From positions 1 through 27,802 of IMG/VR virus record IMGVR_UViG_3300020472_000138: a stretch of 27,802 bases of DNA. One strand, 5' to 3'. The position numbers and the translations under genes were made by a program. The notes beneath the pieces were generated by a model. That model made no database searches, had not been told where the DNA came from, and saw nothing but the letters and a program-made list of their open reading frames with translations. This stretch comes from a virus. Below, piece after piece: positions 1 to 27,802 of the stretch (within the stretch, counting starts at the first letter, position 1; each line of letters begins with the position of its first letter).

Positions 1-371
1 ATAACAGGTCTACCATCAAAACATACAAGACGATGACAATCATTACCTCTAAAAGATTCAGTAACTAACTTTGCATCCCATAGTTGATCTATCTCCAATG
101 TATTAAATCCATACATGATAAATGGTTCACTAGAATGAAATATTGTATGTTTACCAAAATATTTCTTTAAATCTACAAAGGCAGGAGCTGTTGCTATCGT
201 TGCAACAGAATCATCCTCAAATGGTATTCCTATTTTACCAGACCCCTTAATCATGATCTGATACATTGTTGTTCTCTCTCTTTCATGTTCTGCATGAATC
301 TCGTCTGCATCCCCAATAGAGCAACAAAGAGAGAAATCTGAACATTTTTTAAAGTACCTCTTTACACTCAT
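1..371 (-). CDS. Unknown protein, C-terminus cut by window edge
   Basis: An open frame starts at ATG 369-371 and runs off the left edge without a stop, giving about 123 visible residues. It begins MSVKRYFKKC. The start has a good ribosome binding site (AAGGAG about 10 bases upstream) and lies inside the end of the upstream 62-codon gene, overlapping it by 23 bases, which suggests translational coupling. The visible part contains HAEHERERTT near residue 28 and then beta-rich hydrophobic segments. The His/Glu cluster faintly recalls a cupin-type metal site, but this is only an impression and I do not recognise the family. It is the last visible gene of the operon led by the 2OG-Fe(II) oxygenase. 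Confidence 0.7.
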   Translation of the reverse strand, partial: MSVKRYFKKCSDFSLCCSIGDADEIHAEHERERTTMYQIMIKGSGKIGIPFEDDSVATIATAPAFVDLKKYFGKHTIFHSSEPFIMYGFNTLEIDQLWDAKLVTESFRGNDCHRLVCFDGRPV

Positions 372-537
372 ATTTTTCTAACTCCTTATTAACTTTATCT
401 AGTAAATCTTGATGATAATCATACCATAGTTTAGCACCAAATTGCAAGTCACCCCTATCTTGATAGGGTTTATATACCCTTAACCAAGATATTGAGTTAC
501 GCAAATAGATTAGTTGGTCATAATCTACCTCAATCAT
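349..537 (-). CDS. Small unknown protein, 62 residues
   Basis: A 62-codon frame beginning MIEVDYDQLI. It overlaps the stop of the upstream 115-codon gene by four bases (ATGA type), and its own 3' end contains the start and ribosome binding site of the next gene. It is rich in charged and aromatic residues (several YD, WL and YH pairs) with a Lys/Glu-rich helical C-terminus. No signal peptide, membrane segment or known motif is visible. The overlaps on both sides support a real gene in the oxygenase operon. Function unknown. Confidence 0.6.
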   Translation of the reverse strand: MIEVDYDQLIYLRNSISWLRVYKPYQDRGDLQFGAKLWYDYHQDLLDKVNKELEKYECKEVL

Positions 538-881
538 AGTGTAACTTCCCTTGTTTTCAATATGTGCATAACTCTAGGTTGATCTTTAACTTTTATAACT
601 TTTCCTACAAGACCTTGTATGTCCAACTTACCTTCTATTTCACCACCCATATTTTCAGGAAGAACAGGTTGCTTATTCTTTTGCTTTCTTAATCTAACTT
701 CTCCATAAGATTTCATCAAACTAAATGCAAAAGTATCAGCACTATAACAATCTAAATCTTTACAATTTACCATTACAGCTCTACCTTGATCAATAGGATA
801 ATGTGATTGTTCCTCACAAAATCTTACTCTGATTGATTCAGTTTCAGGAAGATATTCTTCTATTCTAAAAATACTATACAT
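534..881 (-). CDS. Unknown protein, 115 residues
   Basis: The frame starts MYSIFRIEEY and overlaps the end of the 2OG-Fe(II) oxygenase gene by eight bases, so it is probably translated by coupling. The N-terminal half is strand-rich and holds three cysteines (in FCEEQ and NCKDLDC). The C-terminal half is lysine-rich with a GLVGKVIKV segment. I do not recognise a family. Its position directly after the oxygenase and before two more small genes suggests an accessory role tied to that enzyme or to the host-recognition proteins, but nothing in the sequence shows this directly. Confidence 0.65.
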   Translation of the reverse strand: MYSIFRIEEYLPETESIRVRFCEEQSHYPIDQGRAVMVNCKDLDCYSADTFAFSLMKSYGEVRLRKQKNKQPVLPENMGGEIEGKLDIQGLVGKVIKVKDQPRVMHILKTREVTL

Positions 882-1395
882 CTTTACTAAAATTAAATGA
901 GATTGAAATACGTTTTTCGTTTGATTGATTTCTTGTTACATAGTGGTCAAGATAACTAGGAAAGATAAAAAAACGTCCCCGTTTTGGTGGAAAATGGGAC
1001 GCATAAGCTGTATCATCATGTTTATTCATTGATGGTCTGAATACTATTGTACCAGATCCTTCAGGAATTGCAACATAGAGAACAGCAGACACATAATGAG
1101 GATAATGATTATGTGTATTCGTAGACATATGTTTCTCGTGGATATGTCCCCAATACCCTTCTACCTTTATTTTTTCTCCTGTAACTGCTTGAAATGCAGT
1201 TTTCATTTCCTCGACAATACTATCTACGATAGGATTAGAGGGACAATAAGAATCCTCGTACAATATACTAGGAGCGTTTTCACTTATTCTCGTAGTATAA
1301 TTATCTCGTAGTATTTTTTCAAGTCCATCAAGATCAGCACTAGATTCTCCTTGAATTAAATCAATCTGTGCTAATGTAGTAACTGTGACTTCCAT
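874..1395 (-). CDS. Putative 2OG-Fe(II) oxygenase
   Basis: A 173-residue protein resembling the short double-stranded beta-helix oxygenases common in marine T4-like phages (putative 2OG-Fe(II) oxygenase family). The core reads YWGHIHEKHM, then THNHYPHYVSAVLYVAIP, then GRFFIFPSYLDHYV and KRISISFNF. Probable iron ligands are His95 and His97 (or His100) plus the distal His151, and Arg162 is a candidate for binding 2-oxoglutarate. I chose ATG 1393-1395; an immediately preceding in-frame GTG could add one residue. A CTAAATA late motif lies 29 bases upstream. It is the first gene of an operon downstream of the adhesin and fibers. The substrate is unknown; phage proteins, host metabolites and nucleic acid are all possible. 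Confidence 0.8.
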   Translation of the reverse strand: MEVTVTTLAQIDLIQGESSADLDGLEKILRDNYTTRISENAPSILYEDSYCPSNPIVDSIVEEMKTAFQAVTGEKIKVEGYWGHIHEKHMSTNTHNHYPHYVSAVLYVAIPEGSGTIVFRPSMNKHDDTAYASHFPPKRGRFFIFPSYLDHYVTRNQSNEKRISISFNFSKDV

Positions 1396-1423
1396 CACTC
1401 ACCCATTCATATAGAAGTAAAAT

Positions 1424-1430
1424 TATTTAG
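1424..1430 (-). promoter_or_regulatory. Late promoter motif CTAAATA before the oxygenase operon
   Basis: CTAAATA on the minus strand, a variant of the T4 late promoter TATAAATA. It contains the TAA stop codon of the upstream adhesin gene (1427-1429). The oxygenase ATG is 29 bases downstream, giving a leader of about 15-20 bases. Confidence 0.5.
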
Positions 1431-2593
1431 GTGTTCAATCTAACATTCCCAGTAACTACGGTAGTAACGGGAACCCATGCTCCACCTTCAGTATCAACGT
1501 CTACTACAATAGATCCACTAGATCTTCTAAAGGCATCACCATTAACACCTCTTGCTCCACCATTTCCAGTAGAATCACTTCCATTTTCTGATGAATCACC
1601 TCGCTCTCCACCATCTCCACCATTTCCACCAGAGGAAGCACCATTACCACCGCCACCGCCAGTACCTAATACACCATTACCACCATTATTGGCACCACTA
1701 CCACCTGATGCGACTCCGTTGATAGCTATTCCAGCACCTCCACCGCCGCCACCACCTTTACCTGAAGTGGTGCTTCCTCCAAAACCTAAAAAACCTTTAC
1801 TGCTGGTGTAGTAACCACCGCCACCGCCACCGCCTCCATATCCTTTTTCGATTCTACCACCGTTTTTAACAGTTACCGTTACATTATTATTTGCACCAAA
1901 AGCACTTGTTCCATCTCTAGCATCAGTACCAGTTCCTTCACCCGTACCACCATTACCACCTTTACCACCAGCACCACTTATTTTACCCTGATCTCCAACT
2001 AATACCCGCAATTCAGTACTAGCAGGCCATGATCCAGTTTTAAATGCAACGTATTCATCCGCATCATGAGGCAAATTTGCCTTACTGACTGTACCTCCCA
2101 ATACCTTATTAACATATACTATTACTCTTGTATTTTCAGGATCTGAAGTAGGTTGTGCACTTATATGTTCTCCACCTACTCTAACCCTATTACCACTATT
2201 CCAGGCATTTCTAGCATTCATGGTGTAGTTTTGAAAACGTGTGCCTGATGCAGCAAACGCCAACATGCTTGCATTCTCATTAACACTATAAGCATCAATC
2301 AAAACTGTACGTTTTCCACTATAAAAATCACTAAACTTTATTGGTCCTGAAGTTGGAATATCAGCATTGGCATTAAGTCCAGCGTCAGATGATAAAGGGA
2401 ATGATAATCCATTAGAAGATATGGTGGGGGATATACCAGCATTAGCAGTACTCCAAGCTCCATAAACTCTATTAGTCCTATACTGACCTATTCCTCTACT
2501 AGCAGTTTGACCAAATTCAGTTTCTATTTGACCGAATGATATTGAATTTTGAGGGACTCCATTCCCATCCAAGTTTGATGCTGGTAATGTCAT
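1427..2593 (-). CDS. Glycine-rich tail fiber adhesin
   Basis: A 388-residue protein. The N-terminal module (MTLPASNLDG, then ISFGQIETEFGQTASRGIGQ, about residues 1-40) resembles an attachment module common in cyanophage fiber-associated proteins. A beta-rich region follows. From about residue 205 to 355 there are dense glycine runs: GKGGNGGTGEG, YGGGGGGGGYY, SGKGGGGGGGAG and GNGGDGGERG. These resemble the polyglycine-II helix bundle of T-even gp38-type receptor-binding adhesins. The glycine tracts are separated by short, more variable segments that could be recognition loops. The C-terminus reads AWVPVTTVVTG. The gene starts four bases after the 699-residue fiber gene, without its own promoter, so the two are probably made together. 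Likely role: receptor binding at a fiber tip. Confidence 0.75.
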   Translation of the reverse strand: MTLPASNLDGNGVPQNSISFGQIETEFGQTASRGIGQYRTNRVYGAWSTANAGISPTISSNGLSFPLSSDAGLNANADIPTSGPIKFSDFYSGKRTVLIDAYSVNENASMLAFAASGTRFQNYTMNARNAWNSGNRVRVGGEHISAQPTSDPENTRVIVYVNKVLGGTVSKANLPHDADEYVAFKTGSWPASTELRVLVGDQGKISGAGGKGGNGGTGEGTGTDARDGTSAFGANNNVTVTVKNGGRIEKGYGGGGGGGGYYTSSKGFLGFGGSTTSGKGGGGGGGAGIAINGVASGGSGANNGGNGVLGTGGGGGNGASSGGNGGDGGERGDSSENGSDSTGNGGARGVNGDAFRRSSGSIVVDVDTEGGAWVPVTTVVTGNVRLNT

Positions 2594-2597
2594 AACT

Positions 2598-4697
2598 TTA
2601 TGATGCTAATGTTGTTGTTCCTATACCAACCCATGCTCCAGCCGATGCTGTAAACCTAACATACATTTGTAGTTGATTATGCTCACTATTGAATATTAAT
2701 GAACCACTAGGCAATACGGTACCATTTTCATTGTTTCTTAACGATGATCTTTGAGCATCAGTTACCGTTGGTGGTATCATAAACCTAGTCTTTATTAACT
2801 CATCCTCATCCTTCCAACCACTTGGAGCGTTACCTGCGACTCCAAAGTCAGCAGCAGAGGCTGGAGTTCTTCCAACACCAACTGCTCTAGTATATGTGAA
2901 TGTTGTAGGTACTGCTAAACCAACATTATCATAAAATTGATCTGTCTTAACACCTACTTGACCTGTATTACCAACTATAAACTGATTGAAGTTGGAAACT
3001 TTATTATTAAGAGTAAGTAAATAATTGACATTTTCCGTAGCATTTGGATCTGTGTTTATCCCTATACCACCTGAAGTAACATGTACATCAGCAAAGGTTG
3101 AAACTCCTGCATTAACATTACTATTAATCTTTATATAAGCATTTGCTCCAGCAGCATTTGTTCCCTTGTCTACGAAAAGTGTAGTGCCATCAGTTGAAGA
3201 GACAGAACCCTGAAGATTTGCTGTAAGAGCATTCTCTAATGTCATAGAGGTTGCTGCTATAGTACCATCAACAAAAGTATTTGATCTAAAAGTAGCAATA
3301 CCAGTTACATCTAAAGGATATTCTGGTTTAGTACTACCAATACTTAATCTTCCATTTTGAGGATCATATACCATACTTGGTTCAACATTTGCTCCTCTTC
3401 TCCATGTGAAAGTACCTTCACTAGTAGCACCTGAAACTTGTTGAGGATTAGTTATAAAGTTTATATTACCTTGACTATAGTTTATAATATCTAATGTATT
3501 TGGTCTAGCACTACCCCACCATCCAGCACTATTATTATTAAATCTAATAGCAGCATTGTTATCAGTAATAACTGAACTCTTTCCAATCGCAACGGTTGAT
3601 TGATTATTCTCACTTGTTACAAATACATCAACATTAGCAAGACCATTCTGTACTTGGAGACTTCCAGCTGGAGTTGCTGTAGTTCCTATACCAACACCAC
3701 TACTGAAACTTCCTGCAGCTCCAACAAAACCACCTAGTGCAGTAATAGTTCCATTCGTATTAACACTAGAATCACCATTTAATGTAGTAGCAGTATCAGC
3801 ATTACCTGTAAGATTGCCTGTAACATTACCTGTAACATCACCTGTATGAAGACCTACAAAAGCATATGCTGTTGCTATACCAACTGTAGATTCCAAATCC
3901 AAATATTTTGCTTGAACTGTACCTGTAGAAATACCAGTAGTAGCACCTACTCCAATTCTCGTAAGTAGAGGGAACTTACTACTATCTAAAACAGGAAGTC
4001 TATCATTATTAACAGTTCCTAGAGTAATGTGATCAGCATCAAGAGATTCAATATATGTACCTGCTCCAACAAATCCTGCAGCAGTAATAATACCAGTTGC
4101 TTTTAAACTACCTTGATTAGCAACAAATCCAATTCCACCGTAGACTGTAGGGGCAGCAGCATATTGAGCATTCTCTGGATCATGACCTACAAGAAGATCA
4201 TATTGAACATCTGCTAGGTTAGTACCTAAACCAACAGGAGTAGCAGTAGCAAGACCACTATTAGCACCACCACCTGTTGCTTGATGAACTATAAGTTTCG
4301 TTGTTGCAAATCCTACAATGTTACTTAAATATGAACCATCTCCAAAATAAGCTCTAGCAGTTACAATACCAGCATTAAGTAATGAAGTATTTTGAGGATC
4401 AGCAGTGAATCCACCAGTAGTTCCTACTCCAACACTTCCAAGGAAAGTAGAGATCCCTGAAGATGATGAATATACATAAGTTCCACTAATTCCTCCTCCT
4501 GCTGATATTCCTCCTCCTACCGTTAGTCCACCTCCTACTACTAGTTCCCCTGTATTAACAATACTTCCAACCACATCAAGATGTGCTGATGGAATAGATG
4601 AACCAATCCCAACCAACCCACTTGCATTTACAATAAAGTTATCGTAATCAACTTGCAGTCCATTCTTAAAGTTGAAAGACTTATTATACTGTGCCAT
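2598..4697 (-). CDS. Tail fiber protein, 699 residues
   Basis: Starts MAQYNKSFNFKNGLQVDYDN, the N-terminus typical of cyanophage structural fiber proteins. The body is a string of beta-rich repeats with recurring VGIGTT-like motifs (LVGIGSSIP, VGVGTTGG, GVGIGTTATP, LSIGSTKPEYPLDVTG and, at the C-terminus, WVGIGTTT). An ARAYFGDGSYLSNI motif is shared with two other proteins in the window. Low Cys and charge content and high Gly, Asn, Thr and Val fit a trimeric fiber shaft. No C-terminal S74 chaperone is visible, unlike the neighbouring larger fiber. A GATAAATA late motif lies just upstream, overlapping the stop of the preceding gene. It is followed closely by the adhesin gene, which may cap this fiber. 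Confidence 0.8.
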   Translation of the reverse strand: MAQYNKSFNFKNGLQVDYDNFIVNASGLVGIGSSIPSAHLDVVGSIVNTGELVVGGGLTVGGGISAGGGISGTYVYSSSSGISTFLGSVGVGTTGGFTADPQNTSLLNAGIVTARAYFGDGSYLSNIVGFATTKLIVHQATGGGANSGLATATPVGLGTNLADVQYDLLVGHDPENAQYAAAPTVYGGIGFVANQGSLKATGIITAAGFVGAGTYIESLDADHITLGTVNNDRLPVLDSSKFPLLTRIGVGATTGISTGTVQAKYLDLESTVGIATAYAFVGLHTGDVTGNVTGNLTGNADTATTLNGDSSVNTNGTITALGGFVGAAGSFSSGVGIGTTATPAGSLQVQNGLANVDVFVTSENNQSTVAIGKSSVITDNNAAIRFNNNSAGWWGSARPNTLDIINYSQGNINFITNPQQVSGATSEGTFTWRRGANVEPSMVYDPQNGRLSIGSTKPEYPLDVTGIATFRSNTFVDGTIAATSMTLENALTANLQGSVSSTDGTTLFVDKGTNAAGANAYIKINSNVNAGVSTFADVHVTSGGIGINTDPNATENVNYLLTLNNKVSNFNQFIVGNTGQVGVKTDQFYDNVGLAVPTTFTYTRAVGVGRTPASAADFGVAGNAPSGWKDEDELIKTRFMIPPTVTDAQRSSLRNNENGTVLPSGSLIFNSEHNQLQMYVRFTASAGAWVGIGTTTLAS

Positions 4698-4715
4698 TGA
4701 TGTCTACATTTTTAG

Positions 4716-7700
4716 TTATTTATCTGATAGTTTTTGTTCAAGGTTATCAACCTTATCTGACAATTCTTTAATTGCCTCAATTAATAGTGGAACAAGTTTT
4801 TCATACTGAACAGTTAGGTATTCATTATTAGTTGGAGCAGGTTTAACTGCCTCTGGTAATACTTCTTGAATTTCTTGTGCGGATACACCAGCAAATCTTT
4901 GATCTCCAGTATCAACATTACAATCAACCCTAGCAGTTTCATTATGTTTATAAGTAAATCCATTAATTGATTTAACTTTCTCAAGAGCCTTTGTTATCGG
5001 TGAAATTTCATCCTTAAGTCTAATATCAGATACAAATGCTGTAATATCATCAGTAACACGTAATTCACCTGTTACCTTAGCTCCTGTTTGAATAGTTTCA
5101 AATCTTAAACCTGGACTAGTTCCTCTCCAGTAAAGTTGTACACCACCAGCAGAATCAAATATACCAATATTATTACCTATCTCATCTTCAATCTCAACTC
5201 TATTAGCACTCATTATGGAGATTGATTTTTCTTCAGATTTAAGAATGCAGTGGCCACTACTTAATGTATCATAATATATTTGTAAACGAGGATCACTTGA
5301 AGTTTGACCAAATGTTGCTTTAATATTATCATTGAAATGAAGTGCTGTACCTGCTCCAGGAAGAGGAAGTCCTGTTAATTGAGAACCATCCCCAATAAAT
5401 GCTGTTGCAGTTACATTATTCATTCCACTTATATTTGTAGCAGTATCACCAACAATATTTCCATTAGCAGTTATATTACCAGTTACAACAACATTTTCTG
5501 TAACATTAACTGTTTTAGCAACGTTGACATCATTACTTACATGGAGATCTCCACCAACTCTCAAGGTTAGACCAATACCAACACCACCAGTAACGGTCAG
5601 TGCAGCATCAGTTGTACTGGAAGCATCAGTGCTATCTGTTGATTGCAACTTACCTGAAGCATCTAATGTATCATTAACTTTAACTGTCTTGTTAAATGTA
5701 ACAGGGCCATCAAACTGTGATAACACATCAGTAGAATCACCACCCTCTACAACAAGTCTTTCTTTTACAACTAACTCATCATATACAGAACTTAATCTTG
5801 ATGGTACTTGACCAGTAACGGTTGAAACAGGAGTATCGTATGTAGTAATCTCTCCAGTAGCAGAAGATGTTTTTCTGTTACCAATATAGAAGTCACCACT
5901 ACTATTCATACCAGTATATACAACAATACCAGCACCCTTCTCTTGAGATTGAGATAAGAACTCTTCCCTTTCAGTTAGTGTTTTATCTTGAACTTGAGGT
6001 AATGAAGTTGAATAGTTACCTGGACCATATCCAAGATATTCAAATGTATGCCCTGAACAACGAATCAGTGAAGGTCTACGGAACTCAATAGGGATTGGTT
6101 TAATCTTCATCATAAGTGAACCAGCATCATGTGCAGCAGTTTGAGTTGCTAATGCACCACGAATAACTGTAACTGTATCATTAGATGCACCACTTAAAGT
6201 TGGAAGTGCTACCCTAAAGATTTCATCATCTATTTGGAAATAAGAACCATAAGGGAATCTATCTATAGGACTTGTATTTGGACCAGGTAAGTGACCAATA
6301 CGTACCGTATTATTACCTGCACCTGCACCAATAGCATCTAACGCTACTCCTAGTTGATTATCATAAAGTGGATTAGCTCTAATACTTAAGTTTTCAGCAG
6401 TTGAATCAGAAACATTTTCATTAGCAGCATACCCCATTCTATGCACATCAGTTGCGTTTGTGATATGTACGTCAGATGCTATTTCAAACTGTGTGACACT
6501 ATTAACTGTTTTAACAAAAAAGTCGCCTATATCAGTAGTAATATCGTTATATAAATCTAGTAGTTTAACCTGATTACCAGCAACAAATCCATGAGGATCG
6601 TCTGCACTAGTATTAAAGATCATGACTTTGCGTGTTGCATCAAAGCTATTACTATCAATTACTCTAACTGGACCTAGATTTATAGCTACCTGATTTGGAA
6701 CAGGCATAGGCCAACTTGCTGCTTTCTTAACAACAACTGTAGTATCATTAGTAATACTCCAAATTCTTGCATAATTATCGCCAGCAGTTCCAACTCCAGT
6801 AAACTGCAAGACATTCTTTGCACCTGTATGAATACCAGTAATTGAAAGAGTAAGTCTAGCATTATTACCACCAGCACCTATAGATGTCTGATCAAAAAAT
6901 AATGCTCCAGGAGCATATCCAGAACCTGGTGATACTATATCAGCAGAAGCAACATTACCACCACTAACGGTTAGATTAGCAGTTGCTCCTTGCCATGTTC
7001 CTGTTTGTGATGTATTCAGTATCTTGACGTTTTGGTACGTTCCATTCGCATATCCAGTACCAGCAGTTATTACACCAGTTGAAATACCAGCAAATCCATG
7101 TCTTTCGGAGAATTCAACACTCACAAGTGTACTAGTGACACCAACAACGGGAGAGTATTCAACAGATTTTACACTATTACCAATACCTAGTACCTTAGTT
7201 AAATCATCTATACTTTCTCTTGTTAGACTATATTGAAGATCATTTGTTACAACATCACCAAGAGGAGATCTCTTTGCAAATGATTGAGAAGGTGCGGGAT
7301 TATCCCTTACATTATCCCTGTCTAACTGTGGATAGAGATTGACAACATTCTGACTGTATTTTTGAGATGTAAATACCTCTGGTGGTGCATTCTTTGCATC
7401 AAAGACATATAAATGATAGACACCATCCTGTTGATCCTGTATATATTCTGAAATCTGTTCGTTTCTGTAAATATAAAGGTTGGATTGGATATTATTTCGT
7501 GAGTATCTAGGTAATGCAGTAGATCTAACAGTGCTATTATTTGTAGATACTGTTCCATGTAGTTTAGGACATTCATATGAGAATTCCATATCACTAGGAA
7601 CTTCACTTACCACAAATGTACCATTATATCCAGTATTTGCTATACCAGTTGTATTTTGAGTATCAGTAACTCCTGTAACAATGATTGAGTCGCCAACATT

Positions 7701-10307
7701 AACATCATGAGGTATTTCTGTTCTAATGGTTGCAACTGAAGTTGTTCCAGGTGAAGTACATGTAGCAATAAACCTTGGATTTCTTTCAAAGAAGTAATCT
7801 TCTTCAGTTAATTGGGTATTTAATGTGAAGTCTGCATCAGATCTCGCACCTGTATCACTAGATGGTTGAATAGCAAATCCTGCTTCTGGATTTTTAGCAA
7901 CTCCTGCAGTACTAGGGATTACAACCCTTACCTTATAAATCTTTTCATCCAAACTTCTAGTATCATCTATTCTCCTAAAGGTACTAACTTCACTAGCACC
8001 ACTTCCACTTAATGTATCCCATATATCATTACCAGTAGGGTTAGTTTCGATATACCAACCAACTTGTCCAGTAGAACTATACTGAACTGGATGTCCAGCA
8101 TCACCAGCAGTTTTATCAGTTACTCTGGAAAGGATTTCAAGTTCTGTACCTCCAGATACAGTAATATTATTCCCTTTTATAGCATTAGTATAAGAAGATG
8201 CTAACTGAACTTTAGTTGTTCCATCTTGGATTATATAATAGACAGTATCAACTTCAATATTTTCTGGCAAATCTCCTGTTGTACTACGAACAACAACTTT
8301 TTCAGCAGTACTGAAGATATTTGTACCAATAGTGAAACTATTAGTAGTAGAAGAAGGTGAACTTGTTACACTATACCCATAGTTACAACTGTGGTATGAA
8401 GGGTTATTAGGGATTACAATACTTGCTGTTTTTGATACTCCACCTATAGTTAAGTATAAGGTCTCACTAACTTTTGCACCAATCTTATAACCCTGTTGAG
8501 TAACTGGGGGCGGAACGTCTTGATCAGCATATCCTTGAAGATACAATCTTGTCTTAGCTGTATGTGCTTTTGTTTTGGTAATATCTAGTGCTAACCAGTT
8601 AATATCTTCTTCACTTGTTTCGATTGCTCTAGGTGGTATAATAGAAGTTATAACTGCCTTATCATCTTTAGTAAATGATTCCTTCTTAAATCCTTCAGAA
8701 ACCAATGCTAACTGACCAAAGTTTGAGTTAGAGTTTGTAATAGAAGCATCACCACCATTTTGTGCAGCAAAATGCTTTGTATATCCAATAGCAAATACAG
8801 AAACAATTTGAAGAACAGCATCATTAGTGATGTCTATATGACATGTCTCCCATCCTGGTCTATACACAGCACCAGAATCTAAATGATATGCTTGACCTGT
8901 ACCTGTAGCAGAGGATTGAGCTGATAATGTACTACCATTCTCTGTTGCATATGTAATACCATTATAACTACGTGATGACGAATCATATTTTACGAATGCA
9001 CGATCATCTTTCTGTAGAGATATACCCGTAAACTGGGCAACAACCATAGAACGGAAACCAGTACACTTCTCACCATCTGCCTTCATTCCATTCATACCAT
9101 AAACTGAACGCATCGAACAGTTAAAGATATATGGAGATGCACCTTTTACAGTATCAGTTTCAACTGTAACGGTAGCAGCAGAGGTTCCACCAGGAGGGAA
9201 AGGTGCTGCAATACCAGGGATATTATAGTAGAATACTTTAGGGTTAGTATTACTTACTCCAGACACAAGAGTAGAAACATTATATTGAGGTACTCCACCA
9301 ACACCTCTAATCTTAATAGGTGTTCCAACATCAAGATTATGATCAGTTGCTGTTGTAACAGTTACTTGCTCATTTACATTACCAAGACCATCACCAGCAA
9401 AGATTGAAGTAATGACTACAGGATCGTTAGCAAAAGCACCTACAATCTCAAATTCAGGTAGTTGCTTATCAAATGCTTGTGGATTTTCAGGATATTTTTC
9501 TGAATCTTCTACTGGTCTTCCAGAACCTGAATTATATGCGTTAGATACCTTGGCATAATACATATCAAGATCAGTTAGATCATAATAGAATGTACCACCA
9601 GAACCAGTATATTCTACCTTATTAACACCATCACAATACTCAAAACAAGTTAGTTTATGATGAGAGAATATAGGAGTAGCCAACAAACTAAAATCTTCAT
9701 CATCAGTATAAACTTCAGTTAAATCATTTCCATCAAATATAGAAAACTGCCAGAAGTAACAAGAACCAGTTATTCTAAAAATAGCAGAATCAGGGGTATT
9801 AGGATCTGTAGGGTTAGGTACATATAATGGACGAATCCTAGTCTTTCTTAAATCTTGTCCAACAATAGAAGTACCTCTAGGTACTACTACACCACCATTT
9901 ACACTATTAAACTTATAAAGTATATTACTATCTTGAGTTAAATCAAAGTTTGAATTTAAGTTTAAATCTAAATCTGTTCTAGCAGCACTTCCTGACCCTG
10001 ATATTCCTGCTTTCTTTACTTTAGCAGTACCAGCATCATTCCATATTGCTTCTCCTGGCCTGTTATCTACAAGATGCTCACCAGGCATTAGCATTATTGT
10101 TGTTCTTTCTATCAAGTCGTTATTTCTTCCCTTGACATAAGAGAACCTTGCTGCTTCTATAAGGGCTCTCTGTATAGTCTTGAATGGACGTGCCAATGAC
10201 GTACCTTCATTACTAATACTATCGGTAGAATCTAAATCGCTTGGACTCACATAAAGAATCCGTCCATCAGTATTCTTTATAAAGTTATCTAATTTATTCA
10301 GTGGCAT
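4716..10307 (-). CDS. Giant tail fiber with S74 self-cleaving chaperone
   Basis: The largest gene of the window, 1863 residues. The first 90 residues (MPLNKLDNFIKNTDGRILYV, then ARPFKTIQRALIEAARFSY) match the conserved N-terminal head of cyanophage long tail fibers, a beta-helix-like module. The middle is long and strand-rich. Around residues 1085-1140 are ITAGTGYANGTY and IVSPGSGYAPG motifs, and around 1640 an FIGDGSQLTGLP motif. The last 104 residues form a Peptidase_S74 intramolecular chaperone beginning at the Ser-Asp of SDIRLKDEIS (Ser about 1760) and ending in a coiled coil (ELSDKVDNLEQKL). In this family the domain directs trimer folding and then cuts itself off before that serine. A CTAAATA late motif lies 34 bases upstream. 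Likely role: host recognition. Confidence 0.9.
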   Translation of the reverse strand: MPLNKLDNFIKNTDGRILYVSPSDLDSTDSISNEGTSLARPFKTIQRALIEAARFSYVKGRNNDLIERTTIMLMPGEHLVDNRPGEAIWNDAGTAKVKKAGISGSGSAARTDLDLNLNSNFDLTQDSNILYKFNSVNGGVVVPRGTSIVGQDLRKTRIRPLYVPNPTDPNTPDSAIFRITGSCYFWQFSIFDGNDLTEVYTDDEDFSLLATPIFSHHKLTCFEYCDGVNKVEYTGSGGTFYYDLTDLDMYYAKVSNAYNSGSGRPVEDSEKYPENPQAFDKQLPEFEIVGAFANDPVVITSIFAGDGLGNVNEQVTVTTATDHNLDVGTPIKIRGVGGVPQYNVSTLVSGVSNTNPKVFYYNIPGIAAPFPPGGTSAATVTVETDTVKGASPYIFNCSMRSVYGMNGMKADGEKCTGFRSMVVAQFTGISLQKDDRAFVKYDSSSRSYNGITYATENGSTLSAQSSATGTGQAYHLDSGAVYRPGWETCHIDITNDAVLQIVSVFAIGYTKHFAAQNGGDASITNSNSNFGQLALVSEGFKKESFTKDDKAVITSIIPPRAIETSEEDINWLALDITKTKAHTAKTRLYLQGYADQDVPPPVTQQGYKIGAKVSETLYLTIGGVSKTASIVIPNNPSYHSCNYGYSVTSSPSSTTNSFTIGTNIFSTAEKVVVRSTTGDLPENIEVDTVYYIIQDGTTKVQLASSYTNAIKGNNITVSGGTELEILSRVTDKTAGDAGHPVQYSSTGQVGWYIETNPTGNDIWDTLSGSGASEVSTFRRIDDTRSLDEKIYKVRVVIPSTAGVAKNPEAGFAIQPSSDTGARSDADFTLNTQLTEEDYFFERNPRFIATCTSPGTTSVATIRTEIPHDVNVGDSIIVTGVTDTQNTTGIANTGYNGTFVVSEVPSDMEFSYECPKLHGTVSTNNSTVRSTALPRYSRNNIQSNLYIYRNEQISEYIQDQQDGVYHLYVFDAKNAPPEVFTSQKYSQNVVNLYPQLDRDNVRDNPAPSQSFAKRSPLGDVVTNDLQYSLTRESIDDLTKVLGIGNSVKSVEYSPVVGVTSTLVSVEFSERHGFAGISTGVITAGTGYANGTYQNVKILNTSQTGTWQGATANLTVSGGNVASADIVSPGSGYAPGALFFDQTSIGAGGNNARLTLSITGIHTGAKNVLQFTGVGTAGDNYARIWSITNDTTVVVKKAASWPMPVPNQVAINLGPVRVIDSNSFDATRKVMIFNTSADDPHGFVAGNQVKLLDLYNDITTDIGDFFVKTVNSVTQFEIASDVHITNATDVHRMGYAANENVSDSTAENLSIRANPLYDNQLGVALDAIGAGAGNNTVRIGHLPGPNTSPIDRFPYGSYFQIDDEIFRVALPTLSGASNDTVTVIRGALATQTAAHDAGSLMMKIKPIPIEFRRPSLIRCSGHTFEYLGYGPGNYSTSLPQVQDKTLTEREEFLSQSQEKGAGIVVYTGMNSSGDFYIGNRKTSSATGEITTYDTPVSTVTGQVPSRLSSVYDELVVKERLVVEGGDSTDVLSQFDGPVTFNKTVKVNDTLDASGKLQSTDSTDASSTTDAALTVTGGVGIGLTLRVGGDLHVSNDVNVAKTVNVTENVVVTGNITANGNIVGDTATNISGMNNVTATAFIGDGSQLTGLPLPGAGTALHFNDNIKATFGQTSSDPRLQIYYDTLSSGHCILKSEEKSISIMSANRVEIEDEIGNNIGIFDSAGGVQLYWRGTSPGLRFETIQTGAKVTGELRVTDDITAFVSDIRLKDEISPITKALEKVKSINGFTYKHNETARVDCNVDTGDQRFAGVSAQEIQEVLPEAVKPAPTNNEYLTVQYEKLVPLLIEAIKELSDKVDNLEQKLSDK
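4717..4724 (-). promoter_or_regulatory. Late promoter motif GATAAATA before the 699-residue fiber gene
   Basis: GATAAATA on the minus strand, matching the T4 late promoter at seven of eight positions. It overlaps the TAA stop of the giant fiber gene (4716-4718) and lies about 20 bases from the next ATG. Confidence 0.5.
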
Positions 10308-10340
10308 GAGATTATGGCTACTAAAATTATTACTATATCT

Positions 10341-10347
10341 TATTTAG
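10341..10347 (-). promoter_or_regulatory. Late promoter motif CTAAATA before the giant fiber gene
   Basis: CTAAATA on the minus strand containing the TAA stop of the 103-residue gene (10344-10346), 33 bases from the giant fiber ATG. It lies in the only gap between the two genes, which fits a promoter dedicated to the fiber. Confidence 0.55.
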
Positions 10348-10655
10348 TTAGGTAAATCTTCATCCCCATATTCATACTGGTCTAAAGGCAACTCTTCGGG
10401 GTTCTCTAGTTCCATTTCATACACTAAAGGATTAAACTCCTCTTCCATCAAATAAGCATAATAATTATATAGTTCTTCTGTATTATATTTCCTTTCGTTG
10501 TTCGCAATCAACAATACATCTTCTTCTTCTACACCAACATCTATTAAATCATCCCATGTAAAAGGTATTCCATTGATAAAATACATAAGAACTATTTTCT
10601 CATTCTTATTCAACCAATCAGCATACCAACAATAGGTAGAAGATATTTGATACAT
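10344..10655 (-). CDS. Acidic unknown protein, 103 residues
   Basis: Starts MYQISSTYCWYADWLNKNEK. The protein is strongly acidic, with an EEEDV segment in the middle and a C-terminus ending YEYGDEDLPN, and it is rich in Tyr and Trp. Its ATG shares one base with the stop of the upstream 42-codon gene (TAATG), a coupling arrangement. No membrane segment or known motif is visible. It lies immediately before the giant fiber gene, under the TATAAATA late promoter that precedes the 42-codon gene, so late expression is likely. Function unknown; an acidic helper for fiber assembly would be a guess. Confidence 0.65.
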   Translation of the reverse strand: MYQISSTYCWYADWLNKNEKIVLMYFINGIPFTWDDLIDVGVEEEDVLLIANNERKYNTEELYNYYAYLMEEEFNPLVYEMELENPEELPLDQYEYGDEDLPN

Positions 10656-10783
10656 TAGTTTTCAGCACCGCCACCAGTTCTTTGGAGACGTATCCATTCT
10701 TCTTCTGTTATTTCCTTCTTCTTTTTACTATCTTTCCTATATTCATCATGTAATCTTTCTAATGCCTTGATTTGTTTTTCCAT
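10655..10783 (-). CDS. Very small basic unknown protein, 42 residues
   Basis: A 42-codon frame from ATG 10781-10783: MEKQIKALERLHDEYRKDSK, a Lys-rich stretch, EEEWIRLQRTGGGAEN. The first 35 residues are predicted by eye to be one charged amphipathic helix. Evidence that it is real: it fills the only space between two other genes, its stop overlaps the next start as TAATG, and a perfect TATAAATA late motif plus a GGAGGT sequence lie just upstream. The GGAGGT is about 15 bases from this ATG, farther than usual, and a four-codon frame (ATG 10795-10797 to TAA) lies between them. Function unknown. Confidence 0.5.
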   Translation of the reverse strand: MEKQIKALERLHDEYRKDSKKKKEITEEEWIRLQRTGGGAEN

Positions 10784-10806
10784 TAGTCACTTTCCATTAC
10801 CTCCGA

Positions 10807-10814
10807 TATTTATA
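10807..10814 (-). promoter_or_regulatory. Perfect T4-type late promoter TATAAATA
   Basis: TATAAATA on the minus strand, the exact T4 late consensus. It contains the TAA stop of the 66-codon gene (10810-10812) and is followed by GGAGGT and the 42-codon gene. A start a few bases downstream would fall in or next to the GGAGGT. Confidence 0.65.
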
Positions 10815-11010
10815 CGTCCGTATATACTAATCTTTCTTCGGGGCAAGTCGCACGAACAACCCCCAACACATTCATAAATTGTTCTGTGTTATCACATACG
10901 ATTTCTTTCGTATCTCCTTCATTTGAATAGAGATAGAAAGTTTTCTTGGTGGGGTCAACCACACACTTCATTAAAAATTCTTCGTCCATCCATGCTGTAA
11001 TATGGCTCAT
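10810..11010 (-). CDS. Small unknown protein, up to 66 residues, under a sigma70-like promoter
   Basis: The frame opens MSHITAWMDEEFLMKCVVDP and ends ACPEERLVYTDV-like (CPEERLVYTDV). It resembles a small hypothetical protein I associate with marine T4-like phages, but I cannot name it. A strong sigma70-like promoter (11013-11041) sits only two bases from the first ATG, so the usual transcription start would fall at or after it. Either the message is leaderless or translation starts at Met8 (ATG 10987-10989) or Met14. None of the candidate starts has a clear ribosome binding site. The promoter type suggests early expression by host RNA polymerase, unlike the late structural genes on both sides. 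Confidence 0.65.
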   Translation of the reverse strand: MSHITAWMDEEFLMKCVVDPTKKTFYLYSNEGDTKEIVCDNTEQFMNVLGVVRATCPEERLVYTDV

Positions 11011-11012
11011 AT

Positions 11013-11041
11013 AGTATAGCAGATACCTGCTGGTTTGTCAA
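11013..11041 (-). promoter_or_regulatory. Sigma70-like promoter TTGACA-N17-TATACT
   Basis: On the minus strand TTGACA occupies 11036-11041 and TATACT 11013-11018, with exactly 17 bases between. The -35 is the full consensus and the -10 matches five of six. It overlaps the TGA stop of the upstream fiber-like gene (11038-11040) and is the strongest promoter by consensus in this half of the window. Confidence 0.75.
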
Positions 11042-11349
11042 ATTACAGTAAAGTTGGATCCAGTAGGTACGGTAACAGTCACACTTGAATCAATTGTTAT
11101 AGGGCCTCCACAAAAAGCATTTTTTCCTTCCGTTATTGTATAATCTTTAGTTATATTTGTATCATTTTCATAAAAGACTCCATTAATAGCAATCTCATTG
11201 CCACTAAGAGGGACATTAGTCAATCCTGATCCATCACCAACAAATTTGGTAGCAGTTACAATACCTGATGCTACTATATTTTTAGAATCAACACTTGAGC
11301 CGACAATTAAATCTTCTGATGTATAAATGGTTTCATTAAATGCTTTCAT
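11038..11349 (-). CDS. Short fiber-like structural protein, 103 residues
   Basis: Starts MKAFNETIYTSEDLIVGSSV. Residues 28-46 contain GIVTATKFVGDGSGLTNVP, the same motif found in both long fibers of this window, and the rest is Thr/Val/Gly-rich and strand-like (SSVTVTVPTGSNFTVI at the C-terminus). Its ATG overlaps the stop of the beta-helix spike gene as TAATG, so it is the last gene of the hub operon. It could be a small fiber or a tip/collar piece bound to the spike; the sequence shows only a fiber-like fold tendency. A sigma70-like promoter for the next gene begins within its stop codon. Confidence 0.7.
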   Translation of the reverse strand: MKAFNETIYTSEDLIVGSSVDSKNIVASGIVTATKFVGDGSGLTNVPLSGNEIAINGVFYENDTNITKDYTITEGKNAFCGGPITIDSSVTVTVPTGSNFTVI

Positions 11350-11897
11350 TATCCCACTCCATAAGAATCTCTAATACCATCAACCATACCACTGACCAAA
11401 CTATCAACACTATCAACTACACCAGAGAATGGTCCTTGTTTTAAATGTTTTCCCAAGTTACCTCCTCCACTACTTACGTTTACTTGATTTGCCTGTAAAA
11501 TTACTTGAGATGTTTCTCCTTTGGATGTTCCTACTTCAACAATACCATTAGCATGAAGAGAAATATTTTTCTCGGCACTTAAAATAATACTGTTATTAGA
11601 ATGTAATACAATATCACCATCAGCATTTACAGAAATCTTACCTTTCCAACAGGTAAGTTGCATCCCAGTATCGGAATCAGTAGATTTATTGGCAACATCA
11701 ACTTGAAATCTTTCTTCAGTTTCAAATCTCGTAAGACCACCATCATGATGGGCAAGTACAACTCTTTTGTTTGAAGCGTTTTCACCTTTTAAGGCCCATG
11801 CTTCAGGCCCAGCCGTTCCACTCTCAGGATTGTCTGTCTCAATATAGAGTTTAGGCCCTAAAACTTCCTGTCTAGTAGCATCATTAGCTTTACTCAT
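11349..11897 (-). CDS. Beta-helix spike protein (gp5 C-terminal-like)
   Basis: A 182-residue protein starting MSKANDATRQEVLGPKLYIE. Residues about 85-145 form regular short beta repeats: GKISVNADGDIVLHSNNSI, ILSAEKNISLHANGI and VEVGTSKGETSQVILQANQV. This pattern resembles the triple-stranded beta-helix of T4 gp5 C-terminus and VgrG/gpV spikes, the needle that pierces the outer membrane. The C-terminus is Ser/Val/Asp-rich (FSGVVDSVDSLVSGMVDG). The ATG overlaps the end of the 624-residue gene (TTGATGAGTAA context); an in-frame TTG one codon earlier is a less likely start. Here the spike is a separate protein from the OB-fold gp5 encoded two genes upstream. Confidence 0.7.
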   Translation of the reverse strand: MSKANDATRQEVLGPKLYIETDNPESGTAGPEAWALKGENASNKRVVLAHHDGGLTRFETEERFQVDVANKSTDSDTGMQLTCWKGKISVNADGDIVLHSNNSIILSAEKNISLHANGIVEVGTSKGETSQVILQANQVNVSSGGGNLGKHLKQGPFSGVVDSVDSLVSGMVDGIRDSYGVG

Positions 11898-13764
11898 CAA
11901 TCTTACCTATACAGTCAATAACTTTAATAATATCACCTTGTGGTTTTATGGGAGACATAATAGGACGTAATATAGCTCCAACACCAGTGCTTGTATTGAT
12001 ATTTAGTTCTGGTAATGTAGTGTATGCTGCTCCATTTACCAAACTAACATTAGTTATTCTACCATCTATGATTTCCAACTCAAAGTCTTGTAATGTATCA
12101 TCTACTTGATAAGAACCACCTTCATTAGCAATAACAACACCTGAAACATATAATGGAACATCTTCACCATCAGCAGAATAGTTTTCACCAGGAGTAACCA
12201 TAGTGACACTAGTTACTTGGCCATAGGTAGGAGAGTATTGATTATTATCAATCGTTGCTTCAGCAACAGCACCATAACCTTCATTACAATCATCATCAAT
12301 GGACACAACAGGTGAACTTGTATATCCACTACCAGGATCAGTAATCTCTACTCCTGCAATACTTGCGGTTCTTCTTATAGCACCCCAAATATCATTTGTA
12401 TCTATTTTGTTAATAAAATCAGCAAAAATAAGTTTACCTTTAGCTCCAGATCCTCCACCACCTAGAATAGATACACTAGGTCCACTACATTCAGTATCAC
12501 AGGGTGAAAGTGCTGATGATGATCCACTTGAAGGAGATCCAAAAACATCCCATTGACCATACTTTTTCTCAAAGTCTGTTAATCCAGAGACCGTCTGTGC
12601 TGCTGCTTGAGCAATACCCACACCTTCAAACATTTTAGCAAAACTTGCTGTTGCTGAAGCAATACTGGTACCTTGTGTCTGTCCTTTACCTGCTACGTAC
12701 TTATTACTTGGTGGGCAAGTTGGTGTCTCTTCACAGTTGAAAGTATCTTTAACTCTGTTCACCACATCAACACTACTAGTTAAGAAAGCTATTGGATCGA
12801 AAGAAAACCCAAGTTGCTCTCCTAGAGGTTCTACTAGTGGACCAATCACATCATTAAGTTTAGTAGTTATATCATTCATAATAGCACCCATTATCTCTTC
12901 AGTAACACATGAAGTTGGATTTGTTACATTTGCAGCTGCTGCAGTTAATAAATCAATAACTGAATCTTTCAGTGCTTTTTGAATATCTACTCCTCCACAA
13001 GTAATCTTATTGAATAGATTACTAGCAGTAGTCGCAAGAGGAAGTTGTTGAGCAATAGTCATTTTAACAGCTAATGCCTTAGGATAAGTAGGAGATATTT
13101 TAGCAAACTCCATATTCTTTATCATTGAATAACCACCTGCCATTTTTGCTGCTAGTGCCATATTCGTATCAGAAGTCATCTTATTAACTACAGAACCCAT
13201 ACTATTACTAATCTGCGAAGCAACTTGTCTAATCTCTTCAGGCATATTTAAAGATTTTACACTAGGTGATGTTGTCATATTAAGGAAGTTACCAAGACTT
13301 GCTTGCACTTGATCAAAAGCAGTATTCTTACAAGGATCTGCTTGAATTATAGTTCTTCCTGTAACATCACTATCAGAACTTACACATTCATCTGCTGCCC
13401 TAATAAACTGATTCCTTTTCTCCTTTTGTGGAGGTGTAAGATTGCTATATTTTTTAGGACGTATATTACCCAAGACTTCTGGAAATAGATCCTTTGCTTC
13501 TTCAACAATACCTTTTAGTTTAGCACTTCTAGGATCTGATTCTATAAGTTGAGTAAAATATTGTTTTTGAAGAATATCAAGTTGAGCAGGAGCAGGTGTT
13601 TTAACAGTACTAAACTGCTTTTCTCTCCCCATAGTACTATTCCATGCCGTATTATATACATCTAAAGGAATGGAATTTGCACCATATTGTGCTTTCAACT
13701 CGTCATGGGTTTTATCCCATTTTGCTCTTCTTGCTCTTATTTGTTGTATATTTGAATTTGTCAT
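11890..13764 (-). CDS. Baseplate hub-associated structural protein, 624 residues
   Basis: The gene sits between the gp5 OB-fold gene and the spike gene, so it is almost certainly a virion hub component. Residues 1 to about 350 look helical and alanine-rich, with conserved-looking cysteines (DECVSSD, CGGVD, TSCVTEE, FNCEETPTCPP). A Gly/Ser linker follows near residue 430 (ILGGGGSGAKGK). The C-terminal third has repeated beta modules: EITDPGSGYTSSPVVSI, VTMVTPGENYS, VIANEGGSYQVDD and VSLVNGAAYTTLPEL. Related GSGY modules occur in the giant fiber. No Shine-Dalgarno sequence precedes the start, and the short gap contains an AATAAATA motif. I recognise it as a type of cyanophage structural protein but cannot name a T4 equivalent. 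Confidence 0.75.
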   Translation of the reverse strand: MTNSNIQQIRARRAKWDKTHDELKAQYGANSIPLDVYNTAWNSTMGREKQFSTVKTPAPAQLDILQKQYFTQLIESDPRSAKLKGIVEEAKDLFPEVLGNIRPKKYSNLTPPQKEKRNQFIRAADECVSSDSDVTGRTIIQADPCKNTAFDQVQASLGNFLNMTTSPSVKSLNMPEEIRQVASQISNSMGSVVNKMTSDTNMALAAKMAGGYSMIKNMEFAKISPTYPKALAVKMTIAQQLPLATTASNLFNKITCGGVDIQKALKDSVIDLLTAAAANVTNPTSCVTEEIMGAIMNDITTKLNDVIGPLVEPLGEQLGFSFDPIAFLTSSVDVVNRVKDTFNCEETPTCPPSNKYVAGKGQTQGTSIASATASFAKMFEGVGIAQAAAQTVSGLTDFEKKYGQWDVFGSPSSGSSSALSPCDTECSGPSVSILGGGGSGAKGKLIFADFINKIDTNDIWGAIRRTASIAGVEITDPGSGYTSSPVVSIDDDCNEGYGAVAEATIDNNQYSPTYGQVTSVTMVTPGENYSADGEDVPLYVSGVVIANEGGSYQVDDTLQDFELEIIDGRITNVSLVNGAAYTTLPELNINTSTGVGAILRPIMSPIKPQGDIIKVIDCIGKIDE

Positions 13765-13769
13765 AGTAA

Positions 13770-13777
13770 TATTTATT
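13770..13777 (-). promoter_or_regulatory. Possible late promoter motif AATAAATA
   Basis: AATAAATA on the minus strand, overlapping the TAA stop of the gp5-like gene (13776-13778). It is only about six bases from the next ATG, so a transcript from it would be leaderless. It could equally be chance in AT-rich DNA. Confidence 0.25.
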
Positions 13778-14456
13778 ATGCTTGATCAATAAGTTGATCT
13801 ACTATATCACCTACTGAAGTATCCGTTACCTGATTTACTATATCACCTACTGAAGTATCCATTACCTCTAGAGTATCATTAAGTAATCCAGCTGCCTGTG
13901 CAAGTGGTTGAGCAAAACCACCTATTGTTGGCATTCCTGTAGGTAATCCTGCTTTCGCCATAGCTGCTAATGGTGATTTTCTTTTAGGTTTTGCAGTTCC
14001 AGATTTTGCTTTTGGAGTACATAGAGGAACTTGTTCACTAAATTCCTGTCTTCCTAAAAGTGTTCCTGCTTTAGTGGAACCAATAAATCCAGTCTTTGAA
14101 TCAAATCTTTGTGTACCATATTTGTTTCCTTGTGGCCTTCCCAGAACACCAGTAATCAGAGGATTTTGTTTCCTATCTCCATCTAGAAACTTACCTGTAA
14201 CGACATCACCTTGAGATATTGCTGGTGTTTTCTTTCTATTCCCTGCTCCAGTACCATCAGTAGGGCCAAGTCTTACAAGAGCATATACAATATCTTTATC
14301 TTTAATAGTATTGTTATTAGGATGATTGCCCATCATAGCAACCTTAAATCTATAACCAAATCCAGCATTACCATCAGATTGATCTTTTTGAGATTCATAT
14401 GGTAAAACTATACCAATCCATTCGTGGGTTCCTAACCCGAAATAATCATTATCCAT
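13776..14456 (-). CDS. 5: Baseplate hub OB-fold protein, gp5 N-terminal-like, no lysozyme
   Basis: A 226-residue protein. Residues about 10-115 match the OB-fold of T4 gp5: HEWIGIVLPYE, YRFKVAMMGNHP, YALVRLGPTDG, GDVVTGKFLDGD and PLITGVLGRPQG. This fold sits on the gp27 trimer in the T4 hub. T4 gp5 has 575 residues with a lysozyme domain and a beta-helix; both are absent here. The C-terminus instead is basic and proline-rich (KAKSGTAKPKRKSP) and ends in a duplicated 12-residue unit, DTSVGDIVNQVT followed by DTSVGDIVDQLI. It starts in a TAATG overlap with the gp27-like gene. The beta-helix function appears to be supplied by the separate protein at 11349-11897. Confidence 0.8.
   Translation of the reverse strand: MDNDYFGLGTHEWIGIVLPYESQKDQSDGNAGFGYRFKVAMMGNHPNNNTIKDKDIVYALVRLGPTDGTGAGNRKKTPAISQGDVVTGKFLDGDRKQNPLITGVLGRPQGNKYGTQRFDSKTGFIGSTKAGTLLGRQEFSEQVPLCTPKAKSGTAKPKRKSPLAAMAKAGLPTGMPTIGGFAQPLAQAAGLLNDTLEVMDTSVGDIVNQVTDTSVGDIVDQLIDQA
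13795..13866. repeat. Tandem 36-base duplication inside the gp5-like gene
   Basis: Two 36-base units, 13795-13830 and 13831-13866, share an identical 24-base core (13801-13824 and 13837-13860). They encode the C-terminal DTSVGDIV[N/D]Q repeats. The near-identity suggests a recent duplication. Confidence 0.85.
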
Positions 14457-15814
14457 TATGCTTTCTTAGTGTTTTTTGAAAAATGCATTCCATAAGAATC
14501 TCTTATCAAATTTATAGAAGTAACTGATTTCTCTGGTTCAAAGTAATGACATAACGATTGAATAATATAGACACCACTTGCTTTTTGATCAGGGCCTTGT
14601 TCTTTATTATCAGAAACCTTTTCAATTTCTAAATTTAAAGTATCTCCTGCCTCCAAATCAGTATTACAGGGAATGGTGATAGTATGTTTTTGTGAGAATA
14701 GTATATTATATCTAGTAGACCCTGCAGCATAGTATAATTCAGGACTATTATTTACATCAATATTTTCTTTTTCAGCACCATTATTCAATATAGCAGTTTG
14801 AACTCTATGAGAAGTATTACCTTCATTCATATCATCAATCAAAATTTGAGGAGTTTCTGGAGTTTTTCCTAGAGTAGAGAACTTGGGATCTTTAAACAGT
14901 TTTCCACTTTCAGATGAAACATCAAGCTCAGTAAACTTATAAGATGCTGGATCAAAAAATACGGTCTTATTAGAATATACACCAGATCTAATTTGAGATG
15001 TAAGATTCTGATCTTTCTCTGTTGTGAGGGTTGCTATTTTATAATCAGCATGTTCTTCATAAACGTGGCAGGGGACACCTCCATCATACCAATATGTTTG
15101 CTCGTAGGGTTCTTTATTAATCATCGAATCTGCTGAAACAAAATGGAATCCACTTCTAGTTTCATACGCAAAATAACCAGGATTAGCAGTATTTTGAGGT
15201 ATAGTTTGTTTTGCCAACATAGCAATCAAATCAAATGGTCTCTTCGTCATTCCTGCAAAAGCATATGAGTTACTTGAATCATCAACATGTATCATAGAAG
15301 AAGGCATTCTCATTTGGAATCGAGCAATGAATTTTACTGATTCAGAAATACGGTTACAATAGAAACCAGTAACTCTCTTTGTATTATTAGTCCATCCTAT
15401 CTTCGATATAACTCTAAGTTGAACCGTTTCTCTTGATGCATTTTTGTTTAAGACTGTAACTTCCTCAACGTATAGTTGTTTAAATGGATCCCTTTCATCA
15501 GTATAATCTATTCCTTTACCTAGAGTATCTTGTATCTTAATCAATATCCTACATCCTACCTCAAGAGGAAGAGCACTATGTAACGAACCTCTTCTTCCTT
15601 GAGTATCATCTTGATCTACAGCAGCATCAAGAGTACTTTGAATGGTTATCACTCCTGTAATATAAGGGGATAGAATATTTTCATAGAAGAATATACTAAG
15701 AATCCTAAAAGGAGCTCCATATTCTTTATACTCATCATCTCCAAGTTCTACACTATTTCTACCATTAGCAGAGATTATTTTAAACTTTTCGTATTTAGAT
15801 CCTTGTGCTTGCAT
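14456..15814 (-). CDS. 27: Baseplate hub subunit, gp27-like
   Basis: A 452-residue protein (T4 gp27 has 391). The N-terminal part reads KFKIISANGRNSVELGDD and FRILSIFFYENILSPYITG, a pattern typical of hub proteins, where two tube-like barrels form the ring joining tube and spike. Further hub-like features are YVEEVTVLNKN, SESVKFIARFQ and the C-terminal NTDLEAGDTLNLEIEKVSD and GVYIIQSLCHYFEPE. It lies directly upstream of the gp5 OB-fold gene, as expected for hub partners, with TAATG overlaps at both ends. Identification rests on these features and on context; sequence similarity to T4 gp27 itself is weak by eye. Confidence 0.75.
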   Translation of the reverse strand: MQAQGSKYEKFKIISANGRNSVELGDDEYKEYGAPFRILSIFFYENILSPYITGVITIQSTLDAAVDQDDTQGRRGSLHSALPLEVGCRILIKIQDTLGKGIDYTDERDPFKQLYVEEVTVLNKNASRETVQLRVISKIGWTNNTKRVTGFYCNRISESVKFIARFQMRMPSSMIHVDDSSNSYAFAGMTKRPFDLIAMLAKQTIPQNTANPGYFAYETRSGFHFVSADSMINKEPYEQTYWYDGGVPCHVYEEHADYKIATLTTEKDQNLTSQIRSGVYSNKTVFFDPASYKFTELDVSSESGKLFKDPKFSTLGKTPETPQILIDDMNEGNTSHRVQTAILNNGAEKENIDVNNSPELYYAAGSTRYNILFSQKHTITIPCNTDLEAGDTLNLEIEKVSDNKEQGPDQKASGVYIIQSLCHYFEPEKSVTSINLIRDSYGMHFSKNTKKA

Positions 15815-16866
15815 TATGGTAACCCCATTGTATTTCCTGATGATGATGATCCAACAGGTGATTTCATATTATCTCCACCTCCACCAGATGAACCACCTCC
15901 ACCTCCACCACCAACACGAACTACTTTTTCTATAGGTTGAACAATCACCTTTCCTTTATTCTTCTGTTTTTGAGTAGGGCCTAATCCCCCATTAGCAGAT
16001 TTTGTAACACTGAATCCATTTTTCCTTCCTTTATCTATTTCCTTTTGAATTTCTGGAGAAACTTGCGATTTTTGACTATTAAGTTTACTTTTTGCTTTAT
16101 CTCCCTTACCCTTTACTACTTTATTTACCCTACCCAGTACCGATTCCTTACTTATTGACTTTGATGATTGGTCCTGTTTATCATCAACCTTATTCATAGT
16201 ATCCTGTGCCTGAACAAAATCCGAAGATTCTTTCAATGCCTGACTTAATATCTTATCTTTTTTGTCTTCATCTTTCTTATCTTCTTGTTCTTCATCCTTA
16301 CCCTTTTCTCCACTAAATTCTTGCTTTTCAAGTTCCTTATTAATACCCTCATTACTCTTTATCATAGAGGTTTTTGCTTGTTCCAACTCTCTATTCTTCT
16401 TACCCAAACCCATTATTCCAGCTGCTGCCTTAAATATAAACATTATACCACCTGCCAGTTTACTCAATGCCCCCATTATAACATCCCAAATAGGTTTAAT
16501 AACATCGATTACTTTACCAATAGCATTAGCAAATCCACGTAGTTTTGTTATTAAAAAACCAACCAGTAATATTAATGTCGTCTTAATAATCTTTCCTAGA
16601 AATCCGCCCTTATTTCCTAAAATATTACCACCACCCGATTCCTGTTCATTAGAAGAGGATTTTTGAACAGTTTCTCTTGATTGTTGTTTGTCTCTTTGTA
16701 GTTGAATTTTCTTTAACTTATCTCTTTTCTTAAGTATGTTGCTTTTAATATTTCTAGCACTTAATTTTTTCTTTACGGCTTTTTTTGCAGCACCTTTGAT
16801 GGTCTGTTTTGCACCTTGTTTAGCAACCGCTTTTAAGGCTACTTTTGCTATTAATCCCCAGACCAT
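15814..16866 (-). CDS. Basic membrane-segment tail protein, possible second tape measure
   Basis: A 350-residue protein. Residues 1-70 are extremely lysine-rich (AVAKQGAKQTIKGAAKKAVK). Residues about 90-155 hold hydrophobic helices (IIKTTLILLVGFLITKL and IWDVIMGALSKLAGGIMFIF). Then comes a charged region (KGKDEEQEDKKDEDKKDKIL) and a flexible Gly/Ser C-terminus (VGGGGGGGSSGGGG). The basic head, hydrophobic helices and low-complexity tail resemble a tape-measure protein, and it starts immediately after the stop of the larger tape-measure-like gene (TAA then ATG). It may line the tube lumen or form a membrane pore during DNA entry. I cannot assign a T4 counterpart; gp29 function could be shared between this protein and its neighbour. 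Confidence 0.65.
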   Translation of the reverse strand: MVWGLIAKVALKAVAKQGAKQTIKGAAKKAVKKKLSARNIKSNILKKRDKLKKIQLQRDKQQSRETVQKSSSNEQESGGGNILGNKGGFLGKIIKTTLILLVGFLITKLRGFANAIGKVIDVIKPIWDVIMGALSKLAGGIMFIFKAAAGIMGLGKKNRELEQAKTSMIKSNEGINKELEKQEFSGEKGKDEEQEDKKDEDKKDKILSQALKESSDFVQAQDTMNKVDDKQDQSSKSISKESVLGRVNKVVKGKGDKAKSKLNSQKSQVSPEIQKEIDKGRKNGFSVTKSANGGLGPTQKQKNKGKVIVQPIEKVVRVGGGGGGGSSGGGGDNMKSPVGSSSSGNTMGLP

Positions 16867-19176
16867 TTAAGCCATTACCCCCAACTCTTCTTTCATCTTT
16901 GCTACATATGGATTTGATGCATCCTCAGGAGAAAGCATAGGCAATGAACTTCCTCCTATAGGTGTATCTAATGGTGTAATACCTCCACTTTGATCTTTTA
17001 TAAGATCATTAATAATAACTCTATTTGCATCTTCATCTCCTTCCAGGTTACCAGTTTTATTTACATTCTTATTTAATTTAGTTTTCTCACCCATTCCTAC
17101 GGCATCTGATACCATATCTGCTGCTTTACCACCAAGCATAGCACCACCAATACCACCAATCAAACCACCAAGAACTGCTCCTATAGCTGTTCCTGCACCT
17201 GGAATAACACTACCAATAGCAGCACCAATAGCAGCACCTTTACCAGCACCTGCCATTCCACCAAGTGTGGATCCTGCAGTACCTAATAATGCTTTTCCTT
17301 TAGTCTGTCCTTCCTCTAATCTACCTTTAAACTCCATACCAGCAAAAAGAACACTTAATACCCCTCCAGCACCTCTAGGAATTGGCAGTTTCTTGATTCT
17401 CTTGGCAACTATGTTACTTTTTTGTAGGGCTTTTCCAACAGGGCCCTTCACTCTTTTAAACTGTGCTACAGTTTTTGGTTTAATACCAAATGCTGCATCT
17501 GTAACGCCACCCTTAACAGATCTCATACCTGTCTTAGTAACTTTAGCACCAAATGCCTTGTTACGTGCACCTCTTAAACCTTTTCTAAGCCAGTTATTTT
17601 TACCTAAGTTCTTCCAACCCCTTGCTAGGTTCTTTGCAGTTTCAGAAATATACGTTCCAAACCCAAACCCCAAGATCGTCATCCAGTGTCGGCCAAAGAA
17701 ATTAAAGAATCCATCTATTGCCCCTGTATGATTTCTCAACCATTTTATAACTGGAGATGATATAAATCCAAGAAGGAGAACTGTAAATAAACTTTTAAGT
17801 CTACCCAATAAACCCATTACAGGTTTTTTTGCTTTATCAGCTACACCTTTACCTCTCTTCTCTGCAGCTTTACCAGAACCTTCTACACTTTCTTCTGCTG
17901 CTTTTCTTTTTGCATCTAGTTTTTTCTTTCTTGCTTTTTGTAGTAAGTTTCTTTCTTTCGTTATACGGTCAGCAAAGTCTAATGACATTGCATTTCCTAT
18001 ATCATTAAGAACAGTAGTTGTTTCTTCTAATGATTCTTTTATCTCCGATTGACTTTGTATTATATTATTAGTCTTTTCTTGTAACTCTGTAATGACAACA
18101 GGATCTGCATTCTGAGACTGACCTTTAGATTCCTCCTGTGCTTGCTGTGCTTGCTGTGCTTGCACTTGATTGTTTACTATCTCACCAGTAGTTTCATTTA
18201 ATGATGTAATAACCTCACTCTGTTGGGTCTGATTGTTTATTATAGTTTCTTGAGTCTCACGTAGAATCGAAGTATTACTTTGTATTCTACGGATTTTTAT
18301 ATTATTATCTCTTTGAGTTTTAATCTGACTATTTTGTAACCCTAGAAATCTCTCATTCTGTTCCTTCTGACTTTCAATTTGGTTGGTTTGTAATTTTTGA
18401 AGTTGTTCAGTCTGGATAGTCTGACTTTGAATCTGACTAGTTTGTATTTTTTGAAGTTGTTCGGTATGGATAGTCTGAGTTTGAATCTGACTAGTTTGTA
18501 AGTTTTGAAGTTGTTGACCCTGATCATGTTGGGTTTTAGAAGTTCTAGTAAGAACATTCATTATTACATCAACCCTAGAACTCAAGGATGCAAATGATTT
18601 TTGAAGACCATTTATCATCTTAACAATATGATCTCCAGCACCAGCACTTTGTGTAGGTTTAGATGCAGGTTTATCTACTTTAGGTACAGGTTTAACTGTA
18701 GGTTTAGCTGCCTTGGGTGTAGATGTAGCAGATGTAGGTTTAGATGCCTTGGGTGTAGATGTAGCAGATGTAGGTTTACTTATCTTGGATGGACTAGCAA
18801 GTTTACCTACCTTGGATGTAGGTTTACTTATCTTAGATTTAGATTTATCTTTAAGAGGTTCATCTACTTTAGGAGATGCAGGTTCTGCTGCCATTCTTCT
18901 CTGAGCAGCAGAAGAAGTGAATGACATAGATATCCCATCTGAGAATGTGCCATCCCATTTACTTAACTTAGAAAGCAAGTTCTCTGGTTTAACCTTAAGA
19001 GGTTTGGGTATCTTGGGTGCTTTAAATAAAGGTTGTTTTCCTAACTTAGGTTTGGATATATCCGATACTTTAATTTTTGACGCAGTAAGTTTTGGGCCAC
19101 CAGAAGCAAGTGCTGAACTTTTTACTAGTGTTTTCTTTAAAGATGCTTGTTGTGTATTTAAGTTAATAATTGCCAC
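16867..19176 (-). CDS. Tape-measure-like tail protein, 769 residues
   Basis: The probable tape measure. It starts at GTG 19174-19176; no ATG is nearby, and the first residues are MAIINLNTQQASLKKT after it. The N-terminal 200 residues are basic and proline-rich with KPTSATSTPKA repeats. Residues about 222-320 are a Gln-rich coiled coil of 18-residue repeats (QTSQIQTQTIHTEQLQKI type). Hydrophobic helices follow near 450-480 (SLFTVLLLGFISSPVIKWL), and a glycine-rich membrane-active-looking stretch at about 630-690 (GMAGAGKGAAIGAAIGSVIP). The gene lies directly after gp26 and its frameshift extension, the usual place for a tape measure after its chaperones. T4 gp29 has 590 residues. No lysozyme or peptidase motif is visible. 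Confidence 0.7.
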   Translation of the reverse strand: MAIINLNTQQASLKKTLVKSSALASGGPKLTASKIKVSDISKPKLGKQPLFKAPKIPKPLKVKPENLLSKLSKWDGTFSDGISMSFTSSAAQRRMAAEPASPKVDEPLKDKSKSKISKPTSKVGKLASPSKISKPTSATSTPKASKPTSATSTPKAAKPTVKPVPKVDKPASKPTQSAGAGDHIVKMINGLQKSFASLSSRVDVIMNVLTRTSKTQHDQGQQLQNLQTSQIQTQTIHTEQLQKIQTSQIQSQTIQTEQLQKLQTNQIESQKEQNERFLGLQNSQIKTQRDNNIKIRRIQSNTSILRETQETIINNQTQQSEVITSLNETTGEIVNNQVQAQQAQQAQEESKGQSQNADPVVITELQEKTNNIIQSQSEIKESLEETTTVLNDIGNAMSLDFADRITKERNLLQKARKKKLDAKRKAAEESVEGSGKAAEKRGKGVADKAKKPVMGLLGRLKSLFTVLLLGFISSPVIKWLRNHTGAIDGFFNFFGRHWMTILGFGFGTYISETAKNLARGWKNLGKNNWLRKGLRGARNKAFGAKVTKTGMRSVKGGVTDAAFGIKPKTVAQFKRVKGPVGKALQKSNIVAKRIKKLPIPRGAGGVLSVLFAGMEFKGRLEEGQTKGKALLGTAGSTLGGMAGAGKGAAIGAAIGSVIPGAGTAIGAVLGGLIGGIGGAMLGGKAADMVSDAVGMGEKTKLNKNVNKTGNLEGDEDANRVIINDLIKDQSGGITPLDTPIGGSSLPMLSPEDASNPYVAKMKEELGVMA
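18394..18501. repeat. Tandem 54-base repeat in the tape-measure gene
   Basis: Two 54-base units, 18394-18447 and 18448-18501, with about three mismatches, encoding two 18-residue Gln-rich coiled-coil units. Diverged copies continue on the downstream (lower-coordinate) side, so the protein shows about five 18-residue periods. Confidence 0.85.
18701..18772. repeat. Tandem 36-base repeat in the tape-measure gene
   Basis: Two 36-base units, 18701-18736 and 18737-18772, differ at one position and encode KPTSATSTPKA repeats in the basic N-terminal region. Related shorter pieces flank them on both sides. Confidence 0.85.
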
Positions 19177-19351
19177 TCTGTTGCTGCTTTAGATTTTCCT
19201 CTTCAATATATTGTTGGAGAAGTGAGATGTATATTTCTCTTTCCCACGGTATCATATTTTCAAGTTCTGTTAAGCTATATTTATGGTGTTGCATAAGAGC
19301 AAAGTTTGTCCGATAATAGTTCTCTAGACTCTCATGAGCTAGAGCTAACTG
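19163..19351 (-). CDS. -1 frameshift extension of gp26, 62 residues
   Basis: This frame lies -1 to gp26 and has no ATG, GTG or TTG until ATG 19292-19294, 19 codons in, and that ATG has no Shine-Dalgarno sequence. Read from the slippery site it gives QLALAHESLENYYRTNFALM, QHHKYSLTELENMIPWEREI, YISLLQQYIEEENLKQQQSGNY. The text is protein-like across its whole length, with an amphipathic helical C-terminus. It stops at 19163-19165, 14 bases inside the tape-measure gene. A gp26 fusion would have 301 residues. By analogy with lambda G/GT and P2 E/E', the extension would link the chaperone to the tape measure. If it is instead made alone, it would be a 43-residue protein from ATG 19294. I see no similarity to T4 gp51. 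Confidence 0.7.
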   Translation of the reverse strand, partial: QLALAHESLENYYRTNFALMQHHKYSLTELENMIPWEREIYISLLQQYIEEENLKQQQSGNY

Positions 19352-19357
19352 AAAAAA
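19318..19357 (-). promoter_or_regulatory. Probable -1 programmed frameshift signal
   Basis: On the minus strand the heptamer TTTTTTC (19357 to 19351) is in the right frame: T, TTT, TTC with codons Phe-Phe. After a six-base spacer, CTCTAG (19344-19339) pairs perfectly with CTAGAG (19327-19322) around an 11-base loop. The stem can extend by four pairs (AGTT 19350-19347 with AACT 19321-19318) across a two-base bulge. The gp26 stop codon lies in the spacer. Confidence 0.7.
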
Positions 19358-20067
19358 GACGCTAAACCCTCCAATACAACTTCACTCTCAACTTCAGTCT
19401 CTGGATTTTTTACTTTAATCTTATGAGATAGTTTAGGCATTGTATCAAAAAATGTTTCAATCTCCTTGAACTGTTTAGAATTCATTTGTTCAACAAAATC
19501 TTTAAGTTCCTTCTTGGTACACTCAGAAGCATCCCATGATTCTTCCTCATTATATACTTGACCAATACAAGCAGTAATCACATCTAATGATTTCTCAAGA
19601 TCACTATCCACTCCTGATAGTTCAAAGTTACTTTCAATGAACTGCGTCAATGAAGGATAATTCATCTGAATAGATAGATTATCATCAAGTTTTATAATAT
19701 TGGTATGCTTCTCATTCTTTTGAACTTTTATAGAATCAATATCTATTTGCAAAGGAACTTGAGTTACACCATCATCAGGACATGTAACATTCACGTCAAC
19801 TGTTTCACCAACCGACTTAGCACGAACATTTAAAAATAAATATTCAATATCAAAAGTTGCTAGTTTCTCAATCCTGATACCTTTAGATAAAATACAGTTA
19901 CTAATAACATTTTTAATAGCATTTGTAATCTGCTTGGTATCTTCTGATTCTAATGCAATGACTAGAATCTTCTCCTCTTTAACTAAAAAAGGTCTATACT
20001 TTACTTTCCTTCCACTTGAGGGTAATACTAACTCATATGTAGGGGCAGAAATCTTGGGTAAAGGCAT
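19345..20067 (-). CDS. 26: Baseplate hub assembly protein gp26
   Basis: A 240-residue protein (T4 gp26 has 208) of the T4 baseplate gp26 family. It starts MPLPKISAPTYELVLPSSGR and contains KYRPFLVKEEKILVIALESE, then KNVISNCILSKG, a FDIEYLFLNVRAKSVGE segment and CPDDGV, all typical of the family. In T4, gp26 takes part in central hub assembly. Here it is the first gene of the hub operon, and its last codons carry a slippery TTTTTTC before the TAG stop, so it is probably the short product of a frameshift pair with the 62-residue extension. Late motifs AATAAATA and CTAAATA lie upstream in the divergent intergenic region. The start has only a weak GAAG as ribosome binding site. Confidence 0.85.
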   Translation of the reverse strand: MPLPKISAPTYELVLPSSGRKVKYRPFLVKEEKILVIALESEDTKQITNAIKNVISNCILSKGIRIEKLATFDIEYLFLNVRAKSVGETVDVNVTCPDDGVTQVPLQIDIDSIKVQKNEKHTNIIKLDDNLSIQMNYPSLTQFIESNFELSGVDSDLEKSLDVITACIGQVYNEEESWDASECTKKELKDFVEQMNSKQFKEIETFFDTMPKLSHKIKVKNPETEVESEVVLEGLASFFS

Positions 20068-20091
20068 AATGTTTTCAAACTTCAGTAAGGT

Positions 20092-20099
20092 TATTTATT
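20092..20099 (-). promoter_or_regulatory. Late promoter motif AATAAATA before gp26
   Basis: AATAAATA on the minus strand, 24 bases before the gp26 ATG, seven of eight matches to the T4 late consensus. It is one of two candidate late motifs for the hub operon; the other is at 20139-20145. Confidence 0.4.
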
Positions 20100-20105
20100 A
20101 AGTAT

Positions 20106-20112
20106 CTAAATA
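20106..20112 (+). promoter_or_regulatory. Late promoter motif CTAAATA for the plus-strand tail operon
   Basis: CTAAATA on the plus strand, 33 bases before the ATG at 20146. It is the left arm of the inverted repeat and the only candidate late motif on this strand in the gap. Confidence 0.55.
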
Positions 20113-20138
20113 CTTTATAATATAAAGATAATACTAGG

Positions 20139-20145
20139 TATTTAG
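20139..20145 (-). promoter_or_regulatory. Late promoter motif CTAAATA facing the hub operon
   Basis: CTAAATA on the minus strand, right arm of the inverted repeat, directly abutting the plus-strand ATG. A transcript toward gp26 would have a leader of about 60 bases. Confidence 0.4.
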
Positions 20146-20790
20146 ATGGCATCGGCAATACAAAATTTTAAAGATGGCTTTAGTAGGTTGAAGACCCTTC
20201 CATTATCTGTAACAAACCAATATCAAGTAACCGTAAATGGATTCACAAATGGTCTTAGAGATTACTTAAGGGACTACTATAATTTACCTAATGACAATGC
20301 AACAGGTAATTCTATAGGTATTATGTGTTCTCAAGCTGTATTGCCAGGAACTTCATTTGCAACCTTGGAAATTAGTGATAACTACCAAGGAATTAAACAA
20401 CACATTCCACACTTCCGTAACTATATAGACAGTGAATTTTCATTTTATGTTGACGCAAAACATCAACAACTCAAATTCTTTGAAGGATGGATGGATTATA
20501 TTTCTGGAGATAATGCTCCCAAGACAGAAAATCTAAAAGATGAAGCATATTTTAGAAGATTTAATTATCCTATGAGAGCTAGTACTCTAGTTGGCAAGGG
20601 GCCCACTGTTGGTTATAAATGCAATTCGTTATCTATTGTTAAATTTGATAAGAATGGTAATAATCAGTTGAAATATGACTTTGTTAATTCTTTTCCCAAA
20701 TCATTAAATACAACTCCCGTTTCATATGGTCAAGCAGAAGTAATGAAAGTAACAGTTACATTTGCCTATGATCGTTATATAATGAAGTAA
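20146..20790 (+). CDS. Tail tube family protein, probable gp54 tube initiator
   Basis: A 214-residue protein with the layout of the gp19/gp54 tail tube family. It has an N-terminal helix (AIQNFKDGFSRLKTLPLSVT), a tube-type entry segment NQYQVTVNGF, and a central loop before FRNYIDSEFSFYVDAKHQQL and FFEGWMDYISG, where T4 gp19 has its FVDW element. The final strand VMKVTVTFAYDRYI is typical of the family. The baseplate neighbours gp48 and gp53 favour gp54, the tail-tube initiator on the hub, over the main tube protein gp19. The T4 gp54 has 320 residues, so this one is shorter, and gp19 cannot be excluded. A weak AGG ribosome binding site and a CTAAATA late motif precede it. Confidence 0.65.
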   Translation: MASAIQNFKDGFSRLKTLPLSVTNQYQVTVNGFTNGLRDYLRDYYNLPNDNATGNSIGIMCSQAVLPGTSFATLEISDNYQGIKQHIPHFRNYIDSEFSFYVDAKHQQLKFFEGWMDYISGDNAPKTENLKDEAYFRRFNYPMRASTLVGKGPTVGYKCNSLSIVKFDKNGNNQLKYDFVNSFPKSLNTTPVSYGQAEVMKVTVTFAYDRYIMK

Positions 20791-20797
20791 CTCTCAA

Positions 20798-21241
20798 ATG
20801 GCAACTAAAAAAGGTTATTATAGACCCAAGAACCCTAAAAAATATAAGGGTGACTATAAGAATATCATTTTTAGGTCTAGTTGGGAAGAAAAGTTTATGA
20901 AATATTGCGATAGCAAGCAATCCATTTTGGAATGGGGTTCAGAAGAATATGTCATACCTTATAGAGATCCCACATCAGGAAAGGTACGTCGTTATTTTCC
21001 TGACTTTTATATTAAAGTGAAAGAATCTAGTGGTAAGATTAAAAAGTATATTATTGAGATCAAACCTGCAAGACAAACTAAAGAACCCAAGATACAAAAG
21101 AAAAAAACTAGAGGGTATATCTATGAAGTCTACACTTATGCAAAGAACCAAGCAAAGTGGGAAGCAGCAAAAGACTTCTGTGACAATAGATTATGGGAAT
21201 TTAAAATATTAACGGAGAGAGAACTTGGCATTTCCAACTGA
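20798..21241 (+). CDS. 4: Head completion nuclease-fold protein gp4
   Basis: A 147-residue protein starting MATKKGYYRPKNPKKYKGDY. It matches the T4 gp4 (gp50) head completion family, which has a TnsA-type PD-(D/E)XK nuclease fold. Candidate active-site residues are visible in order: Glu in FRSSWEEKF, Asp in RRYFPDFYIKV, and Glu-x-Lys in YIIEIKPARQ. In T4 the protein acts after packaging to prepare the filled head for tail joining. The tail tube gene ends seven bases upstream, with no clear Shine-Dalgarno sequence. The order gp4 near gp53 is also seen in T4, where the two are adjacent; here two genes lie between them. Confidence 0.85.
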   Translation: MATKKGYYRPKNPKKYKGDYKNIIFRSSWEEKFMKYCDSKQSILEWGSEEYVIPYRDPTSGKVRRYFPDFYIKVKESSGKIKKYIIEIKPARQTKEPKIQKKKTRGYIYEVYTYAKNQAKWEAAKDFCDNRLWEFKILTERELGISN

Positions 21242-21596
21242 CGATAATGAAAATAGAATCCGTGGGGTTATTAATAATCTAACAGGTACGGAAAGTGCTG
21301 ATGATTTAATGCTAGAACTTTTAGATATTCTACAAGAAGGTAATAAGGTACCTGAAGTTGGAAAGATATATGCATTCGTTTATCAACCAAAAACTCCTAA
21401 TATTCAATACGACCAAAATCCTTTAGTTGCTGTTACAGATATATTCAAATGGGGATTCCGTGGTCTTAACTATCATTGGGGACAGGTACGTCAATATACA
21501 TGGAATGAGATTCCTGGTGGCATCTATGAAATATACCCTGAAGAACTTTCAGATGCTATAGAAATACCTTTTGGTAATATTCGTCTAAATAACTAA
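21225..21596 (+). CDS. Conserved-looking unknown protein, 123 residues, TTG start
   Basis: The frame starts at TTG 21225, preceded by GGAGAG about five bases upstream, and overlaps the end of gp4 by 17 bases. The next in-frame ATG would cut off about 27 residues (before MLELLDILQEG), so TTG with its good ribosome binding site is preferred. The protein has an acidic helical N-terminus, then VPEVGKIYAFVYQPKTP, NPLVAVTDIFKWGFRGLNYH and WGQVRQYTWNEIPGGIYEIY. This Y-x-P-K then GFRGLNxHW pattern is reminiscent of small structural-module proteins of T4-like phages, but I cannot name a family. It sits between gp4 and gp48, so a virion or assembly role is likely. Confidence 0.65.
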   Translation: MAFPTDDNENRIRGVINNLTGTESADDLMLELLDILQEGNKVPEVGKIYAFVYQPKTPNIQYDQNPLVAVTDIFKWGFRGLNYHWGQVRQYTWNEIPGGIYEIYPEELSDAIEIPFGNIRLNN

Positions 21597-21599
21597 ATA
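21585..21599 (+). promoter_or_regulatory. Two CTAAATA late motifs before gp48
   Basis: CTAAATA occurs at 21585-21591 and again at 21593-21599 on the plus strand. The second contains the TAA stop of the preceding gene (21594-21596). The gp48 ATG is 23 bases after the second copy. Confidence 0.5.
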
Positions 21600-21621
21600 A
21601 GAAATAATATCCTCCAGATAT

Positions 21622-22776
21622 ATGGCAGAAGAAAAAAAATCATTAAAGAAGAGTTGGGCCCGAAGAGGATTTGAGAGAACAGCTGGTGGGCTTGCCGATT
21701 ATGCAACTATGGGGTTGACTGATTTTGATAAAAGAGGTTCAGCGATTTATCAATTTAATCCTATAAGTGGTGGTAAAGATAAAAGATGGGATAGGAGCGA
21801 TGAATTAAGTGAAGCACAAAGGGAACGAGCAAAACGAATCGCTCAACAGAAATCTCAAATACTCAAAAAGAAAAAAACAATAGCGAGTGAAATTTTACCT
21901 GGTGATTTAAGATATCCTTATACCGAGATTCAAGCTGATCAAGACTATCTCAAGTTTTCAATATTTACATATAAAAGATCTGGAAATGTAACCAAGAAAG
22001 TTAATCCAGATAGTTTCTCTACAGCCTTTACTGGTCAGTCATTAAAAGCAAAACCACTTGGTAATATTCTACTACCAATGCCTAAAGATATTAAAGATAC
22101 TAATCAGGCAAACTATGGTCAAGATGGTACCATGAACTTTATGCAAGAGAAGGGATTAACCGCAGCAGGACAAATCACTAAAAAAGGAGATATAGCAGGT
22201 GCTGCTAAAACTGCTGCAGAAGGTTTCAAAACTGCTATCGGAGCAGAAGGTTTTACAAATATGCCCAACGGTGGAGATCTTCTTGGAAATAGATTAGCAA
22301 TGGCAGCAGTTAATGTAATGGGTGGTAATCTAACATTCGATCAAGTTATGGCAAGAAGTGAAGGTGCTGTACTAAACCCTAACCAAGAGTTATTATTCTC
22401 TGGTCCTACACTTCGTAACTTCTCTTTTACCTTTCAGTTTGTTCCACGTCATGAAGTAGAAGCACAAACTGTAAGAAATATCATTAAAGCATTTAAGAGA
22501 AATATGGCACCCAAAGGTTCAGGTGGTCCCTTTTTAAAGACACCGAACATCTTTGAGATTTCATATGAAGGAAAGGCATCAAAATATTTGAATCGAATCA
22601 AACTCTGTGCTCTAACAAATGTAGCTACAGATTATTCGGCAGGACTTGAATCATGGTCAACCTATAATGATGGTGCTCCTATCTCAATGAGTATTGCTCT
22701 TTCATTTACTGAGTTACTACCAGTATTCAATGAAGATTACGGAGAGTATGGTACTGACGATGGAGTTGGATTCTAA
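21622..22776 (+). CDS. 48: Baseplate tail tube cap gp48
   Basis: A 384-residue protein (T4 gp48 has 364). It has a basic N-terminus, then FSIFTYKRSGNVTKK and LKAKPLGNILLPMPKDI, matching the conserved SPIANILLPRSK region of T4 gp48. An Ala/Gly-rich middle part follows. The C-terminal half carries the tube-like fold: LLFSGPTLRNFSFTFQFVPR, HEVEAQTVRNIIKAFKRNM and the last strand PISMSIALSFTELLPV. In T4 gp48 caps the hub and, with gp54, starts tail tube polymerisation. It is followed by gp53 in a TAATG overlap. No clear Shine-Dalgarno sequence precedes the ATG, although two late motifs lie close upstream. Confidence 0.85.
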   Translation: MAEEKKSLKKSWARRGFERTAGGLADYATMGLTDFDKRGSAIYQFNPISGGKDKRWDRSDELSEAQRERAKRIAQQKSQILKKKKTIASEILPGDLRYPYTEIQADQDYLKFSIFTYKRSGNVTKKVNPDSFSTAFTGQSLKAKPLGNILLPMPKDIKDTNQANYGQDGTMNFMQEKGLTAAGQITKKGDIAGAAKTAAEGFKTAIGAEGFTNMPNGGDLLGNRLAMAAVNVMGGNLTFDQVMARSEGAVLNPNQELLFSGPTLRNFSFTFQFVPRHEVEAQTVRNIIKAFKRNMAPKGSGGPFLKTPNIFEISYEGKASKYLNRIKLCALTNVATDYSAGLESWSTYNDGAPISMSIALSFTELLPVFNEDYGEYGTDDGVGF

Positions 22777-23435
22777 TGGGTTATTTTAGAGAGTTACCAG
22801 ATGTAGAGTATCAGAATTTTCTGTCCTCATCAATATCGTCACAAAGTTATTTGACGGTTAAAAACTTATTCAGAAGAAATAAGTTACGTGATGATCTTCA
22901 AAGTTCTTTCACAGTCTTTGATAAGTATGAAATTCAACAAGGTGCCCGTCCAGATACTGTTGCTGAAGAATTTTATGGTGATCCACAGTTAGACTGGGTT
23001 GTCTTAATGACAGCAGGTATTCTAAATGTCAGAGATGAATGGCCTTTAGATGATAGAGATCTTTATGATTATGCTTATGATGTTCATGGAGATAAACTTA
23101 ACTCTGTCAGATATTATGAGACTACAGAAGTCAAAGATAATAGTGGTCGTTTAATACTTCCTGCAGGTAAACGAGTGAATGAAGATTTTGAAATATACAA
23201 ACCAGATGAGAGTAATGAAATATCCACAAAAATAAACCCAGTCAGAGGTGTCTCTAACTGGGAATATGAAATTATAAAAAATGAAGAGAAAAGAAGTATC
23301 TATCTCTTAAGGAAATCATACATCCAACAGTTCTTAAATGACATGAGAAATATAATGGTATATCAACGGTCTTCGGGTCGTATCAATGATAGATTAGTGA
23401 AGACCGAGAATACACGAGTCTCTATGCCTCTTTAA
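22776..23435 (+). CDS. 53: Baseplate wedge subunit gp53
   Basis: A 219-residue protein (T4 gp53 has 196). It shares with T4 gp53 the N-terminal FTVFDKYEIQQGARPDTVAE segment followed by FYGDPQLDWVVLMTAGILN, equivalent to the YGNPQLYWVLLM of T4, and the C-terminal helix SYIQQFLNDMRNIMVYQ. The N-terminal part belongs to the LysM-like gp53 core that ties wedges to the hub during baseplate assembly. Its start overlaps the gp48 stop (TAATG). It ends two bases from the end of the convergent gp32 gene, so it is the last gene of the plus-strand island. Confidence 0.9.
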   Translation: MGYFRELPDVEYQNFLSSSISSQSYLTVKNLFRRNKLRDDLQSSFTVFDKYEIQQGARPDTVAEEFYGDPQLDWVVLMTAGILNVRDEWPLDDRDLYDYAYDVHGDKLNSVRYYETTEVKDNSGRLILPAGKRVNEDFEIYKPDESNEISTKINPVRGVSNWEYEIIKNEEKRSIYLLRKSYIQQFLNDMRNIMVYQRSSGRINDRLVKTENTRVSMPL

Positions 23436-23437
23436 GT

Positions 23438-24334
23438 CTACTGTTCTGCAAGAGCAGCAAAGTATTGTAGAGTATCATCTTCTTCAAAGGATGCCTTTGA
23501 AGCACTGGATGTTGTGAGTTGTTCCTCTACGTTAGATGTAGAAACATTACTTGTCTCTTCCTCATTCGCAACCTCTTCATCTAGTCTCTTCGCAGGTGCT
23601 GTAGATCCTAGTACATATGTAAGACGCTTCTTCAAGTCATCATATGACTTAAACTGGTCTGCTCCTACAAAGTCTTGTAAAGAGTACTCTCTCTTCCATA
23701 AGGCTTCTAGTGCCTCATCGTCATCGTTTAAAGGGCTCGGCTGAGCGAACTCGGAGCTATCGTAATTTCTGTATCCAGCAACATTCTTTGCTTTCAACTT
23801 GAAGTTAGCACCTTGCCATAGATCAAATGGATCAATAGGACTCTCATCTTCAAACTCAGGTTGCATTGCAGCCATCAACTTATCAAAGATCTTCTTACCA
23901 TACTTGTATAAGAATACCTTACCTTCATTTTCAGGATTTGTAGGATCTTTCACAACATACACATTACTAATATATGTAAGTTTACGCTTTTGTCTACGGG
24001 CAGTATCCTTACCTGCTTCCGTACCATTGTTCCAGAGTGAAGTGTTATACTCTGATACTGGATCTTTTTGGTTTAAGGTAGTTAAACTATTTTCTATGTA
24101 CCAACCGCCAGGTCCTTGAAAGGCATGACTGTATAGTTTAACAAATGGCAAGTCTTCGCCATCAGGTGCTGGAAGGAAACGTAGAACAGCATAGCCATTA
24201 CCTGACTTGTCTACATCTAACTTCCATAGTCTATCGTCCCCACCAGATGTATTATTCATCTTCTCTACTTCTTTGACTAACTTAGAAGTGAGAGTTCCTA
24301 GTCTGGACGCTTTTTTCAGATTACTGAAAGACAT
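23438..24334 (-). CDS. 32: Single-stranded DNA binding protein gp32
   Basis: A 298-residue protein (T4 gp32 has 301). The N-terminus has a basic KKASRLGTLTSKL segment corresponding to the T4 cooperativity region. The OB-fold core is clear: GYAVLRFLPAP, FVKLYSHAFQGPGGWYIE, YISNVYVVKDPTNPENEG, KVFLYKYGKKIFDKL and WQGANFKLKAKNVAGYRNYD. The C-terminal tail is acidic (EEDDTLQYFAALAEQ), as needed for partner binding. Of the T4 zinc ligands only the histidine is kept (His70); the three cysteines are gone and the whole protein contains no cysteine. GAGGTAATCTAA precedes the ATG. A strong sigma70-like promoter lies just upstream, inside the end of the preceding gene. Confidence 0.95.
   Translation of the reverse strand: MSFSNLKKASRLGTLTSKLVKEVEKMNNTSGGDDRLWKLDVDKSGNGYAVLRFLPAPDGEDLPFVKLYSHAFQGPGGWYIENSLTTLNQKDPVSEYNTSLWNNGTEAGKDTARRQKRKLTYISNVYVVKDPTNPENEGKVFLYKYGKKIFDKLMAAMQPEFEDESPIDPFDLWQGANFKLKAKNVAGYRNYDSSEFAQPSPLNDDDEALEALWKREYSLQDFVGADQFKSYDDLKKRLTYVLGSTAPAKRLDEEVANEEETSNVSTSNVEEQLTTSSASKASFEEDDTLQYFAALAEQ
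23441..23457. terminator. Weak hairpin at the gp53/gp32 convergent junction
   Basis: CTGTTCT-GCA-AGAGCAG forms a seven-pair stem (one G-T pair) with a three-base loop inside the last codons of gp32. No T-run follows on either strand, so terminator function is uncertain; it may be chance. Confidence 0.2.
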
Positions 24335-24379
24335 TTAGATTACCTCGGATTTAATTGGATTAAATGGATTTACTTGTAT

Positions 24380-24408
24380 ATTATAGCAAGGATTTGATTA
24401 TACGTCAA
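24380..24408 (-). promoter_or_regulatory. Sigma70-like promoter TTGACG-N17-TATAAT for gp32
   Basis: On the minus strand TTGACG occupies 24403-24408 and TATAAT 24380-24385, with exactly 17 bases between. It overlaps the last codons and TAA stop of the DUF1825-like gene. A start near 24373 gives a leader of about 40 AT-rich bases before the gp32 ATG, a place where gp32 could also bind its own mRNA, as in T4. Confidence 0.75.
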
Positions 24409-24730
24409 TAGATTGCTTAAGTTTTTCGATAGTGCTGTTCATTTGTGTGAATAATGTATTGATGTCAGCATTATCACCAAACCCTAAACCACTTATTGAC
24501 TTTTTCAACTCCTCTAGCATTTTGGTAGCATCAGGATCATCTGATAGAGATAATCTCGTATACATAATCTTTTGCTTCTCCAATAGAAGGAGTAATGTTT
24601 CAACATGCTCTAGTTTTTCCTCACGACTCATGGTTTGAAAACCAATCAAATTAGAATAAACATCTTGTTGAAGTTCATTTATTTCATGTAGTGCATCTTG
24701 AATAATTTCAGAATCAAAAAAGTTACTCAT
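24398..24730 (-). CDS. DUF1825-like protein
   Basis: A 110-residue helical protein starting MSNFFDSEIIQDALHEINEL. The FFDSEI(I/V)Q opening, the Y/F-rich first helix, the MSREEKLEHVETLLLLLEKQ helix, YTRLSLSDDPDA, and the closing LFTQMNSTIEKLK correspond well to the DUF1825 family, known mainly from cyanobacteria and their phages. The function of that family is not known to me. It overlaps the gp59 stop by eight bases and precedes gp32, so it is produced with the replication and late-transcription genes. Its helical build and location suggest a protein-binding role, perhaps toward the host transcription or replication machinery, but this is inference. Its presence is the best single hint of a cyanobacterial host. 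Confidence 0.75.
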   Translation of the reverse strand: MSNFFDSEIIQDALHEINELQQDVYSNLIGFQTMSREEKLEHVETLLLLLEKQKIMYTRLSLSDDPDATKMLEELKKSISGLGFGDNADINTLFTQMNSTIEKLKQSIDV

Positions 24731-25331
24731 TAATAATGTCCCGTAAGATTTTTTTATACTTTAGCATATTAATATTTATGAATGGTATATATTTTTTTAC
24801 CTTTAAACTGACGGATTCCCACACTGGGTCAGTCAGTTTCTCATCATACTTTTTTCTTAAAGAAAAGACTTCTAATAGTATGATAAGCGTTTCCAGAGAA
24901 ATCTCTGATCCCAGATATTTTTTTAGTACCAAAGGATGGCCTTTTGAACAACTGAACACTTCGTTCAATTTTTTCATGGAGAATAATTTGCTGCTTTGCT
25001 CTTTGAATAAGTAAGTCAAACTCTGTTGACGTTTTACCCATTCGGAGTAGTTCTCCTCCCCGTTTTTTATAATCTCGCCAATCCATAAATTTTGTGGGTT
25101 ATCAGTTGTTACAAAGTTTGCTAATAAAAAGTTTACCACTTCTTCATCAGAATATTTACGACTGGTTTTTTCAAACCAATATTTATCCTTTCTCTTATTG
25201 AAGGCAGCCATAGTAGCACGGGACTTACCTCCATACTTATGGTAGTCAAATTTAGGATTAGTAAAATGACTCTTCATTGAGAGATAAACGTGATAAGTAT
25301 CAAATGGTGTCACTTTCGTCTTCGGCATCAT
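24723..25331 (-). CDS. 59: DNA helicase loader gp59
   Basis: About 202 residues (T4 gp59 has 217). It aligns with T4 gp59 along its length: TYHVYLSMKSHFTNPKFDYH and KYGGKSRATMAAFNKRKDKY, then FEKTSRKYSDEEVVNFLLAN, correspond to the T4 YLMIKQH, AYQKRRDKYFF and LSEKY region. The C-terminal half keeps the LETLIILLEVF and LTDPVWESVSLKVKKY pattern. In T4 it loads the gp41 helicase onto gp32-coated forked DNA. Several in-frame ATGs exist; I prefer the ATG pair at 25326-25331 because the T4 alignment begins there, while the frame is open back to 25361. It overlaps the small upstream gene by about 30 bases. gp33-gp59-gp32 order is as in T4. Confidence 0.9.
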   Translation of the reverse strand: MMPKTKVTPFDTYHVYLSMKSHFTNPKFDYHKYGGKSRATMAAFNKRKDKYWFEKTSRKYSDEEVVNFLLANFVTTDNPQNLWIGEIIKNGEENYSEWVKRQQSLTYLFKEQSSKLFSMKKLNEVFSCSKGHPLVLKKYLGSEISLETLIILLEVFSLRKKYDEKLTDPVWESVSLKVKKYIPFININMLKYKKILRDIINE

Positions 25332-25512
25332 CTTCAGCTTCAAATTCAGTAATCGCATCAATAGGAACTTCTTCCTCTCCTATACGATACCAATGTACAT
25401 TATTACCTGTCTTATAACTTGGACGTTTTCCAAGATATTCTAGGTCAGGAAAATTATAGTCACGCAATATCGCTTGTAAACGATAATGTAATAAATCAAG
25501 TTGTGTTGGCAT
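25300..25512 (-). CDS. Small unknown protein between gp33 and gp59, 70 residues
   Basis: Start chosen at ATG 25510-25512, which shares a base with the gp33 stop (TAATG); the frame is open 20 codons farther but those overlap gp33. The protein starts MPTQLDLLHYRLQAILRDYN, continues FPDLEYLGKRPSYKTGNNVH and WYRIGEEEVPIDAI, and ends in a very acidic tail (EFEAEDDAEDESDTI). The first part looks like a helix plus small beta fold, and the tail like a DNA-mimic or partner-binding extension. No family is recognised. The stable position in a gp33-gp59-gp32 cassette suggests a replication or transcription accessory role. Confidence 0.65.
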   Translation of the reverse strand: MPTQLDLLHYRLQAILRDYNFPDLEYLGKRPSYKTGNNVHWYRIGEEEVPIDAITEFEAEDDAEDESDTI

Positions 25513-25772
25513 TAAACTGGTAGTTTTGCCCTCGATGTTTTTTTCATAAAGTTTAACTCTTGTGCATCCCACTTGAGTTTTTCTTTTAGAGGTTTAGATA
25601 CAAGTTTAGTAACGGATTCAATCTCTAATCCATTCTTATCGCAATAATGACAGATAGCATCAATATAGTTAAGTTCATCACTTACTACTATTTTCTCAAT
25701 CTCTATAGCAAACTTTTGAGGTGTTAAAAACTTACTCTCAATTGCTTTTTCTAATTCTTTATTTGGTTCCAT
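25512..25772 (-). CDS. 33: Late transcription co-activator gp33
   Basis: An 86-residue protein (T4 gp33 has 112). I chose ATG 25770-25772 because CTGGAG lies about six bases upstream; the frame is open farther but those codons overlap the exonuclease gene. The core FAIEIEKIVVSDELNYIDAI, CHYCDKNGLEIESVTKLVS and LKEKLKWDAQELNFMK aligns with T4 gp33 from IIEKMVEEFGMSYLEATTAF to the SEAIDENLL region. In T4, gp33 bridges RNA polymerase, the late sigma gp55 and the sliding clamp gp45. The T4 C-terminal clamp-binding tail (TLDFLL) is not obvious here; the protein ends TSRAKLPV. Neighbour genes gp59 and gp32 support the call. Confidence 0.8.
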   Translation of the reverse strand: MEPNKELEKAIESKFLTPQKFAIEIEKIVVSDELNYIDAICHYCDKNGLEIESVTKLVSKPLKEKLKWDAQELNFMKKTSRAKLPV

Positions 25773-26439
25773 ATAACTCCAGTTTATCCCCAACAAATTT
25801 TCTAATATATTTGTCGAGAAGTTTGATGTACTTTGCTTTGTCAGTTTCTTCATAGACGACGCATTCTCCATTTTCACAAGCCATGATAATTACAAGTTTT
25901 TTTATAGAGATGTTTTTCATCTCATACAGCATACAACCGTATGCCATTGCTTGAACAAAATAATGTTCAATCCACTTACGTGGTTTAGGTTTTTTAGATG
26001 TCTTAAAATCTATTATCGCTAACTCACCATCATATTCTGCAATACAATCGACAGTTCCTGCAATACCTAATTGTCTACTATATAGAGGCCCTTCCAAAGC
26101 ATATATTTTATTTATCTTATTCAACTCAAATTTAGCAACCTTAAATAAGAACTTTGATAAGGGTTGTACCTCAGGAAGGTTTTCATTTTTTAAATAATAC
26201 TCAGTAAGAGTATGCATATCAGTACCACGACTTGTTGCTGCTTTCGTGATACGGTCTGCTTCTTCATTACCAACTTTCTTTCGCCAGTTAACAAAGATCT
26301 CTTTATTAAAATGACTAGTAACAGAAGTAATAGAAACTAGTTTAACTAATTCATCTACATCTGGAATAGAATAATAACGAACACCATCGATAGTCTCTCT
26401 TTTTAGAGGTTCGAGGTTCAAATCAACATGATTAAACAT
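25759..26439 (-). CDS. RecB-like PD-(D/E)XK exonuclease
   Basis: A 226-residue nuclease. Motifs in order: SRGTDMHTLTE (His76, Glu80), GIAGTVDCIAEYDGE (Asp131), LAIIDFKTSKK (Asp144-x-Lys146) and HYFVQAMAYG (Gln163, Tyr167). These are the metal-binding and catalytic elements of RecB-family nucleases, close in layout to the MGME1-type exonucleases often annotated in cyanophages. It probably degrades single-stranded DNA ends during recombination or host DNA breakdown. The ATG overlaps the phoH stop (TAATG) and the gene's 3' end contains the gp33 start, so the three are co-translated. Confidence 0.85.
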   Translation of the reverse strand: MFNHVDLNLEPLKRETIDGVRYYSIPDVDELVKLVSITSVTSHFNKEIFVNWRKKVGNEEADRITKAATSRGTDMHTLTEYYLKNENLPEVQPLSKFLFKVAKFELNKINKIYALEGPLYSRQLGIAGTVDCIAEYDGELAIIDFKTSKKPKPRKWIEHYFVQAMAYGCMLYEMKNISIKKLVIIMACENGECVVYEETDKAKYIKLLDKYIRKFVGDKLELYGTK

Positions 26440-27197
26440 TAAACAGTAGCTTCCATTTTAGCAATAAGATATTCTTTGACTAATCCTGAACGGATTATAT
26501 CTTCTATCTCAAACTCTATTATATCAAAAGATGGCATTTTACGCAAGATGTTCATAAAGTCTACAATACCATTACGATCATTAGTCTTTACTAAATCAGT
26601 TTGTCTAGCATCTCCAGAGAAAATAATCTTGGTATTTTCACCAACTCTTGTAATAATACTATCCAACTCATGGAAGTTTAGATTCTGAAATTCATCCACA
26701 ATGATAACAGAGTTATCTAATGTAGTGCCTCTTAAAAAACTAGTACTCCAAAACTTAATAGTATCCTGTGCTTTTAAGTTACCATACAGCATCTCAAAAT
26801 CAGCATCACTAGACATCTGGAACATATACTTTACCATATTCTTGTATGGTATTTGATATATGTCTGCCTTATCTTCATGGTCACCAGGTAAGAAACCAAT
26901 CTCTCTGGTAGCAACCAACGATCTTACCAAATATATCTGTTCATAAGGAGTGTTCTCACTTAATACATCTTTCAATGCATTGAATAAAGAAATAAAGGTC
27001 TTACCTGTACCTGCACAACCATAAGCAACTAAATGTTTACCTGCTTTATATGAATCAAATAACCTCTTCTGATTAGCATTAAGTGGTTCTATATCCACCA
27101 AATATCCAGAACCCAGAGGTTTTCTTTTTTTCATCTGTTTGGCAGTCATACCAACTCCAATATTACTTGGAGTATTAGATCTTTTCTTTCTAGCCAT
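26439..27197 (-). CDS. phoH: PhoH-like ATPase
   Basis: A 252-residue P-loop ATPase. A basic N-terminus (MARKKRSNTPSN) leads to the Walker A motif GCAGTGKT (residues 60-67), then SLVATREIGFLPGD, the Walker B segment SVIIVDEFQNLN (Asp168-Glu169), and IIFSGDARQTDL, all diagnostic of the PhoH family. PhoH is widespread in marine phages; it is linked to phosphate starvation in some hosts, but its biochemical role in phages is unresolved, with RNA-related functions suggested from PhoH-fusion proteins. The start overlaps the preceding gene's stop (TAATG), and the gene is followed by the exonuclease in the same manner. Confidence 0.95.
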   Translation of the reverse strand: MARKKRSNTPSNIGVGMTAKQMKKRKPLGSGYLVDIEPLNANQKRLFDSYKAGKHLVAYGCAGTGKTFISLFNALKDVLSENTPYEQIYLVRSLVATREIGFLPGDHEDKADIYQIPYKNMVKYMFQMSSDADFEMLYGNLKAQDTIKFWSTSFLRGTTLDNSVIIVDEFQNLNFHELDSIITRVGENTKIIFSGDARQTDLVKTNDRNGIVDFMNILRKMPSFDIIEFEIEDIIRSGLVKEYLIAKMEATV

Positions 27198-27445
27198 TAG
27201 ATTTTCTGTACTTTAGAACCAGGTGCTTTTGAAGCTTTATGTAGTACCTCATTCCATCCTGGATTTTTCGCAACTAACTTATTTCTCCAATCCCCTACTT
27301 CTGCAGCCATTGGACACGTAGATGGATCACTCCAATCACGTTTCCAATCAGGATTATCTTCGCACCATTGAGACCACTCTGTGATACTCATTGCTACTTC
27401 TTTCTGCTCACCAGTTTCTTTGTGAACCACAGGATATGTTGCCAT
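27197..27445 (-). CDS. Small conserved-looking protein before phoH, 82 residues
   Basis: Starts MATYPVVHKETGEQKEVAMS and contains ITEWSQWCEDNPDWKRDWSD, AAEVGDWRNKLVAKNPGWNE and KASKAPGSKVQKI. I associate this type of protein with the gene next to phoH in cyanophages, where it is sometimes labelled FmdB-like or zinc-ribbon regulatory protein. Only two cysteines (in WCED and STCP) are present, so a zinc ribbon is not convincing. It is Trp-rich with two similar W-x-D/NP elements (EDNPDW and AKNPGW). A CTAAATA motif lies about 22 bases upstream, and no Shine-Dalgarno sequence is evident. Function unknown. Confidence 0.7.
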   Translation of the reverse strand: MATYPVVHKETGEQKEVAMSITEWSQWCEDNPDWKRDWSDPSTCPMAAEVGDWRNKLVAKNPGWNEVLHKASKAPGSKVQKI

Positions 27446-27466
27446 AATGATAAAGTGTTGTAAAAA

Positions 27467-27473
27467 TATTTAG
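27467..27473 (-). promoter_or_regulatory. Late promoter motif CTAAATA before the phoH cluster
   Basis: CTAAATA on the minus strand containing the TAA stop of thyX (27470-27472) and ending about 22 bases before the next ATG. A late-type motif in front of metabolic and replication genes is notable; chance cannot be excluded. Confidence 0.4.
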
Positions 27474-27802
27474 ACCCACTCTAGGGCTTCTGATACAGCA
27501 GGGAACTGTTCGGTAAACACTTTCCTACATGCTTCTGCGATTTCCATATGCTCTTTTTGAGTACCATGTGCTGAACGTAAGTTAATATAATGAACCCAAG
27601 AACGGCATGAACCAGTCATATAGATCCTTGTAGGAGTACAAAGAGGTAATACCATTCTAGCACACTCTTTAGCAACACCCTGACTAAGCATTTGTTCATA
27701 TAATGCCTTAGATGAACTAAAAAGAGTAATCATCTGTTTCTCAAATTTTTCCACCATTTCAGGATCTAGGTCATCAGTCGAATTTTGACGATTTTTCAAA
27801 TC
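27470..27802 (-). CDS. thyX: Flavin-dependent thymidylate synthase ThyX, C-terminal part
   Basis: The frame is open to the right window edge and begins mid-protein (DLKNRQNSTDDLD), so the true start is outside. About 110 of the usual 210-250 residues are present. The visible part is typical of ThyX: KNRQNS, VAKECARMVLPLCTPTRIYM, TGSCRSWVHYINLRSAHGTQ and KEHMEIAEACRKVF, ending SEALEW. The RSW-to-LR region holds residues of the nucleotide and FAD sites; the RHRxxS signature lies beyond the window. The enzyme makes dTMP from dUMP using FAD and methylenetetrahydrofolate, supplying nucleotides for phage replication. A possible TTG or ATG-like start inside the visible part is rejected because the homology extends through it. 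Confidence 0.9.
   Translation of the reverse strand, partial: DLKNRQNSTDDLDPEMVEKFEKQMITLFSSSKALYEQMLSQGVAKECARMVLPLCTPTRIYMTGSCRSWVHYINLRSAHGTQKEHMEIAEACRKVFTEQFPAVSEALEWV

Follow-up and report, generated by a model that had tools for sequence, protein, structure and literature searches.

The textbook cell-puncturing device is gp5 of phage T4, in which, by Pfam, OB domain, lysozyme and C-terminal repeats lie in one chain, and in VgrG and eCIS proteins gp27-, OB- and spike-like parts are fused. Marine cyanophages have a different version: the Kyanoviridae-type gp5 (P-SSM2 PSSM2_019; S-SKS1 SWZG_00253; PHROG 1922) consists of an OB domain followed by a second region, here called MID, in one polypeptide, and a spike homologue is the next gene. 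None of the five gp5 proteins tested (P-SSM2, S-SKS1, P-SSM4, Syn9, MED4-213) contains a Pfam lysozyme. Synechococcus phage ACG-2014f also has a gp5 with fused OB and MID, followed by a gene that matches our spike profile (38.7 bits), and the protein two genes before gp5 carries Phage_lysozyme and M23 domains; M23 is found at this position in RN05-S as well. For the Anabaena myophage A-1(L), the wall-cutting domains are reported to lie in a hub protein and not in the spike, within a compact, different baseplate whose spike protein unites OB and a beta-strand domain (PMC10966104). A strong divergence of gp5 in pelagimyophages and cyanophages has been ascribed to the host wall (PMC7029224).

The locus described here lies in a 27.8-kb viral record (27,802 nt, the whole of which we call the window), and most of the phage genome is located outside of it. 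The relevant features are:

13776..14456, minus strand: OB, the N-terminal OB-fold domain of gp5, encoded here as a separate 226-aa protein whose C-terminal tail varies (PHROG 1922, alignment)
11890..13764, minus strand: MID, 624 aa, homologous to the rest of cyanophage gp5 (PHROG 1922, AF2 model, fold match)
11349..11897, minus strand: SPK, the spike, 182 aa from ATG or 183 aa from a TTG at 11900, one codon earlier
13770..13777, minus strand: late-promoter-like octamer AATAAATA, which overlaps with the stop codon of OB and terminates just ahead of the MID ATG
14456..15814, minus strand: gp27-like hub protein of 452 aa (E 3.3e-68 to the tail protein PHROG 350)
15814..16866, minus strand: "slot H" protein of 350 aa, homologous to a modular hydrolase carrier that many relatives encode directly upstream of gp27
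16867..19176, minus strand: tape-measure-like protein, 769 aa (the top PHROG matches are tape measures or have no assigned function)
19345..20067, minus strand: T4 gp26-like baseplate protein (PF12322, E 4.9e-73)

According to the ORF list, OB, MID and SPK are neighbours on the minus strand, and for gp27 the gene order agrees with that of P-SSM2. The device probably forms the central hub with its spike in a marine T4-like phage, whose host is probably cyanobacterial. It shares the OB domain and, as predicted, a beta-helix-like hub spike with T4 gp5, but has no recognisable lysozyme and carries the spike on a separate gene. The first-pass annotation had already assigned OB-fold and spike to separate genes, and the 226-aa and 182-aa ORFs with the 624-aa ORF between them bear this out. 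In these phages, the tasks that gp5 combines in T4 (collar, wall cutting, piercing) fall to separate genes. The proper comparison for the window is cyanophage gp5 and not T4 gp5. An absent Pfam lysozyme and a separate spike gene are ordinary for marine cyanophages, as P-SSM2 and S-SKS1 show. The unusual feature is the break between OB and MID: P-SSM2 and S-SKS1 have both in one polypeptide, whereas the window has two genes with a stop codon, a promoter-like motif and a new ATG.

The profile searches place both proteins within one gp5 family. OB matches PHROG 1922 (baseplate hub/tail lysozyme) at positions 20-133 (E 1.3e-21) and MID at positions 189-656 (E 3.1e-50), and these consecutive matches support the idea of a cut gp5 chain; T4 gp5 matches the same profile at positions 16-183 (E 3.9e-11). 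A direct hhalign alignment of OB with T4 gp5 lands in the OB region (T4 26-103), albeit weakly (probability 24.8%), and the window OB has no match to Pfam Gp5_OB. For MID, T4 gp5 is no homologue (hhalign 0.2%), and its best viral fold match is gp5 of ACG-2014f (E 1.5e-20). Against PDB sequences, the OB and MID profiles gave weak or chance matches only. Of the 624-residue protein it had initially been said that it may join OB and spike; it turns out to be no additional joiner but the body of cyanophage gp5 minus OB, and a role of MID in linking OB to the spike is plausible.

Spike homologues follow gp5 in P-SSM2 and S-SKS1: the gene after gp5 in P-SSM2 matches SPK with 97.7% in hhalign, and PHROG 3363 is matched by SPK (4e-4) and by the gene after gp5 of S-SKS1 (E 1.9e-88). 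Its AlphaFold monomer (pLDDT 79) comprises an N-terminal beta domain (about 9-61), a beta-helix-like part (about 64-145) and a C-terminal helix. With this model, Foldseek returned nothing at E<=0.001, and the best VIA rows include VgrG, eCIS, P2 gpV and T4 gp5 spikes (Z 4.3-6.4; 4.7-6.4 for VgrG/eCIS, which are similar in architecture) amid unrelated folds, all fold matches being below Z 8 and from the monomer model only. The Pfam match to DUF2345 (E 0.001) is below the cut-off, and VgrG is the best, weak hit among PDB sequences (E 0.0021).

Pfam recognises no lysozyme in OB, MID, SPK, gp27 or the 350-aa and 769-aa proteins, and the same library finds Phage_lysozyme (PF00959) in T4 gp5. This agrees with the earlier observation that OB and spike protein lack a lysozyme motif, and the profile search of the hub proteins for peptidoglycan hydrolases, run with Pfam, recognised none in the window. 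A lysozyme fold in the 624-residue protein had been named as an outcome that would speak against such a device; there is none among the best 50 of 66 PDB matches of the MID model. The 769-aa protein has no Pfam hydrolase either, and matches the "tail associated lysin" PHROG 1047 over 414-698 only.

It had also been supposed that the wall-crossing activity, if any, comes from elsewhere. This holds for many relatives, where M23, amidase or lysozyme domains are part of the protein encoded immediately upstream of gp27; the window homologue is short, and no such domain is recognised in it. Among 94 proteins encoded by the two genes before gp27, Pfam finds M23 in 9, Amidase_2 in 2 and Phage_lysozyme2 in 1. 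The conserved N-terminal module of slot H is present in the window, and the 350-aa protein matches the first 170 residues of the L054 protein (phmmer, 51-sequence set; 21.8 bits, E 5.4e-7); it has no Pfam family at E 0.01 or at E 1. As judged from these domains, the wall-cutting enzyme of many relatives is a swappable cassette directly upstream of gp27. The MIDs of L050 and L051 share 96% identity; their slot H proteins share 35% over 195 residues and carry M23 in L050 and, in L051, a homologue of the L062 amidase (46% identity over 508 residues), so that near-identical MIDs with different lytic cassettes argue for cassette exchange. In L062, the N-terminus of MID, which is the position after OB, bears a SleB-like domain, and L062 is the only one with a hydrolase in the 54 of 63 OB-tail and MID-extension segments searched with Pfam. 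The M23 and L062 amidase labels rest on Pfam, or on a matching motif for L056 and L059, the L068 M23 label on similarity to L057 by eye and the L051 label on identity to L062; lysozyme-like (L053, with a truncated slot H, and L089), YkuD-like (L054, L063) and C40-like (L098, L104) are labels by eye. Along the tree, the presence of a cassette switches in at least 5 places, and in P-SSM2, outside the 23-row clade that holds the window, no cassette was recognised either; these data therefore do not establish a single loss. Cassette exchange and a permuted M23 are not described in titles or abstract openings among the matches listed.

We see an even chance that a virion peptidoglycan hydrolase exists all the same, outside the 27.8-kb record or missed by the profiles in slot H, tape measure or MID; the window or its clade may hold an enzyme of an unrecognised family. 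The record is only part of a genome, MED4-213 has a VanY domain in the gene two before gp27, and cassette-like domains without a Pfam hydrolase match exist among relatives: the cargoes of L054, L063, L089 and L098 are enzyme-like by eye. PDB searches with the cassettes of L089, L098 and L062 yielded no convincing match (L098 best with an NlpC/P60 peptidase, E 0.26). Besides, none of nine lytic families searched for turned up in five of six larger relative records. As a lytic phage must have an endolysin, these searches miss something; the PF00182 profile matched no control and was therefore uninformative. Against a hidden enzyme stand the MID model and the size of slot H, which is without recognised cassette and 315-381 aa long in all 23 clade rows, compared to 424-574 aa in the 16 marine carriers that are not truncated, and thus offers little room for a hydrolase.

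It is unlikely that MID is a membrane-active part instead of a structural clamp, with long helices forming or opening a DNA channel. The AF2 model (pLDDT 74.5) does show long helices (about 149-342; 174-220, 229-279, 285-318) ahead of a beta-rich part (430-604), tape-measure PHROGs are matched by S-SKS1 gp5 (E 1.1e-5) and L087 MID (E 2.1e-6), and L020 MID matches SseC below the cut-off (0.0014). However, Ala/Gly-rich helices commonly give such tape-measure-type matches, Foldseek found no solved fold for MID in the PDB at E<=0.001, and its VIA rows are of helical-bundle type only, all below Z 8. Seven Cys are invariant across 44 aligned MID rows.

The break itself is widely conserved. Of the 102 loci with both OB and MID, 98 have them on different ORFs, and at 90% gapped identity the break is kept in 45 of 47 relative clusters. 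The motif NATAAATA, which is a published cyanophage late promoter (PMC2984593), occurs within 60 nt upstream of the MID start in 39 of 45 cluster representatives (2.4 expected from shuffles) and upstream of none of OB (0/45), SPK (0/44) and gp27 (0/44). A hand-picked set gave 43 of 50 for MID (2.8 expected) and again nothing for OB (0/49), SPK (0/49), gp27 (0/48) and slot H (0/45). P-SSM2 and S-SKS1 have no NATAAATA at their OB/MID junction, unlike the window. A window-wide excess of the motif was ruled out (9 found, 20 in mononucleotide shuffles), so that the signal is positional. In the window, the motif ends so near to the start codon of MID that the transcript would be almost leaderless, which counts against the promoter model. 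A frameshift from sequencing or assembly, or a single gp5 gene in decay, is disfavoured and very improbable: OB and MID do lie in different frames 11 nt apart, and in a second set they share one ORF at 30 of 35 loci, as they do in P-SSM2 and S-SKS1, but the identical break recurs in those 45 clusters together with a stop codon, the conserved motif and, in many cases, a ribosome site of GGAGG type, and an 87-aa ORF occupies the gap in six contigs. In L016, OB and MID are naturally fused in one protein. Titles and abstract openings among the matches listed contain no description of the OB|MID split.

Based on these data, we favour as the likely reading a gp5 cut after OB, with an own promoter for the tip, mechanical puncture and a swappable enzyme cassette. 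The gp5 polypeptide of the relatives would be severed where the OB domain ends. OB, predicted to rest as a trimer on trimeric gp27, would share a transcript with gp27; MID and spike would be expressed from a separate late promoter and form a tip below OB via non-covalent contacts. Such a device would puncture mechanically, and the wall cutter that is internal to gp5 in T4 would correspond to the swappable cassette upstream of gp27 in many relatives, with none recognisable in the clade of the window. A more far-reaching version is possible but rather doubtful, in which the whole marine T4-like clade dropped its virion peptidoglycan hydrolase and crosses the wall by force alone, close relatives swap lytic cassettes (lysozyme, amidase, endopeptidase and others) within one hub protein, and a new late promoter cut gp5 into collar and tip as separate modules.

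In this context, the "tail lysozyme" label that gp5 bears in many cyanophage records is questionable, given the five proteins tested without a Pfam lysozyme. In marine relatives the wall cutter can be swapped or goes unrecognised, and collar and tip are separated by a probable late promoter. This turns the need of contractile tails for a lytic enzyme in crossing cyanobacterial peptidoglycan into a testable question.

By its gene content, the window comes from part of a T4-like myovirus genome: profile matches identify homologues of gp26, the tail tube protein, gp53, gp32 and gp59, as well as a tail cap below the cut-off. The gene psbA occurs in three of the six relative records tested (G001, G002 and Marine virus AG-345-L05), which makes a cyanobacterial host likely. 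The hub genes lie on the minus strand in the order gp26, a 769-aa protein, a 350-aa protein in slot H (the position directly upstream of gp27), a gp27-like protein (452 aa), the OB-fold protein (OB, 226 aa), a 624-aa protein (MID) and the spike (SPK, 182/183 aa). Features placed by coordinates are:

11890-13764, minus strand: MID
11038-11349: a 103-aa protein whose C-terminal half matches the terminal parts of far larger proteins, among them a tail fibre family; the gene at this place encodes 1010 or 875 aa in relatives L004 and L007
4716-10307: an 1863-aa protein with a Peptidase_S74 chaperone domain at its end

OB and MID each correspond to a part of cyanophage gp5. The two match PHROG 1922, the gp5 family annotated as baseplate hub/tail lysozyme (OB at positions 20-133, MID at 189-656), both occur in a single gene in P-SSM2 (752 aa) and S-SKS1 (670 aa), and the best viral fold matches of the MID model are largely cyanophage gp5 proteins. 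With T4 gp5, by these tests, the window shares only the OB part. Seven cysteines of MID (C256, 286, 344, 422, 426, 493, 618) are invariant over 44 aligned rows and might form disulfides or metal sites. A C-terminal extension of MID, His-rich (GYVNGxxYYGPFHxH...MVG) and followed by a low-complexity Ser/Thr tail, is present at L013:8338-8715, L016:8272-8577, L018:8416-8778 and L062:7531-7908. The gp27-like protein of S-SKS1 is divided between two ORFs (L003:3209-4533).

The first-pass annotation had described a puncturing device split over separate genes without a lysozyme domain; this observation is real, and most of it is standard for cyanophages, including the separate spike gene. A spike or spike-like gene likewise follows gp5 in S-SKS1 (PHROG 3363, E 1.9e-88; SPK matches this family at 4e-4), in P-SSM2 (hhalign 97.7% to an SPK profile that holds no P-SSM2 row; no match in the PHROG search) and in MED4-213 (Gp5_trimer_C, E 0.0013, below cut-off). 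SPK itself is likely a beta-helix. Its AF2 monomer (pLDDT 79) gave zero Foldseek matches at E<=0.001; the top VIA rank is VgrG (Z 6.4 over 132 residues, rmsd 4.4). Spikes of eCIS, phiKZ, P2 and T4 also appear in the VIA list, interspersed with entries of no relation, for example a proteasome chain at Z 4.9.

A first set of relatives was collected by searching with the split proteins themselves, which favours the split. In it, OB and MID lie on different ORFs in 98 of the 102 loci having both, many of which share a contig; the four fused loci belong to P-SSM2, to S-SKS1 and to a single contig that occurs twice in the set (L016, L044). At 90% gapped identity, 45 of 47 clusters have a split representative and P-SSM2 and S-SKS1 fused ones, L016 grouping within a split cluster. 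Because stop, motif and ribosome site are absent in L016 compared with L013, L016 looks like a secondary fusion; as one contig, it could also be an assembly product. In a second set of 80 loci, gathered around a SleB-like domain, 35 have both parts: 30 on one ORF, three split (L062, L106, L107) and two mixed (L140, L171). With 30 of 35 fused there, fusion is common elsewhere and the split marks a marine lineage, the first set's query favouring the split. An 87-aa ORF lies inside the 272-278-nt OB/MID gap of six contigs (L021, L022, L024, L025, L027, L028).

The octamer NATAAATA is given as the S-PM2 late promoter in PMC2984593. Among the cluster representatives, 39 of 45 have it in the 60 nt preceding MID, where mononucleotide shuffling of these segments predicts 2.4; the corresponding stretches before OB (0/45), SPK (0/44) and gp27 (0/44) lack it. 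A hand-picked set of 50 has it upstream of MID in 43 and of slot H in 0/45; in three of the seven misses (L024, L025, L027) it precedes the 87-aa gap ORF. As the rows are related, these loci are not independent events. The motif is absent inside the fused gp5 genes of P-SSM2 and L016 and occurs once, near the 3' end, in that of S-SKS1; P-SSM2 has one directly after the gp5 stop, ahead of the spike gene. The arrangement would give one transcript for gp27 and OB and another for MID and SPK, the latter nearly leaderless in the window because the motif is so near the MID ATG.

A Pfam scan of 94 proteins encoded by the first or second gene before gp27 (two from the window, the others 92 from a list of 99) found Peptidase_M23 in nine, Amidase_2 in two and Phage_lysozyme2 in one. 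Slot H carries an amidase in L062, Phage_lysozyme2 in S-SKS1 and M23 in L050, L057, L067, L070, L081 and L093 (L050 and L070 below cut-off). Among isolates, slot H of ACG-2014f combines M23 with Phage_lysozyme (E 2.2e-15), the same family as in T4 gp5, and that of RN05-S has M23, preceded by a gene labelled endolysin. No lytic domain was found in slot H of P-SSM2, of MED4-213, which has VanY one gene further upstream, or of P-SSM4 and Syn9, where the scan covered the final 756 and 904 residues, respectively. After iteration, 48 of 51 sequences showed the slot-H N-terminal module; the three without it are the truncated L053, the S-SKS1 ORF and, as a contrast, the 769-aa protein. The window's slot H scores 21.8 bits against the L054 seed alone, the set being small and its E-values lenient. 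The M23 order is apparently circularly permuted at L050:1954-3609, L059:2442-4094, L067:2497-3771, L070:2657-4168 and L093:763-2427, with GPHIHIE about 50 residues before HRGxDY (GPHVHIE in L067, by eye); the best Pfam pieces there are half-profiles.

A tree built from 49 MID rows places the window in a 23-row clade (SH-aLRT 99) with zero recognised cassettes, as the lytic domains of slot H are called here; the neighbouring 13-row clade (SH-aLRT 100) has one in 13/13, six of these labels by eye. Cassette type changes at least nine times among 18 carriers and presence at least five times. Between L050 and L051, MID is 96% identical and slot H 35% (195 residues); between L089 and L098 the values are 88% and 44% (126 residues). 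The MID N-terminus of L062 bears an additional SleB-like domain (Hydrolase_2, E 3e-4, below cut-off). In 45 loci of the second set, the ORF with this domain precedes the OB gene, at a gap of 0.9-1.7 kb, where gp27 would fit, in 37 and of about 4 kb in eight; it follows OB in four (L062, L106-L108), and no OB was seen in 31.

Nine lytic families (M23, Amidase_2, Phage_lysozyme2, Phage_lysozyme, Hydrolase_2, SLT, VanY, M15_3, M15_4) were sought in six larger records, of which the contigs may be incomplete: two from the window's clade (152 and 84 kb), AG-345-L05, a contig of 94 kb, P-SSM2 and S-SKS1. S-SKS1 alone gave a match (Phage_lysozyme2, twice), and none of the nine was found in the other five. 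Lytic phages require some endolysin, so these searches overlook at least one enzyme; for this reason, and given possibly incomplete contigs, we treat absence of a virion hydrolase as a hypothesis. What is apparently new is the gp5 division marked by a putative promoter, and the pattern of a lytic slot that is exchangeable or apparently empty.
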